This document shows positions 1 through 64,000 of a stretch of DNA of 64,000 nucleotides, one piece after another. The translations under genes and the position numbers were made by a program. The DNA lies in the NCBI RefSeq assembly GCF_000421565.1, contig NZ_ATXG01000015.1, positions 1-64,000 on the forward strand, given 5' to 3'. Numbering within the stretch: the first letter of the stretch is position 1; every line of letters begins with the position of its first letter. This stretch comes from Agromyces subbeticus DSM 16689. Lineage in GTDB: Bacteria; Actinomycetota; Actinomycetes; Actinomycetales; Microbacteriaceae. A model generated the notes under the pieces. That model was not told the origin of the DNA. It was given only the letters and a program-made list of their open reading frames with translations, and did no database searches.

Positions 1-362
1 AGCTGGGTGGACAACACCCAGGCGTCGTCGATCTGGCGTTGCATGGTGCGTTCGGGCACGTGCAGTGCGGTCGCCAGTTCGGCGGTCACGCTGCGCCGCG
101 CCATCTCACGCCGCCGCACCGGTGACAGGCTGGGTGCCACGAACGCCTGCTCGGCGTGCAGCGCGTACGACACGGTCAGGAAGATCACGTCGACCCGCAT
201 CGCGGCATGCATCGCCTCGATGCGTTGCGCGTGCACCGCAGCCTCGACCAGCTGCGCCAACCCGTCTTGCGCCCTCGCATACGGCGACGCCCCAAGCTCG
301 AGACCATGACCGACGTTCAGCGAAATGCCGGATGAGGTGGCGTTTCGAGGTGCGATCGGCAT
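1..362 (-). CDS. DUF222 (13E12-repeat/HNH endonuclease family) protein, N-terminal part
   Basis: Partial gene: the reverse strand is open from an ATG at 362 to the window edge, giving the first 120 residues. The sequence (an alpha-helical stretch with HAQRIEAMHAAMRVDVI, then RREMARRSVTAELATALHVP and ERTMQRQI) looks like the N-terminal DUF222 domain of actinobacterial 13E12-repeat proteins, which usually end in an HNH nuclease domain; that part lies outside the window. The start is supported by a -10-like TAGGCT six bases upstream (leaderless pattern). A perfect LexA-type palindrome sits just before that, so the gene is probably induced by DNA damage. The biochemical role of the family is not established. 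Confidence 0.75.
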   Translation of the reverse strand, partial: MPIAPRNATSSGISLNVGHGLELGASPYARAQDGLAQLVEAAVHAQRIEAMHAAMRVDVIFLTVSYALHAEQAFVAPSLSPVRRREMARRSVTAELATALHVPERTMQRQIDDAWVLSTQ

Positions 363-368
363 GCTGCC

Positions 369-374
369 AGCCTA
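369..374 (-). promoter_or_regulatory. -10 element of a leaderless promoter for the DUF222 gene
   Basis: On the reverse strand TAGGCT is followed by six bases and then the ATG at 362. With a 17-bp spacer the -35 region falls on 392-397, inside the LexA palindrome. Confidence 0.55.
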
Positions 375-381
375 CCGGAAA

Positions 382-397
382 TCGAACGTATGTTCGA
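382..397. promoter_or_regulatory. LexA-binding site (SOS box)
   Basis: TCGAACGTATGTTCGA is a palindrome with perfect TCGAAC/GTTCGA arms around four central bases. It matches the CGAAC-N4-GTTCG consensus bound by LexA in actinobacteria and bacilli. It covers the presumed -35 region of the leftward DUF222 promoter, where bound LexA would block transcription. It lies in the gap between the DUF222 start (362) and the MarR stop (417). MarR is transcribed towards the site, so only the DUF222 gene is placed to be controlled. Confidence 0.8.
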
Positions 398-416
398 GGG
401 TTGTGGAGAACTTCTT

Positions 417-908
417 TCAGTCGAAGCCGAGGCTGAGCTTGCGCAACAACCCCGCGAGTCGCTTCTGCTCGGCCGCGGGCAGACTGCCGAGCAGCTCCGC
501 CTCGGCGTCGACGAGTCGCGTGATCGCCGCGTCGACCCTGGTGAGTCCGGCCGGCGTCATCTCGACGAGGATGCCGCGCCCGTCGTTCGGGTCGGTCTGG
601 CGGTGCACGAGGCCGCGCTCCACGAGACGGTCGATACGGTTCGTCATGGTGCCGCTCGAGACGAGCGTCTGCTGCAGCAGTTGCTTCGGCGAGAGCCGGT
701 AGGGCGTGCCCGCCCGCCGGAGCGCGGAGAGCACGTCGAACTCCGATGCCTCGAGCTCAGAGCGGGTGAAGGCCTGCCGGCGCGCCCGATCGAGGTGCTT
801 CGCGAGCCGCGCGACGCGCGAGAGCACCTGCAGGGGTGAGAAGTCGAGGTCGGGGCGTTCGCGCTCCCAGTCGTCGACGATCCGGTCGACCTCGTCAGCA
901 TCGGTCAT
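417..908 (-). CDS. MarR family transcriptional regulator
   Basis: A 163-residue protein with the MarR winged-helix layout: an N-terminal dimerisation helix, a recognition region around residues 60-95 (LSPKQLLQQTLVSSGTMTNR followed by IDRLVERGLV), the wing NDGRGILVEMTPAG, and C-terminal helices. Such proteins are dimeric repressors or activators, often answering to phenolics or oxidants; the ligand cannot be predicted. The ATG at 908 is preferred over an upstream in-frame start because GATAAT lies exactly six bases before it. It sits alone between the DUF222 promoter and tRNA-Gln, so its target may be elsewhere. Confidence 0.85.
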   Translation of the reverse strand: MTDADEVDRIVDDWERERPDLDFSPLQVLSRVARLAKHLDRARRQAFTRSELEASEFDVLSALRRAGTPYRLSPKQLLQQTLVSSGTMTNRIDRLVERGLVHRQTDPNDGRGILVEMTPAGLTRVDAAITRLVDAEAELLGSLPAAEQKRLAGLLRKLSLGFD

Positions 909-1014
909 CCCGTCATTATCTCGTGATGATCGCCACGTGACTGGCCGGATGCCACGGAGTGCCCGCCCGCTCATGGCAGACTGGATGTCGCAGATGGGCG
1001 ATGGCCCTCAGCGA

Positions 1015-1086
1015 TCCGCCATAGTGTAACGGCAGCACGGCAGCCTTTGGAGCTGTTCGGTCCAGGTTCGAATCCTGGTGGCGGAG
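1015..1086 (+). tRNA. tRNA-Gln (anticodon UUG)
   Basis: A 72-nt cloverleaf. The 7-bp acceptor stem TCCGCCA/TGGCGGA is perfect, the anticodon stem GCAGC/GCTGT closes the loop CTTTGGA with anticodon TTG at positions 34-36, and the T arm is CCAGG-TTCGAAT-CCTGG. Discriminator base G. A full CCA is not encoded at the 3' end. It lies 52 bp upstream of glmU on the same strand. Confidence 0.93.
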
Positions 1087-1137
1087 CAGAAACGGCCGCC
1101 CAACGCACCCCGCAGACAGCGATAGGAATACGCGCGC

Positions 1138-2583
1138 ATGACCGACCAGAACCTCGCCATCATCGTTCTCGCCGCCGGCCAGGGCACTCGCATGAAGTCG
1201 GCGGTGCCGAAGCTGCTGCACCCGCTGGCGGGTGCTCCGATCGTCGCCCACGTGCTCGCAACAGCTCGTGCGCTCGATGCCTCGCACATCATCGCGGTCG
1301 TGCGGCACGAGCGCGACCTCGTGGCCGCCGTGGTCGAGGCCGAGCTGCCCGGCACGATCATCGTCGACCAAGACGAGATCCCGGGCACGGGCCGCGCCGT
1401 CGAGCAGGCGCTCGCAGCACTGCCCGACGACTTCGACGGCGAGGTGCTCGTGCTGAACGGCGACGTGCCGCTCCTCAATGCCGACACCCTCGCCGCATTC
1501 CTCGGCCAGCACCGTGCCGATGCCGTGGCGGCATCCGTGCTCTCCGCGGTCTACGACGACCCGAACGGCTACGGCCGCGTGGTGCGCAACCCCGCCGGGC
1601 TCTTCGACCGCATCGTCGAGCAGAAGGACGCGAGCGACGACGAGCGCGCGATCGCCGAGATCAACGCCGGCATCTACGCGTTCGGCGCGGCGGCGCTGCG
1701 CGACCAGCTCGCGAACCTCACGACCGATAACGCCCAGGGCGAGAAGTACCTCACCGACGTGATCGGCCTGCTTCGCGCCGCCGGCTCAGAGGTCGAGGCC
1801 GTGCCCGTCTCCGAGCCGTGGCTCGTGGCGGGCATCAACGACCGCGCCCAGCTCTCCGAGACCGCCGCCCGCCTGAACGCGCTCATCGTGCGCGGCTGGC
1901 AGCTCAACGGCGTCACGATCGAAGACCCGGCGACGACCTGGATCGACCTCGCGGTGCGCATCGAGCCCGACGTGACCATCCGCCCGGGCACGCAGCTCAA
2001 GGGGGCCACCGCGATCGCCACCGGCGCGATCGTCGGCCCCGACTCGACACTGCGCGATTGCGAGATCGGCGAGAACGCCGAGGTCAAGCGCACGGATGCC
2101 ACCCTCGCGGTCATCGCCGCCGGGGCATCCGTCGGACCCTTCTCCTACCTACGACCGGGCACCGTTCTCGGCGCCGACGGCAAGATCGGCGCGTTCGTCG
2201 AGACGAAGAACGCGAATATCGGCGAGGGCAGCAAGGTGCCGCATCTCTCGTACATCGGCGACACCACGATCGGCGAGCAGTCGAACGTCGGCGCCGGCTC
2301 GATCACCGCGAACTACGACGGCGTGAACAAGCACCGCACCGAGATCGGCTCGCATGTGCGCACCGGTTCGCATGGCGTCTTCGTCGCGCCCGTTAGGATT
2401 GGCAACGGCGTCTACACGGGCGCCGGCACGGTCGTCCGCAAAGACGTTCCCGCCGGGGCGCTCGCCGTGAATGTGGCGCCGCAACGCAACATCGAGGGAT
2501 GGGTCCAGACGCACCGGGCCGGCTCCGCGGCAGCTGACGCAGCCGAGGCCGCCGCAGAGGCATCGGGCCCCGCCGCCGACTGA
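1138..2583 (+). CDS. glmU: Bifunctional N-acetylglucosamine-1-phosphate uridyltransferase / glucosamine-1-phosphate acetyltransferase GlmU
   Basis: Makes UDP-GlcNAc, the precursor for peptidoglycan, in the cytoplasm in two steps: acetylation of GlcN-1-P (C-terminal domain), then uridylylation (N-terminal domain). The nucleotidyltransferase signature LAAGQGTRM is near residues 12-20, PGTGRAVEQAL near 82 and the metal-binding LNGDVPLL near 105. The left-handed beta-helix of hexapeptide repeats runs from about residue 260, with RPGTVLGADGKIGAFVETKN and AGSITANYDG. The 481 residues exceed the usual ~456 through an Ala-rich tail. ATG start with AGGAA 10-14 bases upstream. prs follows after 32 bp, a common actinobacterial pairing. 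Confidence 0.97.
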   Translation: MTDQNLAIIVLAAGQGTRMKSAVPKLLHPLAGAPIVAHVLATARALDASHIIAVVRHERDLVAAVVEAELPGTIIVDQDEIPGTGRAVEQALAALPDDFDGEVLVLNGDVPLLNADTLAAFLGQHRADAVAASVLSAVYDDPNGYGRVVRNPAGLFDRIVEQKDASDDERAIAEINAGIYAFGAAALRDQLANLTTDNAQGEKYLTDVIGLLRAAGSEVEAVPVSEPWLVAGINDRAQLSETAARLNALIVRGWQLNGVTIEDPATTWIDLAVRIEPDVTIRPGTQLKGATAIATGAIVGPDSTLRDCEIGENAEVKRTDATLAVIAAGASVGPFSYLRPGTVLGADGKIGAFVETKNANIGEGSKVPHLSYIGDTTIGEQSNVGAGSITANYDGVNKHRTEIGSHVRTGSHGVFVAPVRIGNGVYTGAGTVVRKDVPAGALAVNVAPQRNIEGWVQTHRAGSAAADAAEAAAEASGPAAD

Positions 2584-2615
2584 CGCACCGGCCGAGGCGG
2601 GTGGAGAGGACAGAA

Positions 2616-3593
2616 ATGCCCGGAATCGAAACCACCGGATCCAAGCGCCTCGTCTTGGTGTCGGGCCGTGCGCACCCCTCGCTCGCCATCGAGATCGCTG
2701 AAGAACTCGGAGCCGATCTCGTTCCGACCGACGCGCGAACCTTCGCCAACGGCGAGATCTACGCCCGCTACGACGAGAGCGTGCGCGGATCCGATGCCTT
2801 CGTCATCCAGTCGCACACCTCGCCGATCAACGAGTGGCTCATGGAGCAGCTCATCATGATCGATGCGCTGAAGCGAGCATCGGCCAAGCGCATCACCGTG
2901 GTCGCCCCCTTCTACCCGTACGCCAGGCAAGACAAGAAGGGCCGCGGCCGCGAGCCGATCTCTGCCCGACTCGTCGCCGACCTCTTCAAGGCCGCCGGCG
3001 CCGACCGCATCATGTCGATCGACCTGCACGCCGCCCAGATCCAGGGCTTCTTCGACGGCCCCGTCGACCACCTCTTCGCCATGCCGGTGCTGCTCGAGTA
3101 CTTCAAGGAGAAGCTCGACCCCACGACGCTCGCCGTGGTCTCGCCCGACATGGGCCGGGTGCGCGTCGCCGACATCTGGAGCGACAAGCTCGGTGCCCCG
3201 CTCGCGATCATCCACAAGCGGCGCGACCCGCTCGTGCCCAACCAGGTCTCGGTGCACGAGATCGTCGGTGACGTCAACGGCCGCGTCTGCCTGCTCGTCG
3301 ACGACCTCATCGACACCGGCCGCACGATCGTGAAGGCCGCAGAGGCATTGAAGGCCAACGGCGCCATCGGCGTCGTCGTCGCCGCGACGCACGCGGTGTT
3401 CTCGAGCCCCGCCACCGAGATCCTGCAGAGCGAGTTCATCGATCGGGTGGTCGTCACCGACACCCTGCCGATTCCCGAAGAGAAGCGCTGGGATCGCCTG
3501 ACGGTGCTGCCGATCGCGCCGCTGCTCGCACGCGCCATCCACGAGGTGTTCGAAGACGGCTCGGTCACGAGCATGTTCGACGGCGCGGCGTAG
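2616..3593 (+). CDS. prs: Ribose-phosphate pyrophosphokinase (PRPP synthetase)
   Basis: Makes PRPP from ribose-5-phosphate and ATP for nucleotide, histidine and tryptophan synthesis. 325 residues, normal length. Visible landmarks are the flexible ATP loop RQDKKGRGREPISARLVADL near residue 104, SIDLHAAQIQGFF near 133 and the PRPP-binding loop LVDDLIDTGRT near 226. The ATG at 2616 is chosen over an in-frame GTG at 2601 because GGAGAGGA lies 7 bases before it. It forms a probable unit with glmU upstream and the acyl-CoA ligase 10 bp downstream. Confidence 0.97.
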   Translation: MPGIETTGSKRLVLVSGRAHPSLAIEIAEELGADLVPTDARTFANGEIYARYDESVRGSDAFVIQSHTSPINEWLMEQLIMIDALKRASAKRITVVAPFYPYARQDKKGRGREPISARLVADLFKAAGADRIMSIDLHAAQIQGFFDGPVDHLFAMPVLLEYFKEKLDPTTLAVVSPDMGRVRVADIWSDKLGAPLAIIHKRRDPLVPNQVSVHEIVGDVNGRVCLLVDDLIDTGRTIVKAAEALKANGAIGVVVAATHAVFSSPATEILQSEFIDRVVVTDTLPIPEEKRWDRLTVLPIAPLLARAIHEVFEDGSVTSMFDGAA

Positions 3594-3603
3594 GCCCGCC
3601 GAA

Positions 3604-5304
3604 ATGACGATCACCACGCCTCGCCCCTGGCTCTCGAGCTACGCCGAGGGCGTGCCGAGCGACCTCCCGGCCGAGACCGGTTCGCTCGCCGACCTCATCC
3701 GATCCTCGGTCGAGACCTACCCCGGCAACGTCGCGCTCGAATTCTTCGGGCGCACCACGAGCTACGCCGAACTCGGTGAGCAGATCGAGCGTGCCGCCGA
3801 AGGGCTGCGGCTGCTCGGGGTGCAGAAGGGCGATCCCGTCGCGCTCGTGCTGCCGAACTGCCCCCAGCACATCGTCGCGTTCTACGCCGTGCTGCGGCTC
3901 GGCGCGATCGTCGTCGAGCACAACCCGCTCTACACGCCTCGCGAGCTTCGCCACCAGTTCGAAGACCACGGCGCGCGCGTCGTCATCGCGTGGAACAACG
4001 TGGTCGAGACCATCCAGGCGTTCCCGGCGGATGTCGCGGTGCAGACGATCATCTCGGTCGACGTGACCCGGGCGATGCCGTTCACGATGCGCGCCATGCT
4101 GCGGCTGCCGATCGCGAAGGCCCGCGAGTCGCGCGCGGCGCTCACCACGAGCGTGCGCGGCACGACGACGTGGGAGAAGATCGTCGGCGCCGACCCGATC
4201 GATGCGCACATCATCGGGCCCGAGGTCGACGACGTGGCCGTCATCCAGTACACGAGCGGCACGACCGGCAGCCCGAAGGGCGCCACCCTGACCCACGAGA
4301 ACCTCAGCGCGAACGCCGCGCAGGCCCGCGCCTGGGTGCCCGAGATCGAGCGCGGCACCGCCGTGGTCTACGCCGTGCTGCCGATGTTCCACGCGTACGG
4401 GCTCACGCTCTGCCTCACCTTCGCGATGAGCATGGGCGCGCGTCTCGTGCTCTTCCCGAAGTTCGATCCCGATCTCGTGCTCAAGGTCGTGAAGCCGCAT
4501 CCGCCGACCTTCCTCCCTGCAGTGCCGCCGATCTACGACCGGCTCACGAAGGCCGCGGTCGCCGAAGGCGTCTCGCTCGACGGCATCCGCATCGCCATCT
4601 CGGGCGCCATGCCGCTCTCGGCCTCGGTGGTCGAGCCGTGGGAGGCCGAGACGGGCGGCTATCTCGTCGAGGGCTACGGCCTCTCGGAGTGCTCGCCCGT
4701 GCTGATGGCCAACCCCGTCGCCCCGAACCGCAAGGCCGGCACCGTCGGGCTGCCGCTGCCGTCGACCGAGGTGCGCGTCGTCGAGCCAGAGTCGCCAGGC
4801 ACGGATGTCGCGGCCGGCGCCGAGGGCGAGCTCATCGTGCGCGGTCCGCAGGTGTTCTCGGGCTACTGGCAGAAGCCCGAAGAGACCGAGGCCGTCTTCG
4901 TGCCGGCCACCGACGGCGGCGCCGACTGGTTCCGCACGGGCGACATCGTCTCGATCGACGACGAGGGCTTCGTGCGCATCGTCGACCGCATCAAGGAGCT
5001 CATCATCACGGGCGGCTTCAACGTCGCCCCGAGTGAGGTCGAAGAGGCGTTGCGGGGCCACCCCGACGTCGCCGAGGTCGCCGTCGTCGGCGTCCCCGAC
5101 GATCACTCGGGCGAAGAGGTCGTCGCGGTGGTCGTGCTTCGCGACGGGGCCACGTTCGACGAAGCGGCCCTGCGCGACTTCGCGCGCGGGGGGCTCACCC
5201 CCTACAAAGTGCCGCGCCGGGTCATGCAGGCCGACGAGTTGCCGAAGTCGCTCATCGGCAAGGTGCTGCGCCGCGAGGTGCGCAACGGGCTCCTGAACGG
5301 CTGA
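3604..5304 (+). CDS. Long-chain fatty-acid-CoA ligase / AMP-dependent synthetase (FadD-like)
   Basis: An adenylate-forming enzyme that activates a carboxylic acid to its acyl-CoA through an acyl-AMP. 566 residues with the full motif set: P-loop YTSGTTGSPKGATL near residue 216, GYGLSECSPV near 357, FRTGDIVSIDDEG and RIKELIITGGFNVAPSEVEE around 443-480, and the catalytic Lys in SLIGKVLRRE near the end. The family favours medium to long fatty acids, but the substrate cannot be read from sequence. Starts at ATG 10 bp after prs; no clear ribosome site, so translational coupling is likely. Confidence 0.9.
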   Translation: MTITTPRPWLSSYAEGVPSDLPAETGSLADLIRSSVETYPGNVALEFFGRTTSYAELGEQIERAAEGLRLLGVQKGDPVALVLPNCPQHIVAFYAVLRLGAIVVEHNPLYTPRELRHQFEDHGARVVIAWNNVVETIQAFPADVAVQTIISVDVTRAMPFTMRAMLRLPIAKARESRAALTTSVRGTTTWEKIVGADPIDAHIIGPEVDDVAVIQYTSGTTGSPKGATLTHENLSANAAQARAWVPEIERGTAVVYAVLPMFHAYGLTLCLTFAMSMGARLVLFPKFDPDLVLKVVKPHPPTFLPAVPPIYDRLTKAAVAEGVSLDGIRIAISGAMPLSASVVEPWEAETGGYLVEGYGLSECSPVLMANPVAPNRKAGTVGLPLPSTEVRVVEPESPGTDVAAGAEGELIVRGPQVFSGYWQKPEETEAVFVPATDGGADWFRTGDIVSIDDEGFVRIVDRIKELIITGGFNVAPSEVEEALRGHPDVAEVAVVGVPDDHSGEEVVAVVVLRDGATFDEAALRDFARGGLTPYKVPRRVMQADELPKSLIGKVLRREVRNGLLNG

Positions 5305-5315
5305 ACGGGGCCGAC

Positions 5316-5822
5316 GTGTCGTTCCTCTCCGCTGAATCGGCCCGAGCACTCGCCGAGCTCCTGACGCTCGACGGACTCGCCGGGCACGACTCGGCAGATG
5401 AGACGGATGCCTCGCCGCTCGAGCGGCTCCGCGGCATCCGCTCGCTCATCGCGGCGCTCGAGGCCGATCCGGCCATGCTCTCGGCGGTGCGCGAGGCACT
5501 CGGCGACGGCCGCACGTGGGATGAGATCGCGGATGCAGCGGGCCTCAGCCCGTCGGCCGCCAAGTACCGTTGGGCCGGCGACGACGCCGAGATCGCCGAT
5601 CGTCACGAGGCGAGCCGCAAGCGCAAGCGCGAGCGGCCTTCGAGCGTGCCGACCGATCTGCCGGGCCTCTCGGTCGCCGACGCGGCGAAGCAGCTCGGCG
5701 TCACGCCGCAGGCGATCTACCAGCGGGTCACGCGCGGCCTGTTGCGCGCGGAGAGCGTTGAGCTGCCCGATGGGCGCACGTACAAACGGGTGTTCCCCGA
5801 CGAGCGCGACGCCGCCGAATAG
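5316..5822 (+). CDS. Hypothetical protein with two helix-turn-helix-like segments
   Basis: A 168-residue protein starting at GTG 11 bp after the acyl-CoA ligase. Residues about 67-88 (TWDEIADAAGLSPSAAKYRW) and 118-148 (LSVADAAKQLGVTPQAIYQR) each look like helix-turn-helix elements, joined by a very basic linker (ASRKRKRERP). This suggests a DNA-binding protein of the MerR/HTH_17 or sigma-region-4 type. Function unknown. It meets a leftward gene head to head with only 4 bp between them. Confidence 0.7.
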   Translation: MSFLSAESARALAELLTLDGLAGHDSADETDASPLERLRGIRSLIAALEADPAMLSAVREALGDGRTWDEIADAAGLSPSAAKYRWAGDDAEIADRHEASRKRKRERPSSVPTDLPGLSVADAAKQLGVTPQAIYQRVTRGLLRAESVELPDGRTYKRVFPDERDAAE

Positions 5823-5826
5823 TCGC

Positions 5827-6195
5827 TCAGGCGTCGCGCTCGTCGGGGTCGACCGGGCGCGGGGCGCCCGGCAGCAGTCCGAGTCCAGCGATGAGGATCT
5901 CGCTTCCGCCTTCGCCGACCGCGTAGCACTGCCAGCCCGCGCCACCACGGCCGAAGAGGTCGAACGAGACGCGTGCGCCCGCGGCATCCGTGTCGAACTG
6001 CGCGACGTACACCGCGCATGCCCGCTGCGCCGCCGAATGCGCCACGCCGTAGATCGAGAGCACGAGCGGCAGCACGAGGGCGCCGAGCGCGATGAGCACG
6101 GTGATGCGCAGCGCCCGTCGTCGCCGTTCGCCGTAGACGGGGCCGCGGGCGTCGTCGTCGTCGAAGCCCTGCAGCTCGGAAGGCGTCTCGCTCAT
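5827..6195 (-). CDS. Hypothetical single-pass membrane protein
   Basis: 122 residues: an acidic N-terminus, a basic patch GERRRRAL, one hydrophobic helix at about residues 28-50 (ITVLIALGALVLPLVLSIYG), then an extracytoplasmic domain with two Cys (in AQRACAVYV and GWQCYAVGEG) that could form a disulfide. No family recognised. Its ATG overlaps the stop of the preceding DUF202 gene by one base (TGATG), so it is translationally coupled and the last gene of the gnd-DUF202-DUF202 cluster. Confidence 0.65.
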   Translation of the reverse strand: MSETPSELQGFDDDDARGPVYGERRRRALRITVLIALGALVLPLVLSIYGVAHSAAQRACAVYVAQFDTDAAGARVSFDLFGRGGAGWQCYAVGEGGSEILIAGLGLLPGAPRPVDPDERDA

Positions 6196-6530
6196 CAGCC
6201 GCCTCCGAGGAAGATCGAGGCGATGCCGCCGACGCTCGCGAGCAGCGTCGCGAGGGCGACACCGGCGAGCGCGCCACGCGGGGGAGTGATGACGAGCCGG
6301 TCGCCTGCCAACTGACGGCGGCGCACGGTGCCGATCGCGATGGCGCCGCCGGATGCCGCGAAGAGCAGCACCCCGACGACGACGAGCCACGGCTCACCGG
6401 CCACGAGACCGGCACGCATCGACAACAGGGCGTTGACCGCGAGCGCCATCGCGGTGCGGCTCCACGCGAGGGCCGTGCGCTCGGGCTGGAGACCCGGATC
6501 GCCCGTTGCCGCAATGCTGTGAGCCGTCAT
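6195..6530 (-). CDS. DUF202 family membrane protein (second of pair)
   Basis: 111 residues with the DUF202 signature near the N-terminus (LQPERTALAWSRTAMALAVN) and three hydrophobic helices. DUF202 proteins are small inner-membrane proteins (YidH-like) of unknown function, often encoded in tandem pairs as here. The ATG at 6530 overlaps the stop of the upstream paralogue by four bases (ATGA). Confidence 0.8.
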   Translation of the reverse strand: MTAHSIAATGDPGLQPERTALAWSRTAMALAVNALLSMRAGLVAGEPWLVVVGVLLFAASGGAIAIGTVRRRQLAGDRLVITPPRGALAGVALATLLASVGGIASIFLGGG

Positions 6531-6880
6531 GTCACGAGCAGCAGCACGACGAGCACGGCGCTCGTCAGGAGGCACACCGCGGCGAGACCCGGCAGCACCC
6601 AGCTGAACGGCAGCGGCCGGCCGCGCCGGATCGCGATCTCGTTCGCACGCCACCTCGTGTACGACACGACGCTGAGCACGGCCGCGACGACGCCGAGCCC
6701 AGTCGAGAGCACGGTCACGACGACGCGCGGGTCGAGTTCGGTCGCGAACTGGTGCAGCAGCACGCCGCCGGCGAGCAGGGCGAGCGCCGTGCGGATCCAG
6801 GCGAGGAAGGTGCGTTCGTTCGCGAGCGTGAAGCGGTAATCGGGCTCTTCGCCCTCTTCGCGCCACTTCGGCTCACCCAC
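6527..6880 (-). CDS. DUF202 family membrane protein (YidH-like, first of pair)
   Basis: 117 residues beginning at GTG. An acidic head (GEPKWREEGEEPDYRFTLAN) leads into the DUF202 motif ANERTFLAWIRTALALLAGG, then two more membrane helices. YidH-like proteins have no proven function. It starts 72 bp after gnd on the same strand and overlaps the second DUF202 gene by 4 bp, so the order is gnd, DUF202, DUF202, small membrane protein. Confidence 0.85.
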   Translation of the reverse strand: MGEPKWREEGEEPDYRFTLANERTFLAWIRTALALLAGGVLLHQFATELDPRVVVTVLSTGLGVVAAVLSVVSYTRWRANEIAIRRGRPLPFSWVLPGLAAVCLLTSAVLVVLLLVT

Positions 6881-6952
6881 GTGTCTGCTCCACTCGTTCC
6901 TGTTCGCTCGCCGCGGCGCCTGGCCGGCGCCCGCTCGGCTCTCGCCTGCCTG

Positions 6953-8413
6953 CTAGTGCGAGGAGGGCGTCGTCTCGATCTCTGAGTGGTCGCCCGACCA
7001 GAGGGTGTGGAAGACGCCCGGCTTGTCGACGCGCTTGTAGGTGTGCGCGCCGAAGAAGTCGCGCTGGCCCTGGATGAGCGCGGCGGGGAGCCGCGGTGCG
7101 CGAAGACCGTCGTAGTAGGCGAGCGACGACGAGAACGCGGGCGTCGGGATGCCGGCCTGGGCGGCGATCGCGACGACGCGGCGCCAGCTCTCCTGAGCGC
7201 CCGCGACGGCGTCGCGGAAGTAGGGTGCCGTGACGAGTGCGACGAGCGCGGAATCGTCGGCGTACGCGTCGGCGATGCGGTTCAGGAACCGGGCGCGGAT
7301 GATGCAGCCGGCTCGCCAGATCTTCGCGATGTCGCCCTTCTTCACATCCCAGCCGAACTGCTCTGCGCCGGCGACGATCTCGTCGAAGCCCTGCGAGTAG
7401 GCGATGATCTTCGACGCGTAGAGTGCGCGGCGCACGTCTTCGATGAAGGCTGCGGCGTCGGCGTCGGCCACCTTCCACTCGGTCGAGGGGCCGGGCAGGT
7501 CGACTGCCGCCTCGCGCTGCGCGCGCTTCGAGGAGAGGCTGCGGGCGAAGACGGCCTCGGCGATGCCCGAGGTCGGCACGCCGAGCTCGAGGGCGTTCTG
7601 CACGGTCCATGCGCCGGTGCCCTTGGCACCGGCCTCGTCGAGGATGACGTCGACGAGCGGCTGGCCGGTCGCGGCATCGGTCTGGCGCAGCACCTCTGCG
7701 GTGATCTCGATGAGGTAGCTCTCGAGCTCGCCGGTGTTCCACTCGGCGAAGATGTCGGCGATCTCGGCCGGGCTCTTGCCGGTGCCCTGGCGGATGAGGT
7801 CGTAGGCCTCGGCGATGAGCTGCATGTCGGCGTACTCGATGCCGTTGTGCACCATCTTCACGAAGTGGCCGGCGCCGTCGGTGCCGACGTGGGTGACGCA
7901 CGGCTCGCCCTCGGCGACCGCGGCGATCGACGCGAGGATCGGACCGAGCGTCTGGTAGGACTCGACGCTGCCGCCGGGCATGATCGAGGGGCCGTTCAGC
8001 GCGCCCTCTTCACCGCCCGAGATGCCGGTGCCGACGAAGTGGACGCCCGTGGGGCTGATCTCGGACTCGCGCCGGATGGTGTCGTGGAAGTTCGCGTTGC
8101 CGCCGTCGACGATGATGTCGCCCGGCTCGAAGCGGGCGACGAGCTCGGAGATGACCGCGTCGGTGCCCTTGCCGGCCTGCACCATGATGATCGCCGTGCG
8201 GGGCTTGGCGAGCGAGGCGACGAAGTCGTCGTAGGTCTCTGACGCGACGAACCCGGCCTCGGGGTGCTCGGTGGTCAGCGTGTGCGTGCGCACGGGCGAG
8301 CGGTTGAACACGGCGACCGTGTTGCCTTCACGGCTCGCGAGGTTGCGGGCGAGGTTGGACCCCATGACCGCGAGGCCGACGACGCCGATGTTTGCTGAAG
8401 GGGTGACAGGCAC
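6953..8413 (-). CDS. gnd: 6-phosphogluconate dehydrogenase, decarboxylating
   Basis: Oxidative pentose phosphate pathway enzyme: 6-phosphogluconate + NADP+ to ribulose-5-phosphate + CO2 + NADPH. 486 residues, the long (dimeric) form. The Rossmann motif GVVGLAVMGSNLARNLA is at the N-terminus, the substrate site FVGTGISGGEEGALNGPSIM near residue 125 and the catalytic Lys/Asn in HFVKMVHNGIEYADMQLI near 180. The GTG start at 8413 is supported by GAGGAG 7 bases upstream. Divergent from rplY across a 353-bp gap. Confidence 0.97.
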   Translation of the reverse strand: MPVTPSANIGVVGLAVMGSNLARNLASREGNTVAVFNRSPVRTHTLTTEHPEAGFVASETYDDFVASLAKPRTAIIMVQAGKGTDAVISELVARFEPGDIIVDGGNANFHDTIRRESEISPTGVHFVGTGISGGEEGALNGPSIMPGGSVESYQTLGPILASIAAVAEGEPCVTHVGTDGAGHFVKMVHNGIEYADMQLIAEAYDLIRQGTGKSPAEIADIFAEWNTGELESYLIEITAEVLRQTDAATGQPLVDVILDEAGAKGTGAWTVQNALELGVPTSGIAEAVFARSLSSKRAQREAAVDLPGPSTEWKVADADAAAFIEDVRRALYASKIIAYSQGFDEIVAGAEQFGWDVKKGDIAKIWRAGCIIRARFLNRIADAYADDSALVALVTAPYFRDAVAGAQESWRRVVAIAAQAGIPTPAFSSSLAYYDGLRAPRLPAALIQGQRDFFGAHTYKRVDKPGVFHTLWSGDHSEIETTPSSH

Positions 8414-8766
8414 GAATATCTCCTCGACAAGGGGTGGGGTTCGTCTTCCAGCGTAGTGTGAGCCGCCCTCACCGTTGCGCGGTGTTGCTGTGAGACCTCA
8501 CGACCGGCTCCTCCTGCACTTCGCGCGCGAAGCGGGCTGGTAGACTTCATGGTCGGTCATCTGTTCCCTCGGGGGCGATGATCGTGAACTTCGGCGAGGG
8601 AGGCCCTGGTTCGTCCGCGAGAGCGGGCGCGAGGGCATCCGTGATCGACGCGGTAGGAGCAGGCTCCACGGCTTTTCCTCACGCTTCTGCGCACATCGGC
8701 TGCGCGCGTTCGAGTCGAAAACAACAGACACACGATCTGGGCCGCGAGCCCGCAAGGAGAGACATC
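8414..8766. other. 353-bp non-coding region between gnd and rplY
   Basis: Carries the divergent promoters. TAGACT at 8541-8546 is a good -10 for rplY and would put transcription start near 8553, leaving a leader of about 214 nt before the rplY ATG. On the other strand the gnd ribosome site CGAGGAG lies at 8420-8426. I see no convincing gene here. The long rplY leader contains short G/C-rich inverted segments that could fold but match no riboswitch I recognise. Confidence 0.5.
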
Positions 8767-9399
8767 ATGGACGAAGACAACAAGGTCGTCGCTGACACCC
8801 GCGAATCGTTCGGCAAGGGCGCCGCCCGCAAGCTGCGCGCCACCGGCAAGATCCCCGCGGTGGTCTACGGCCACGGCACCGACCCCAAGCACATTGCGCT
8901 GCCCGCGCACCAGATCGGCCTGATCCTGCGCAAGGCCAACGCCGTACTCGACCTGCAGATCGACGGCAAGAGCCAGCTCGCCCTCGTGAAGGACGTGCAG
9001 AAGGACCCGGTGCACCAGGTCATCGAGCACCTCGACCTCATCGTCATCAAGAAGGGCGAGAAGGTTCAGGTCGAGGTTCCCGTGCACCTCGAGGGCGAGA
9101 CCGCCCCCGGCACCATCGCCGACGTCGACCAGCACACCCTCTCGCTCGAGGCAGAGGCGACGCACATCCCCGAGCGCATCGTCGTCAACGTCGAGGGCCT
9201 CGAAGAGGGCACGCAGATCCTCGCGGGCGCCGTCGAACTGCCCAAGGGCTCCACGCTCCTCTCCGACCCCGAGGCGCTCGTCATCAACGTGCACACGCCG
9301 CAGAAGGTCGACCTCGGCGAGGAGGCCGCCGAGGCCGCTGCCGAGGGCGAGGCCACCGAGGCCGCAGCCGACGAGGCCGCAGCGGAGTCGGCCGAGTAA
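8767..9399 (+). CDS. rplY: 50S ribosomal protein L25 / general stress protein Ctc
   Basis: Binds 5S rRNA in the large ribosomal subunit; the long Ctc form is also a stress protein. 210 residues: the L25 N-terminal domain (TRESFGKGAARKLRATGKIP, then VVYGHG) followed by the Ctc-type C-terminal beta domain (VEVPVHLEGETAPG) and an Ala/Glu-rich acidic tail from about residue 182. The ATG at 8767 is preferred because AAGGAGAG lies 6 bases upstream. Placed directly before pth, as in many actinobacteria. Confidence 0.95.
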   Translation: MDEDNKVVADTRESFGKGAARKLRATGKIPAVVYGHGTDPKHIALPAHQIGLILRKANAVLDLQIDGKSQLALVKDVQKDPVHQVIEHLDLIVIKKGEKVQVEVPVHLEGETAPGTIADVDQHTLSLEAEATHIPERIVVNVEGLEEGTQILAGAVELPKGSTLLSDPEALVINVHTPQKVDLGEEAAEAAAEGEATEAAADEAAAESAE

Positions 9400-9497
9400 C
9401 AGCGGGCATCACGCGTCGGGGCCTCGCCCCCTGCATCCGGGTACGCTCGGAATGCGGGGCGCGGGGCCCTGCTGCTTCTCACCCACCTGGAGGTCGC

Positions 9498-10127
9498 ATG
9501 GGATTCCTCGACCTGCTGCACGCCCGCCGGAAGGACACCACGTTGGCCGAGAACACCTGGCTCGTCGTCGGCCTCGGCAATCCCGGCGCGCAGTACGCCG
9601 GCAACCGGCACAACGTGGGCCAGATGGTCGCCGACGAGCTCGCCGCTCGCATCGGCGCGCCGTTCAAGAGCCACAAGACACCCGCTCGCGTCGCCGAGGG
9701 GTTTCTGCGTCCGGGCGGCCCGAAGCTCGTGATCGCCAAGCCCAACAGCTTCATGAACACCTCGGGCGGGCCGGTCTCGGCGCTGCTCAAGTTCTACTCG
9801 CTCGATGCCGACCGACTCATCGTCGTCCACGACGAACTCGACCTGCCCTTCGACACCGTGCGGCTCAAGCAGGGCGGCGGCCATGGCGGGCACAACGGGC
9901 TCCGCGACATCCAGAAGGCGACGGATGCCGCGCCGTTCCTGCGCGTGCGCGTCGGCATCGGCCGACCGCCAGGCCGCCAGGACCCCGCCGACTTCGTGCT
10001 CAAGGACTTCTCGGGCACCGAGCGCGCTGCCCTGCCCAACCTGCTGTCCGACGCAGCCGACGCCGTCGAGGCGGTCGCGAGCGACGGGCTCGTCGCCGCG
10101 CAGCAGCGGTTCCACGCGCCGAGCTGA
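9498..10127 (+). CDS. pth: Peptidyl-tRNA hydrolase
   Basis: Frees stalled tRNAs by cleaving the peptidyl-tRNA ester bond. 209 residues with the hallmark blocks: VVGLGNPGAQYAGNRHNVGQ (catalytic His) near residue 20, NSFMNTSGGPV near 83, HDELDLPFDTVRLKQGGGHG and GHNGLRDI near 110-135. The ATG at 9498 follows TGGAGG with good spacing. The strand-switch partner RNase H gene ends 15 bp downstream. Confidence 0.96.
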   Translation: MGFLDLLHARRKDTTLAENTWLVVGLGNPGAQYAGNRHNVGQMVADELAARIGAPFKSHKTPARVAEGFLRPGGPKLVIAKPNSFMNTSGGPVSALLKFYSLDADRLIVVHDELDLPFDTVRLKQGGGHGGHNGLRDIQKATDAAPFLRVRVGIGRPPGRQDPADFVLKDFSGTERAALPNLLSDAADAVEAVASDGLVAAQQRFHAPS

Positions 10128-10141
10128 TCGGCTGGCGCGGC

Positions 10142-10909
10142 TCAGATCAGGCCGCGGAGGAAGTCTTCGGGCGACACGCCATCGGCCTGTGCGCGGAGCC
10201 GCAGCCGGTCGAGCTCTTCGGTCGAGAGCTCGAGCGTGATGCTGTGCCACGCTTCGGCGACCTCGTCGAGACTGAACAGGGCGTCGTCGAGTTCGGGTGC
10301 GGTGATGCTGATCTCGGGTGCGCCGAGATCGACGGGCTCGATCAGCGCCGGCTCGACGACCGTCGGCTCGACGAGCGCCGGCTCGACGAGCGCCGGTTCG
10401 GGCACGACCGGCTCGAGCGCAGCGGATGCCGCGGTGTCGGTCTCGACTCGGGCGTTCCAGCCCGGCCCGCTCGGCACCGCGATGCCGCGCTGGTACGCCT
10501 CGGCGACCGCGCGGGCACGCACATCGGCCGCCTCGTTGAGTTCGTGGCCGATGTGGCCCTTCACCCACTCGAAGCGGTAGCGCCGGCCCGAGATGGCCTC
10601 GTCGATCTCCTGCAGCAGCTCGACGTTCATGACGGCCTTGCCGTCGGCCTTGCGCCAGCCCTTGCGCTTCCAGCCGGGCATCCACTTCGTCACCGAGTTG
10701 ATCACGTACTGGCTGTCGCACTGCACCAGCAGCTCGTCGTCGACGTGCGCCGTGGCGCGGAAGAGCTCGAGCACGGCCTTCAGCTCGCCCTGGTTGTTCG
10801 TGGCGTGCTTCCAGCCGCCGGCGGCCCAGCAGGTGTCGTCGACGTACCAGGCCCAGCCGGCCGGACCTGGGTTTCCGAGGGCCGATCCATCGGCGGCGGC
10901 GATGATCAT
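10142..10909 (-). CDS. Ribonuclease H family protein with a Pro-Glu repeat linker and a ribbon-helix-helix-like C-terminus
   Basis: Residues 1-140 form an RNase HI fold with its four catalytic carboxylates visible at D7 (ADGSALGNPG), E42 (NNQGELKAVL), D65 (VQCDSQYVI) and D129 (GHIGHELNEAAD). It should cut RNA in RNA-DNA hybrids. The tail is unusual: four to five tandem (A/V)(L/V)(V/I)(E/P)EP-like pentapeptides around residues 165-192, then ITLELSTEELDRLRLRAQAD and GVSPEDFLRGLI, which resembles a ribbon-helix-helix domain. 255 residues against about 150 for a plain RNase HI. The ATG at 10909 has AGGAGG upstream. Confidence 0.88.
   Translation of the reverse strand: MIIAAADGSALGNPGPAGWAWYVDDTCWAAGGWKHATNNQGELKAVLELFRATAHVDDELLVQCDSQYVINSVTKWMPGWKRKGWRKADGKAVMNVELLQEIDEAISGRRYRFEWVKGHIGHELNEAADVRARAVAEAYQRGIAVPSGPGWNARVETDTAASAALEPVVPEPALVEPALVEPTVVEPALIEPVDLGAPEISITAPELDDALFSLDEVAEAWHSITLELSTEELDRLRLRAQADGVSPEDFLRGLI
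10335..10409 (-). repeat. Five tandem 15-bp units inside the RNase H gene
   Basis: Units of the type GGCTCGACGAGCGCC (plus-strand sense) start at 10335, 10350, 10365, 10380 and 10395; two are identical and the outer ones diverged. They keep the reading frame and encode the ALVEP-type linker repeats, so copy number can change without a frameshift. Confidence 0.85.
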
Positions 10910-11010
10910 GTGCGGGAGCCTCCTGGCGTTCGACGTGCCCGGCAATCGTATCGGCGACGGGCGACGGGCATCGTGCTTCGGCGGCCGGCCATCGTGTCGG
11001 GGGCGCCGCG

Positions 11011-11016
11011 TAGACT
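11011..11016 (+). promoter_or_regulatory. -10 element of the leaderless mfd promoter
   Basis: TAGACT followed by exactly six bases and the GTG start of mfd at 11023; no ribosome-binding site lies between, as expected for a leaderless mRNA. Confidence 0.65.
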
Positions 11017-11022
11017 CGACGG

Positions 11023-14000
11023 GTGAACCTCCAGGGCTTTCTCACGGCGCTTTCGCGTGCCGAAACCGTCGACGCCGCACTCGCAGAAGCCCAGCGCAAC
11101 GCAGATTTCTCCGCTCCGGCGGGTCTCGACGCTCCGCTGCTCGCCGGCCTCGTGCAGCGCCGTGCAGCGGCCGGGCTCCCGCCGGCACTGCTCGTCATCA
11201 CCGCGACGAGCCGCGAGGGCGAGTCGCTGCAGGCGTCGCTCGCGCCCTATCTCGGCGACGACGCCGAACTGCTCGAGTTCCCCGCGTGGGAGACGCTGCC
11301 GCACGAGCGACTGAGCCCCTCGGCCGAGACGGTGGGCCGCCGGCTGCATGCGCTGCGGCGCATGCACGACTGGGCAGAGGCCGGCTCGCGGCATCCGCTC
11401 GTCGTCGTCGCCTCGGTTCGTGCCGCCCTGCAACCGCTCGCCGACAACCTCGCGTCGCTCGACCCGGTCGAGCTCGTCGCCGGCGGGCGCGGCTACAACC
11501 TCTCCGAGCTCGCGGTGAAGCTCGTCGACCTCGCATATGCGCGAGTCGACATGGTCGCGCGGCGCGGCGAGTTCGCGGTGCGCGGCGGCATCCTCGACGT
11601 GTTCCCGCCCACGGCCGACCACCCCGTTCGCGTCGAGTTCTTCGGCGACGAGGTCGAAGAGCTGCGCGCATTCTCGGTGGCCGACCAGCGGTCGCTGCCC
11701 GACGTCATCGAGCGCGTGACCCTGCCGCCGAGCCGCGAACTGCTGCTCACCGGGCCCGTGCGCCAGCGTGCGCGAGAGATGGTGCACGAGTTCCCGAGCC
11801 TGTCGCAGTTGCTCGAGAAGGTCGCAGAGGGCATCCCCGTCGAGGGCATGGAGTCGCTTGCGCCTGCGCTGCTCGAACGGCTCGTGCCGCTCACCCACTA
11901 CCTGCCGCAGGGTGCGGCCGTCGCGGTGCTCGCGCCCGAGCGGGTTGCCGGCCGAGCGGTCAGCCTCGGCGAGACCAACCGCGAGTTCCTGGGCGCCGCC
12001 TGGAGCGCGGCGACCGCGGGCGCCGACGCCCCGATCGACCTCGCGGCCGGCGACTTCCTCACCGTGCGACAGCTTCGCGACGCCGCGCTGTTCAGTGCGC
12101 CGGGCATGCCGGATCCCGGCCGGGTGTGGTGGAACTTCTCGGGCTTCGACATCGGCGACGCCGCCGAGGTCGTCGCAGCTGCCGGTGGCGAGGCTGCGGT
12201 GCACGCGGCCGGCGCATCGACGACGGTGCGACTCGCTGCCAACGCGATGCCGAGCTTCCAGGGAAACGTGGCCGGCGCGGTCGAGCACGCCGCCGAACGC
12301 CTGCGTGCGGGATGGAGCCTCGTCGTGGCATCCGCCGGTCACGGCCTCGTCGAGCGCGCGCGCGACGTGCTCGCCGAAGCCGGTCTCGCTGCCCGACTCG
12401 TCGACGAGGTGCCCGCTGCACTCGAACCCGGCGTCGCCTACCTCGTGCAGGCCGATGCCGCTCGCGGGTACGAGGTGCCCGAGATCAAGCTGGGGCTGCT
12501 CGCCGAGGCCGAGTTCTACGGCCGCGCCGCCGGGTACGACGCCCGACAGGGCAAGAAGCTCGCGAGCCGTCGGCGCAACGTCGTCGACCCGCTGCAGCTG
12601 AAGGCCGGCGACCACGTCGTGCACCAGACGCACGGCATCGGCCGGTTCATCGAAATGGTGCAGCGCGAGGTCGCCACCGGTTCGCGGCCCAAGGGGCCGA
12701 GTCGCACCGCCGGCATCGCGCAGGCGCCCACGGCGGTGCGCGAGTACCTCGTCATCGAGTACGCCCCCTCGAAGCGCGGCCAGCCCGGCGACCGGCTCTT
12801 CGTGCCGACCGACCAGCTCGACCTGCTCTCGCGCTACGTCGGCGGCGAGGCCCCGACGCTCTCGAAGATGGGCGGCAGCGACTGGTCGCAGACCAAGGGC
12901 CGCGCTCGCAAGGCCGTGCGCGACATCGCCGTCGAACTCGTGAAGCTCTACTCGGCGCGCATGGCGTCGAAGGGGCACGCGTTCGGCCCCGACACCCCGT
13001 GGCAGCACGAGCTCGAAGAGGCCTTCCCCTTCACCGAGACGCCCGATCAGCTGCAGACGATCGACGAGGTCAAGGCCGACATGGAGCGGTCGATCCCCAT
13101 GGATCGCCTGCTCGCCGGCGACGTCGGCTTCGGCAAGACCGAGGTCGCGGTGCGCGCCGCGTTCAAGGCGATCCAAGACGGCAAGCAGGTCGCGATGCTC
13201 GTACCGACGACCTTGCTCGTCAAGCAGCACCTCGAGACGTTCAACGAGCGATTCGCCGGATTCCCCGTGCACGTGCGCGCGCTCAGCCGCTTCCAGAGCG
13301 ACAAGGAGGCCCGCGAGACCATCGCGGGCCTCGCCGACGGCACCGTCGACATGGTCATCGGCACCCACCGCATCCTCACCGAGAAGGTGATCTTCAAAGA
13401 CGTCGGCCTCGTGATCATCGATGAGGAGCAGCGCTTCGGCGTCGAGCACAAAGACGCGCTCAAGAAACTGAAGACCAATGTCGACATCCTCGCGATGAGC
13501 GCAACGCCGATCCCGCGGTCGCTCGAGATGGCGGTCACCGGCATCCGTGAGATGTCGACGCTCGCGACGCCGCCAGAAGACCGGCACCCGATCCTGACCT
13601 TCGTCGGGCCCTACTCCGAGCAGCAGGTCGGTGCGGCGATCCGGCGCGAGATGCTGCGCGAGGGGCAGGTCTTCTTCGTGCACAACCGGGTCTCGTCGAT
13701 CAATCGCGCAGCCGCGCAGCTCGCCGAGCTCGTGCCCGAGGCGCGCATCGCGGTGGCGCACGGCCAGCTCAACGAGCACGTGCTCGAGCAGATCGTGAAC
13801 GACTTCTGGGAGCGCAAGTTCGATGTGCTCGTCTCGACGACGATCATCGAGACCGGTCTCGACATCACGAATGCGAACACGATCATCATCGACCGGGCCG
13901 ACAAGTACGGGCTCAGCCAACTGCACCAGTTGCGCGGCCGCGTGGGGCGTGGTCGTGAGCGCGCGTACGGCTACTTCCTCTACGACCCGGCGAAGCCGCT

Positions 14001-14739
14001 CTCCGAGACCGCGCACGACCGGCTCTCGACGATCGCCGCGAACAACGAACTCGGCAGCGGCATGCAGGTCGCGCTGAAAGACCTCGAGATCCGCGGCGCC
14101 GGCAACCTGCTCGGCGCCGAGCAGGCCGGGCACATCGCGGGCGTCGGGTTCGACCTGTATCTCCGCATGATCGGCGAGGCGGTCTCGGCATTCCGCGGTG
14201 ACGTCGCGACCGGCCAGACCGAACTCCGGCTCGAACTGCCGGTCGACGCGCACATCCCCGACGACTACGTCGACAGCGAGCGACTGCGTCTCGAGGCCTA
14301 TCAGAAGCTCTCAGCAGCGAGCGGGCCCGCCGCCAAAGAGGGGCAGATCGACCAGGTCGTCGACGAGCTCGTCGACCGCTACGGCGAACCGCCCGAGCAG
14401 GTCAAGCACCTCGTCTCGATCTCCCGCCTGCGCCGGGCGGCGCAACGCGCGGGCCTCTCCGATGTCATCGCCACGGGCTCGAAGCTCCGCATCGCGCCGG
14501 CGACGATACCCGACTCACGTCGAGTGCGACTCGAGCGCATGTACCCGGGCGCGAAGCAGTTCGCCCAGAACGACGTGATCCTCGTACCGTTCCCGGTCGT
14601 GAACGGCGAGCTGCCGAACGACGGCGACCTCATCGAGTGGGTGTCGCGGCTGGTCGAGACGATCTTCCCGGTGCCAGAAGCTCCGGCGACGGATGCCGCT
14701 GCGCCGACGTCGCCCGCGAACTCCGGCACCACCGGCTGA
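11023..14739 (+). CDS. mfd: Transcription-repair coupling factor Mfd
   Basis: ATP-driven translocase that pushes stalled RNA polymerase off DNA lesions and recruits UvrA. 1238 residues, typical for actinobacteria. N-terminal UvrB-like domains; RNA polymerase-interacting region with HVVHQTHGIGRFIEM near residue 533; helicase core with Walker A LLAGDVGFGKTEVAVRAAFK near 700, DEEQ box IIDEEQRFGVEH near 800, SATPIPRSLEMA near 826 and motif VI LRGRVGRGRERAYGYF near 970; C-terminal TRCF domain. The GTG at 11023 is supported by the TAGACT six bases upstream. Confidence 0.97.
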   Translation: MNLQGFLTALSRAETVDAALAEAQRNADFSAPAGLDAPLLAGLVQRRAAAGLPPALLVITATSREGESLQASLAPYLGDDAELLEFPAWETLPHERLSPSAETVGRRLHALRRMHDWAEAGSRHPLVVVASVRAALQPLADNLASLDPVELVAGGRGYNLSELAVKLVDLAYARVDMVARRGEFAVRGGILDVFPPTADHPVRVEFFGDEVEELRAFSVADQRSLPDVIERVTLPPSRELLLTGPVRQRAREMVHEFPSLSQLLEKVAEGIPVEGMESLAPALLERLVPLTHYLPQGAAVAVLAPERVAGRAVSLGETNREFLGAAWSAATAGADAPIDLAAGDFLTVRQLRDAALFSAPGMPDPGRVWWNFSGFDIGDAAEVVAAAGGEAAVHAAGASTTVRLAANAMPSFQGNVAGAVEHAAERLRAGWSLVVASAGHGLVERARDVLAEAGLAARLVDEVPAALEPGVAYLVQADAARGYEVPEIKLGLLAEAEFYGRAAGYDARQGKKLASRRRNVVDPLQLKAGDHVVHQTHGIGRFIEMVQREVATGSRPKGPSRTAGIAQAPTAVREYLVIEYAPSKRGQPGDRLFVPTDQLDLLSRYVGGEAPTLSKMGGSDWSQTKGRARKAVRDIAVELVKLYSARMASKGHAFGPDTPWQHELEEAFPFTETPDQLQTIDEVKADMERSIPMDRLLAGDVGFGKTEVAVRAAFKAIQDGKQVAMLVPTTLLVKQHLETFNERFAGFPVHVRALSRFQSDKEARETIAGLADGTVDMVIGTHRILTEKVIFKDVGLVIIDEEQRFGVEHKDALKKLKTNVDILAMSATPIPRSLEMAVTGIREMSTLATPPEDRHPILTFVGPYSEQQVGAAIRREMLREGQVFFVHNRVSSINRAAAQLAELVPEARIAVAHGQLNEHVLEQIVNDFWERKFDVLVSTTIIETGLDITNANTIIIDRADKYGLSQLHQLRGRVGRGRERAYGYFLYDPAKPLSETAHDRLSTIAANNELGSGMQVALKDLEIRGAGNLLGAEQAGHIAGVGFDLYLRMIGEAVSAFRGDVATGQTELRLELPVDAHIPDDYVDSERLRLEAYQKLSAASGPAAKEGQIDQVVDELVDRYGEPPEQVKHLVSISRLRRAAQRAGLSDVIATGSKLRIAPATIPDSRRVRLERMYPGAKQFAQNDVILVPFPVVNGELPNDGDLIEWVSRLVETIFPVPEAPATDAAAPTSPANSGTTG

Positions 14740-14765
14740 GCAAACGGCACCCCGGCTGAGCACGC

Positions 14766-14782
14766 CGCCGGCTGAGCCGGCG
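14766..14782. terminator. Hairpin between mfd and the nhaA cluster
   Basis: CGCCGGC-TGA-GCCGGCG gives a perfect 7-bp stem with a 3-base loop between two convergent genes. No T-tract follows; in high-GC actinobacteria such hairpins often still terminate. The motif CCGGCTGAGC occurs three times from 14732 to 14777. Confidence 0.45.
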
Positions 14783-14802
14783 AGCCACGCGGCATCCGCT
14801 CG

Positions 14803-15129
14803 CTACGGCTTCAGGTGGCCCCACTCGGCGAGGAACTCCTCGACCGACATGCGCTCGAGGTCGGCGTTGATCGTGCGCAGCAGCGCGTCGGCCTCGTCGA
14901 GCGAGCCGGCTTTGGTGCGCATCACGGGGGTATCCGTGCCGGTGCGCACGACGACGAGGTCGGCGATCGACGGTCCGCCGATTCCCGTGGTCTCGCCGGC
15001 GAGCAGCAGGGTCACGTGAATCGCCTTGCGGATTCCACGCAGGCGGCGTTCGTGCAACTCCGCCCGGAGGTACCGGCTGGCCGGTTCGGGGCCCTCCGAC
15101 CGGAACGGCAGCTCGCGATGCGTGCTCAT
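14803..15129 (-). CDS. Hypothetical protein translationally coupled to nhaA
   Basis: 108 residues with no signal peptide and no membrane helix; mixed charge and rich in Glu/Arg (SRYLRAELHERRLRGIRKAI, SVEEFLAEWGHLKP). I do not recognise a family. The ATG at 15129 overlaps the nhaA stop by 4 bp (ATGA), so it is made together with the antiporter. Confidence 0.65.
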   Translation of the reverse strand: MSTHRELPFRSEGPEPASRYLRAELHERRLRGIRKAIHVTLLLAGETTGIGGPSIADLVVVRTGTDTPVMRTKAGSLDEADALLRTINADLERMSVEEFLAEWGHLKP

Positions 15130-16325
15130 CGCGAGAACGCCCCGCCGACACCCTCGCGAGCACCGTGCCGGCGGTATTGCGCCGAGCGCAGGCTCACGAG
15201 CACCGCGGAGACCACGATCGCGATGCCCGAACCGAGCAGCACCGCCAGCGTGCCCTCGTCGGCGACCTCGGGCAGGCCGGCGAACGCGAGCTCGTTCATG
15301 AGCAGCGACACCGTGAAGCCGATGCCACCGAGGGCGCCCACGACGAGCAGGTCGCCGAGTGTCAGCGGAGTGCCCGTTCGGCGCCGCACGACCAGGGCGC
15401 CGAGAATGCCGGCGAGCATGATGCCGATGATCTTGCCGACGGGCAGGCCGATGAGGATGCCCCAGAAGGCCGGGTCGAGCTCGCTCGGCCGCACCTGCGG
15501 CACCGCGACCATCGCCGCCGAGAAGGCGAACAGCGGCAGGATGATGCCGTTCGACCACGGCTCGAGCGCGTGCACGGCCCGCCCGCCGGGTCGGCGGGCC
15601 ATCACGAGGCCGAGGGCGACGCCCGCGATCGTCGCGTGCACGCCCGACTGGTAGACGAAGTACCACGCGAGCACGCCGAGCACGATGAGCACGAGCGCGA
15701 TGGGCCACTGCGGACGCCGTGCCAGGATCCACGCCGAGCGCGGCTTCATCATGCGGCTCACGGCGCCGAAGAGGGCGATGGCGATGCCCGCGAAGCCGAG
15801 CGCAGCGAGGTCGGCGTCGGCGGTGAAGAAGAAGGCGATGATGAGGATCGCGATGAGGTCGTCGAGCACCGCGAGCGCGAGCAGGAACACACGCACCCGG
15901 GTCGGGATCCACCGGCCGAACATCGCGAGCACGCCGAGCGCGAAGGCGATATCGGTCGCCGTCGGGATCGGCCAGCCGTCGGCCGTCGGAGTGCCCACGG
16001 TGAAGGCGAGGAAGATCAGCGCGGGCACGACGACGCCGCCGACCGCCGCGATGGCGGGCAGCAGCGCCTTCGACATCGTGTTGAGCTCGCCGATGACGAG
16101 TTCGCGTTTCAGCTCGACTGCGACGATGAAGAAGAAGACGGCGAGCAGCCCGTCACTGATCCAGTGGCCGGCCGAAAGGTCGAGGCCGAGCCACGGCAGA
16201 TCGAGATGCTCGGTCTTCAGTTCGATGAGCGCCGGCCCGAGCGACAGGTTGGCGAGCACGAGGCCGAGCACGGCGGCGATGAGGAGGAGGGCTGCTGACC
16301 AGCGCTCGGAGCGGAGGAAGTTCAT
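15126..16325 (-). CDS. nhaA: Na+/H+ antiporter NhaA
   Basis: Exports Na+ (Li+) in exchange for protons across the cytoplasmic membrane, controlling pH and sodium. 399 residues with about 11-12 membrane helices. Family blocks: ISDGLLAVFFFIVAVELKRE near residue 55, the ion-binding Asp in PTATDIAFALGVLAMFG near 120, LAVLDDLIAILIIAFFF near 150, and GGIGFTVSLLMNELAF near 345. The ATG at 16325 has CTGGAG 5 bases upstream. Confidence 0.95.
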   Translation of the reverse strand: MNFLRSERWSAALLLIAAVLGLVLANLSLGPALIELKTEHLDLPWLGLDLSAGHWISDGLLAVFFFIVAVELKRELVIGELNTMSKALLPAIAAVGGVVVPALIFLAFTVGTPTADGWPIPTATDIAFALGVLAMFGRWIPTRVRVFLLALAVLDDLIAILIIAFFFTADADLAALGFAGIAIALFGAVSRMMKPRSAWILARRPQWPIALVLIVLGVLAWYFVYQSGVHATIAGVALGLVMARRPGGRAVHALEPWSNGIILPLFAFSAAMVAVPQVRPSELDPAFWGILIGLPVGKIIGIMLAGILGALVVRRRTGTPLTLGDLLVVGALGGIGFTVSLLMNELAFAGLPEVADEGTLAVLLGSGIAIVVSAVLVSLRSAQYRRHGAREGVGGAFSR

Positions 16326-16507
16326 TGGACTCCAGTTCGGACGAGCCGGCACGAGCTGCGCTGGGTTCGAGCTGAGCCGAGTGCGTCTGCGAGGTCGATC
16401 GAGGGGTGACGACGGTCTCCCATCGGCCGACCAGACTTCCCGGCGCTCCTCAGTGCAGTCTACGGGCGAGGGCGTTCGAGCCCGTGCGCCGCGCCTACGC
16501 TGGTGCA

Positions 16508-17179
16508 GTGACCCTCTCGCTCTGGGCGACGCTGCTCGCCGCCTGCTTCGTGATCAGCTTCACCCCGGGCGCAGGCGCGATCAACACGATGGGCAACTCC
16601 CTGAACGCGGGGTTCCGCCGCTCGATCTGGGGCATCATCGGCCAGCAGGTCGCCCTCATCGTGCACATCCTGATCGTCGCCGCCGGCGTCGGAGTCCTTG
16701 TCGCCCGTTCGCCGGTCGCGTTCGAGGTCATCCGCTATGCGGGCGCCGCCTACCTCGTCTACCTCGGCATTCGGCAGCTGCTCGCGAAGCCGCAGCCGCC
16801 GGGCGGCGCCGATGACGGCGATCGCGCCGAGGGAGGCGAGACGAATGTCGCGTTGCGGGCGCCGAGCCCGAGCCTCGAGTCGCGCTGGTCGATGTTCCGC
16901 AGGGGGGTCTGGGTGAACCTCCTGAATCCCAAGGCGATCGTGTTCTTCCTCGCGTTCCTGCCGCAGTTCCTCCGCCCCGAGCTCCCGCTCCTTCCGCAGT
17001 ACCTGATCGTCGGCCTGACCGTCGTCGTCGTCGACGTGATCGTGATGTGGGGATTCTTCGCGGTGGCCGCGCACAGCCTGCGGCGGTTCACCCGCTCGGT
17101 GCGGGGCCAGCGCACGCTGAACGGCGTCTTCGGTTCGCTGTTCATCGCCGTGGGCGTGCTGCTCGCCGTCGTGCATTGA
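16508..17179 (+). CDS. LysE/RhtB family amino-acid exporter
   Basis: 223 residues with six predicted membrane helices and the family signature SFTPGAGAINTMGNSLNAG near residue 17 and WVNLLNPKAIVFFLAFLPQF near 135. The family exports amino acids or derivatives (lysine, threonine, homoserine lactone); the substrate is not predictable. The internal loop (GGADDGDRAEGGETN) is longer than usual. The GTG at 16508 is chosen because TACGCT lies exactly six bases upstream (leaderless) and the protein then begins at helix 1. Confidence 0.87.
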   Translation: MTLSLWATLLAACFVISFTPGAGAINTMGNSLNAGFRRSIWGIIGQQVALIVHILIVAAGVGVLVARSPVAFEVIRYAGAAYLVYLGIRQLLAKPQPPGGADDGDRAEGGETNVALRAPSPSLESRWSMFRRGVWVNLLNPKAIVFFLAFLPQFLRPELPLLPQYLIVGLTVVVVDVIVMWGFFAVAAHSLRRFTRSVRGQRTLNGVFGSLFIAVGVLLAVVH

Positions 17180-17197
17180 GCGACCTAGGCTGCCGGT

Positions 17198-17851
17198 ATG
17201 GGCGCAGCGCACTCCGGACTGAACGAACTCATCGAGACCGTGGCCCTGCTCCGAGCGCCGGGCGGCTGCCCGTGGGACGCAGAGCAGACGCACGAGAGCC
17301 TCGTGCAGTACCTCGTCGAAGAGAGCTGGGAGCTCATCGACGCAATCGAGTCGGGCAGTCGCGAGGAAATGATCGAAGAGCTCGGCGACGTGCTCTACCA
17401 GGTGCTCTTCCACGCCGACCTCGCAGCCACGACTCCGGGGGAAGAATTCGACATCGACGACGTCGCGCGCCATATGACGGCGAAGATGGTGTCGCGGCAT
17501 CCGCATGTCTTCGGCGATCGCGAGGCTGAGACCGCGGCCGACGTCGTCGCCTTCTGGGACGACCTGAAGGCCGACGAGAAACCGCACCGCACGAGCGTGC
17601 TCGACGGCATCCCACGCGGCATGCCCGCACTTGCGCTCGCGCAGAAGGTGCTCGGCAAGGCTGAGAAGGTCGGCGTGACGGATGCCTCGGCGGAAGCCTC
17701 GCCGGCAACGGAGGACGAGCTGGGCCGGCAGCTGCTCGGGCTCGTGGCATCCGCTCGATCGCAGGGACTCGACGCCGAGCGCGCGCTGCGCACCGCCGTG
17801 CGCGCCCTCGAAGACGAGGTGCGCAGCGCCGAGGAGCCGCGCGCCAGCTGA
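17198..17851 (+). CDS. mazG: Nucleoside triphosphate pyrophosphohydrolase MazG
   Basis: Hydrolyses (d)NTPs to NMP + PPi, a house-cleaning enzyme also tied to stringent-response control. 217 residues with the MazG signature GGCPWDAEQTHESLVQYLVE, the metal ligands in EESWELIDAIE, and EELGDVLYQVLFHADLA near residue 60. The ATG has TAGGCT six bases upstream (leaderless). In many actinobacteria mazG lies between mfd and eno; here other genes have come between. Confidence 0.93.
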   Translation: MGAAHSGLNELIETVALLRAPGGCPWDAEQTHESLVQYLVEESWELIDAIESGSREEMIEELGDVLYQVLFHADLAATTPGEEFDIDDVARHMTAKMVSRHPHVFGDREAETAADVVAFWDDLKADEKPHRTSVLDGIPRGMPALALAQKVLGKAEKVGVTDASAEASPATEDELGRQLLGLVASARSQGLDAERALRTAVRALEDEVRSAEEPRAS

Positions 17852-17864
17852 CGCCCGACTTCGC

Positions 17865-18638
17865 TCAGGCCAGTCCGAGCCCGTCGCGCCAGCTCGGCCG
17901 GGTCGGTACCCACCCGCGCGAACGCGCCAGGGCGTTGTCGGTGAGGCGGCCTCCGCCGCGACTCGTCGCCTGCACCGCACCGTCGAACCCTGCCCTCCCG
18001 GCGAGCACGGAGGCCCAGTCGAGCAGCTCGGCCGGCTCGTCGTCGACGATGTCGACCGGTCCGGCCGGCCAGTCGAGGGCAGGGAGCACCGCCGAGGCGG
18101 CGTCGTCGACGTGCACCCAGTTCGTGACCGGCGTGATGCCCTCGACGACGCCCGTCGCGGCCTGAGCGGTGAACGCGCCGTCGGGTGCGTACCAGGTGTC
18201 CGCGCCGTAGAGCAGTCCGAAGCTCAGCACCACACCCGCTGGCACCCGGGCCAAGTCGCGCTCCAGCGACTCGACGGCCGGGTCGTTCGTCGTCCATGAG
18301 ACGCTCTCGGCGAGCACCCGGTCTACGCGGCCGTCGAGCGCGGCATCGACGAGCGTGCGGGTGCCCTCGGTGCGCAGCCGCGCGTTGCCCGCGTAGTCGA
18401 GATCGGCGAGATCGGTCGCGAGATGCACGATCGCGTCTGGTCGGCTCTCCGCGATCGCGGCGTCCACCGAGGCGCGGTCGAGCAGGTTCATCGCGATGCC
18501 GTGGATGCCGTCGGCCTCGAGCGCTGCGAGCCTCGCGGTGCCGCGGCTGGTGCCCGACACCTCGTGGCCCGCTGCGGCCAACAGCCGTGCGGTGCGGGCG
18601 CCGAGCACGCCGGTCGCGCCGATCACCAGGATCCTCAT
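17865..18638 (-). CDS. NAD-dependent epimerase/dehydratase-like (atypical SDR) protein
   Basis: 257 residues with the extended-SDR nucleotide-binding motif MRILVIGATGVLGARTARLL at the N-terminus and NWVHVDDAASAVLPALDWP late in the chain. The usual catalytic Tyr-x-x-x-Lys is not seen where expected (the chain reads AESVSWTTNDPAVESLERDL), so it may bind NAD(P) without epimerase activity, as atypical SDRs do. Substrate unknown. ATG at 18638 with GAGGACGGAG about 9 bases upstream. Confidence 0.8.
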   Translation of the reverse strand: MRILVIGATGVLGARTARLLAAAGHEVSGTSRGTARLAALEADGIHGIAMNLLDRASVDAAIAESRPDAIVHLATDLADLDYAGNARLRTEGTRTLVDAALDGRVDRVLAESVSWTTNDPAVESLERDLARVPAGVVLSFGLLYGADTWYAPDGAFTAQAATGVVEGITPVTNWVHVDDAASAVLPALDWPAGPVDIVDDEPAELLDWASVLAGRAGFDGAVQATSRGGGRLTDNALARSRGWVPTRPSWRDGLGLA

Positions 18639-18764
18639 GCGGGTGCTCCGTCCTCGAATTCTCGCCATCTCGGTGCCCGCGGACCGCGGCCGAGAGAACC
18701 GAAGATAGCGGATGCGGTGGCGCGGGCGTACCGTCGGACGAAACACGGCGCCGGAGGGAGAGGC

Positions 18765-19205
18765 ATGGGCATCGAGGATTGGCGGCTCGAGGAGTTCTTC
18801 GACGTCTACGCCGAGGCGCAGCGCGACTTCGACGCCGACGCCACCGCCCGGCTCTGGGGTCTGCCCGGCATGGTCATCACCGACGACTTCGCCGGCGCGC
18901 TCGAGAGCCGCGCCGACATGGCGACCGGGCTCTCGTCGTCGTTCCCGCTCTACCGCCGACTCGGCTTCGAGGGGATCGTGCCCGAGCTGCGGGCCGTGAG
19001 CGCGCTCACCGACGTCATCTCGATGGTGCGCGTGCGCTGGAGCTACCTCGACGGGAACGACGAGCTCATCGTGACGAGCGACGTCGAGTACCTCGTGCGC
19101 GACGACGCCGAGGGCCTGCACGTCTACCTCGCCGTCGGCATCGACGAGGCCGACGCGCTGCGCCGGGCGGCGGCGGCCAGGGGCGTCGACCTCGACGCGG
19201 GCTGA
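18765..19205 (+). CDS. Hypothetical protein, possibly NTF2/SnoaL-like
   Basis: 146 residues, cytoplasmic. An N-terminal helix (DWRLEEFFDVYAEAQRDFDA) is followed by beta strands typical of small cone-shaped NTF2-like folds (MVITDDFAGALESRADMATG, VRVRWSYLDGNDELIVTSDV, EYLVRDDAEG). No catalytic motif stands out. The ATG at 18765 follows GGAGGGAG with ideal spacing. Divergent from the SDR-like gene and 80 bp before hisS. Confidence 0.7.
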   Translation: MGIEDWRLEEFFDVYAEAQRDFDADATARLWGLPGMVITDDFAGALESRADMATGLSSSFPLYRRLGFEGIVPELRAVSALTDVISMVRVRWSYLDGNDELIVTSDVEYLVRDDAEGLHVYLAVGIDEADALRRAAAARGVDLDAG

Positions 19206-19285
19206 AGCAGGCTGAAGCGGTCCGATGCGGGCCGACGACGGCCGTGCGCCGTGGTCGACGCCCGCGTGCTGGAAGAATGGTCGGC

Positions 19286-20554
19286 ATGGCCGCATCCGTC
19301 ACCCCACCGCGCGGAATGCGCGACTTCCTCCCCGCTGCGAAGGCCCGCCGCGAGCACGCCCTCGGGCTGATCCGCGAGGTGTACACGGCGCACGGGTTCG
19401 ACGAGATCGAGACGCCCGTGATGGAGGATGCCTCGCGCCTGCACGCCGGGCTCGGCGGCGACAACGAGAAGCTCGCCTTCGCGGTGATGAAGCGGGCGCT
19501 CAGCGCCGACGACCTGGCGGCCGCTGCGGCATCCGGCGACGCGCTCTCGCTCGCCGACCTGGGACTGCGCTACGACCTCACGGTGCCGCTCGCCCGGTTC
19601 TACGCCACGCACCGCGCCGCGCTGCCGCCCGTGTTCCGGTCGATCCAGATCGCACCGGTCTGGCGCGCCGAGCGCCCGCAGAAGGGGCGCTACCGCCAGT
19701 TCGTGCAGTGCGACATCGACATCATCGGCGAGGCCGGGCCGCTCGCCGAGCTCGAGCTGCTCACCGCCACCGTGGCGACGCTCGACGCGCTCGGACTCGG
19801 CGGCACGACCATCCGGTTGAACGACCGGCGAATCCTCGCCGGCATCCTCAGCTCGTGGGGCGTGCCCGACGAGCTGCGCGAGCGCGCCCTCATCACGATC
19901 GACAAGCTCGACAAGATCGGTACCGGGGGAGTGGCATCCGAACTCGCCGAGCTCGGCATCGTCTCGAGCGATGCGGATGTCGCGGCCGAGCTCGAGGCGC
20001 TGACGACCGCCGACTGGCGCCTGCACGACGGCGTCGTGCCGCCGCCGGGCTGGCTCGACCGAGACGCGTACGCCGAGTTGCTCGCGCTGCGTGACGCGCT
20101 GCCCGATGCCGCGATCGAGTTCGACCCGACCCTCGTGCGCGGCATGGGCTACTACACGGGCACGATCTTCGAGATCGCGCACCCCGATCACGGGTACTCG
20201 CTCGGCGGCGGCGGCCGCTACGACGGCATGATCGGGCGCTTCCTCGGCCAGGAGGTGCCGGCGTGCGGCTTCTCGATCGGCTTCGAGCGCATCGTCGATC
20301 TGCTCGCCGTGCGCGACGAGGCGCGCCCGCGCGCCGTCGTGCTCGTCTACGACGCGGATGTCGCGTCGGCGCAGTTGCTCGCGCTGAAGCGCGAGCTCGT
20401 GGCATCCGGAACCCGAGTGCGCCTCGAGCGACGCGTGAAGAACCTGCGCGCCCTGCTCGACCGGGTGACCGCCGACGGCTTCGACGCCTTCGCCCAGGTC
20501 GGGGCCGAGACGACGGATGCCGCGTCGCTCGCGTTCCGCGACCTCGGCGCGTAG
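19286..20554 (+). CDS. hisS: Histidine-tRNA ligase
   Basis: Charges tRNA-His. Class II synthetase of 422 residues: N-terminal TPPRGMRDFLP, motif 1 region EIETPVMED, LRYDLTVPLARFYATHR, motif 2 WRAERPQKGRYRQF, the histidine-binding loops LVRGMGYYTGTIFEI and GGGGRYDGM, motif 3 GFSIGFERI, then an anticodon-binding domain. After motif 2 it reads VQCDIDIIGE, which resembles the eukaryotic/archaeal-type branch rather than the usual bacterial HisRS. The ATG at 19286 has AAGAAT 7 bases upstream and no ribosome site. Confidence 0.95.
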   Translation: MAASVTPPRGMRDFLPAAKARREHALGLIREVYTAHGFDEIETPVMEDASRLHAGLGGDNEKLAFAVMKRALSADDLAAAAASGDALSLADLGLRYDLTVPLARFYATHRAALPPVFRSIQIAPVWRAERPQKGRYRQFVQCDIDIIGEAGPLAELELLTATVATLDALGLGGTTIRLNDRRILAGILSSWGVPDELRERALITIDKLDKIGTGGVASELAELGIVSSDADVAAELEALTTADWRLHDGVVPPPGWLDRDAYAELLALRDALPDAAIEFDPTLVRGMGYYTGTIFEIAHPDHGYSLGGGGRYDGMIGRFLGQEVPACGFSIGFERIVDLLAVRDEARPRAVVLVYDADVASAQLLALKRELVASGTRVRLERRVKNLRALLDRVTADGFDAFAQVGAETTDAASLAFRDLGA

Positions 20555-20596
20555 TACCCCGGACCTTGGCGGGTGCCGCTCACCCAGCAGCGCGGC

Positions 20597-20652
20597 CGAG
20601 TGGGCGAAGTTGGCGGCTCGGAGCGATGGACGTCGCCAAGATCGCCCACTCG
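20597..20652. repeat. Long hairpin repeat downstream of the DUF559 gene
   Basis: The left arm 20597-20615 (CGAGTGGGCGAAGTTGGCG) pairs with the right arm 20634-20652 as a 19-bp stem with two mismatches and an 18-base loop. A related, inverted copy lies on the far side of the gene at 21671-21728. It sits between the convergent ends of hisS and the DUF559 gene, so it could also terminate transcription, but the stem is longer than needed and the sequence is reused. Confidence 0.75.
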
Positions 20653-20657
20653 ACGCG

Positions 20658-21581
20658 TCAGTCGGCCGCGCGCGCGATCCTCGCTCGACGGATGCGCGCG
20701 ATCAGGGCATCGGGATCGCGGAAGAGCGCGTTTCGGGTCACCCTGATGACCCGCCACCCCGCGTCTTCGAAGAGTTCGCGTCGCTCGATGTCCCGTTCCC
20801 ATCGCGCCGGGTCTCGATGGCCGTCGCCCTCGTACTCGATCGCCAGACGGAGTTCGGGATAGGCGAGATCGGGGTGCAGCGTGAGGGTGCCGCCCGCGAC
20901 GACGACGGCCGGTCCGATGACCGGTTCGGGAAGACCCGCCGCTGCCATCACGAGGCGGAGAAGCGTCTCGGGGCGGGACGCCGCTCCGACCCGGATGCGC
21001 TCCAGCGCCCATCGCGCACCACTCATTCCTCGGCCCCCGGTGCCGACGTCGATCGCGGCAGCCAACGCGGCGTGGTCGGCGAGCGCCGGCTCGCGTGCGC
21101 GACCATGCAGCACCCCGGTGACGAGGAAGTCGCCGACCGCCGTCAGGTCTTCGCGGCTGATGGCGGACGCGAGCTGTAGCCACATCGCGACCGGCTCGAC
21201 GACCGGCAGCCCGAAACGGAGCACGACGGGAAACCCGGCACGCGAGCGATGCTCCACTGTTCCGCCGGTGCGGGAACGAGTCGGTGTCGGGCTCAGGACA
21301 TGGAGTGGGCGCAACGCGGCGTGCGCGGCGGGCAGCGGAGCGCCGTAGAGGAGCGCCGCCGTCGTGTGGCTGAATGCTTCGCCGGTGCGAAGCAGCTGTT
21401 CGTAGGCGCGACAGAGATCGACGATCGAGTCGAGATCGAGATTCGACGTGCTCACTCCGGTGAACGGATGCTGCACCCGACCACCGCGAAGCTTCGCCCG
21501 TGTCGTTCCGAACGTCGCATGCTCGCTCGTACGAATCGCTGCGCCGGACGGGATCGGGCCGATCGCACGCCCACTACTCAT
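20658..21581 (-). CDS. DUF559 (Vsr-like endonuclease fold) domain protein
   Basis: 307 residues. The C-terminal ~90 residues (LHPDLAYPELRLAIEYEGDG, then RWERDIERRELFEDAGWRVI, VTRNALF) match the DUF559 / very-short-patch-repair-like nuclease fold, with the conserved Asp and Glu-x-Glu core. The N-terminal part (TGEAFSHTTAALLYGAPLP) resembles the region of actinobacterial proteins annotated as AbiEi-antitoxin-like or DUF559. Function unproven. ATG at 21581 with GAGGAG 6 bases upstream. It is flanked on both sides by related hairpin repeats in inverted orientation. Confidence 0.8.
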   Translation of the reverse strand: MSSGRAIGPIPSGAAIRTSEHATFGTTRAKLRGGRVQHPFTGVSTSNLDLDSIVDLCRAYEQLLRTGEAFSHTTAALLYGAPLPAAHAALRPLHVLSPTPTRSRTGGTVEHRSRAGFPVVLRFGLPVVEPVAMWLQLASAISREDLTAVGDFLVTGVLHGRAREPALADHAALAAAIDVGTGGRGMSGARWALERIRVGAASRPETLLRLVMAAAGLPEPVIGPAVVVAGGTLTLHPDLAYPELRLAIEYEGDGHRDPARWERDIERRELFEDAGWRVIRVTRNALFRDPDALIARIRRARIARAAD

Positions 21582-21670
21582 GGCGACTCCTCATGCCGTT
21601 ATCGTGGCGGTTCCGGCATCGTGGCGGGCGCCGTTCTCCACAGTTCGGCATTCACAGCGGCATCCGCTGC

Positions 21671-21728
21671 GCCAATGGGCGATGTTGGTGGTGCATTCGC
21701 GTTTGCGTCGCCGACTTCGCCCACTCGC
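21671..21728. repeat. Second hairpin repeat, upstream of the DUF559 gene
   Basis: The right arm 21708-21728, read on the reverse strand, begins GCGAGTGGGCGAAGTCGGCG, matching the left arm of the hairpin at 20597 at 18 of 19 positions. Its own left arm (21671-21691) is degenerate, pairing at about 15 of 21 positions plus wobbles around a 16-base loop. Together the two elements form inverted repeats around the DUF559 gene, about 1.1 kb apart. Confidence 0.65.
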
Positions 21729-21797
21729 GCGCGCCTCGGCGCGAACGGCGGCGGTGTTGCGAGTTCGTGCGGCGCAGCCGCCAGTCGTGAGCATTAC

Positions 21798-23144
<1,347 letters not shown>

Positions 23145-23160
23145 ACAGCAGTTCGAGTGT

Positions 23161-23190
23161 GACGGGGGCGGCCGAGTGGCCGCCCCCGTC
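23161..23190 (+). terminator. Rho-independent-type terminator after eno
   Basis: GACGGGGGCGGCC-GAGT-GGCCGCCCCCGTC: a perfect 13-bp stem with a 4-base loop starting 17 bp after the eno stop, followed by ATCCGTGTTT. Some read-through into the DivIC gene is possible. Confidence 0.85.
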
Positions 23191-23225
23191 ATCCGTGTTT
23201 CCGGGCAGAACGGTGAGGAGGGGCG

Positions 23226-23936
23226 ATGAACGACGAAACGGGTCGCTCCGGCCGCGTTCCCCGGCGCCCGACCGCCCCGACGCCGAAGCCCAGGTCGAAG
23301 CCGGCGACTGGCGGTGCTGCGAAGGCCAAGTCGGGCTCGGGCACCAAAGCGGGCTCGGGCACCAAAGCGGGCTCCGGCACCAAGGCGGGCTCCGGCAGCA
23401 ACGCGAGGTCGACCCGGCCCGCCACGGCGCAAGAGGCGAGTGCCGTGCGAGCTGGATGGCTCAGCGGCATCCGATTCTCAGGTTTCTCGCTCATCATGAT
23501 GGGAGTGCTCGTGCTCGCCGTCGTGGTGCTCGCGCCGACGATCGCGGCGTTCGCCCAGCAACGGCAGCAGATCGCCGAACTGCGTGCCGCCGTCTCCGCT
23601 CAAGAGACCGAGGTGCAGCGGCTGCGTGATGAACGCGAGCGCTGGAACGACGACACGTTCATCGTGACCCAGGCGCGCGAGCGCCTCTACTACGTGATGC
23701 CCGGAGAGGTCAGCTACCTCGTGATCGACGATCGAACGGCTGCGGCGAAGGCGGATGCCACGGCCGAGGTCTCTGCCGACGTGACCGAGTCGAAGGGCGA
23801 CTGGATGCGCACCCTGCTCGACTCCGCGCTGACCGCGGGGCTGGCGCCAGACGCCGTGCCACCTGCCACCGACCCTGCAACACCACCCGCCGACCCCGCC
23901 GACCCCGCAGCACCCGCCGCCGAGGAGACCCGATGA
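23226..23936 (+). CDS. Septum formation initiator family protein (FtsB/DivIC-like)
   Basis: A bitopic division protein expected to work with FtsL/FtsQ at the septum. 236 residues: a long basic, disordered cytoplasmic head with four GSGTKA-type repeats (residues ~37-60), one membrane helix (about 84-106, FSLIMMGVLVLAVVVLAPTI), a coiled coil (QQRQQIAELRAAVSAQETEV, QRLRDERERW) and the FtsB/DivIC-like ARERLYYVMPGEVSYLVID. A Pro/Ala-rich tail follows. Lies after eno and overlaps DUF501 by 4 bp, the standard actinobacterial order. Confidence 0.9.
   Translation: MNDETGRSGRVPRRPTAPTPKPRSKPATGGAAKAKSGSGTKAGSGTKAGSGTKAGSGSNARSTRPATAQEASAVRAGWLSGIRFSGFSLIMMGVLVLAVVVLAPTIAAFAQQRQQIAELRAAVSAQETEVQRLRDERERWNDDTFIVTQARERLYYVMPGEVSYLVIDDRTAAAKADATAEVSADVTESKGDWMRTLLDSALTAGLAPDAVPPATDPATPPADPADPAAPAAEETR
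23334..23405 (+). repeat. Four tandem 18-bp units in the DivIC-like gene
   Basis: GGCTCGGGCACCAAAGCG at 23334 and 23352 are identical; 23370 and 23388 are diverged copies. They encode the GSGTKA repeats of the cytoplasmic head in frame, so unit number is free to vary. Confidence 0.85.
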
Positions 23937-24532
23937 CCCGCCCGCCCTTCGAGCCCGTGACCGCGCGCGACGTGCGCATCGTCTCGGCGCAGCTCGGACG
24001 ACCCGCGCGCGACGTCGTCGGCATCGCTGCACGCTGCGTGTGCGGTGCGCCGACGGTCGTCTCCACCTCTCCGCGGCTCGCCGACGGCACGCCGTTCCCG
24101 ACCTTCTACTACCTCTCGCACCCGGCCGCGACGGCGGCGATGTCGTTCCTCGAGGCGGCGCAGCTCATGGTCGAGTGCACCGAGCTGCTCGCGAGCGACC
24201 CCGACGTCGCAGCGGCGTACGAACGCGCACACCGCGACTACCTCGCCGATCGCGAGTCGATCGCCGTCGTGCCCGAACTGGCCGGCATCTCGGCCGGCGG
24301 CATGCCCACACGCGTCAAGTGCCTGCATGCGGTCGCCGCGCACGCGCTCGCTGCGGGGCCGGGGGCCAACCCGATGGGCGACATCGCGCTCGAGCGCTCG
24401 AGCTGGTCGCCCACGGTGTGCCGCTGCCCCGACTACGGCGTCGACGACGTCGAGCCCGATGGCGGCGTCGAGCCCGGTGTCGGCGTCGAGCCCGGTGTCG
24501 ACGTCGGGCCCGATGGGGGAGCGACCGCGTGA
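23933..24532 (+). CDS. DUF501 domain protein
   Basis: 199 residues. DUF501 signature blocks are visible: GRPARDVVGIAARCVCGAPT near residue 23, PTFYYLSHP near 60, and the late GGMPTRVKCLHAVAAHALA, NPMGDIAL and PTVCRCPDY with conserved Cys and His that suggest a metal site. Function is unknown; the family is conserved next to eno and divIC in actinobacteria. The tail holds GVEPGV repeats. The start overlaps the DivIC stop (ATGA) and the stop overlaps the protease GTG (GTGA), so all three are coupled. Confidence 0.9.
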   Translation: MTRPPFEPVTARDVRIVSAQLGRPARDVVGIAARCVCGAPTVVSTSPRLADGTPFPTFYYLSHPAATAAMSFLEAAQLMVECTELLASDPDVAAAYERAHRDYLADRESIAVVPELAGISAGGMPTRVKCLHAVAAHALAAGPGANPMGDIALERSSWSPTVCRCPDYGVDDVEPDGGVEPGVGVEPGVDVGPDGGATA

Positions 24533-25839
24533 GTTTCCGCCGCAGCAGTGCACGCAGCACCCTCCGTGCGCGACGCCGTCCGCTCGCGTGGATCGCGCGA
24601 GCCACGGCGACGGTCGCTGCGGCGTCGCTGCTCGCGCTCGCCGGGGCCGCCCCGGCGCACGCAGACCCCGTGCGCGACTACGAGTACTGGCTCGGCGACT
24701 ACGGTTTCACCACAGCCTGGAGCACGACCCGCGGCAAGGGCGTCACGGTGGCGATCATCGACACCGGCGTCAACGGCAACGTCGCCGAGCTGCGCGGCGC
24801 CGTTGTCGGCGGCACGGATGTCTCGGGCCTCGGCACCCCCGACGGCCAGACGCCCGTCGGCGAAGACGAGACGCACGGCACCATGGTCGCCGGGTTGCTC
24901 GCCGGCCGTGGCACGGGAGAGGGCAACGGCATGATCGGCACCGCGCCCGAGGCATCCCTGCTCAGCATCTCGGTCGCCTTCGGCCAGGACACGGGCGCCG
25001 TGAAGTCGAACGACGACCAGATCGCCGAGGCGGTGCGCTGGGCCGTCGACAACGGCGCCGACGTCATCAACATGTCGCTGACCCGCAACACGCCCGACTG
25101 GCCCGAGAGCTGGGACGACGCGTTCATGTACGCCTTCGAGCACGACGTCGTCGTCGTGGCGGCCGCAGGCAATCGCGGCAGCGGCACGAGCCAGGTGGGC
25201 GCGCCGGCGACGATTCCCGGCGTGTTGACGGTGGCCGGCGTCGACAAGGCGAAGAACGCGAGCCTCGATGCGAGCTCGCAGGGCATCACGATCGCTGTGG
25301 CCGCGCCGAGCGAACAGCTCGTGGGCCTGCAGCCCGACGGGGGCTACGTGCTCTGGAACGGCACGAGCGGGGCGGCCCCCATCGTGTCGGGCCTCGTCGC
25401 GCTCATCCGGGCCGAATACCCCGAGCTCGATGCGGCCAACGTCATCGAACGACTCATATCGACGGCCGACCCGAACGGGCAGACGGTGCCGAGCGCCCTC
25501 TACGGCTACGGGCTCATCGACCCCGTCGCGGCGCTCACCGCAGACGTTCCGAAGGTCGACGAGAATCCGCTCGACAGCCTCGCCGACTGGATCGTCCTGC
25601 ACCGTCGCGCCGAAGTCGAGGCACCCGAAGAGAGCACCGAGGTGCAACCGATCGTGCCGATCGCCGATCCGCTGCTGCCGAGGTCGGATGGCGCGCAGAC
25701 GCTGTTGCCCACGGCATGGACGCTCGCCTACATCACGGTGCCGCTCTCACTGGTCGCAGGGTTTGGTACGCTAGCAGCGCTGTTGGGCATCGGCGCCACT
25801 CGGCATACCAGGCGGACTGTCCGCTCTCGCGAGCAGTGA
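24529..25839 (+). CDS. Membrane-anchored subtilisin-like serine protease (S8, mycosin-like)
   Basis: 436 residues: a twin-basic signal peptide (about 1-50, ending AAPAHADP), then a peptidase S8 domain with the triad D78 (VAIIDTGVNG), H116 (DETHGTMVAGLLAG) and S280 (NGTSGAAPIVSG), a short linker and a C-terminal membrane helix (LAYITVPLSLVAGFGTLAAL). This is the layout of mycosins (MycP), proteases tied to type VII secretion, but no other type VII gene is in the window. It acts outside the membrane. The GTG at 24529 overlaps the DUF501 stop. Confidence 0.88.
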   Translation: MSFRRSSARSTLRARRRPLAWIARATATVAAASLLALAGAAPAHADPVRDYEYWLGDYGFTTAWSTTRGKGVTVAIIDTGVNGNVAELRGAVVGGTDVSGLGTPDGQTPVGEDETHGTMVAGLLAGRGTGEGNGMIGTAPEASLLSISVAFGQDTGAVKSNDDQIAEAVRWAVDNGADVINMSLTRNTPDWPESWDDAFMYAFEHDVVVVAAAGNRGSGTSQVGAPATIPGVLTVAGVDKAKNASLDASSQGITIAVAAPSEQLVGLQPDGGYVLWNGTSGAAPIVSGLVALIRAEYPELDAANVIERLISTADPNGQTVPSALYGYGLIDPVAALTADVPKVDENPLDSLADWIVLHRRAEVEAPEESTEVQPIVPIADPLLPRSDGAQTLLPTAWTLAYITVPLSLVAGFGTLAALLGIGATRHTRRTVRSREQ

Positions 25840-25886
25840 TCGCACGCGTCAGACCGCACTACCAATAACTGAGGAGTCCATTCACC

Positions 25887-27293
25887 GTGCCCAAGATTCT
25901 CATCGTCGGCGGTGGCTATGCGGGGTTCTACACGGCGTGGAAGCTCGAGAAGTGGCTGCGCCCGGGCGAGGCTGAGGTCACGATCGTCGACCCGCTGCCC
26001 TACATGACGTACCAGCCGTTCCTGCCCGAGGTCGCGGCCGGCTCGATCGAACCGCGCCACTCCGTCGTCGCGCAGCGTCGGCACCTGAAGAAGACCAACG
26101 TGGTGACCGCGAAGGTCACCGGCATCGATCACGCGAACAAGACCGCGACGATCACGCCCGAGCTCGGTGAGCCGTGGCAGTTCGACTACGACGTCGTCGT
26201 CGTCACGGGCGGCGCGGTCTCGCGCACCTTCCCGATCCCCGGCATCGCCGACAACGCGATCGGGCTCAAGTCGATCGAAGAGGCCGTCGCGATCCGCGAT
26301 CGCGTGCTCACGAACTTCGACAAGGCCTCGAACCTGCCTCCCGGCCCCGAGCGCGAGCGCCTGCTCACCTTCGTCGTCGTCGGTGGCGGCTTCGCCGGCA
26401 TCGAGGTGTTCGCCGAGCTGCGCTCGTTCGCGAGCTCGCTGCTCGAGTACTACCCGCAGCTCACGTTCGACGAGACACACTTCCACCTCATCGAGGCCAT
26501 GGGCCGCATCATGCCCGAGGTGTCGCTGCCCACGAGCCACTGGGTCATCAAGCACCTCGCCCAGCGCGGCGCCGAGATCCACCTCGACACGCAGCTCACG
26601 AGCGCCGTCGACGGCGTCATCGAGCTGTCGACGGGCGAGAGCTTCGAGACCGACCTCATCGTCTGGACCGCCGGCGTCATGGCGAATCCCGCCATTGTGC
26701 GTTCGAGCGACCTGCCCGTCGAAGAGCGCGGCCGCATCAAGACCCGCGCCGACCTGCGCGTCGGCGACGACGAGGACTTCGTCGTCGATGCCTGGGCTGC
26801 CGGCGACATCGCCGCGGTGCCCGACCTCACGGGCGGCGGCGTCGGCGGCTACTGCGTGCCGAACGCCCAGCACGCCGTGCGCCAGGGCAAGCTGCTCGCG
26901 AAGAACATCGTCGCAGTGCTGCGTGGCGAAGAGCCCAAGCAGTACTTCCACAAGAACATGGGCGCGGTCGCGGGTCTCGGCGTCGGCTCGGGTGTCTTCC
27001 AGTCGGGCAAGATCGCGCTGACGGGCCTCATCGCCTGGTTCGCGCACCGCGGCTACCACGGTCTGGCGATCCCGAGCTTCGAGCGCAAGTTCCGGGTGTT
27101 CTGGGGCTGGTGGAACAACTTCTGGCTCGGCCGCGACATCGTGTCGCTGAGTGCCGTGCAGCAGCCGCGTGCCCAGTTCGAGCTCTTCGCGGCTCGCCTG
27201 AAGCCGCCGGCCGTCGAGGCGCCGGCCCAGGCCGCCGAGCCCGCCGCGAAGGCGAGCAAGGCTCCCAAGAAGGAGACGGTCGCCGCCAAGTAG
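25887..27293 (+). CDS. ndh: NADH:quinone oxidoreductase, type II (NDH-2)
   Basis: Single-subunit membrane-associated flavoprotein that passes electrons from NADH to menaquinone without pumping protons. 468 residues with two dinucleotide-binding motifs: FAD, KILIVGGGYAGFYTAWKLE at the N-terminus; NADH, FVVVGGGFAGIEVFAEL near residue 165. AAGDIAAVPDLTGGGVGGYC near 300 is the FAD-contacting block, and the C-terminus has the amphipathic membrane-anchoring segment and a Lys/Ala-rich tail. GTG start with GAGGAG upstream. Confidence 0.93.
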   Translation: MPKILIVGGGYAGFYTAWKLEKWLRPGEAEVTIVDPLPYMTYQPFLPEVAAGSIEPRHSVVAQRRHLKKTNVVTAKVTGIDHANKTATITPELGEPWQFDYDVVVVTGGAVSRTFPIPGIADNAIGLKSIEEAVAIRDRVLTNFDKASNLPPGPERERLLTFVVVGGGFAGIEVFAELRSFASSLLEYYPQLTFDETHFHLIEAMGRIMPEVSLPTSHWVIKHLAQRGAEIHLDTQLTSAVDGVIELSTGESFETDLIVWTAGVMANPAIVRSSDLPVEERGRIKTRADLRVGDDEDFVVDAWAAGDIAAVPDLTGGGVGGYCVPNAQHAVRQGKLLAKNIVAVLRGEEPKQYFHKNMGAVAGLGVGSGVFQSGKIALTGLIAWFAHRGYHGLAIPSFERKFRVFWGWWNNFWLGRDIVSLSAVQQPRAQFELFAARLKPPAVEAPAQAAEPAAKASKAPKKETVAAK

Positions 27294-27319
27294 CGACCGC
27301 CCTGACTATGCTGTGACGC

Positions 27320-27343
27320 GGCGTCGCCCTTCGGGGCGGCGCC
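27320..27343 (+). terminator. Hairpin after ndh, directly before the tRNA
   Basis: GGCGTCGCCC-TTCG-GGGCGGCGCC: a 10-bp stem with one G-T wobble and a stable TTCG tetraloop, 26 bp after the ndh stop and 2 bp before the tRNA. No T-run. It may terminate ndh or be a processed 5' part of the tRNA transcript. Confidence 0.6.
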
Positions 27344-27345
27344 GC

Positions 27346-27419
27346 GCTCCCGTAGCCCAATCGGCAGAGGCAGGCGACTTAAAATCGCCTCAGTCTGGGT
27401 TCGAGTCCCAGCGGGAGCA
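27346..27419 (+). tRNA. tRNA with anticodon UAA (nominal tRNA-Leu) and a short class I variable arm
   Basis: A 74-nt cloverleaf: acceptor GCTCCCG/CGGGAGC, D arm GCC..GGC, anticodon stem GGCGA/TCGCC closing the loop CTTAAAA (anticodon TAA, position 34 at 27380), T arm CTGGG-TTCGAGT-CCCAG, discriminator A. The variable region is only five bases (TCAGT), whereas bacterial leucine tRNAs normally carry a long type II arm. It reads UUA by anticodon, but charging is uncertain. CCA is not encoded. A visual scan found no in-frame TTA codon in the genes called here. Confidence 0.85.
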
Positions 27420-27526
27420 CTGTTCTTCTTTTCACCAGATCCGCGTGCTCACGTGGAGGTCAGGGCATCGAACTGGCGGCCGTGCTGCCACTGCAAGAAT
27501 CACCGATTACCAGACACAATCGGTGT

Positions 27527-28813
27527 ATGACCCAAGATGTCCCGGCTACCGGAGCGTTCCGCGTATCTCGACACAGGCGGGCGCTGCGGGCCGGACTCGT
27601 TGTGGCAGTCGCGCTCGTCCTCACCGCCTGTGGCGGGGTTGTTGGCCAGCCGGGCGGCGGCGCGGGAGATACCACTCTGAGCGCCGATCTCGCGGGCAGC
27701 CTGTCGGCCGAGGACGCCGCTGCGGCGGCTAACGGGGTCAACGCCTTCGGCTTCGATCTGCACACCGCCGTCGCAGAGGATGGCGACAACACCGTCACCT
27801 CGCCATTGTCGGCATCGGTGCTGCTGGCGATGGTCGCCGCCGGTGCCGGCGGGGACAACGCCGAGGAGATGGTCGACCTTCTGGGTCTCGATGGCCCGCG
27901 AGACGGACGGTATGCGGCTCTGCTCGCCGATCTGGTCGGTACCGATGACGTCACGTTGACGATCGCGAACTCGCTGTGGGCGGCCGAAGGCTATCCGTTC
28001 GAGGACGACTATGTCTCGTTCGTGCAAGCCACATACGGGGCGACGCTCGATGAGGTCGACCTCGGCTCGCAGGATGCCGCCGACGCTATCGACGACTGGG
28101 TCGACGAACGCACTCAGGGGCTGATCGATGAGATCGCCGCGGATCTCGGCCTGCCCGATTCGCAGGCGATGCTCGTGCTGCTCAATACTGTGTATTTCGC
28201 GGGTGCCTGGACCACCGCATTCGACGAGAGCGACACTCGGGACGCGCCATTCGCCCTGGCCGGCGGCGACGAGGTGGGGGTGCCCACCATGCATCGCATC
28301 GACGCCGAGGGGGAGACCTCATTCGGTGATGGCTTCCAGATGCTCCGCCTTCCCTACGGTGACGACGAGCGCTTCGGTATGGAGGTGTTGCTGCCCGACG
28401 AGGACGTGGCGCTCGACGACCTTCTCGACGACCTCGACGCCGAGGTCTGGGGGAATGCGGTCGACGGCCTCGAGACGACCACCCTCTCTGAGATCGCACT
28501 CCCACGCTTTGAACTCGAGTGGGACGCGAGCCTCAAAGAGGTTCTGCAATCGCTCGGGATGGTGTCTGCTTTCAGCGGCGGCGACTTCACTCCGATGTCG
28601 CCAGCCAACCCGTTCCTCGACACCGTCGTGCAGAAGACTTATATCCAAGTCGACGAGAAGGGCACCGAGGCCGCGGCGGTCACGGGCGGGTTGATGGCGC
28701 AGTCCGCAGGACCGCCGCCATTCCGGGTCGACCGGCCGTTCGCATTCACCGTCAGCGACCGCGAGACCGGCGCCGTGCTCTTCCTCGGCAGCGTTCACGA
28801 TCCTCGCGGCTGA
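27527..28813 (+). CDS. Secreted serpin-family protease inhibitor (lipoprotein)
   Basis: 428 residues. The N-terminus has basic residues, a hydrophobic helix and a lipobox (VLTACGG, lipidated Cys35), so it should be anchored on the outer face of the membrane. The rest is a full serpin fold: PLSASVLLAMVAAGAGG near residue 92, NTVYFAGAWTTAFD near 223, and an inhibitory-type hinge DEKGTEAAAVTGG at about 376-388 before the exposed reactive loop and FRVDRPFAFTV. The small-residue hinge suggests real inhibition of a serine or cysteine protease; the target is unknown. ATG with CACAAT six bases upstream. Confidence 0.92.
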   Translation: MTQDVPATGAFRVSRHRRALRAGLVVAVALVLTACGGVVGQPGGGAGDTTLSADLAGSLSAEDAAAAANGVNAFGFDLHTAVAEDGDNTVTSPLSASVLLAMVAAGAGGDNAEEMVDLLGLDGPRDGRYAALLADLVGTDDVTLTIANSLWAAEGYPFEDDYVSFVQATYGATLDEVDLGSQDAADAIDDWVDERTQGLIDEIAADLGLPDSQAMLVLLNTVYFAGAWTTAFDESDTRDAPFALAGGDEVGVPTMHRIDAEGETSFGDGFQMLRLPYGDDERFGMEVLLPDEDVALDDLLDDLDAEVWGNAVDGLETTTLSEIALPRFELEWDASLKEVLQSLGMVSAFSGGDFTPMSPANPFLDTVVQKTYIQVDEKGTEAAAVTGGLMAQSAGPPPFRVDRPFAFTVSDRETGAVLFLGSVHDPRG

Positions 28814-28883
28814 CACGCCGTCAACCGGCTTTCGGAGGGGAAGCGCGAGAGCGTCGAACCAAGGCCTTCGGTTCGGACCGACC

Positions 28884-29810
28884 TCAGCCGAGCCTGTCGA
28901 GGCGGCGCAGGATGAGCCCTTCACGGAGCGCCCATGGTGAGACCTCGAGCTCGTCGACGCCGAAGGCGCGCATCGCCTCGGAGAGCACGACGGCGCCCGC
29001 GACGATCTGGAAGGTGCGGTCGGCCGTGATGCCGGGCAGCGCAGGCCGCGCGTCGGCCGGAATGCGCGCGAGGCGGGGAGTCCAGTCGTCGAGCCCCTCG
29101 CGAGTGAGGATGCTGCGCTCGGAGTCGCCGAACCCGTCTTCGACCGTGCCCGCGAGCCGCGCGAGCGATCGGATGGTCTTCGACGAGCCCACCACGTGGT
29201 CGGGCGACGGCAGCGCCCGGAACGGCCCGACCGCCTCGGCGAGCACCGCGCGTGCGTGGGCGCGGAGCCGCGCGACCTGTTCGGCCGAGGGCGGGTCGTC
29301 GGGCAGGAACGAGATCGTCGAGCGCCCGGCGCCGAGGGGGAGCGAGCGCGCGACATCCGGCACCTCGTCGATGCCCTGCGCGATCTCGAGCGAGCCGCCG
29401 CCGATGTCGAAGAGCAACAGGCGGCCGGCCGACCAGCCGTACCAGCGCCGCACGGCGAGATAGGTGAGCCGCGACTCGTCGTCGCCCGAGAGCACCTGCA
29501 GCCGCACGCCCGTGTCGCGCTCGACGAGGTCGAGCACCGCTTCGCCGTTCGCGGCCTCGCGAATGGCAGAGGTGGCGAAGGCCAGCAGTTCTTCGATGCC
29601 GGCCTCGCGAGCAGCGGATGCCGCGCCGCCGACCGCCGTGAGGATCGCGGTGACGCCCTCGGTGTTGATCGAGCCGTCGGGCTCGAGGTAGCGCATGAGC
29701 CGCAGCACCGACTTGTGCGATGCGGTGGGGATGGGGCGGGCGCCAGGATGCGCCTCGACCACCAGCAGATGCACCGTGTTGGAACCGACGTCGAGGACTC
29801 CGAGGCGCAT
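28884..29810 (-). CDS. Exopolyphosphatase / pppGpp phosphohydrolase family (Ppx/GppA)
   Basis: Removes phosphate from polyphosphate or converts pppGpp to ppGpp. 308 residues, the short actinobacterial form. ASKHA-fold phosphate loops are visible: MRLGVLDVGSNTVHLLVVEA at the N-terminus and LLFDIGGGSLEIAQG near residue 142. The ATG at 29810 is fixed by TACGCT exactly six bases upstream. In most actinobacteria this gene follows eno-divIC-DUF501; here it is on the other strand and separated by the protease, ndh, tRNA and serpin. Confidence 0.9.
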   Translation of the reverse strand: MRLGVLDVGSNTVHLLVVEAHPGARPIPTASHKSVLRLMRYLEPDGSINTEGVTAILTAVGGAASAAREAGIEELLAFATSAIREAANGEAVLDLVERDTGVRLQVLSGDDESRLTYLAVRRWYGWSAGRLLLFDIGGGSLEIAQGIDEVPDVARSLPLGAGRSTISFLPDDPPSAEQVARLRAHARAVLAEAVGPFRALPSPDHVVGSSKTIRSLARLAGTVEDGFGDSERSILTREGLDDWTPRLARIPADARPALPGITADRTFQIVAGAVVLSEAMRAFGVDELEVSPWALREGLILRRLDRLG

Positions 29811-29848
29811 GCTGCGAGCGTAACGGTTTTCGTGCATACTGATGCGAC

Positions 29849-29864
29849 TGGGACAGTCGTCCCA
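29849..29864. promoter_or_regulatory. Putative TetR operator
   Basis: TGGGACAGTCGTCCCA: perfect 6-bp arms around four bases, placed between the divergent ppx-like and tetR genes, just after a -10-like CATACT at 29835-29840 and 33 bp before the tetR ATG. The position is right for autorepression of the tetR-MFS operon. Confidence 0.6.
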
Positions 29865-29896
29865 CTTCGTCGTCGGTGCTGTCGAGAGGGGTTCGC

Positions 29897-30493
29897 ATGG
29901 CCCGCATCCCCGCCGCGGAGCGCCGAGCCGCGCTCGTCGAGGCCGCACTGCGCGTGGTGTCGAGGCGCGGCATCGCGCAAGCGACCACGCGTGCAATCGT
30001 CGCCGAGGCGGGCATGTCGCTCGCGAGCTTCCACTACGCCTTCGACTCTCGTGACGAGCTCATCGACGAGCTCATCACGACCGTGGTGGCCCGCGAACAG
30101 CAGGCCGTGCTGCCCGATGAGCTCGACGGCCACGACCTGCGCGAGATGCTCGAGGCGGGCCTCCTGCGCTACTTCGATCATCTGCGCGCCGACCCCGAGC
30201 ACGAGCAGGCGATGCTCGAGCTCACGCAGTACGCGCTGCGTTCGCCCGACCGGCATCCGCTCGCCGTGGCGCAGTACGCGAGGTACGCCGAGTTGGCTGC
30301 CCGCTCGCTCGCGGCTGCCGCAGAGCTGACCGGCGTCGTCTGGCGCACGCCCGTCGAGCAGGTCGCGCGCGTGCTCATCGCCTTCACCGACGGCCTCACC
30401 CTCACCTGGCTCGTCGCCCGCGACGACGACGACGCCCGGGCGGTCGCGCACGCGGCCGCCGACGCCCTCTCGAGAATGGCCGACCCCCGATGA
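29897..30493 (+). CDS. TetR family transcriptional regulator
   Basis: 198 residues. N-terminal TetR helix-turn-helix: EAALRVVSRRGIAQATTRAI, VAEAGMSLASFHYAFDSRDE, followed by a helical ligand-binding domain. Start at ATG 29897 with GAGAGGGG upstream. It is followed after 10 bp by the MFS gene of a tight operon and preceded by a palindrome, so it most likely represses this operon until a transported substrate is present. The ligand is unknown. Confidence 0.88.
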   Translation: MARIPAAERRAALVEAALRVVSRRGIAQATTRAIVAEAGMSLASFHYAFDSRDELIDELITTVVAREQQAVLPDELDGHDLREMLEAGLLRYFDHLRADPEHEQAMLELTQYALRSPDRHPLAVAQYARYAELAARSLAAAAELTGVVWRTPVEQVARVLIAFTDGLTLTWLVARDDDDARAVAHAAADALSRMADPR

Positions 30494-30503
30494 CGAGCCC
30501 CCG

Positions 30504-31793
30504 ATGACGGACCTCGACGCAGCGCAGCCTCCCCAACCCGCGCCGCCGGCCACGGTGACGGCGCTCGGCGAGCCCGTGCGGCGGGTCTCCGCCGGCTGGA
30601 TCGCCTCGTTCGCGACCGTCTGGCTCGGCATCTGGATGGCCCAGCTCACGCCCGTGCAACTGCTGCTGCCCGCCCAGATCGACGCGCAGCTGCGGCCCGA
30701 CAACTGGGTCGACAGCGTGGTCGCCTTCGGTGCGATCTCGGGCATCGCGGCGATCGCGACGATCATCGCCTACCCGCTGACGGGTGCGCTCTCCGACCGA
30801 ACCACGTCGCGCTTCGGACGCCGCCGACCCTGGATCGCGATCGGCGCCGTCGTTTTCGCCCTCTCGCTCGTCTCGCTCGGCCTGCAGACCGAGATCTGGG
30901 CGATCGGGGCGACGTGGGTCGCGGCATCCGTGGGCTTCTGCATCATGACCGCCGCCCTCACCGCGACGATCTCCGACCAGGTGCCCGTCAACCAGCGCGG
31001 CTTCGTCTCGGGCTGGATGTCGGCGCCGCAGGCGATCGGCATCATCGTCGGGCTCGTGCTCGTCACCGAGCTCGTGACCGACACCTCCCTCGGGTACCTG
31101 CTGCTCGCGGTGATCCTCCTCGTGCTCGCGATCCCGTTCCTCACCCGCGCCGACCAGCCGCTCGCGATCGCCGACCGCAGCAGGGTCACCGCCAAGGGCA
31201 TCGTCGCGGGCTTCTGGATCAGCCCGCGCAAGCACCCCGACTTCGGCTGGACGCTGCTCAGCCGGGTGCTCGTCTCGGTCGGCAACGCGCTCGGCACGAG
31301 CCTGCTGCTCTACTTCCTGATGTTCCAGCTGAACGACGCGCACGCCGAAGACAACCTCATCGTGCTCACCCTCATCTACATGGTGTTCGTGATCGCCGCC
31401 TCGCTCGTGCTCGGCAAGCTCTCCGACAAGCTCGGCCGCCGCAAGATGTTCGTGTTCTTCGCCTCGGCTCTGCAGGGCGTCGCGGCCCTGCTGCTCGCCC
31501 TCTTCCCCGACCTCACGGTCGCGATGGTCGCCGCCGGCCTCCTCGGGCTGGGGTACGGCTGCTTCCTCTCCGTCGACCAGGCGCTCGCGACCCAGGTGCT
31601 GCCCGACGCGGCCTCGCGCGGCAAAGACCTCGGCATCATGAACATCGCCTCGGCCGTGCCACAGGCCGTCGCGCCCATGATCGGTGCGGCCGCGGTCGTG
31701 GTCTCGGGATCCTTCATGCTTGTCTTCCTGCTCGGCGCGGCGTTCTCGTTCGCCGGCGCGTTCGCCGTCGCCCGCGTGAGAGGTGTCCGCTGA
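30504..31793 (+). CDS. Major facilitator superfamily transporter
   Basis: 429 residues with about 12 membrane helices and the MFS loop motif GALSDRTTSRFGRRRPWIAI near residue 92, repeated in weaker form in the second half (GKLSDKLGRRKMFVF near 304). The wording of the loops is close to sugar-cation symporter (GPH-like) and actinobacterial MFS proteins. It should import or export the substrate of the operon. The stop overlaps the next start by one base (TGATG). Confidence 0.87.
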   Translation: MTDLDAAQPPQPAPPATVTALGEPVRRVSAGWIASFATVWLGIWMAQLTPVQLLLPAQIDAQLRPDNWVDSVVAFGAISGIAAIATIIAYPLTGALSDRTTSRFGRRRPWIAIGAVVFALSLVSLGLQTEIWAIGATWVAASVGFCIMTAALTATISDQVPVNQRGFVSGWMSAPQAIGIIVGLVLVTELVTDTSLGYLLLAVILLVLAIPFLTRADQPLAIADRSRVTAKGIVAGFWISPRKHPDFGWTLLSRVLVSVGNALGTSLLLYFLMFQLNDAHAEDNLIVLTLIYMVFVIAASLVLGKLSDKLGRRKMFVFFASALQGVAALLLALFPDLTVAMVAAGLLGLGYGCFLSVDQALATQVLPDAASRGKDLGIMNIASAVPQAVAPMIGAAAVVVSGSFMLVFLLGAAFSFAGAFAVARVRGVR

Positions 31794-33040
31794 TGACGCT
31801 CGACCTTCGCATGACCGGTGTTCCGGCGACGGATGCCGCGGAGTGGCGCCGCCCCGAGCGGTACTGGCCCGGCCTGACCGCCGCGACCGCCCACCTCGAC
31901 GCCCCCGTCGGAGCACTGCACCTCGGTGCGCTGCGCCACAACGCGCTCGACATGCAGCGCAGGGCGAACGGCACCCCGATCCGCGTGGCCTCGAAGTCGC
32001 TCCGCGTGCGCGGCGTCGTCGAGGCGCTGCTCGAGATGCCGGGCTATCGCGGCGTGCTCGCGTACACGCTCGCCGAGGCGCTCTGGCTCGCCGACACCAT
32101 CGACGACATCGTGGTGGGCTACCCCACCGCCGAGCGCGGGGCGATCCGCCGGCTCGCGAGCGACCCCGATTTCGCCGCGCGCATCACCGTGATGGTCGAC
32201 TCCTCGGCGCAGCTCGACCTCATCGATGCGGTGCTGCCGCCGAGCCGTCGCGAGACGATCAGGGTCTGCGTCGAACTCGACGCGTCGTGGAACGCACCGC
32301 TGCTCGGCCACCTCGGCGTACGCCGCTCGCCCGTGCACTCACCCGACGACGCGGCAGCGCTCGCCGCGTACATCGTGAACCGGCCCGGCTTCGAGCTCGT
32401 CGGCATCATGTCGTACGAGGCGCAGATCGCCGGCGTCGTCAACCGGCCGGCCGGCCGCCCGGTCGACGGCGCCGTGAACCGGTGGATGCAGTCGCGCTCG
32501 ATGCCCGAACTGCTCGAGCGCCGTGCTCGAGCCGTCGCCGCCGTGCGCGCCGTCGCCGACCTCGAGTTCGTGAACGGCGGCGGCACGGGCTCGCTCGAGG
32601 TCACGGCAGCGGATGCCTCGGTGACCGAGATCGCCGCGGGCTCCGGCATCTTCGGCGGGCACCTCTTCGACGGCTACCAGCACTTCACGCCTGCGCCGGC
32701 CGCGGCCTTCGCGCTCGACGTCGTGCGCCGCCCGAGCCACGACCACGCGACCATCCTCGGCGGCGGCTGGATCGCCTCAGGACCGCCGGCCGCCGACCGC
32801 CTGCCGAGGATCGTCTGGCCCGAGGGGCTCGTCATGGAGCCGCGCGAGATGGCCGGCGAGGTGCAGACGCCCGTGCACGGGGCATCCGCTCGCGGTCTCA
32901 CCGCAGGTGATCGGGTCTGGTTCCGGCACACGAAGTCGGGAGAGCTCGCCGAGCACCTGAACGAGTTCGCCGTCGTCGAGGCCGGTGAAGTGGTCGAGAT
33001 GCTTCCGAGCTACCGAGGAGAGGGCAAGGCGTTCCTGTGA
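31793..33040 (+). CDS. PLP-dependent D-threonine aldolase / D-serine deaminase-like enzyme
   Basis: 415 residues of the alanine-racemase-like fold type III family. The PLP lysine is in GTPIRVASKSLRVRGVVEAL near residue 64; the metal-bearing C-terminal beta domain has QTPVHGASARGLTAGDRVWF and RHTKSGELAEHLNEFAVVEA. The family includes D-threonine aldolases and D-amino-acid deaminases; the exact reaction is unknown. It overlaps the MFS gene by 1 bp and the FAD oxidase by 4 bp, so all three are made together. Confidence 0.83.
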   Translation: MTLDLRMTGVPATDAAEWRRPERYWPGLTAATAHLDAPVGALHLGALRHNALDMQRRANGTPIRVASKSLRVRGVVEALLEMPGYRGVLAYTLAEALWLADTIDDIVVGYPTAERGAIRRLASDPDFAARITVMVDSSAQLDLIDAVLPPSRRETIRVCVELDASWNAPLLGHLGVRRSPVHSPDDAAALAAYIVNRPGFELVGIMSYEAQIAGVVNRPAGRPVDGAVNRWMQSRSMPELLERRARAVAAVRAVADLEFVNGGGTGSLEVTAADASVTEIAAGSGIFGGHLFDGYQHFTPAPAAAFALDVVRRPSHDHATILGGGWIASGPPAADRLPRIVWPEGLVMEPREMAGEVQTPVHGASARGLTAGDRVWFRHTKSGELAEHLNEFAVVEAGEVVEMLPSYRGEGKAFL

Positions 33041-34350
33041 CGGCGACGGGAGCGACGTGGCGCAACTGGGCGCGCACGGAGTCGGTTCGACCGCTGCGCG
33101 TCGAGCGCCCGGCGACGAGCGGGGCGGTGCAACGCGCGGTCGCCGCCGCTGCGGCATCGGGCCTGCGCATCAAGGCCGTCGGCGCCGGTCACAGCTTCAC
33201 CGGCATCGCGGTGGCACCTGGCGTGCAGCTCGATCTCGCCGATCTCTCGGGCATCGTCGACGCCGACATCGCGACCGGGCGGGTCACGCTCGGCGCCGGC
33301 ACCCGGCTGCACGAGCTGCCGGCACTGCTCGCGCCCTACGGGCTCGCACTGCCGAACATGGGCGACATCGACCGGCAGACGATCGCCGGCGCGACCTCGA
33401 CCGGAACCCACGGCACCGGGCTCGGCTTCGGCGGGCTCGCGACGCAGATCGTCGCCGCGAAGCTGGTGAGCGGCACGGGCGAACTCATCGCGGTGAGCGA
33501 GTCGGAGCGCCCCGAGCTGCTGCCCGCCGTGCGACTCGGACTCGGCGCGCTCGGCGTGCTCGTCGAGGTCACGCTGCAGCTCGTGCCCCGCTTCGTGCTG
33601 CACGCCGTCGAGAAGCCGGCCCCTCTCGGCGAGGTGCTCGACGGCTGGCCCGAGCTCGTGCGGGCCAGCGACCACTTCGAGTTCTACTGGTTCCCGCACA
33701 CCGAGGCCGCGCTCACGAAGACGAACACCCGGCTGCCCGGTGACGCACCGCGTCGCCCGCTCGGCCGCGTCTCGCGATGGGTCGACGACGAACTGCTCGC
33801 CAACGGCCTCTACCGCGGGGTCTGCGCGGTCGGCCGCATCGCGCCCGGCGTGGTTCCCGCGTTCGCTCGCCAGGTCGAGAAGCTCACCGGCGACCGCGAT
33901 TTCGCCGACTTCTCGCCGAAGGTGTTCGTGACGAACCGCACCGTTCGTTTCCGTGAGATGGAGTACGCCGTGCCCCTCGCGGCGGTGCCCGACGCCGTGC
34001 GCGAGGTGCGCTCGCTCATCGAGCGGAAGGGCTGGCGCATCAGCTTTCCGATCGAGGTGCGCGCCGCGGCATCCGATGACAACTGGCTCTCGACGGCCTA
34101 CGGCCGCGACAGCGGCTACCTCGCCGTGCATCGCTACTTCCGTGAAGACCCCGCCGAGTACTTCACGGCGGTCGAGGCGATCATGCGCGAGCACGGCGGC
34201 CGGCCGCACTGGGGCAAGATGCACACCCGCGATGCGGCGTCGTTGCGCGAGGTCTACCCGCGCTTCGACGACTTCGTGCGGGTGCGCAACGAGCTCGACC
34301 CCGAACGCCGCTTCGGCAACCCGTACCTCGAGCGCGTGCTCGGGGCGTGA
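33037..34350 (+). CDS. FAD-linked sugar-1,4-lactone / alditol oxidase (D-arabinono-1,4-lactone oxidase family)
   Basis: 437 residues of the VAO/PCMH flavoprotein fold with a C-terminal ALO domain. FAD-binding blocks: VGAGHSFTGIAVAPGVQLDL near residue 48 and AGATSTGTHGTGLGFGGLAT near 118; the family HWGK signature is in GGRPHWGKMHTRDAASLREV near 388. Members oxidise sugar lactones, xylitol or similar polyols with O2. The GTG overlaps the upstream stop (GTGA). A hairpin follows, so this closes the operon. Confidence 0.88.
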   Translation: MTATGATWRNWARTESVRPLRVERPATSGAVQRAVAAAAASGLRIKAVGAGHSFTGIAVAPGVQLDLADLSGIVDADIATGRVTLGAGTRLHELPALLAPYGLALPNMGDIDRQTIAGATSTGTHGTGLGFGGLATQIVAAKLVSGTGELIAVSESERPELLPAVRLGLGALGVLVEVTLQLVPRFVLHAVEKPAPLGEVLDGWPELVRASDHFEFYWFPHTEAALTKTNTRLPGDAPRRPLGRVSRWVDDELLANGLYRGVCAVGRIAPGVVPAFARQVEKLTGDRDFADFSPKVFVTNRTVRFREMEYAVPLAAVPDAVREVRSLIERKGWRISFPIEVRAAASDDNWLSTAYGRDSGYLAVHRYFREDPAEYFTAVEAIMREHGGRPHWGKMHTRDAASLREVYPRFDDFVRVRNELDPERRFGNPYLERVLGA

Positions 34351-34355
34351 ACGAG

Positions 34356-34381
34356 GGGCGGATGCCGCGTGGCATCCGCCC
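34356..34381. terminator. Bidirectional hairpin terminator
   Basis: GGGCGGATGCC-GCGT-GGCATCCGCCC: perfect 11-bp stem, 4-base loop, 5 bp after the oxidase stop and 9 bp before the end of the convergent ABC permease gene. No strong T-tract. Confidence 0.85.
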
Positions 34382-34390
34382 GACCATTTG

Positions 34391-35125
34391 CTACGGGGTG
34401 CGACGACGCAGGGTGATCGAGCCGAGCACGATGGAACCGACGATCCACGCAGCGATCACGAGCAGCTTGGCCACGATCCACTCGGTGCTCTCGGTGTCGC
34501 CGGCCACCGCCTGCAACGCGTCGATGGCGAAGCTCAGCGGCAGCCATTCGCTGACGATCTCGAGCGCCTCGGGCAGCTGATCGCGCGGAATGAAGATGCC
34601 GCCCAGCAGAATCTGCGGGAAGACCAGCACCGGCATGAACTGCACGACCTGGAACTCCGAGCGGGCGAAGGCGCTCGCGAGCAGGCCGAGGGCGGTGCCG
34701 AGGAGCGCGTCGGCCACCGCGACGGCGAAGAGCAGCCAGAGAGATCCCTCGATCTCGAGCCCGCAGACCCACACCGCGAAGGAGACGGCGATCGCCGTCT
34801 GGAAGATCGCGAGCAGGCCGAACGCGAGGGCGTAGCCCAGGATGAAGTCGCCCTTGCCCATCGGCATCGAGAGCAATCGCTCGAGGGTGCCGCTGCGGCG
34901 CTCGCGCAGGGTCGAGATGCTCGTCACGAGGAACATCACGATGAACGGGAAGAGCGCGATCATCGCCGGCCCGATGTCGGAGAAGACGTCGGTGTCGGTG
35001 AAGATCCACGCCACGAGGCCGATGAGCAGACTCGGCACCACGAGCAGCAGGCCGACGGTTCGCGGGTCGTGCCGGATCTGGGTGAGCACGCGACCGGCGG
35101 TCGCGAGCGTGCGCATGGGCGTCAT
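34391..35125 (-). CDS. ABC-2 type transporter permease
   Basis: 244 residues with six hydrophobic helices and the ABC-2 signature in the middle (STLRERRSGTLERLLSMPMG, then LGGIFIPRDQLPEALEIVSE). It forms the membrane part of an exporter with the ATPase encoded upstream; the ATPase stop and this ATG overlap by 4 bp. Such TetR-regulated ABC-2 pairs often export drugs or lipids; the substrate is unknown. Confidence 0.88.
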   Translation of the reverse strand: MTPMRTLATAGRVLTQIRHDPRTVGLLLVVPSLLIGLVAWIFTDTDVFSDIGPAMIALFPFIVMFLVTSISTLRERRSGTLERLLSMPMGKGDFILGYALAFGLLAIFQTAIAVSFAVWVCGLEIEGSLWLLFAVAVADALLGTALGLLASAFARSEFQVVQFMPVLVFPQILLGGIFIPRDQLPEALEIVSEWLPLSFAIDALQAVAGDTESTEWIVAKLLVIAAWIVGSIVLGSITLRRRTP

Positions 35126-35895
35126 CGCTGCGCCTCCGTCTCGTTCGTCGAGCGAAGATCGGGTTCGCCGCGTTCGATGAGGCGCAGGAACGCCTGCTCG
35201 ACGTCATCGGTGCCGGTGACCTCGAGCACGCCGCGCACCGAGTCGTCGGCGAGGAGCCGGCCGTCGCGCATCAGCAGCAGCCGATCGCAGCGCTTGGCCT
35301 CGTCCATCACATGGCTCGAGATGAGCAGGGTGGCGCCGTCGTCGGCGAGGCTGCGGAAGAGCCCCCAGAGCTCGACCCTGAGCACCGGATCGAGTCCGAC
35401 GGTGGGCTCGTCGAGCACGAGCACCTCGGGTGCGCCGAGCAGTGCGGCCGCGAGCGACACCCGGCTGCGCTGGCCACCCGACAGGGAGCCGGCGAGCCGG
35501 CCCGCGACGGTGTCGAGGTCGGTGCGTTCGATGACCCGGTCGACGTCGGATGCCGGTGCGCCGACGATGCGCCGGAAGTAGGCGAGGTTCTGGCGCACGG
35601 TGAGGTCGTCGTAGACGCTCGCCTGCTGCGTGACGTAGCCCATGCGCGTGCGAAGGGCGCGGCTGCCGGCCGGCAGGCCGAGCACCTCGATCGTGCCCGA
35701 CTTCACCACCTGCACTCCGACGATCGCCCGCATGAGCGTGGTCTTGCCGCTGCCGCTCGGGCCGAGGAGGCCGACGATGCGACCGCGGGGGACCGCGAGC
35801 GAGAGCTGGTCGAGCACGGGCGTGCCGCCCCGCACGACCGTGAGGTTCTCGACGATGACGGCGGCGCCGGGTGCGGCATCCGAGTTATTCACCAT
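35122..35895 (-). CDS. ABC transporter ATP-binding protein
   Basis: 257 residues with Walker A LLGPSGSGKTTLMRAIVG near residue 42, Q-loop MGYVTQQASVYDDLTV, signature LSGGQRSRVSLAAALLGAP, Walker B VLVLDEPTVGLDP and switch His in LLISSHVMDEAKRCDRLLLM. The DrrA-like subtype fits an ABC-2 exporter. The ATG at 35895 lies inside the last codons of the tetR gene (11-bp overlap), so regulator, ATPase and permease are one unit. Confidence 0.93.
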   Translation of the reverse strand: MVNNSDAAPGAAVIVENLTVVRGGTPVLDQLSLAVPRGRIVGLLGPSGSGKTTLMRAIVGVQVVKSGTIEVLGLPAGSRALRTRMGYVTQQASVYDDLTVRQNLAYFRRIVGAPASDVDRVIERTDLDTVAGRLAGSLSGGQRSRVSLAAALLGAPEVLVLDEPTVGLDPVLRVELWGLFRSLADDGATLLISSHVMDEAKRCDRLLLMRDGRLLADDSVRGVLEVTGTDDVEQAFLRLIERGEPDLRSTNETEAQR

Positions 35896-36547
35896 GTGAC
35901 GAATTGTGCGCCGATGGCGCATCGCTGTCAAGCGATCCGAACCGCCCGGTCAGGTGCCACTGCACCGCGGGGCCGACGCGGCGCACGAGCTCGTCGACGC
36001 CGACCGAGGCGATCGGCTCGAACTCGAGCACGTAGCGCACCATGATGACCCCGACGAGCTGCGAGGCGGCGAGCTCGGCGCGCAGCTCGGCGTCGTCGGC
36101 ATCGCCCAGCGTCGCCGCGATGCGATGCATGATCTCGCGCCGAAGGAACTCCCGGAGCATGCGGGCGACGGGCCCCTGGCCGATCGCCGAGCGCAGCGCC
36201 GCGACCGCAGCGGGGCGAACCGCCCCCGAGTCCCACGCGGTCAGCACCGCTCGCACGAGCCGCGCGCCGAGCTCGTCGACGGGAGCGTCGAGTGCGTCGC
36301 GCACGACCCGATCGGGGCGCAGCGGCACCTTCACCACCTCGGCGACGAGCGCCTGCTTGCCGTCGAAGTAGTGGTGGATGAGGGCGGGGTCGACACCGGC
36401 CCGGCGGGCGATCGCGCGCAGCGATGCCGCCTCGTAGCCGTGCTCGCCGAACTCGGCCGTCGCCGCCTCGAGAATGCGGGTGCGGGTGTCACCGGCCTTC
36501 GCACCGCGGGGCCGGCCTCGACGTCGGGGTTCCGAGTGCTCCGTCAC
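35885..36547 (-). CDS. TetR family transcriptional regulator of the ABC exporter
   Basis: 220 residues. Basic N-terminus RRRGRPRGAKAG, then the TetR helix-turn-helix (ILEAATAEFGEHGYEAASLR, AIARRAGVDPALIHHYFDGK) and a C-terminal ligand domain of the TetR_C type (QLVGVIMVRYVLEFEPI). It is first in the operon with the ABC ATPase and permease and likely represses it until the exported compound binds. Confidence 0.9.
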   Translation of the reverse strand: MTEHSEPRRRGRPRGAKAGDTRTRILEAATAEFGEHGYEAASLRAIARRAGVDPALIHHYFDGKQALVAEVVKVPLRPDRVVRDALDAPVDELGARLVRAVLTAWDSGAVRPAAVAALRSAIGQGPVARMLREFLRREIMHRIAATLGDADDAELRAELAASQLVGVIMVRYVLEFEPIASVGVDELVRRVGPAVQWHLTGRFGSLDSDAPSAHNSSHGE

Positions 36548-36679
36548 AGGCTGAGCCTATGCCCGGATGCGGCTCTCGGGTTCCTCCGAGTCTCATGGGA
36601 AGCACGGGCCGCCAGTGGGGCCCTCAGTAGGATGGAATGCACACAGCAATCAAGCCCAGAGCGCTTAGGAGTCCGTGCC

Positions 36680-37246
36680 ATGGAATGGCTCATCCCCGTC
36701 ATCATCGTCGTTGCGCTCGTGGTGATCATCGGCATCTACCTCTGGGCCACGTACAACTCCCTCGTCACGCTGAACGTGCGAGTCGACGAGGCATGGAGCG
36801 ACATCACGGTGCAGCTGAAGCGTCGCGCCGACCTGATTCCGAACCTCATCGAGGCGGTCAAGGGCTACGCAGCGCACGAGAAGTCCGTGTTCGAATCGGT
36901 CACGCAAGCGCGTGCCGAGACGCTGTCGGCGCAGGGCCCCGCCGAGGCCGGCGCAGCCGAGAACCACATGCAGCAGGCGCTGAAGTCGATCTTCGCGGTG
37001 GCCGAGGCGTACCCGCAGCTGCAGGCCAGCCAGAACTTCCTGCAGCTGCAGTCAGAGCTCGTCGACACCGAAGACAAGATCCAGGCGTCGCGCCGGTTCT
37101 ACAACGGCGGCGTGCGCGAGCTCAACACGAAGATCAAGGTCTTCCCGAACACCCTCTTCGTGCGCAGCCTCGGCTTCAACGAGCGCGACTTCTTCGAGGT
37201 CACCGAGCCTGCGGCCATCGCAGAGCCGCCGCGCGTGCAGTTCTAA
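36680..37246 (+). CDS. lemA: LemA family protein
   Basis: 188 residues: an N-terminal membrane helix (WLIPVIIVVALVVIIGIYLW) and a helical LemA domain with NSLVTLNVRVDEAWSDITVQ, LKRRADLIPNLIEAVKGYA and RRFYNGGVRELNTKIKVFP. Cellular role not settled; the family is commonly encoded next to an HtpX-type protease, as here (TTG start 10 bp downstream). TAGGAT at 36628-36633 is a likely -10, and TTAGGAG precedes the ATG. Confidence 0.93.
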   Translation: MEWLIPVIIVVALVVIIGIYLWATYNSLVTLNVRVDEAWSDITVQLKRRADLIPNLIEAVKGYAAHEKSVFESVTQARAETLSAQGPAEAGAAENHMQQALKSIFAVAEAYPQLQASQNFLQLQSELVDTEDKIQASRRFYNGGVRELNTKIKVFPNTLFVRSLGFNERDFFEVTEPAAIAEPPRVQF

Positions 37247-37255
37247 GGCCCGGCG

Positions 37256-38131
37256 TTGTACCGCGCGATCGCCAAGAACAAACGCAACACCGTCTTCATC
37301 GTGCTGTTCTTCCTCGCCATCATCGGCGGGCTGGGGTGGCTGGCGGCATACGTCTACGGCGACATCACGATCGTGATCGTGACGCTCGTGATCGCGAGCG
37401 CCTACGCGCTGTTCCAGTACTTCACCGCCGACCGCCAGGCGCTCTCGATGTCGGGTGCCGTCGAGCTGCAGTCCAAGGCCGACCACCCTCGGCTCTGGCG
37501 TACCGTCGAGAACCTGTCGATCACGACCGGCACGCCGATGCCGCGGGTCTTCGTGATCTCCGACCCCGCGCCGAACGCCTTCGCCACGGGGCGCGACCCC
37601 GAGCACGCCGTCGTGGCCGCGACGACGGGGCTGCTCGAGATCATGGACGACGCCGAGCTCGAGGGCGTCATGGCCCACGAGCTGGGGCACGTGCGCAACT
37701 ACGACATCCGGCTCTCGATGGTGGTCTTCGGCCTCGTCGTCGCCGTCGGCTTCATCTCGGACATGCTCGTGCGCATGGCCTTCTTCGGGCGCGGCAACAA
37801 CAACGGCAACCCGGTCGTCATGATCTTCGGGCTCGTGGCCATGCTCATCGCGCCGCTCGTCGCGAGCCTCGTGCAACTCGCGGTCTCGCGCCAGCGCGAG
37901 TACCTCGCCGACGCGACGGGTGCGATGACCACTCGCCACCCCGACGCTCTCGCCAGCGCCCTCGAGAAGCTCGAGGCCTACGGGCGGCCGATGAAGCGGC
38001 AGAACTCGTCGATGGCCCACCTCTGGATCGCTGACCCCCTGAGGCCCGGCGTCATGGACAAGCTGTTCGCCACCCACCCGCCGATCGCCGAGCGAGTCAA
38101 GCGCCTCGAGCAGATGGGCGGCGCGTTCTAA
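37256..38131 (+). CDS. htpX: M48 family metalloprotease HtpX
   Basis: Membrane-bound zinc protease for quality control of membrane proteins. 291 residues: two N-terminal helices, the zinc motif HELGH near residues 141-145 (VMAHELGHVRNYDIR), then another hydrophobic region and the third zinc ligand region QREYLADATGA near 218. The start is a rare TTG at 37256, which gives the family N-terminus YRAIAKNKRNTVFIV. Lies 10 bp after lemA. Confidence 0.93.
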   Translation: MYRAIAKNKRNTVFIVLFFLAIIGGLGWLAAYVYGDITIVIVTLVIASAYALFQYFTADRQALSMSGAVELQSKADHPRLWRTVENLSITTGTPMPRVFVISDPAPNAFATGRDPEHAVVAATTGLLEIMDDAELEGVMAHELGHVRNYDIRLSMVVFGLVVAVGFISDMLVRMAFFGRGNNNGNPVVMIFGLVAMLIAPLVASLVQLAVSRQREYLADATGAMTTRHPDALASALEKLEAYGRPMKRQNSSMAHLWIADPLRPGVMDKLFATHPPIAERVKRLEQMGGAF

Positions 38132-38160
38132 CGCGTCGCGTCAATCGAGACCGGTAGCGC

Positions 38161-39375
38161 TCAGGCGGCAGCCGCGCGCAACTCGGCTGCGAGCGCGGGG
38201 GAGAGGTCGCCGCGACCCGTGACCGTGACCTCGCCGAGCCCCTGCCATGCCGCGGCCCGCTGCAGCACCGGCACGAGTCGTGCCGCCGTCTCTGCCGGCG
38301 CGCCCGGCTCGCTCCAGGCCGACTGCACGCGAAGCACCCCGGCCTGGCGATCGCTCTTCAGGTCGACGCGGCCCACGACGCGGTCGTCGATCAGCACCGG
38401 GAGCGAGTAGTAGCCGAACTTGCGGTCGGGCTCGGGCGTGTAGATCTCGATGCGGTAGTGGAAGTCGAAGAGCCGCTCGGTGCGCGGGCGGAACCACACG
38501 ACCGGGTCGAACGGCGACAGCACCGCGGCGGCTTCGATGCGGCGCGGCCGCTTGGCATCGCGATGCAGCCAGGCAGGGGTCTGGCGCGAGCCGGTGACCC
38601 AGCCCGGCACCTCGACCGGCAGCAGCACGCCCGCGTCTTCGAGCTCGGTGATCGCCCGGCGCACCGGCTGCCGCTTCATGCGCCAGTAGTCGGCGAGGTC
38701 GGCCTCGGTGGCGATGCCCTGAGCGGATGCCGCGAGCGCGACGAGCTCGCGCACAGCGTCGGTTTCGGCGGGCGGGGTGCCCAGCAACTCAGCGGTCAGC
38801 GCCTGCTCGGGCAGGGCGTAGACCCGCTCGAAGCGGCGGCGTTCGACGCACACGACCTCGCCGGTGCGGAACATCATCTCGAGCGTGCGCTTCACGTCGG
38901 ACCAGCCCCACCATGGGCCGCGGCGTTCGTTGGAGTCGTGCTCGATCTCGCTCGCGCGCATCGGGCCGTTCGCGGCGAGCTCGGCACGGAGCCAGTCGGC
39001 GAGCGTGCGGTTCTCGGTGACCCAGCCGCCCCAATCGCTGCCCTTTGCGCGGTACTCCGCGCGCCGGAACTCGAAGAGCGGCCACAGCTCGCGTGGAATG
39101 TACGCCGCCTGATGCGCCCAGTACTCGACCATGCGGCCCCGCCGACCGGTCGTGATGCGATCGAGTGCGCCACGGTCGTAGGCCCCGACCCGGCTGAATG
39201 CGGGCAGGTAGTGGCTGCGCTCGAACACGTTGACCGAGTCGATCTGCAACAGCCCGAGCCGATCGATCACCCCGTTGACCGCACGAGTGCCGGGGGCGTC
39301 GGGAAGCGGGCGGGCGAAGCCCTGGGCCGCGAGCGCGATGCGGCGGGCGAGGGCTGGGCTGACGACGTCGACCAT
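38161..39375 (-). CDS. Winged-helix DNA glycosylase family protein (YcaQ/AlkX-like)
   Basis: About 404 residues of the HTH_42 (AlkZ-like) family, which opens interstrand DNA crosslinks and removes alkylated bases. The catalytic Q-phi-D motif is visible as Q44-I45-D46 in DRLGLLQIDSVNVFERSHYL, the YcaQ/AlkX version rather than the Q-phi-Q of AlkZ. Later blocks ARRIALAAQGFARPL and VLSPFDPVVWFRPRTERLFD also fit. The start is uncertain: ATG 39375 or ATG 39390; neither has a clear ribosome site. It ends 30 bp from htpX in convergent orientation. Confidence 0.87.
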   Translation of the reverse strand: MVDVVSPALARRIALAAQGFARPLPDAPGTRAVNGVIDRLGLLQIDSVNVFERSHYLPAFSRVGAYDRGALDRITTGRRGRMVEYWAHQAAYIPRELWPLFEFRRAEYRAKGSDWGGWVTENRTLADWLRAELAANGPMRASEIEHDSNERRGPWWGWSDVKRTLEMMFRTGEVVCVERRRFERVYALPEQALTAELLGTPPAETDAVRELVALAASAQGIATEADLADYWRMKRQPVRRAITELEDAGVLLPVEVPGWVTGSRQTPAWLHRDAKRPRRIEAAAVLSPFDPVVWFRPRTERLFDFHYRIEIYTPEPDRKFGYYSLPVLIDDRVVGRVDLKSDRQAGVLRVQSAWSEPGAPAETAARLVPVLQRAAAWQGLGEVTVTGRGDLSPALAAELRAAAA

Positions 39376-39481
39376 GATGAGATCGACCATAGCGGCGACC
39401 GCCGACACCGCAGAGTGCCATGGGGGCGCGGCATCCGCAAGCCATGCCGATCGGTTCATACGCCCCGCCTAGACTGGAGCG

Positions 39482-40708
39482 ATGACGGACTCCAGGGGGC
39501 GCATACGGGGCCGACTGTCGAGGCGTGCGGCGGATGCTCCGGCGCCTGAGCAGCCGCGTCAAGACGATGCGGGCGAGGTCGGGCAGAGCATCCCGTTCGG
39601 GGTGCGGCTCGCGGCCGGCTGGTCGTGGCGATTGCTGCTCATCGGCGGTGTGCTCGCGGTCGTGGTCTTCCTCATCATCCAGTTGCGGCTGATCGTCATC
39701 CCGATCTTCGTGGCCGTGCTGATCGGCGCCCTGCTGGTGCCGTTCTCCGGGTTCCTGCAGCACCACCGCTGGCCGAAGTGGGCCGCGGTGACCGTGGCCA
39801 TGCTGTCGGCGCTCGTCGTCGTCGGTGGGTTGCTCGCCCTCGGCATCTCGCAGATCGTGCGCGGCCGAGACGAGCTCGTGGCGCAATCGCTCGTGTCGTG
39901 GGACAGATTCCGCGAGTGGCTGCTCGAGGGGCCGTTCCACATCACCGAAGCGCAGCTGAACGACTGGGTCGATCAGATCATCACGTCGATTCAGCAGGAT
40001 TCGAGCGTGCTCCTGAGCGGCGCCCTCTCACTGACCAGCTCGTTCGGGCACTTCCTCGCCGGCCTGCTGCTGGCCTTGTTCGCGACGCTCTTCATCCTCA
40101 TCGACGGTCGCGGCATCTGGAACTGGATCGTCGGCATCTTCCCCCGCCGCGGTCGCGCCGCCATCGACGGCGCAGGCAAGGCCGGCTGGGCCACGCTGCA
40201 GAACTTCGTGAAGGTGCAGATCCTCGTCGCGACGATCGACGCCATCGGCATCGGCCTCGGCGCGTTCTTCCTCGGCGTGCCGCTCGCCGTGCCCATCGCG
40301 ATCCTCGTCTTCCTCGGCTCCTTCATCCCCATCGTCGGTGCCGTGGCGACCGGGGCGCTCGCCGTCTTCGTCGCGCTCATCTACAACGGCCCCGTGATCG
40401 CCCTGATCATGCTCGGCATCGTGCTGCTCGTGCAGCAGGTCGAGGGGCATGTGCTGCAGCCGCTCATCATGGGTACTGCGGTCAAGGTGCACCCGCTCGG
40501 CGTGGTGGTCGCGGTGGCGACCGGCTCGCTCCTCGCCGGGATCCCGGGCGCGCTCTTCGCCGTGCCCGTCGCAGCGGTGCTCAACGTCATGATCCTCTCG
40601 GTCGCAAGCGGGGCCTGGAAGAACGATTCCGGCCCGCCCGCCACCGCAGCACGGTCGCCGCTCTGGCGCACCGTGCCGCAGCGCCCTGGCTACAAACGAG
40701 GAGAATGA
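39482..40708 (+). CDS. AI-2E family transporter
   Basis: 408 residues with about eight membrane helices. Typical layout: paired N-terminal helices (LLLIGGVLAVVVFLIIQL, RLIVIPIFVAVLIGALLVPF), a soluble middle part and late blocks VFLGSFIPIVGAVATGALAV and QQVEGHVLQPLIMGTAVKVH. Family members include TqsA and Na+(Li+)/H+ antiporters, so substrate is open. The ATG has TAGACT exactly six bases upstream (leaderless). The stop overlaps the ilvA start (ATGA). Confidence 0.9.
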   Translation: MTDSRGRIRGRLSRRAADAPAPEQPRQDDAGEVGQSIPFGVRLAAGWSWRLLLIGGVLAVVVFLIIQLRLIVIPIFVAVLIGALLVPFSGFLQHHRWPKWAAVTVAMLSALVVVGGLLALGISQIVRGRDELVAQSLVSWDRFREWLLEGPFHITEAQLNDWVDQIITSIQQDSSVLLSGALSLTSSFGHFLAGLLLALFATLFILIDGRGIWNWIVGIFPRRGRAAIDGAGKAGWATLQNFVKVQILVATIDAIGIGLGAFFLGVPLAVPIAILVFLGSFIPIVGAVATGALAVFVALIYNGPVIALIMLGIVLLVQQVEGHVLQPLIMGTAVKVHPLGVVVAVATGSLLAGIPGALFAVPVAAVLNVMILSVASGAWKNDSGPPATAARSPLWRTVPQRPGYKRGE

Positions 40709-41952
40709 ACGAGTTGACGACCGTGATTCCCGGCCCGGGGCTGGCCGATTTCGAACGCGCGCGAGTCGTTGTCGCCGCGGTGGCCCGCCAGACCCCGATG
40801 GAGTCGTCGCGGTTCCTCGCTGAACGGCTCGGGGTGCCGGTGCATCTGAAGTGCGAGAACCTGCAGCGCACCGGCTCCTACAAGCTTCGCGGGGCGTACC
40901 ACCGCATCGCGGCGCTGACCGAGGCCGAGCGGGCGCGGGGCGTCGTCGCTGCCTCGGCCGGCAACCACGCCCAGGGGGTGGCCTTCGCGGCACGCGAACT
41001 CGGCATCCGGGCGACGATCTTCATGCCCGTCGGCGTTGCGCTGCCGAAGCTCGAGGCGACGAAGGCCTACGGAGCCGACGTCGTGCTGCGCGGCGACTCC
41101 GTCGGCGAGACGCTCGAGGCCGCCGCCGCCTTCGCCGCTGAGACCGGCGCCGTGATCATCCCCCCGTTCGACCACCCCGACGTGATCGCCGGTCAGGGCA
41201 CGCTCGGACTCGAGATCCTCGAGCAGACGCCCGAGGTGGCGACCATCGTCGTGCCGATCGGCGGGGGCGGCCTGGCCGCCGGCATCGCCAGCGCGGCCAA
41301 GCAGCGTGCCGCCGAGCTCGGCCGCACGATCCGCATCGTCGGCGTGCAGGCCGAGAACGCGGCGCCCTACGTGGCGTCGCTCGCTGCGGGCTCGCCCCAG
41401 CACGTGCCCGTGGTGCCGACGATCGCCGACGGCATCGCCGTCTACCGCCCCGGCGAGCTGAACTTCGAGATCATCCGCGACACGATCGACGAGATCGTGA
41501 CCGTGACCGAAGACGACATCGCCCGGGCGCTGCTCGTGCTGCTCGAGCGCGCCAAGCTCGTGGTCGAACCAGCCGGCGCGGTCTCGGTGGCGGCGATCAT
41601 GACGGGTCAGGTCAAGTCGGAGGGCCCCGTGGTCGCGCTGCTCTCGGGCGGCAACATCGACCCGCTGCTCATGCAGCGGGTGATCGCGCACGGGCTCGCG
41701 GCATCCGATCGCTATCTCACGCTCGGCATCGGACTGCCCGACCGCCCAGGCCAGCTGGCCCGCATCTCGGAGCTGCTGGCCGAGGCCAACGCCAACGTCA
41801 TCGAGGTGCTGCACACCCGGCACGGCTCGGGCCTGCAGATCTCGGAGGTCGAGCTGAAGCTCTCGGTCGAGACTCGGGGCCCAGAGCACCGCGAAGAGGT
41901 CGTCGAGGTGCTGCGCCGCGCCGGCTACGAGCCGGTCGTCTACAACGAGTAG
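40705..41952 (+). CDS. ilvA: Threonine ammonia-lyase (threonine deaminase)
   Basis: Converts threonine to 2-oxobutyrate and ammonia, the first step to isoleucine. 415 residues: PLP lysine K60 in ENLQRTGSYKLRGAYHRI, phosphate loop IGGGGLAAGIASA near residue 184, and a C-terminal ACT-like domain (LGIGLPDRPGQLARISELLA) that marks a regulated form with one ACT domain. Translationally coupled to the AI-2E gene. CGAGGAG precedes the ATG. Confidence 0.93.
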   Translation: MNELTTVIPGPGLADFERARVVVAAVARQTPMESSRFLAERLGVPVHLKCENLQRTGSYKLRGAYHRIAALTEAERARGVVAASAGNHAQGVAFAARELGIRATIFMPVGVALPKLEATKAYGADVVLRGDSVGETLEAAAAFAAETGAVIIPPFDHPDVIAGQGTLGLEILEQTPEVATIVVPIGGGGLAAGIASAAKQRAAELGRTIRIVGVQAENAAPYVASLAAGSPQHVPVVPTIADGIAVYRPGELNFEIIRDTIDEIVTVTEDDIARALLVLLERAKLVVEPAGAVSVAAIMTGQVKSEGPVVALLSGGNIDPLLMQRVIAHGLAASDRYLTLGIGLPDRPGQLARISELLAEANANVIEVLHTRHGSGLQISEVELKLSVETRGPEHREEVVEVLRRAGYEPVVYNE

Positions 41953-41958
41953 CGCTCG

Positions 41959-42450
41959 CTACTCGCCGCCCCAGGTGGCGACGCCCGTGATCTCGACCGG
42001 GATCTCGCGGCCGTTGGGCGCGATGTAGCTCGTCTTCTCGCCGATCTTCAAGCCGAGGATGGCTGCGCCGAGCGGGCTCTGCTCGCTCCAGACGTCGAGC
42101 TCGGAGTCGCCGGCGATCTCACGGCTGCCGATGAGGAAGGTCTCTTCGTCGCCCGCGATGACGGCGGTGATGACGGTGCCGGTCTCGACGACGCCCGACG
42201 ACTGGGGCGCTTCGCCGACCTCGGAGTTGCGCAGCAACTCCTTGAGCTGGCGGATGCGGGCCTCCTGCTTGCCCTGCTCGTCTTTGGCGGCGTGGTACCC
42301 GCCGTTCTCCTTGAGGTCGCCCTCCTCACGGGCCGACTCGATCCGCTTGGCGATCTCTTCGCGGCCGTGGGTGGAGAGGTGCTCGAGCTCCGCCGCGAGG
42401 CGGTCGTAGGCCTCCTGGGTGAGCCAGGTGACGGTGGCGTCCTGCGCCAT
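41959..42450 (-). CDS. greA: Transcription elongation factor GreA
   Basis: Rescues backtracked RNA polymerase by stimulating transcript cleavage. 163 residues: N-terminal coiled coil with the acidic tip and conserved EEGDLKENGGYHAAKDEQGK near residue 43, then the globular C-terminal domain (SPLGAAILGLKIGEKTSYIA, PNGREIPVEI). The ATG at 42450 is favoured over one 9 bases upstream because GGGAGTG precedes it at good spacing. Confidence 0.96.
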   Translation of the reverse strand: MAQDATVTWLTQEAYDRLAAELEHLSTHGREEIAKRIESAREEGDLKENGGYHAAKDEQGKQEARIRQLKELLRNSEVGEAPQSSGVVETGTVITAVIAGDEETFLIGSREIAGDSELDVWSEQSPLGAAILGLKIGEKTSYIAPNGREIPVEITGVATWGGE

Positions 42451-42471
42451 GATGCACACTCCCGTGTCTGG

Positions 42472-42490
42472 GTACCCGTCGACCGGGTAC
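42472..42490. promoter_or_regulatory. Hairpin in the greA leader
   Basis: GTACCCG-TCGAC-CGGGTAC: perfect 7-bp stem, 5-base loop, 22 bases upstream of the greA ATG and downstream of possible -10 boxes on the reverse strand (TATACG at 42512-42517). It would be in the mRNA leader; it has no T-run. Confidence 0.45.
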
Positions 42491-42556
42491 GCACAGTGTC
42501 AGCTGCACGCCGTATAGACGTGTCGCCCCGACGAATGTCGGAGCGAATGTTCCATG

Positions 42557-42973
42557 TTAGGTGAGCCAGCAGCGGTAAATCAAACCCGTGTTGGCCTCTT
42601 GAGCGACCCGCACCGTCTCGGTGAGGCTGCGGATGTGCCGTGTGGAGGCCGGCACGTCGACGACCTTCCAGCCCACGACGGTGAAGTCTTCATTGAGCGC
42701 CTGCACGATGCAGGCGGTGTCGTTGCCGGGCGGGACCGAGAGGTTCCACCTGACCTCGACCGCGCGCTCCTCGTTGATCAGCTGATGGCCGGTGTCGGTG
42801 ACCTCGACCTGCGGCTTCTGGCCGTCGAGGCCCGCCCAGACGACCCACGCGACGAGCACGATCGCGAATGCCACCGCACCGACGATGAGCAGCAGTCGAT
42901 CGCGGCCGCGATTCGTGCGGGTTCGCCCGTAGCGCGCGGCGAGCGCGTCGGTCTCGGGCTCTGCCACGGGCAC
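42557..42973 (-). CDS. DUF4307 family membrane protein
   Basis: 138 residues: a cytoplasmic head (ALAARYGRTRTNRGRDR, the DUF4307 signature), one membrane helix at about 27-49 (LLLIVGAVAFAIVLVAWVVW) and an extracytoplasmic beta-rich domain with two Cys (DTACIVQ, IYRCWLT). Function unknown; restricted to actinobacteria and usually beside greA, as here. GTG start with AAGGAG upstream. Confidence 0.87.
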   Translation of the reverse strand: MPVAEPETDALAARYGRTRTNRGRDRLLLIVGAVAFAIVLVAWVVWAGLDGQKPQVEVTDTGHQLINEERAVEVRWNLSVPPGNDTACIVQALNEDFTVVGWKVVDVPASTRHIRSLTETVRVAQEANTGLIYRCWLT

Positions 42974-43037
42974 GGCTCCTTCGATCTCGATCGTCTAGGC
43001 TTGAATCCAGCCTAACCCGCCCCGTGAATGGAATCCG

Positions 43038-43385
43038 ATGCTCGTCGTGCCCGCTCTGACCCTCTTGGCAGAAGACGAGGAGTTCGACCCGAACACCGTG
43101 ACTCCTGGCATCTGGGGCTTCGTGCTCACCTTCGTGGTGATGCTCATCGTCGTGCTGCTCGTGATCGACATGGTCCGGCGCATCCGCAGGGTCAACTACC
43201 GCGCCGAGGTGCGCGAGCAGCTCGAGGCCGAGCAGCTCGAGGCCGAGCAGCTCGAGGCCGAGCAGCTCGAGGCCGAGCAGCTCGAGGCCGACGTGCGAGA
43301 TGCCGAGATCGGCGAGGCCGACGGCCAGGCGACGGATGCCGCGGGCGACGTGCCGACCGAGGGCGACGAGCCGCCCGCCCGCTGA
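43038..43385 (+). CDS. Small membrane protein with a LEAEQ repeat coil
   Basis: 115 residues: a membrane helix at about 28-48 (GFVLTFVVMLIVVLLVIDMV), a basic stop (RRIRRVNYRAEVRE), then QLEAE in five tandem copies forming a charged helix, and an acidic tail. No enzyme motif. Similar small proteins lie between the DUF4307 and hemolysin III genes in related genomes as far as I recall. TAGGCT at 42996-43001 is a possible -10 with a ~30-nt leader. Confidence 0.75.
   Translation: MLVVPALTLLAEDEEFDPNTVTPGIWGFVLTFVVMLIVVLLVIDMVRRIRRVNYRAEVREQLEAEQLEAEQLEAEQLEAEQLEADVRDAEIGEADGQATDAAGDVPTEGDEPPAR
43215..43289 (+). repeat. Five perfect 15-bp tandem repeats
   Basis: GAGCAGCTCGAGGCC repeated five times without a mismatch at 43215, 43230, 43245, 43260 and 43275, coding (E)QLEA in frame. 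The perfect identity points to recent slippage expansion. Confidence 0.93.
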
Positions 43386-43415
43386 CCGCAGGCCGCGGCG
43401 CGGCTGACCGGCCGC

Positions 43416-44216
43416 TCAGCCGAGGTGGTAGGCCGGGGCGACGGCGATCAGCAGCGTGGCCGTCCAGTGGCACATGAACGCGAGCACGGTGCAGGCGTGG
43501 AAGATCTCGTGGAAGCCGAACACGCCCGGCCATGGGTTGGGCTTCTTGAGCGCGTAGGCGACGGCGCCGACGGTGTAGAGCAGGCCGCCGACGATCACGA
43601 GCACCATCATCGCCGCGTTCGCCTCGAGCAGGTCGCCGAGGTACATCACCGCAGCCCAGCCGAGAAGCAGGTAGAGCGGCACGTACAACCAGCGCGGAGC
43701 GCCGATCCAGAACACGCGGAAGCCGATGCCGAGGAGGGCTCCAGCCCAGACCACGCCGAGCAGCAGCCAGCCCTTGTCGGGCGGCAGCGCGAGGATCGCG
43801 AGCGGTGTGTACGTGCCGGCGATCAGGAGGAAGATGTTCGCGTGGTCGATGCGCTTGAGCACGAGCTTCGTCTTCGGCTTCCAGTCGAAGCGGTGATAGA
43901 GCGCCGAGTTGCCGAACAGCAGCATCGACGAGAGCACGAACACCGCCGACGCCCATTTCGCCGGGGCTCCCTGGGCGAGCATGATGAGCAGGACGCCCGC
44001 GACGATCGTCAGTGGGAAGGTGACCGCGTGGATCCAGCCGCGCCACGTCGGCTTGACGTCCGCCTGGGCGAGTGAGTCGTCGAGGAACGGGATGTTCGGC
44101 AGGTCGGAGCCGTGCTCCGCACGTGAGACCGCGGTGTCGCCCGGATCGTTCGCTGCGATCGGACGGGAGAGTTCTTCGGCGGCATCGCGCGAGTCGCGCC
44201 GGCGCTTCGAGGTCAT
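43416..44216 (-). CDS. Hemolysin III / PAQR family membrane protein
   Basis: 266 residues: about 70 cytoplasmic residues, then seven hydrophobic helices. PAQR-type blocks: NSALYHRFDWKPKTKLVLKR, IDHANIFLLIAGTYTPLAI near residue 125, and the late FGFHEIFHACTVLAFMCHW with the metal-site His residues. Bacterial members are membrane-homeostasis proteins; the hemolysin name is historical. The ATG at 44216 has TACGCT six bases upstream as well as GGAGG within that spacer. Confidence 0.88.
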   Translation of the reverse strand: MTSKRRRDSRDAAEELSRPIAANDPGDTAVSRAEHGSDLPNIPFLDDSLAQADVKPTWRGWIHAVTFPLTIVAGVLLIMLAQGAPAKWASAVFVLSSMLLFGNSALYHRFDWKPKTKLVLKRIDHANIFLLIAGTYTPLAILALPPDKGWLLLGVVWAGALLGIGFRVFWIGAPRWLYVPLYLLLGWAAVMYLGDLLEANAAMMVLVIVGGLLYTVGAVAYALKKPNPWPGVFGFHEIFHACTVLAFMCHWTATLLIAVAPAYHLG

Positions 44217-44289
44217 GCCTCCAGCGTATCCGCGCCGCCGGCCGGGCCGGCGGTGAGTGGCGGATGCCGCGGAGGGGTAGCGTAGTGCC

Positions 44290-45075
44290 GTGCAGACGAG
44301 CGACGAGCCCCTCGGTCGCGGCATCCTCTACCGCCTCTACCAGAACCGGCTCAGACGAAGCCTCGACCCGGCGGCCCTGCCGCGCCATGTCGCGATGATC
44401 ATCGACGGCAACCGGCGCTGGGCGAAGCAGCTCGGCTACGACACGGCGGCGCACGGCCACCGCGCCGGTGCCGCGAAGATGCGCGAGTTCCTCGAGTGGT
44501 GCGACGATGCCGGCATCTCGACGGTCACGCTCTACCTGCTCTCGAGCGACAACCTCGGCAATCGCCCGAGCGCCGAGCTCGCCGACCTCATCGAGATCAT
44601 CGCCGAGCTCGCCGAAGAGCTCTCGCACTACCGCAACTGGCGGGTGCAGCACGTCGGGTCGGATGCCGGTCTGCCCGAGCCGCTCGTCGCCGCCCTCGAC
44701 GCCGCAGAGCATCGAACCGCCGACAAGCACGGGCTGCACGTGAACCTGGCCGTCGGCTACGGCGGGCGCAAGGAGATCACCGACGCGATGCGCTCGATCG
44801 TGGCCGCGCATCACGCCGAGGGCCGCAGCCTCGAAGACCTCGCCGAACGGCTGACCCCCGACCTCATCGGGCAGCACCTCTACACGGGCGGGCAGCCCGA
44901 CCCCGACCTCGTGATCCGCACCTCTGGCGAGCAACGGCTCAGCGACTTCATGCTCTGGCAGGCCGCGCACAGCGAGTTCTACTTCGTCGAGGCGCTCGGC
45001 CCCGATCTGCGCAAGGTCGACTTCCTGCGGGCTCTGCGCGACTATGCGAAGCGTCACCGGCGCTTCGGCGGGTGA
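44290..45075 (+). CDS. uppS: Isoprenyl transferase (cis-prenyl diphosphate synthase)
   Basis: Extends farnesyl or geranyl diphosphate with isopentenyl diphosphate to make the polyprenyl carrier for cell-wall synthesis. 261 residues with the catalytic D39 in RHVAMIIDGNRRWAKQLGY, AGAAKMREFLEWCDDAGI, and the C-terminal signature LVIRTSGEQRLSDFMLWQ. Actinobacteria often have two such enzymes (long and short chain); which one this is cannot be decided. GTG start with TAGCGT six bases upstream. Confidence 0.93.
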   Translation: MQTSDEPLGRGILYRLYQNRLRRSLDPAALPRHVAMIIDGNRRWAKQLGYDTAAHGHRAGAAKMREFLEWCDDAGISTVTLYLLSSDNLGNRPSAELADLIEIIAELAEELSHYRNWRVQHVGSDAGLPEPLVAALDAAEHRTADKHGLHVNLAVGYGGRKEITDAMRSIVAAHHAEGRSLEDLAERLTPDLIGQHLYTGGQPDPDLVIRTSGEQRLSDFMLWQAAHSEFYFVEALGPDLRKVDFLRALRDYAKRHRRFGG

Positions 45076-45120
45076 CCCGCGGTCTGACAGACTATGCCTC
45101 GGAGAAGGGGGCACGAACAC

Positions 45121-46239
45121 GTGACCATCGACGATTTCACCGCCGGGTTCACCGAAGAGCCCGGCTACCTCGACTACGGCCGGGTGGGCCCACTGTCGAC
45201 CGCGGCGGCCGAAGAGGCGCTGGTGTTCACGCAAGTGCTGCAGCGCGCCCGGCACGGCAGCCTCGACGAGTTCGGTGCGCAAGACGGGCGCCTGCGTGCC
45301 GCGGCCTCGGCGGTCACCGGCTTCGCCGCCGATCAGATCGTCTTCCAGCCGAACACGACCACGGGCATCATGCACGCCATGTTCGGCCTCACGGGCGGCG
45401 TGCTGCTCGCGGCCGAAGAGTTCCCGAGCCTGCCGATCGCAGCGGTGCGCGCTCAAGAGGCGCTGCACACCGTGCAGCCGGTCTGGCTCGAGACCGACCA
45501 CGGCAAGGTGACCCCGGGGCAGATTCGCGACCAGCTCGAATCCAACGTCGCCGCAGTGGCGGTGAGCCTCGTCGACTCCCGAACGGGCTACCTGTGCGAC
45601 ATCGAGGGCATCAGACAGGTCATCGGAGATCGGTTGCTCATCGTCGACGCGATTCAGGGCTTCGGAGTGGTCGATGCGCCATGGGAGGCCGCCGATGTCG
45701 TGCTGACGGGCGGGCAGAAGTGGTGCCGGGCGGGCTGGGGCACCGGGTTCATGGCCCTGTCGGCGCGCGCGCTCGAGCAACTGACCCCGGTGTTCTCGGG
45801 CTTCAGCGGCACCGAAGAGGCAGAGCCCTGGGGCGAAGTGCCGCCGCCCGCACCCGACGCCCGTGCGTTCCGGGTGTCGAACCCCGACCCGATCGCCGAG
45901 GCCCGGTTCGCCGCGAGCCTCGAAGAGATCGCGCAGACGGGTGTCGCCGCGATCAACGCAGCAATCGCCGAACGGGTCAGTCGGGCCATCGAGCTCGCCG
46001 ACGAGTTCGCGATCGCCGTCGTCTCCTCGCGAGACGAGCGCGAGCGCGCCGGCATCGCCGTGCTCGAGCCGCCCGCCGAGCAGGTGACCCTGCTGACCGC
46101 TTCGCTGCACAACCACGGCGTCACGGCGACGACCAGGCAGGGCCGCATTCGGCTCTCGGTGCATGCGGCGACCTCCGACGAGACGCTCGACATGCTGCGG
46201 GCCGCGTTCGTGTCGTACGGCACCGCGGCGTCGTACTGA
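45121..46239 (+). CDS. Class V aminotransferase-fold PLP protein
   Basis: 372 residues. Fold type I aminotransferase class V: IVFQPNTTTGIMHAMFGLTG near residue 77, VSLVDSRTGYLCDIEGI near 152, LLIVDAIQGFGVVDAPWE near 173 (cofactor Asp) and the PLP lysine K200 in LTGGQKWCRAGWGTGFM. It resembles kynureninase/cysteine desulfurase-like proteins; substrate unknown. GTG start with GGAGAAGGGGG upstream. 45 bp after uppS. Confidence 0.85.
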   Translation: MTIDDFTAGFTEEPGYLDYGRVGPLSTAAAEEALVFTQVLQRARHGSLDEFGAQDGRLRAAASAVTGFAADQIVFQPNTTTGIMHAMFGLTGGVLLAAEEFPSLPIAAVRAQEALHTVQPVWLETDHGKVTPGQIRDQLESNVAAVAVSLVDSRTGYLCDIEGIRQVIGDRLLIVDAIQGFGVVDAPWEAADVVLTGGQKWCRAGWGTGFMALSARALEQLTPVFSGFSGTEEAEPWGEVPPPAPDARAFRVSNPDPIAEARFAASLEEIAQTGVAAINAAIAERVSRAIELADEFAIAVVSSRDERERAGIAVLEPPAEQVTLLTASLHNHGVTATTRQGRIRLSVHAATSDETLDMLRAAFVSYGTAASY

Positions 46240-46439
46240 CGCGTTCGGTGGGGCGACGAGGAGCCCTCTCGGGTGAACGGCGCGTGTCGCATGGCGTGTC
46301 GCGCGAGCGGTTTGGTCGGCGGCGTCGTAGCGTCTGAGGCATCGGGCAAGGAGTCCGATCGAGTCGGCTCGTGAACCGCTCGTGGGAGGATCACCGCCGG
46401 CGCGGAACTACCGAGCTGAAGCTCGGGGCGGGAGCTGGC

Positions 46440-47786
46440 GTGTCACTCTCTACCTCCAAGTCGACCGATCTCGCGGCGAATGCCGCAACCGCACAGCAGG
46501 AGCGCACCTACGTGCTCGACACCTCGGTGCTGCTGTCGGATCCGAAGGCCCTGTTCCGGTTCGACGAGCATGCGGTCGTGCTGCCCGTCATCGTGATCAC
46601 GGAGCTCGAGGCCAAGCGGAATGATCCCGAGATCGGCTACTTCGCCCGTCAGGCGCTGCGCATCCTCGATGAGCTGCGCGTCGAGCATGAACGGCTCGAC
46701 TTTCCGATCACCGTCGGCGACGGCGGCTCGCTTCGCGTCGAACTGAACCACACCGACCAGAGCGTGCTGCCGTCGGGCCTGCGCCTGTCCGACAACGACT
46801 CCCGCATCCTCGCGTGCGCGTTGAACCTCTCGAACGACGGCCTCGCCGTGACGGTGGTCTCCAAAGACCTGCCGCTGCGCGTGAAGGCCGCGTCGATCGG
46901 ACTCGACGCGCAGGAGTACCGGCACGAACTCGCGATCGACTCGGGCTGGACCGGCATGGACGAGCTCGACCTCGGCTCGAACGACATGGCGAAGCTCTAC
47001 GAGCACGAGCACCTCACGATGCCGAAGGATCTCGGACAGCCGATCAACACCGGGCTCGTCATCCACTCCGATCGCGGCTCGGCGCTCGGCCGGGTCGTGG
47101 GCGACCGCGACGTGCGGCTCGTGCGCGGCGACCGCGAGGTCTTCGGCCTGCACGGGCGGTCGGCCGAGCAGCGCCTCGCGATCGACCTGCTGCTCGACCC
47201 CGAGATCGGCATCCTCTCGCTCGGCGGCCGGGCTGGCACCGGTAAGTCCGCGCTCGCGCTGTGCGCCGGCCTCGAGGCGGTGCTCGAACGCCAGCAGCAC
47301 AAGAAGATCATGGTGTTCCGACCGCTCTATGCCGTCGGGGGACAGGAGCTCGGCTACCTGCCCGGCGACCAGGGCGAGAAGATGAACCCGTGGGGCCAGG
47401 CGGTGTTCGACACGCTCGGCTCGGTCGTCTCCGACAACGTGCTCGAAGAGGTCATCGATCGCGGCATCCTCGAGGTGCTGCCGCTCACCCACATCCGTGG
47501 CCGGTCGCTGCACGACGCTTTCGTGATCGTCGACGAGGCGCAGTCGCTCGAGCGCAACGTGCTGCTCACGGTGCTCTCGCGCATCGGCCAGAACTCGCGG
47601 GTCGTGCTCACTCACGACGTGGCGCAGCGCGACAACCTGCGGGTCGGTCGGCACGACGGCGTCGCGAGCGTGATCGAGACGCTGAAGGGGCATCCGCTCT
47701 TCGCCCACATCACGCTCACCCGCTCGGAGCGATCGGCGATCGCGGCTCTCGTCTCCGAGATGCTCGACGGGCATGAGCTGGCGTAG
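46440..47786 (+). CDS. PIN-PhoH fusion protein (PhoH2 family)
   Basis: 448 residues. N-terminal PIN ribonuclease domain (D27 in [20 protein letters not shown], then [13 protein letters not shown]), C-terminal PhoH ATPase with Walker [18 protein letters not shown] near residue 263, [18 protein letters not shown] and Walker [16 protein letters not shown] near 358. PhoH2 proteins unwind and cut RNA. Start chosen at GTG 46440 with GGGAGCT upstream; an in-frame GTG at 46371 would add 23 residues. In mycobacteria a small PhoAT reading frame precedes phoH2; none is clear here. Confidence 0.9.
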
Positions 47787-47815
47787 CTGAGCTGCCGCCG
47801 GCCAGCCGGTGGCGA

Positions 47816-47845
47816 ACGCGGGCCCTGGGCGACCGGGGCCCGCGT
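47816..47845. terminator. Hairpin terminator between phoH and the flavoprotein gene
   Basis: ACGCGGGCCC at 47816-47825 and GGGCCCGCGT at 47836-47845 give a perfect 10-bp stem with a 10-base loop between two convergent genes. Confidence 0.8.
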
Positions 47846-47868
47846 CGCGCCCCGTGGTCTGGCGCCGC

Positions 47869-48495
47869 TCAGCCGTAGATTCTGGCCGCGTAGGCGGGGC
47901 CGTAGTAGTCGTCGAGTTCCTCGAGCGCGTCGTTCGGTCGCTCGAGCGCCTTCGCGATGATGGCGCGCCGCGGTGCCGCGTCGGGGGCCCAGGTCTCGGG
48001 TTTCCACGTGTTCGAGCGCAGGAAGGCCTTGGCGCAGTGCGAGAAGATCTCGTCGATCGCGACCTCGAGCACGAGCGTCGGTCGGTGCCCGCGTACCGTC
48101 ATCTGCTCGGCGTAGGGCGCGTCGCGCAGCAGCCGGCCACGGCCGTTGATGCGCAGTGTGTCGCCGCGGCCCGGGATCACGAAGAGCAGCCCGACGTGAG
48201 GATTCACGAGCAGGTTGTGGAAGCCGTCGGCGCGGCGGTTGCCCGGGCGCTCGGGGATCGCGATCGTGGTGTCGTCGAGCACCATCGCGAAGCCCGCGGG
48301 GTCGCCCTTCGGGGAGACGTCGGCGTTGCCGGCGGCATCCGCCGTCGAGACGAAGCAGAGGGGGGATGCCGCGAGCCACTGCCGATCGAGGTCGTGCAGC
48401 CGGGTGCGGGACTTGTCGCGTACCGCTGGGAGCGGCGTGCCGACGAGTTGCTCGAGTTCGTCGGGCGTGGTGATCGGGGTGCCGCCGTGGTCCAT
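47869..48495 (-). CDS. FMN-dependent pyridoxamine 5'-phosphate oxidase-like flavoprotein
   Basis: 208 residues with a split-barrel flavin fold: PLCFVSTADAAGNADVSPKG near residue 45, DDTTIAIPERPGNRRADGFH, NLLVNPHVGLLFVIPGRGDT and LRINGRGRLLRDAP, and the C-terminal HCAKAFLRSNTWKPETW. This pattern is that of MSMEG_1061-like PPOx flavoproteins. Substrate unknown. ATG at 48495 has TAGCGT six bases upstream (leaderless). Confidence 0.86.
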   Translation of the reverse strand: MDHGGTPITTPDELEQLVGTPLPAVRDKSRTRLHDLDRQWLAASPLCFVSTADAAGNADVSPKGDPAGFAMVLDDTTIAIPERPGNRRADGFHNLLVNPHVGLLFVIPGRGDTLRINGRGRLLRDAPYAEQMTVRGHRPTLVLEVAIDEIFSHCAKAFLRSNTWKPETWAPDAAPRRAIIAKALERPNDALEELDDYYGPAYAARIYG

Positions 48496-48589
48496 GGGGC
48501 AACGCTACGCCCGAGGAGGGGTGCGCGGCGAACGGAGCGGCACTGCGTAAGGGGTTCCGCAGAGCTTCGCGGAGTGGTTTCGTGGGTGC

Positions 48590-48805
48590 ATGGGACGACT
48601 GCATCCGATCTCGTCGGAGGCGCTTCGTGCGGTGTCGTACGACCGGGAGCGCCGGGTGCTCACCGTGCAGTTCGAGTCCGGGTCGATCTACGAGTACTTC
48701 GACGTCGCTCCCGAACTCCACGCCGAACTGCTCGAGGCCCAGCCGCACCCGTGGCAGGTCGTCGGCGAGCGGGTGAAGGCGCACCGGTTCCGCCGCATCG
48801 CCTGA
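48590..48805 (+). CDS. KTSC domain protein
   Basis: 71 residues, essentially one KTSC domain: ISSEALRAVSYDRERRVLTV, QFESGSIYEYFDVAPELHAE. The domain is a small beta-alpha module named for a Lys-tRNA-synthetase-like C-terminal region; function unknown. ATG at 48590. It follows the divergent flavoprotein promoter and precedes the HAD gene. Confidence 0.8.
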   Translation: MGRLHPISSEALRAVSYDRERRVLTVQFESGSIYEYFDVAPELHAELLEAQPHPWQVVGERVKAHRFRRIA

Positions 48806-48853
48806 ACGGCGCTTCGATTCGCGGAGTGCCTCGAAGGCTGCGAGGCTGAACGC

Positions 48854-49516
48854 ATGGCGATCAGGCGTGCGGTGCTCTTCGACGTGGATGGCACCCTCAT
48901 CGATGCCCTGGCCGGGCAGCGGCGTATCTGGCACGACTGGGCCGTGCAGTTCGGTCTGGATCCGTCGGTCGTGTACGAGACGGCGCTGCGCACCCGACCG
49001 GTCGACACCGTCGTCGAACTGCTGCCGGGTCGCGCGCCTGGGCCCCTCGTCGCCGCCTTCGATCGGCTGGAGGACGTCGATTCCGTGCACGGCGACGTCG
49101 CGCGGATCGCCGGGGCAGCGACCCTGCTCGACGCGCTCGAGCCGGGAGCATGGGCGCTCGTCACCTCGAATGCCGAGCATCGCGTGGCCGCCAGATTCCG
49201 GAGGCTGGGGCTGCCGATGCCGGTCGTCGTCATCGACAATGCCGCAACGCGGTTGGGCAAGCCCGCACCCGATCCGTTCCTGCTCGCCGCCAGTCGCCTC
49301 GGGGTCGAGCCCCGTGACTGTCTCGTCGTGGAGGACTCGCCGTCTGGGGTTGCCGCCGGGATCGCGGCCGGCATGACGGTGTGGAGCGTCAACGGCGAGG
49401 ACGTGGTTCCCGGTGCGCACCGGCACTACTCCGCGCTCGTCGACGCGGTCGACGACATCTGCAACTTCGTCGCGACCGACGCGGTTCGAGCGCCGAGCGG
49501 GGCGCACGGGCGGTGA
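48854..49516 (+). CDS. HAD-superfamily hydrolase
   Basis: 220 residues with all HAD motifs: I VLFDVDGTLIDAL at residues ~7-18, II LVTSNAEHR near 103, III LGKPAPDPFLLAASRLGV near 135 and IV CLVVEDSPSGVAAGIAAGMT near 156. A beta-phosphoglucomutase/sugar-phosphatase-like subgroup is likely. GAGGCT lies six bases upstream of the ATG, a weak leaderless pattern. Confidence 0.87.
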   Translation: MAIRRAVLFDVDGTLIDALAGQRRIWHDWAVQFGLDPSVVYETALRTRPVDTVVELLPGRAPGPLVAAFDRLEDVDSVHGDVARIAGAATLLDALEPGAWALVTSNAEHRVAARFRRLGLPMPVVVIDNAATRLGKPAPDPFLLAASRLGVEPRDCLVVEDSPSGVAAGIAAGMTVWSVNGEDVVPGAHRHYSALVDAVDDICNFVATDAVRAPSGAHGR

Positions 49517-49537
49517 CGCATCGCGGCTCACTGCAGC

Positions 49538-49570
49538 GAAGCGCCCCTCCGCAACGCGAAGGGGCGCTTC
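49538..49570. terminator. Bidirectional hairpin terminator between the HAD gene and fumC
   Basis: GAAGCGCCCCT at 49538-49548 and AGGGGCGCTTC at 49560-49570: perfect 11-bp stem; the 11-base loop contains a further CGC/GCG pair. Lies between convergent genes. Confidence 0.87.
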
Positions 49571-49600
49571 AGGGCGGCTCGCCGACCGAGCGCCGGTGAC

Positions 49601-51016
49601 TTACTTCGCCTGCGGCGGTCGCGTCATCGAGAGCAGGTCGAGCGCGGTGTCGAGCTGCTCGAGCGTGAGGTCGCCGCGCTCGACGTAGCCGAGGTCGATG
49701 ACGGCTTCGCGCACGGTGATGCCCTCGGCCACCGAGTGCTTCGCGATCTTCGCTGCCGCCTCGTAGCCGATGAGCTTGTTGAGCGGGGTCACGATCGACG
49801 GCGACATACCGGCGAGGGCGGTCGCGCGTTCGACATCGGCCTCGAGGCCGTCGATCGTCTTGTCGGCGAGCACGCGCACCGAGTTGGAGAGCAGGCGAAT
49901 CGACTCGAGCAGCGCGGTGCCCATGACCGGGATCTGCACGTTGAGCTCGAAGGCACCGGATGCGCCGGCCCAGGCGATCGTCGCATCGTTGCCGATGACC
50001 CTGGCGCAGACCATGAGCACGGCCTCGGGCACGACCGGGTTGACCTTGCCCGGCATGATCGAGGAGCCCGGCTGCAGGTCGGGGATGCGCAGCTCGCCGA
50101 GGCCGGTGTTCGGGCCGGAGCCCATCCAGCGCAGGTCGTTCGAGATCTTCGTGAGGCTGACGGCGATGGTGCGCAGCGCGCCCGACGCGTCGACGAGCCC
50201 GTCGCGGTTGGCCTGCGCCTCGAAGTGGTCGGCCGCCTCGGTGATCGGCAGCTCGGTCTCGGCCTGCAGCAGCGAGATCACGAGCTGCGGGAACCCGGCG
50301 GGGGTGTTGATGCCCGTGCCCACGGCGGTGCCGCCGAGCGGCACCTCGGCGACGCGGGGGAGGGCGGTGCGCACGCGCTCGATGCCGAGACGGACCTGAC
50401 GGGCGTAGCCGCCGAACTCCTGGCCGAGGGTGACCGGCGTCGCGTCCATGAGGTGGGTGCGGCCGGCCTTGACGACCTCGGCCCACAGCTCGGCCTTCGC
50501 CTCGAGGGCGACGGCGAGGTGATCGAGCGAGGGGACGAGCTCGTCGATGAGCGCCGCCGTCACGGCGATGTGCACCGAGGTCGGGAAGACGTCGTTGGAG
50601 GACTGAGACGCGTTCACGTGGTCGTTGGGGTGCACCGGGCTGCCGAGCTTGCTCGTGGCGATGGTGGCGAGCACCTCGTTCATGTTCATGTTCGACGAGG
50701 TGCCGGAGCCGGTCTGGTACACGTCGACCGGGAAGTGCTCGGTGTAGCTGTGGACGCCCGCGATGACCTCGTCGGCGGCGTCTTCGATGGCCTTGGCGAT
50801 GGCGGGGTCGAGCACGCCGAGCTGGGCGTTGGCCTGCGCGGCGGCCTTCTTGATGCGCGCGAGTGCCTGGATCTGCTGCGGCTCGAGCCCGGCACCGGAG
50901 ATCGGGAAATTCTCGACGGCGCGCTGCGTCTGCGCACGGTAGAGGGCCGTCGCAGGCACCCGCACCTCGCCCATCGTGTCGTGCTCGATGCGATAGTCGG
51001 CGGCGTCGTTCACCAC
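49601..51016 (-). CDS. fumC: Fumarate hydratase class II
   Basis: Interconverts fumarate and malate in the TCA cycle. 471 residues. Signatures: [16 protein letters not shown] near residue 100, [18 protein letters not shown] near 130, [20 protein letters not shown] near 188 and the class signature [17 protein letters not shown] near 320. The first of two GTG codons at 51016 has AAGGAGAA 7-8 bases upstream. Last gene of the xseA-xseB-DUF4245-carbonic anhydrase-fumC run. Confidence 0.97.
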
Positions 51017-51075
51017 GGTGTGTTCTCCTTCGGTTGTCGCCGGGTCGCGCCCGGCAGATGCCGCCAGCGCGGCGG

Positions 51076-51732
51076 TCAGATGCGACCGACGACGATGTCG
51101 GTCTCGGCACGACCTTCGAACAGCCGGTAGTTCGCGCCGACGATAGCCAGCGTACCCGCTGCGATCGCGTCGCTGATCATCTCGGAACTCTCGAGGAGCT
51201 CGGCCACGGTGTCTCGCAGATGCTCGCGACCGACGAAGCTCGCGTCGACGTCGCCCGACTCGATTGCGGCTTCTGGGTCGCCGCCCGCGACTCGGCGCAC
51301 GGCCGGCACGATGCGCTCGACGAGCGAGGCGATGTGCGCGGGCAGTTGCGGCGCATCGGATGCCTGCGAGTCGATCGCGGCCCGCACCGCGCCGCACTCG
51401 TCGTGCCCGAGCACGAGGATGAGCGGCACGCCGAGCACGCCGACCGCGTACTCGAGGGAGCCGAGCACCGAACCCGAGATGACCTGCCCGGCGTTGCGCA
51501 CCACGAAGGCGTCGCCGAGGCCGACGTCGAAGATGATCTCGGCCGACAGGCGCGAGTCGCTGCAGCCGAAGATCGCGACGAGCGGCCGTTGCGAGTGGGC
51601 GAGCGAGGTACGGCGGTCGACGTCTTGCCGCGGGTGCTGCGGCTTGCCCGCGATGAAGCGCTCATTGCCGCGCCGCAGCTCGCGCCACGTCTCGGCCGGA
51701 GTCTGCGGACGTTCGATCGGCTGCGTGGTCAC
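51076..51732 (-). CDS. Beta-class carbonic anhydrase
   Basis: Hydrates CO2 to bicarbonate. 218 residues with the zinc ligands C57 ([14 protein letters not shown], with D59-R61 dyad), H110 and C113 ([15 protein letters not shown]). GTG start at 51732 with GAGAGG upstream, 11 bp after the DUF4245 gene. Next to fumC, where bicarbonate supply and the TCA cycle meet, a common actinobacterial arrangement. Confidence 0.95.
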
Positions 51733-51743
51733 GGTCGTACCTC

Positions 51744-52385
51744 TCAGTTCTGCGCCTCGATCGTCGGCGTGAGCGCCGACGCGAGCGTCGCGAATTCTTC
51801 GGGAGTCGCGGTGCCGAGCAGCACGAAGGTGCTGCCGCCCGCCTCGGTGGTGAGTCCGTATCTGGCGTTGCCGACGTCGTCGGTCGAATCGCGATTGTCG
51901 AAGACGGTCCACTCGACGCCGTCGATCGTGACCGTGCCGACCGGGAGCGTGCGGGCGAGCAGGCCGGCCGCCCAGGTCGGGTTCGCGTCGAGCCCCTGGT
52001 ACATGCCGATGAACTCGTCGCCAGGGGTCAGGTAGCCGACGTACCAGGCGGTGATGTCGTCGGCCTTGCTCGTGCGCAACTCTGCGGCGTTGGGGCGCCA
52101 GCCCTCTGGCAGCTCGGGCACCGCGAGCGGGTCGTCGCTCGCGACCTGCGCCTGCTGGGCGACGGATGCCACGTCGACGTCGGGCTCGATGGGCGTATTG
52201 CTGCGCGGCACGAGCAGCACGATGACGAGCACCAGCACGAGGCTCGTGCCGAGGGCGAGCAGCAGGTTCTTGAGGGTCTGCCGCTGCCGGTGCTTCAGCG
52301 AGTTCTCGGCCTTGCGGGCTGCGGTCTCTTCGGGCGTCTCCGGCCGCCCGAGCTCGGCCACCACGCGCGGCGACTTGCTCGCCAT
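51744..52385 (-). CDS. DUF4245 family membrane protein
   Basis: 213 residues: a basic cytoplasmic head with RPETPEETAARKAENSLKHR, one membrane helix at about 42-60 (LLLALGTSLVLVLVIVLLVP) and an extracytoplasmic domain with NAAELRTSKADDITAWYVGY and GGSTFVLLGTATPEEFATLA. Function unknown; typical neighbours in actinobacteria are xseAB and fumC, as here. The ATG overlaps the xseB stop by one base (TGATG). Confidence 0.88.
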   Translation of the reverse strand: MASKSPRVVAELGRPETPEETAARKAENSLKHRQRQTLKNLLLALGTSLVLVLVIVLLVPRSNTPIEPDVDVASVAQQAQVASDDPLAVPELPEGWRPNAAELRTSKADDITAWYVGYLTPGDEFIGMYQGLDANPTWAAGLLARTLPVGTVTIDGVEWTVFDNRDSTDDVGNARYGLTTEAGGSTFVLLGTATPEEFATLASALTPTIEAQN

Positions 52386-52624
52386 CAGCGGGCGGCGTCG
52401 TCGTCGGACGCCGAGCGTGCGGAGCCGGCGCGGGCGGCGTCGAGGCGCGCCTTCGCACCGATCAGCCACTCTTCGCAGCGCGCGGCGAGTGCCTCGCCGC
52501 GTTCCCACAGCGCGAGCGACTGTTCGAGTGTCGCCGACCCCTGCTCGAGTTCGCCGACGACCTGCACGAGCTCGTCGCGCGCCTGCTCATAGCTCAGCTC
52601 GGTGATGTCGGTGGGGGTGGGCAT
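52385..52624 (-). CDS. xseB: Exodeoxyribonuclease VII small subunit
   Basis: 79 residues of the XseB helical hairpin: [40 protein letters not shown]. Partner of XseA in the exonuclease that trims single-stranded DNA. ATG at 52624, 10 bp after xseA. TAGAAT ends seven bases upstream of the ATG and overlaps the xseA stop, so a second leaderless promoter is possible; an alternative ATG lies at 52633. Confidence 0.92.
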
Positions 52625-52634
52625 GGCACCCATT

Positions 52635-53912
52635 CTATTCGCCACCGCCGACGGGCTCGCGTTGCGCCGTCGTAGCCCCCGAGGCCGAATCGTGCGGCGA
52701 CGGCACCGCCCCGCGTGAGACCGCGGCGAGCGCCCCCTCGGCGAGCGTGACGGTGAGCTCTGCGCCTTCGGGCGCACCGGCGGGGCCGCGAACGACGTGG
52801 CCGTCGGCGCCCTGCACGATGGCGTAGCCGCGGTCGAGCGTCGCTTGCGGCGAGAGCGCCCGCAGATGCCCGCGCAGTTCGGCGACCCGGTGCGTCTGCC
52901 GATCGATCGAGCGTTCGACGAGCTCGGCGCCGCGCGCGACCCATCGGGTCAGGTCTTCGGCGCGGCGGTCGACGATCCACGAGGTCTCGGCGAGCGCCGG
53001 TCGCGAGCGCAAGTGGCCGATGCGGTCGATCTCGCGGGAGAGGACAGCCTGCAGCCGCATGCCGAGCCGGGCGCGGGCTTGCCCGACGCGCACGAGCTCT
53101 TCGTTCACGTCGGGAACGACGCGCTTCGCGGCATCCGTCGGCGTCGAGGCCCGCAGGTCGGCGACCTCGTCGAGCAGCGGGCGATCGGCTTCGTGCCCGA
53201 TCGCCGAGACGATGGGGGTGAATGCCACAGCCGCCGCCCGCACGACCCGCTCGTCGCTGAAGCCGAGCAGGTTCTGGAAGTCACCGCCGCCACGGGCGAC
53301 GATGATGACCTCGACCTGCGGATCGGCGTCGAGGCGCTCGATCGCCGCGACGACCTCTGGCACCGTGCGGTCGCCCTGGACGGCGGCGTGCACGACCCGG
53401 AACTCGACCGCCGGCCAGCGGAGCCGGGCGTTGCGCAGCACGTCTTTCTCAGCGTCGCTGTCTTTGCCGGTGATGAGCCCCACGACGCCCGGAAGGAACG
53501 GCAGCCTGCGCTTGCGAGCGGCCTCGAAGAGGCCCTCGGCGGCGAGCTGGCTGCGCAGTCGCTCGAGCCGTTCGAGCAGGTCGCCGAGGCCGACGTGCTT
53601 CAGCTCGAAGACCTGCATCGACAACGAGCCGCCCTTGACCCACCAGTTGGGCTTCACGAGGGCGATCACCCGGTCGCCCTGCTTGAACTGCTCGTCGAAT
53701 CGCGCGCGCACCGACGACCAGACCTGGAACGACAGCGTCGCGTCGGCGTCGCAATCTTTCAGCTTGCCGTAGACGTTTCCGCCCGAGACGCCCCACTGGG
53801 TGATCTCGCCCTCGACCCACACCGTGCCGAGGCGATCGATGTACTGCTTGAGCTTGCCGGAGAGGAGCGCGACCGGCCACGGTGCATCGCGTGTCGCCGG
53901 TGCATCCGTCAT
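52635..53912 (-). CDS. xseA: Exodeoxyribonuclease VII large subunit
   Basis: 425 residues: N-terminal OB fold ([36 protein letters not shown]), catalytic domain with [20 protein letters not shown] near residue 142, [20 protein letters not shown] near 203 and [20 protein letters not shown] near 240, then a long coiled coil and the C-terminal GYAIV segment. Degrades single-stranded DNA in both directions. ATG at 53912 with GAGAGG upstream; divergent from ispH by 49 bp. Confidence 0.96.
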
Positions 53913-53948
53913 GAGGCCTCTCAAGCCGCTCGCCCAGCTTCCGCCGCG

Positions 53949-53954
53949 TAGGAT
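53949..53954 (+). promoter_or_regulatory. -10 element of the leaderless ispH promoter
   Basis: TAGGAT followed by seven bases and the GTG at 53962. This supports the GTG start over the ATG at 53953, which lies inside the -10 box. Confidence 0.6.
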
Positions 53955-53961
53955 GGGAACC

Positions 53962-55041
53962 GTGACGAGCACTACGGACACCCCGCGAATCGGCCTCGGC
54001 ATGCCCAGAGTTCCGGGCGTGCGCGGCCGGCTCAAGGATAACCCGGTCCCCGGACACAAGCGCGTGCTGCTCGCAGCGCCGCGCGGCTACTGCGCCGGCG
54101 TCGATCGTGCGGTGATCGCCGTCGAGAAGGCGCTCGAGCACTACGGGGCACCGGTCTACGTGCGCAAGCAGATCGTGCACAACATCCACGTCGTCACCGA
54201 ACTCGAGGCGATGGGCGCCATCTTCGTCGAAGAAGTCGACGAGGTGCCCGCGGGCGCCCACATCGTCTTCAGCGCGCACGGAGTCTCCCCGGCCGTGGTC
54301 AATGCCGCCGCCGATCGCGGCCTGCACGCCATCGACGCGACCTGTCCGCTCGTCACCAAGGTTCACCGAGAGGCCGTGCGGTTCGCTCGTGACGACTTCG
54401 AGATCCTGTTGATCGGCCACGAAGGGCACGAAGAGGTCGAGGGCACGGCGGGCGAGGCGCCTGATCACGTCACGATCGTCAACAGCCCCGACGACGTCGA
54501 CAACATCGTGGTGCAAGACCCCGACAAGGTCGTGTGGCTCTCGCAGACGACCCTCTCGGTCGACGAGACCATGGAGACGGTGCGGCGCCTGCGCGAGCGG
54601 TTCCCGAATCTTCAAGACCCGCCCTCCGACGACATCTGCTACGCCACCCAGAACCGCCAGGTGGCCATCAAGAAGGTCGCCCGCGACGCCGATCTCGTCA
54701 TCGTCGTGGGTTCGGCCAACAGCTCGAACAGCGTTCGGCTCGTCGAGGTCGCCCTCGAGTACGGCGCGAAGGCGGCCTACCGGGTCGACTACGCGAGCGA
54801 GGTCAAGCAGGAGTGGCTCGACGGGGTCGAGACGGTCGGCGTGACGAGCGGGGCATCCGTGCCCGAAGAACTCGTGAAAGAGCTGCTCGACGCGCTCGCC
54901 GACGCCGGCTACGGCGAGGTCGCCGAGGTCAAGACGGCCGAGGAAGACCTGATGTTCTCGCTGCCGAAAGAGCTGCGCAAAGACCTCGCCGGCAAGACCG
55001 ACGCACGGGCGATCGGCGGCCGGGTCAGCGCGCAGAGCTGA
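53962..55041 (+). CDS. ispH: 4-hydroxy-3-methylbut-2-enyl diphosphate reductase
   Basis: Last enzyme of the MEP pathway: reduces HMBPP to IPP and DMAPP with a 4Fe-4S cluster. 359 residues. The three cluster cysteines are C44 ([13 protein letters not shown]), C128 ([15 protein letters not shown]) and C226 ([14 protein letters not shown]); substrate residues lie in QIVHNIHVV and [15 protein letters not shown]. The N-terminus is about 30 residues longer than in E. coli, as in other actinobacteria. Confidence 0.96.
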
Positions 55042-55087
55042 CCACGCCCGGGCCGCCGGCGCTGCGAGTGCCGACGTCGCGCGCGGA

Positions 55088-55792
55088 TCAGCCGCCGACG
55101 GTTGTTCCGACGTACTCCATGAACGTGGGGTCGGCGAAGAAGACGATGCTCATGAGCACCATCATCGCGATGAACGACACCGCGCCGCCGACGATGGGGA
55201 TCCAGAACGCCATGCGACGACGGCGGAGCCGCCGGATCGAGAGACCGAGCGTCGCCGCGTAGATGGCGAGCTGCACGAGCGTTCCCACCAGGATGATCGT
55301 CGGCATCGACGCGCCAGGCGTGAAGTCGCCGATGCCCTGCTGCGTGTACACGAGCTGAATCTGTTGGGGGAGCTGCTGCAGGCCCGAAGCGGTGCTCCAG
55401 GCGCCGAACGCGCCGATCACGAGCAGGCCGATCGTGATCATGCGGTCGACCGAGCGCTCGGGGCGGACGAGCGGCAGCGCGGATGCCGCGAGCTCGTCGT
55501 TCGATCGGCCGGCCGTGCTGCTCGCGCCCGAGGGGGACTTCGCCGGCCGGTCGCGCCCGGGCGTGCGTTTCGGCGCGGTCGCGGCAGCCGAAGCGGCAGC
55601 TGCCGCCGGCGCACCGCGATCATCGACCGGTGGCGTCCAGGTCCACCCCTCAGGGGCGTACTCGCCGTATTGCGGACGAGGCCGCTCGTCTCGCGGCGGC
55701 GACGGCACGGCGGGCGGGTTCACCGTGCCGTCGTGAGTCGCCCCGGAGTCGCCCGATTCGTCGGGCGTGCGAGCGGCCTCGTGCTGCGACAT
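55088..55792 (-). CDS. DUF6264-like membrane protein
   Basis: 234 residues: a Pro/Ala-rich cytoplasmic half (about 1-115, with YGEYAPEGWTWTPP), then three or four membrane helices (ITIGLLVIGAFGAWSTASGL, PTIILVGTLVQLAIYAATLG, WIPIVGGAVSFIAMMVLMSI). The layout matches the Microbacteriaceae family DUF6264 as I remember it. Function unknown. Starts 7 bp after the fba stop without a ribosome site, so likely coupled. Confidence 0.75.
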   Translation of the reverse strand: MSQHEAARTPDESGDSGATHDGTVNPPAVPSPPRDERPRPQYGEYAPEGWTWTPPVDDRGAPAAAAASAAATAPKRTPGRDRPAKSPSGASSTAGRSNDELAASALPLVRPERSVDRMITIGLLVIGAFGAWSTASGLQQLPQQIQLVYTQQGIGDFTPGASMPTIILVGTLVQLAIYAATLGLSIRRLRRRRMAFWIPIVGGAVSFIAMMVLMSIVFFADPTFMEYVGTTVGG

Positions 55793-55799
55793 CCGGTGC

Positions 55800-56828
<1,029 letters not shown>

Positions 56829-56933
56829 GGTGCTCCTTCGGACGACGGTGGGGTTTGGAGTCGAGTCTACCGACTAGCCGAGGGGTGCTCAGGTGTCGGA
56901 TGCCGCTGCGCACGCGTGCGGCAGGATGGACGG

Positions 56934-57905
56934 ATGCCGACCCCATCCGATCCGCTCCGCCTCGCCGAGCTCGGCCTCGTCGACGGTTTCCGTCGTGCCA
57001 CGGCGCTCGCCGCGCTCGCCGCCGCGCCGCTCGTGGGCTCTGGCGACGGACATGGCATCGACGCGCTCGCTGTTGAGGCATTGCGCCGGGCACTCGGCGA
57101 ACTGACGGTCGACGGCTTGGTCGTGGTCGGCGAGGGCGAGAAGGACGAAGCGCCGATGCTGTTCGTGGGGGAGCGGTTCGGCCGCAGTGACGGCGATGCT
57201 CCGCTCATCGACCTCGCCGTCGACCCCGTTGACGGCACCCGGCTCGCGGCGGCCGGCGCGCCTGGCGCGATGGCCGTGCTCGCGGTGGCGCCGCGCGGTT
57301 CCCTCGCCGCGCTCGGTGCCGCCCACTACCTCGAGAAGCACGTGACGTGGTTTCCGGATGCCCCGGCCGGCGCCCCGGTCGGCGAGCTCGTCGCCCGCAT
57401 CGCGACGGCACGGGGTGTCACGCCCGCCGAGGTGCGCGTCGCGGTGCAGGAGCGGCCGAGGAACGAGCGGTTCGCCGCCGAGGCGCGGGCCGCAGGGGCA
57501 TCCGTCGAGCTCTTCGTGCACGGCGACGTCGAGCGCAGCCTTCGCGCCGCGCAACCGGGCACGGGCCTCGACCTCGTGTCGGGCATCGGCGGGGCGCCCG
57601 AAGGCGTGCTGACCGCCGCCGCCGTGCGAGCCCTCGGCGGTTCGATGTGGGCGAGGCTCGCGCCGCAGTCGGAGGCCGAGCGCTCGAGGGTGCTCGCGGC
57701 CGGCCTCGACCTCGCCCGCGTCTGGCCGCTCACCGAGCTCTGCGCCGCTCCAGCGTGGATCTTCCTGAGCGCGGTGACCGAGTGTGCACCCGGCGGCGAG
57801 GTCATCGCCGGGGTGCGCAGCACGCCCGACGGCGGTGCGGTCGCGGCGACCTGGCACGCCGGACCGGGCGTCGACCGCGTCGTCGCCGAGGTGCGCTCGA
57901 ACTGA
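56934..57905 (+). CDS. GlpX-like (class II fructose-bisphosphatase) diverged paralogue
   Basis: 323 residues of the GlpX fold: VVGEGEKDEAPMLFVGERFG near residue 63, LAVDPVDGTRLAAAGAPGAM near 95 (metal site), GIGGAPEGVLTAAAVRALGG near 218. The block that reads DGDV in canonical GlpX is HGDV here (H196), and the C-terminus is shortened and reworded. It may use another sugar bisphosphate or have reduced activity. ATG with CAGGAT six bases upstream. The canonical glpX lies 142 bp downstream. Confidence 0.85.
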   Translation: MPTPSDPLRLAELGLVDGFRRATALAALAAAPLVGSGDGHGIDALAVEALRRALGELTVDGLVVVGEGEKDEAPMLFVGERFGRSDGDAPLIDLAVDPVDGTRLAAAGAPGAMAVLAVAPRGSLAALGAAHYLEKHVTWFPDAPAGAPVGELVARIATARGVTPAEVRVAVQERPRNERFAAEARAAGASVELFVHGDVERSLRAAQPGTGLDLVSGIGGAPEGVLTAAAVRALGGSMWARLAPQSEAERSRVLAAGLDLARVWPLTELCAAPAWIFLSAVTECAPGGEVIAGVRSTPDGGAVAATWHAGPGVDRVVAEVRSN

Positions 57906-57915
57906 TTGAGATCTT

Positions 57916-57931
57916 AAGAATGCACATTCTT
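57916..57931. promoter_or_regulatory. AT-rich palindrome between the two fructose-bisphosphatase genes
   Basis: AAGAATG-CA-CATTCTT has perfect 7-bp arms, 10 bp after the stop of the paralogue. It stands out as AT-rich in a very GC-rich region. It may be an operator for glpX (presumed -10 TAGGCT at 57979-57984) or, with the TTTC after it, a weak terminator. Confidence 0.5.
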
Positions 57932-58046
57932 TCATCGCTCTGACGCTGAACTCCCGCTCGTTCTGTGCCGTCGCTGCCTAGGCTGGAGACGATCGTTCCA
58001 GGCCGGCCGTGACGGCCGACCGCACTAGCGTCCGGGAGGACCCTCG

Positions 58047-59048
58047 ATGGTGAGCACCGATACGGCAAGTCTCTTCTTGCACCCCGACCGAAACATCGCC
58101 CTCGAGCTCGTGCGCGCCACCGAGGCCGCGGCGATCCGCTCGTACCCGTGGATCGGCCGAGGCGACAAGCTCGGCGCCGACGGCGCAGCCGTCGACGCGA
58201 TGCGCGCCTTCCTCGGCACCGTGAACTTCGACGGCGTCGTCGTGATCGGCGAGGGCGAGAAAGACGCAGCGCCCATGCTCTTCAACGGCGAGCGCGTCGG
58301 CAACGGTCGCGGCCCCGCGTGCGACATCGCGGTCGACCCGATCGACGGCACCTCGCTCACGGCGGCCGGCCGCCAGAACGCGCTCTCGGTCATCGCGGTC
58401 TCCGACCGCGGATCGATGCTCGACGCGTCGTCCGTCTTCTATATGGACAAGATCGTCACGGATGCCTCGGGCATCGGCGTCGTCGACATCCGGAAGCCCA
58501 TCGGCGAGAACCTGCGGGCTCTCGCGGCGGCGAAGGGCAAGCAGGTCGGCGAGATGCGCGTGGCCGTGCTCAACCGGCCGCGGCACGAACAGCTCATCGC
58601 CGACATCCGCGCGGCGGGGGCGGGCACTCGCCTCATCAGCGACGGCGACGTCGCCGGCGGCATCAACGCCGCACGCTACGACTCGCGCATCGACATGTGC
58701 GTCGGCATCGGCGGCAGCCCGGAAGGCATTACGACCTCGTGCGCGATCAAGGCGCTCGGCGGGTTCATGCAGGGCCGGCTCGCGCCGGGTGACGATGCGG
58801 AGCGCGCGCGCGGCGAGGCGGCGGGGCTCGACTGCGACCAGGTCTACGAACTCGACGACCTCGTGAAGGGCGACAACACGTTCTTCGTCGCGACCGGCGT
58901 CACCGACGGCGAACTCGTCGACGGCGTCTCGCGCAGAGGGCCGATCATTCGCACCGAGTCGATCGTGCTGCGCGGCAAGTCGGGCACGATCCGCCGGGTG
59001 CGGGCCGATCACCTCGCCGAGAAGTGGCTCGTCGACGATCTGCTCTGA
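58047..59048 (+). CDS. glpX: Fructose-1,6-bisphosphatase, class II
   Basis: Gluconeogenic phosphatase. 333 residues with canonical motifs: YPWIGRGDKLGADGAAVDAM near residue 32, VIGEGEKDAAPMLFNGERVG near 65, IAVDPIDGTSLTAAGRQNAL near 93, SDGDVAGGINAARYDSRIDM (D199) and VGIGGSPEGITTSCAIKALG. Mycobacteria and relatives rely on GlpX as the main FBPase. ATG with GGGAGGA upstream. Confidence 0.96.
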   Translation: MVSTDTASLFLHPDRNIALELVRATEAAAIRSYPWIGRGDKLGADGAAVDAMRAFLGTVNFDGVVVIGEGEKDAAPMLFNGERVGNGRGPACDIAVDPIDGTSLTAAGRQNALSVIAVSDRGSMLDASSVFYMDKIVTDASGIGVVDIRKPIGENLRALAAAKGKQVGEMRVAVLNRPRHEQLIADIRAAGAGTRLISDGDVAGGINAARYDSRIDMCVGIGGSPEGITTSCAIKALGGFMQGRLAPGDDAERARGEAAGLDCDQVYELDDLVKGDNTFFVATGVTDGELVDGVSRRGPIIRTESIVLRGKSGTIRRVRADHLAEKWLVDDLL

Positions 59049-59104
59049 GCGGCCGTCTGCCGGCGCGTGCGTCCGGCGACGGTGGCGCGCGACATGATGG
59101 ACGA

Positions 59105-60481
59105 ATGACCACCGTCGAACGTCTTCCGCGCGCGCTGCGGCCCTTCGGTTCGAGCCAGTACCGCCTGTTGACGGCCGCGCTCGCCGCGTCGCTGCTGAGC
59201 GCCGGCGCCTGGATCGTGTCGGCCGTCTGGCAGGTCGTCGAACTCGGCGGTACGCCGATCGACCTCTCGCTCGTCGCCGTCGGCTCCAGCCTCGGACTCG
59301 TGCTGGCCGTGCTCTTCGGCGGGGTCGCGGCCGATCGCATCCCGCAGCGGCGCATCCTCCTGACCGTCGAGATCGTGCGCGGCGTCGGGTTCTCGGTGGC
59401 CGCCTTCCTCGCCATCACCGGAATCATCGAGGTCTGGCACATCGCGCTCATCTCGTTCGCGCTCGGCCTCGCCGACGGGTTCTTCTACCCGGCCTACTCG
59501 GCGTGGCTGCCCGCCATCCTGCCCGAGGGGCAGTTGCTCGCCGCCAACGGAATCGAAGGAGTGCTGCGGCCGTCGGTGATGAATGCCGCAGGCCCTGCCG
59601 TCGCGAGCGCGCTCATCGCGATGCAGGGGCCGTGGCTCGCGTTCGCGGTGGTGGCCGGGCTGCAGGTGGTCGCAGCCGCAGTGCTCGCGGCGATGCGCAC
59701 GACACCGGTTCGGCGCGAGCTCGACGGGCCGCCGGTGCATCCCGTGCGCCAGACCTTCATCGACCTGCGCGACGGGTTCGCCTACCTGTTGCGCACGCGG
59801 TGGCTCTTCGCGACGCTCGTGTTCTCGATCCTGCTGGTGTTCATGATCATGGGCCCGATCGAGGTGCTGCTGCCGTTCGCGGTGAAAGACCAGACCGGCG
59901 GCGGCGCGGGCGCGTTCGCGCTCGCGCTCGCCGCATTCGGCGTCGGCGGCGCGGTGGGCTCATTGGCGGTCGCATCGATGCGACTGCCACGGCGCTACCT
60001 GACGTTGATGATCCTGGCGTGGGGATTCGGCGGGCTTCCGCTCGCGATCATCGGCTTCACCTCGTGGCTCTGGGTCATGGTCGTCGCGCTCTTCATCTGC
60101 GGCCTGCTGTTCTCGGGCGCCAGTGTCGTCGGGGGCACGCTGCTGCAGCGCCGGGTGCCGCCGGCGATGCTCGGCCGTGTCTCGAGCCTCGACTTCTTCG
60201 TCTCGCTCGCGCTCATGCCGATCTCGATGGCGGTCGCCGGGCCGGTGGGGGAGTCGATCGGCATCGCGCCCGCGTTCCTCATCGCCGGCCTCGCCGCGCC
60301 CCTGCTCGCGATCGTCACGCTCGCGTTCGCGCGTCTCGGCCGAGACGAGCTCGCGCATCCGCTCGACGCGATGATCGATGCCGAGCCCGTGACTGGGGCG
60401 GGCACTGCTGCCGGATTCGAAACGCCCGTCGACGAGCCACATGACTCCGATGAGACGCAGACCGACCTCAAGAACCGCTAG
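59105..60481 (+). CDS. Major facilitator superfamily transporter (MFS_3-like)
   Basis: 458 residues with about 11-12 membrane helices. The loop after helix 2 reads FGGVAADRIPQRRILLTVEI, a variant of the MFS motif A; PAYSAWLPAILPEGQLLAAN near residue 135 and RVPPAMLGRVSSLDFFVSLA near 350 are typical of the enterobactin exporter-like (MFS_3) group. Substrate unknown. ATG with CATGAT six bases upstream. Confidence 0.86.
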   Translation: MTTVERLPRALRPFGSSQYRLLTAALAASLLSAGAWIVSAVWQVVELGGTPIDLSLVAVGSSLGLVLAVLFGGVAADRIPQRRILLTVEIVRGVGFSVAAFLAITGIIEVWHIALISFALGLADGFFYPAYSAWLPAILPEGQLLAANGIEGVLRPSVMNAAGPAVASALIAMQGPWLAFAVVAGLQVVAAAVLAAMRTTPVRRELDGPPVHPVRQTFIDLRDGFAYLLRTRWLFATLVFSILLVFMIMGPIEVLLPFAVKDQTGGGAGAFALALAAFGVGGAVGSLAVASMRLPRRYLTLMILAWGFGGLPLAIIGFTSWLWVMVVALFICGLLFSGASVVGGTLLQRRVPPAMLGRVSSLDFFVSLALMPISMAVAGPVGESIGIAPAFLIAGLAAPLLAIVTLAFARLGRDELAHPLDAMIDAEPVTGAGTAAGFETPVDEPHDSDETQTDLKNR

Positions 60482-60497
60482 GCCCGGGCGTTCCTGG

Positions 60498-60529
60498 CGT
60501 CGCGCGGCCGTGCCACCGGCTGCGCGACG
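60498..60529 (+). terminator. Hairpin after the MFS gene
   Basis: CGTCGCGC at 60498-60505 pairs with GCGCGACG at 60522-60529 (perfect 8 bp, 16-base loop with some further pairing), 17 bp after the MFS stop. Confidence 0.6.
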
Positions 60530-60656
60530 TCGGACCGGCAGTGTCGAGCGTGCGACTGGCTTCGTCAGGGGTCGACGCGCGACGAGCCTCGTGCAAGTCT
60601 GGGAAAGAGGTGCGCACGCGCAGGAGCGGCGCGCTCATCGCCGAGAGGAGATCACG

Positions 60657-61052
60657 ATGGTCACGGTGCGAGATGCATTCCCCGGGTTCAGCGTCGACGA
60701 CATCGATGCGGCCCGCGAGTTCTACGGTACGAAGTTGGGGTTGCCGGTCGATGACGAACCCGGCGCGGGAGCGCTGGGTGTCACCCTGCCGTCAGGCCAG
60801 GGGGTGTTCATCTACCCGAAGCCGAATCACGAGCCCGCGAGCTTCACGATCTTGAACCTCGTGGTCGACGACATCGACCATGCCGTCGATGAGCTGAATG
60901 CTGCGGGAGTCGTGACGAAGATCTACACCGCACCCGACGACTTCGGCACCGACGAACGCGGCATCGCGCGTGGTTCGGTGAGCGGCCAAGGACCGGACAT
61001 CGCCTGGTTCACCGACCCGGCGGGCAACGTGCTGAGTGTGATCGTCAGCTGA
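60657..61052 (+). CDS. VOC (glyoxalase/bleomycin-resistance) superfamily protein
   Basis: 131 residues with two beta-alpha-beta-beta-beta modules: VRDAFPGFSVDDIDAAREFY, GTKLGLPVDDEPG and FTILNLVVDDIDHAVDELNA, then IAWFTDPAGNVLSVIV. Metal-dependent lyases, dioxygenases and antibiotic-binding proteins share the fold; no specific role is visible. ATG at 60657 with GAGAGGAG upstream. Confidence 0.88.
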   Translation: MVTVRDAFPGFSVDDIDAAREFYGTKLGLPVDDEPGAGALGVTLPSGQGVFIYPKPNHEPASFTILNLVVDDIDHAVDELNAAGVVTKIYTAPDDFGTDERGIARGSVSGQGPDIAWFTDPAGNVLSVIVS

Positions 61053-61072
61053 CGATCGTCGGCTGACGCGAA

Positions 61073-61088
61073 CGGCTCCGCGGAGCCG
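61073..61088. terminator. Hairpin between the VOC gene and rmuC
   Basis: CGGCTCCGCGGAGCCG is a perfect 16-bp palindrome followed by CTTTC, between two convergent genes. Confidence 0.65.
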
Positions 61089-61118
61089 CTTTCAGGCTCG
61101 CTCGATGCGCCGCTGCGG

Positions 61119-62543
61119 CTAGATCGAGCGGATCTCTGGATCGAGCTCGAGGAGCGGCTCGCCGCCGGCGTCGCGCTCGTCGAACGCGTCGCGCTCGTCG
61201 GCGCCACCGTTGCCGGTGATCTCGGGCGCGGTCAGCCGACGCGGCTGCTCGTGCACCGCCGCCGGCGTGGTGAGGAGTTCGATCTTCGTCTCGTCGATGC
61301 CCGGGAACTGCCGCGCCGTCACCAGCACGCGAGTCTCGAGTGAGTTGGCGAACTTGTTGTAGCTGTCGACCGTGCGTTCGATCGCCTTGCGCAGGCCGTC
61401 GGCGTGACCGGCCAAGGTGCCGATGCGCTGATAGAGCGTGTTGCCGAGGTCGAAGAGCTTCTTCGCCTCATTGGAGACCGCCTGCTGCTGCCAGGTGAAC
61501 GCGACGGTCTTCAGCACGGCCCACAGGTTGACTGGAGAGGCGAGTGCGACGCGCTTGCCGAAGGCGTAGTCGAGCAACGCGGGGTCGGCCTCGAGGGCCG
61601 ACGACAGCAGCGATTCACTCGGAATGAATGCGATGACGAACTCGGGACTCGCGTCGAGCCCCTCCCAGTAGGTCTTCTTGGCGAGCGCGTCGATGTGCCC
61701 GCGCACGGCCTTCACATGGCGGTTCACGAGTTCTTTGCGCCGCGCACCTTCTTCACCGGTGGCGGTGACCGCGATCTGGCTCGCTTCGAGGTAGTGCTCG
61801 AGGGGCACCTTGGCATCGAGGGGGATGGACTTGCCGCCCGGAAGGCGCACGACCATGTCGGGCCGCCCGGAGCCGGCGTCGGTCACGATGCTCTGCTGCG
61901 TGTAGAAGTCGACGTACTGCGTGAGCCCGGCCGCCTCGACCACTCGGCGCAGCTGAGTCTCGCCCCACACGCCGCGAGTGCTGTTGGAGCGGAGCGCAGA
62001 GGCCAGTGACTCGGTCGTGGCCCGAAGCTCGGCGTCGGACAGTTGCGCCTGCTTCAGCTGCTCGGCGAGCGAGCCGTATTGCTCGCTGCGCTGGCGCTCG
62101 AGCTCGGTGACCTTGGCCTGCATCGTCTGCAGGGTCTCGCGAACAGGGCTGAGTGCCTGCAGCACGGCGCTCTCGCGCTTCTCGCGCTCGGTGCGTTCGG
62201 TCTGGTCGGTGCGCTGCTGCTCGATGAGGTCGCGGTACCGGGCGCGATGCTCGTCGATCTGCTTCTCGAGGGCGTCGACCGTCGAGAGGGTCGAGGCGAG
62301 CTCGGCCTGCAGACTCGCTCGAACCTCGAGTTCGTGCGCGCGCAGTTCGGACAGCGCCACGGCCTCGGCCGCGCGCACCTCGGCGAGCTGCGCCTGGTGA
62401 CGTGCTTCGATCAGCGCTGGATCTTCGCTGACGGGCTGCTCTGCGGCGGTCTGCGCAGTGCGGCGCTGCATGAGCAGCGCGACCACGAGCGCGCCGATGG
62501 CGCCGCCGACGAGAAGGCCGATGACGAGCGCGATGATGTCCAT
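61119..62543 (-). CDS. rmuC: DNA recombination protein RmuC
   Basis: 474 residues: an N-terminal membrane helix (IIALVIGLLVGGAIGALVVA), a long coiled coil (about 45-185) and the RmuC domain with NSTRGVWGETQLRRVVEAAG near residue 186, LPGGKSIPLDAKVPLEHYLE near 228 and VIAFIPSESLLSSALEADPA near 305. RmuC limits inversions at short repeats, and the domain has a nuclease-like fold. ATG at 62543; a GTG two codons upstream is an alternative. Confidence 0.93.
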   Translation of the reverse strand: MDIIALVIGLLVGGAIGALVVALLMQRRTAQTAAEQPVSEDPALIEARHQAQLAEVRAAEAVALSELRAHELEVRASLQAELASTLSTVDALEKQIDEHRARYRDLIEQQRTDQTERTEREKRESAVLQALSPVRETLQTMQAKVTELERQRSEQYGSLAEQLKQAQLSDAELRATTESLASALRSNSTRGVWGETQLRRVVEAAGLTQYVDFYTQQSIVTDAGSGRPDMVVRLPGGKSIPLDAKVPLEHYLEASQIAVTATGEEGARRKELVNRHVKAVRGHIDALAKKTYWEGLDASPEFVIAFIPSESLLSSALEADPALLDYAFGKRVALASPVNLWAVLKTVAFTWQQQAVSNEAKKLFDLGNTLYQRIGTLAGHADGLRKAIERTVDSYNKFANSLETRVLVTARQFPGIDETKIELLTTPAAVHEQPRRLTAPEITGNGGADERDAFDERDAGGEPLLELDPEIRSI

Positions 62544-62598
62544 TCCCACAGTGTCGCAGGGGCCGCCGACATCGCCTGGTTGCGGGCCCGGCGGGCCG

Positions 62599-63216
62599 CT
62601 ACTGCAGGGCCATGGGGCCGTGGGCTGCCCGGTCGTCGCGAGTGGCGACCGGCCCGATGGCGCCGATCTTCACCCGGGTGATGTGTGCGAGCCGATCGAG
62701 GTCGTCGATGTCGTGCCGGGCCGCAGCGTGCACGATGATCGCGGCGCACGCCTCGGCGTCGGCGAGCGCGTCGTGATGCGAGAAGCCCTCGAAGCCGGCC
62801 GCCATCGCCGCGACCGGCAGCCGGTAGGAGTCGAGGTGGTAGGTGCGACGCGCGACCTGCAGGCTGCAGAGATAGCGGAAGTCGGGAACCGCGAGTCCGA
62901 GCGCCGTCGACGTCTTGGCGATGACGCCCATGTCGAAGCCCGCGTTGTGGGCCACGAGCATGTCGTCGCCGGCGAACTCGCGTAGCGCTGGCAGGTGCAC
63001 CGACCAGTCGCCGGCGCCGGCCACCATGTCGGGCGTGATGCCGTGGATGCGCACGTTCCACTCCGAGAACTCGTTGTGCGGGAACGGCGGGCGGATGTAG
63101 CGGTGCTCTCGTTCGACGACGAGGCCGCCCCTCACCTTCACGAGCCCGACCGAACAGGCGGAGGCGCCAGAGGAGTTGGCGGTTTCGAAGTCGATCGCGG
63201 TGAAGTCCACTGGCAC
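62599..63216 (-). CDS. 3'-5' exonuclease, DEDDh family (DnaQ-like)
   Basis: 205 residues with the four-part DEDDh active site: D and E in FTAIDFETANSSGASACSVG near the N-terminus, D in VAHNAGFDMGVI near residue 96, and H-x4-D in GFSHHDALADAEACA near 148. A short stand-alone proofreading-type exonuclease. The GTG at 63216 is chosen because GACGAT lies six bases upstream and the family begins right at the first motif. Confidence 0.88.
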   Translation of the reverse strand: MPVDFTAIDFETANSSGASACSVGLVKVRGGLVVEREHRYIRPPFPHNEFSEWNVRIHGITPDMVAGAGDWSVHLPALREFAGDDMLVAHNAGFDMGVIAKTSTALGLAVPDFRYLCSLQVARRTYHLDSYRLPVAAMAAGFEGFSHHDALADAEACAAIIVHAAARHDIDDLDRLAHITRVKIGAIGPVATRDDRAAHGPMALQ

Positions 63217-63353
63217 ACAGGCATCGTCCCATGTCCAGCCGACACGACTCGACGCCGTGCACCGCGCGTCGCGAACGCCGAGGTTGACGGATGCCTCGCG
63301 CAGGGCATGAAATGGCCGTGGACGGGAAGTCCGCACGAGCAGAGGAACCGATC

Positions 63354-64000
63354 ATGACTGAGCGATCCGAGCCGCACCCGTCGGGCGAGCACGGCCTGGT
63401 CGCCGACCCGAGCGACCCCGCGACGCTCGAGAGTGCGCGATCGTTCGGTGCAGCGGCATCCGTCTACCATCAGGCCCGGCCCGGCTACCCCGTCGACGCG
63501 ATCGCATGGCTCATCGGCGATGCCAAGCGGGTGCTCGACCTGGGGGCCGGCACCGGCAAGCTCACCGAGGCGCTCGTCGCCCTCGACCGCGAGGTGATCG
63601 CCGTCGACCCGGTGGAGGAGATGCTCGAGGAGCTCGAGGTCGCCGTGCCCGGCGTGCCGCGTATTCTCGGCACGGCAGAGGACATCCCCATCGAAGACGA
63701 CGCCGTCGATGCGGTGGTCGCCGGCCAGGCCTGGCACTGGTTCCAGCCCGAGCGCGCAATTCCCGAGATCGCGCGGGTGCTGAAGCCCGGCGGCGTGCTC
63801 GGCCTCGTGTGGAACAGCCGCGACACGAGCGTCGCCTGGTTGCACGAGGCGGGCGAGATCATGCACGAGCGGCACGATGCGAGCGCCACGTTCGAGAGTT
63901 ACGTGAAGGTCGGGCCGCCGTTCGGCGAGATCACGGAGCACTCGGTCGAGTGGGGCGCACGGATGTCGCGCGAGGCCTTCCTCGATCTCGTGCGCTCGCG
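63354..64000 (+). CDS. Class I SAM-dependent methyltransferase, N-terminal part
   Basis: Partial: open from ATG 63354 (AGAGGAAC upstream) to the window edge, 215 residues so far. SARSFGAAASVYHQARPGYP near residue 25 precedes the SAM-binding motif I VLDLGAGTGKLTEALVAL near 62, then VIAVDPVEEMLEELEVAVP, AVVAGQAWHWFQPERAIPEI and RVLKPGGVLGLVWNSRD. This resembles the small-molecule methyltransferase_11 group. The substrate is unknown and the C-terminus lies outside. Confidence 0.88.
   Translation, partial: MTERSEPHPSGEHGLVADPSDPATLESARSFGAAASVYHQARPGYPVDAIAWLIGDAKRVLDLGAGTGKLTEALVALDREVIAVDPVEEMLEELEVAVPGVPRILGTAEDIPIEDDAVDAVVAGQAWHWFQPERAIPEIARVLKPGGVLGLVWNSRDTSVAWLHEAGEIMHERHDASATFESYVKVGPPFGEITEHSVEWGARMSREAFLDLVRS

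Follow-up and report, generated by a model that had tools for sequence, protein, structure and literature searches.

A DUF559-type nuclease gene between matched palindromes in Agromyces subbeticus and other Microbacteriaceae: a likely REPtron-like unit

The described systems closest in layout to the unit reported here are REPtrons and TIRtrons. According to the available portions of two published accounts, a REPtron comprises the gene of a DNA-cutting enzyme situated between palindromes that also stand alone in intergenic regions, and co-evolution of the enzyme and its palindrome has been reported (PMC8266576, PMC3733652). The palindromes, termed REPs, are given in the accessible text as 20–40 bp in length (PMC3733652), and their dispersal is credited there to one type of enzyme, the HUH transposase (PMC3733652, PMC8266576). 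TIRtrons, as outlined in the same partly available source, likewise consist of an enzyme gene enclosed by inverted repeats, which are longer and in some cases also stand alone (PMC3733652). With respect to the protein, AbiEi and the AbiEi-type DNA-binding antitoxin Rv2827c each recognise paired inverted repeats of 23 bp within their own promoters (PMC7319586, available sections), and I-Bth0305I is reported to form a dimer on a target that spans nearly 60 bp (PMC3943268, available sections).

Nucleases of the DUF559 type have been described in other contexts. The name MTES_1575 derives from a large protein in which HEPN, helicase, and wHTH domains are fused (PMC3710099, in the part available), and a Caulobacter protein with a DUF559 domain is a predicted mismatch-repair endonuclease (PMC12907096, in the part available), which indicates that other roles exist in the wider DUF559 family. 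The accessible portions of these two sources make no mention of a link to palindromes for MTES_1575 or the Caulobacter DUF559 nucleases (PMC3710099, PMC12907096). Likewise, within the accessible text of the open-access literature, a scope that leaves aside preprints and subscription journals, there is no description of DUF559 or MTES_1575 joined with REP-like repeats.

The window, defined as the whole stretch of 64,000 nucleotides from Agromyces subbeticus that was analysed, encodes on its minus strand a nuclease of 307 amino acids (20658..21581). Its neighbours are genes that we take to be hisS and eno on the basis of their translations, in agreement with the position that a sequence-only reading had assigned to the gene. 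Profile searches and a structure model suggest that the protein comprises an AbiEi-like N-terminal region and a Vsr-like PD-(D/E)XK nuclease (PF18741 MTES_1575 / PF04480 DUF559). The AbiEi-like region (approximately residues 1–200; 20982..21581, minus strand) is a candidate DNA reader, as indicated by a PADLOC profile in relatives and by a fold match to Rv2827c. The nuclease domain (approximately residues 201–300; 20682..20981, minus strand) has a profile match over residues 241–299 and contains D238, E249, H255, and D264 (numbered as in the window protein), which are invariant or nearly so across 61 sequences. The features of the Vsr-like class are therefore present, namely a profile match together with conserved catalytic acidic residues and a histidine.

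The window protein scored 37.3 bits against PF18741 in one search and 39.4 bits in another (cut-off 38.2), and 23.7 bits against PF04480 (cut-off 20.6). Among the members of a 14-sequence alignment, PF18741 matched all 14 and PF04480 matched 12, while the PADLOC AbiEi profile matched nine members that did not include the window protein. A structure model built from 61 sequences had a pLDDT of 93.6 and a pTM of 0.90. Comparison of this model to the PDB returned a weak match to Rv2827c over the whole chain (271 columns, E = 2.1e-3, TM = 0.40), and the nuclease domain of the model weakly matched I-Bth0305I (E = 1.8e-2, TM = 0.68 over the 98 residues of the target), with NGO0050 lower among the fold matches (E = 1.8, TM = 0.66). 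A sequence profile search likewise returned weak matches to NGO0050 (E = 0.025) and I-Bth0305I (E = 0.14).

Two inverted 19-mers stand on either side of this gene, CGAGTGGGCGAAGTTGGCG at 20597–20615 (plus strand) and CGAGTGGGCGAAGTCGGCG at 21709–21727 (minus strand), and they are identical at 18 of 19 positions, exactly as had been claimed from the letters. When the window was searched with the 19-mer pattern at up to three mismatches, a single additional match was detected at 20634–20652 (minus strand, two mismatches), which is the other arm of the left copy. After dinucleotide shuffling, the window contained a mean of 0.25 matches at the same tolerance, and three matches were reached in 1 of 100 shuffles. 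The left copy (20597–20652), located on the 3' side of the gene, where the 3' ends of hisS and the nuclease gene face each other, is a complete 56-bp palindrome that ends 5 nt from the nuclease stop codon; its single-strand fold has a z-score of -5.1, which none of 200 shuffles equalled. The right copy (21672–21727), on the 5' side of the gene, is partly degenerate, with a good arm at 21709–21727 and a decayed arm at 21672–21690 (fold z-score of -2.4, equalled by 4 of 200 shuffles). Each 19-mer is thus part of a longer palindrome, and the earlier observation is confirmed. Between the right palindrome and the gene start lies a leader (21582..21671, minus strand) with room for a putative promoter. 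A T tract was not detected next to either palindrome copy in the window, and Rfam returned no match at E values up to 1 within 20400–21900.

The gene-plus-palindrome unit is real and general in the sampled Microbacteriaceae. We compared the flanks of homologous genes in two partly overlapping sets, comprising the best 80 of 216 confirmed loci and 30 loci obtained by searching 20 relative genomes, 18 of which had a match. Scanning of the 30 relative loci revealed that most are bracketed by two similar palindromes, the sequence of which differs from gene to gene. Under a strict test that required an exact stretch of at least nine bases to be shared by both sides, 35 of the 80 loci had matched flanks versus none of 363 shifted windows. 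Under a relaxed test (alignment score of 18), matched palindromes were identified at 59/80 loci, compared to 3.3% of 960 cross-locus pairs and 1.9% of the 363 shifted windows in the same loci, and at 24/30 relative loci, compared to 4.0% of 870 cross-locus pairs. These frequencies, set against about 2–4% in the controls, support the earlier suggestion that repeats and gene form one unit. A matched pair was lacking at the relaxed threshold in 21/80 loci, and no palindrome was called in the flanks of 6/80. Outside the family, 10 of 26 loci from across the phylum reached the relaxed score, a fraction with no null of its own; four of an original 30 loci were excluded (L203, L204, L210, and one that was too short) and some of the others are cut by contig ends.

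Long palindromes were 29 times denser within 350 bp of the genes (84 in 55 kb) than in the rest of the same loci (29 in 552 kb). Both palindromes were called in 38 of the 80 loci, with a median length of 58. In these 38 loci, the upstream palindrome ends a median of 68 nt before the start codon, and the downstream palindrome begins a median of 5 nt after the stop codon. At one locus (L156, Agrococcus sp. Marseille-P2731), a composite of 109 nt lies downstream of the gene, where the gene-specific palindrome is nested inside another long palindrome.

The palindromes are specific to gene lineages. Among 36 proteins with a called palindrome pair (629 protein pairs), arms were common to 10 of 11 pairs with at least 60% protein identity, to 4 of 15 pairs at 50–60%, to 1 of 53 pairs at 45–50%, and to 1 of 550 pairs below 45%. 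Twelve of the 16 arm-sharing pairs are syntenic, and the correlation of protein identity with the palindrome was not significant among the 599 non-syntenic pairs (rho = 0.065, p = 0.11). Since sharing is mostly syntenic and the non-syntenic pairs show no significant correlation, this comparison does not tell recognition apart from descent in place, and a synteny-free correlation between palindrome and protein was set aside as not established. Because the palindromes differ by gene lineage, a search with one motif would miss this rule. Such a search had been proposed on the premise that the window's 19-mer might accompany DUF559 genes at many loci, and that premise did not hold: each gene lineage has its own palindrome.

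The same pattern is observed within individual genomes. The window's genome encodes a second family member (C1:249395-250240) that is flanked by a different palindrome, TGACGCgAATCgACC, of which three further copies, all palindromic, occur elsewhere in the genome (the reversed control yielded one match at the same mismatch level). This genome therefore has two nuclease genes and two palindrome families, with solo copies of each. Two palindrome types, CCGG and GCCG, were identified in Microbacterium. In one genome (G415), the gene (L168) has CCGG-type palindromes on both sides, and this type accounts for 9 of 10 copies in the genome; in another (G416), the gene (L169) is bracketed by the GCCG type, which accounts for all 21 copies among those listed from a total of 34, gene-side copies being counted in both cases.

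Copies that are distant from any nuclease gene are common. In the window's genome (4.3 Mb), the palindrome with exact arms occurs five times, once by the gene and four times elsewhere, and the four solo copies have no DUF559 match within 1.5 kb. The spacers of the five copies are all different, which simple copy-and-paste of a whole element would not be expected to produce in young copies. The Microbacterium palindrome GAGTGTCC...GGACACTC was detected 42, 10, 34, 43, 23, 29, and 16 times in seven genomes (gene-flanking copies included), once and not at all in two other Microbacterium genomes, and not at all in six genomes of other genera. Five copies with a different inner stem were identified in Frondihabitans, two of which flank a further DUF559 gene that was located by way of its palindrome. 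The reversed GAGTGTCC...GGACACTC control had no matches in any genome searched.

The outer arms of the window's palindrome, GAGTGGGCGA...TCGCCCACTC, were identified in 5 of 398 genomes of the family, its own included, with other inner stems. None of the eight copies outside the window's genome has a DUF559 match within 1.5 kb on each side, one of these stretches being shortened by a contig end. Copies in three other genera (L093–L098 in G026 and G170; L091 and L092 in G302 and G280) combine GAGTGGGCGA outer arms with unrelated inner stems, and five of the GAGTGGGCGA-armed copies are in a single genome (G026). Among 41 genomes of the genus Agromyces, all three with this type of unit contain further exact solo copies, compared to any copy in 3 of the other 38 (G002, G009, and G588; Fisher p = 0.0019).

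Solo copies tend to be located at the 3' ends of genes. We examined 37 solo copies in 35 loci with no DUF559 match: a gene 3' end was located at most 200 nt away for 30 of them, only a 5' end for four, and neither for three. When gene boundaries within 200 nt of solo copies were counted on the basis of crude ORF calls, 35 of 46 were 3' ends (p = 5e-4). The neighbours of 17 of the 37 copies could be classified, and these copies comprised nine between convergent genes, eight between co-directional genes, and none between divergent genes; two of the 37 are inside a called ORF. At a few sites (L201; G416 C2:358145-358359; G418 C1:611609-611774), palindromes occur as pairs or triplets approximately 80–110 bp apart, in the manner of REP clusters, and some of these have almost identical spacers.

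Nine of the 41 Agromyces genomes have the unit at the hisS-eno spacer, a patchy distribution; for one, G597, no hisS end was recovered. In three genomes (the window's genome, G007, and G590), the unit is directed towards hisS and has the GAGTGGGCGA palindrome, and in the other six it is directed towards eno and its palindromes, where called, are of other types. One further genome (G596) has a solo palindrome in this spacer and no nuclease gene, and another (G002) has half a palindrome and no nuclease gene, with seven exact copies elsewhere. The sequence-only reading had called for alignment of syntenic hisS-eno regions in search of clean empty sites. The unit is indeed absent from the four nearest relatives by eno (96–98%), but the spacer is different in each, and because the spacer differs among relatives, neither an exact unit boundary nor a clean empty site could be delimited at this locus. 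The ortholog in Agromyces sp. ISL-38 (L078 / L109; G007 C24:62119-63019) was recovered as two tblastn pieces in different frames and is thus probably a pseudogene; both palindromes at this locus have exact outer arms. In a close relative (G409, L264), the hisS-eno spacer contains three copies of a short tandem repeat, GTCGCACCCTGGTCGAGGC, as well as another palindrome-like repeat. A non-systematic look did not reveal the same gene-plus-palindrome unit twice in one genome.

Seven solo copies were compared to the corresponding sites in relatives, with a view to the target-site duplication and precise empty sites that characterise an IS or MITE. One (C13:117522) has a clean empty site in 4/4 close relatives, with both flanks aligned and no clear duplication. 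Three more are absent from aligned relatives in which the spacers have diverged, and for the other three (L024, L104, and L105) the left flank did not align. Collectively, the patchy occurrence, the opposite orientations at one locus, and the one clean empty site hint at mobility. It is plausible that the nuclease moves the palindromes, a suggestion that we make tentatively.

The arms of the Microbacterium copies provide an indication of what is under selection. We compared all 70 plus-strand copies listed for four genomes (G415, G416, G418, and G422), with G416 contributing 21 of its 34 copies; copies from four other genomes (G414, G417, G419, and G421) and the five Frondihabitans copies were outside this set, and an earlier version of the test used a hand-picked 51 of the 70. 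Although the search pattern permitted lengths of 44–72, all 70 copies have a length of 55 or 56. As the search pattern itself set the outer eight bases of each arm, the comparison bears on the inner positions. Within the GCCG type (52 copies), 465 positions were paired between arms versus 469 after shuffling, and within the CCGG type (14 copies) the values were 124 versus 125. Pooled over types, 625 positions were paired versus 582 after shuffling (p below 0.001), and this agreement arises because both arms of a copy belong to one type. Position 10 carries 0.4 bits and the spacer carries little in the 70 copies; in the set of 51, pairing is absent at position 10 in 69% of copies and at position 11 in 43%. 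A small set of 16 Agromyces copies likewise had no position with significant covariation.

A selected hairpin was therefore dropped as an explanation for the Microbacterium copies, the arms of which pair within a type no more than shuffled arms do. Arms that vary independently within a type, together with a nearly fixed spacing, point to a two-fold recognition site in duplex DNA, and judging from these alignments, this looks like the selected entity in Microbacterium rather than the hairpin itself. Flanks were compared for 28 Microbacterium and 22 Agromyces copies (counts pooled over ends, comparison by eye); both ends looked alike, with no one-sided tetranucleotide tag of the GTAG type.

These observations allow the unit to be placed relative to known systems. 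Like a REPtron, it comprises a bracketed enzyme gene and the same palindrome alone elsewhere in the genome. Unlike in a REPtron, the enzyme is not an HUH tyrosine transposase but combines AbiEi-like and Vsr-like PD-(D/E)XK parts, the palindromes are about 55 bp rather than the 20–40 bp given for REPs in the available text of PMC3733652, there is no one-sided GTAG tag, and the arms look like duplex half-sites. TIRtrons also have an enzyme gene inside inverted repeats, some of them solo, but their enzymes are again HUH transposases. The possible resemblance to antitoxins of the AbiE type IV toxin-antitoxin systems comprises the AbiEi-like N-terminal region, the weak full-length fold match to Rv2827c, and paired inverted half-sites of similar size. 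It does not extend to the C-terminal nuclease or to sites that occur on both sides of the gene and dispersed, and no AbiE nucleotidyltransferase toxin gene lies beside the nuclease gene in the window, where the neighbours are hisS and eno. I-Bth0305I, an EDxHD homing endonuclease, shares a Vsr-like catalytic domain (weak fold match), and its near-60-bp dimer target fits the size of the palindrome; the present unit differs in that no intron or intein was seen and in that the presumed site is intact around the gene and multicopy in the genome. A homing gene interrupts its own target, whereas here a palindrome, the presumed target, stands on each side of the gene in the window and in 38/80 loci. 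The unit lacks two defining features of REP-RAYT systems and at least one each of AbiE and homing-endonuclease systems, yet it works much like a REPtron.

The explanation that we consider likely is a single-gene REPtron-like unit, in which a chromosomal nuclease gene sits between two palindromes of about 55 bp, most likely the sites that the nuclease itself recognises. Recognition of the palindrome by its protein would be the simplest reading of the pairing of gene and palindrome, the dispersed copies, and the fold. Two protomers would each read one duplex half-site of approximately 19–23 bp via the AbiEi-like region, and the Vsr-like domain would nick or cut at or near the dyad. Repair of such cuts could keep the flanking dyads alike on both sides of the gene and could seed solo dyads elsewhere. 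The same intergenic position may occasionally acquire the gene, lose it, or swap it for another, and loss would leave orphan dyads.

Several other explanations for the palindromes can be weighed against this one. If they were operators, the AbiEi-like region would repress its own gene, the solo copies would represent a regulon, and the nuclease domain would be incidental. In line with this idea, the promoters of AbiEi and Rv2827c contain paired 23-bp inverted repeats that these proteins bind (PMC7319586, available sections), one palindrome ends a median of 68 nt before the start codon, and the arms act like duplex half-sites. We nevertheless regard operators as unlikely, since a matched copy is also present at the gene 3' end, a median of 5 nt past the stop codon, solo copies are associated with 3' ends (35/46 boundaries within 200 nt, p = 5e-4), 0 of 17 classifiable solo copies lie between divergent genes (20 more are unclassified or ORF-internal), and the active-site residues of the nuclease are conserved. 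Very improbable is the idea that the palindromes act as bidirectional terminators or insulators whose likeness on the two sides is coincidental. Terminators have no need of a lineage-specific sequence common to both ends, pairing is lost in places (69% of the 51 Microbacterium copies are unpaired at position 10 and 43% at position 11), the arms within a type show no covariation, and the window copies have no T tract beside them, all of which outweighs the stability of the stem-loops and their position just past stop codons.

It is also conceivable that the nuclease is a free-standing homing-type or defence enzyme whose dyads protect or copy its own gene, with solo copies being relics of lost genes rather than products of spread. 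The nuclease domain of the model resembles that of I-Bth0305I, and orphan palindromes without the gene do occur (seven exact copies plus the hisS-eno half in G002; the hisS-eno solo copy in G596). This explanation appears quite doubtful given that three Microbacterium genomes contain 34 to 43 copies, apparently more than relics would account for, that one solo copy lies where 4/4 relatives have no palindrome, and that none of 50,697 phage records match. A phage or plasmid origin was itself rejected, with no match to the nuclease gene in the 50,697 records of a phage collection and three partial matches, all from Arthrobacter, in a plasmid collection of 72,556 records. As for ordinary REPs, which would be products of an IS200/605-type RAYT transposase and would have the DUF559 gene as a passenger, the REP-like layout and dispersal and the location of solo copies mostly outside genes are what would be expected. 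A search for Y1_Tnp (PF01797) detected no homolog in any of 12 palindrome-bearing genomes versus 5 of 14 control genomes, E. coli included, on which basis a RAYT origin was rejected; a one-sided tetranucleotide tag was not seen, and the palindromes are matched at DUF559 genes, making this account exceedingly improbable. The absence of a RAYT/Y1 transposase from 12/12 palindrome-bearing genomes indicates that this is not the known REP-RAYT system. The likeness to REP elements around RAYT genes that had been drawn from the window alone is upheld in the layout, the dispersed lineage-specific solo copies, and the patchy unit, but not in the hairpin, as arms do not covary within Microbacterium types.

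With the REPtron-like unit as the preferred reading, a REP-like logic that involves an unrelated nuclease, in genomes where the known transposase was not found, suggests that palindrome dispersal may have arisen repeatedly. The unit may represent a new class of REP-like mobile systems in Actinomycetota, although we put this forward with some reservation: a nuclease with an AbiEi-type reader and a Vsr-like cutter would bind and spread a two-fold site of about 55 bp and keep its gene between copies, and many enzyme-palindrome pairs would have diverged in specificity. The presence of the presumed target on both sides of most sampled genes implies that enzyme-target pairs may be readable from genomes. 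If correct, this would provide a natural catalogue of nucleases with long target sites written alongside, and a poorly understood nuclease family would acquire a testable function. Because the arms vary independently, recognition of a duplex rather than a hairpin is predicted, which separates the unit from REP-RAYT.

The nuclease family extends beyond the Microbacteriaceae. In a phylum-wide sample with up to 15 candidates scored per genome, members were identified in 48 of 149 genomes at an E value of 1e-10. Three genomes from one family of the same class (G466, G501, and G523) encode 10 to 14 members apiece. In the window itself, the ORF that follows eno (23226–23936) encodes a run of GSGTKA repeats close to its translated N-terminus.
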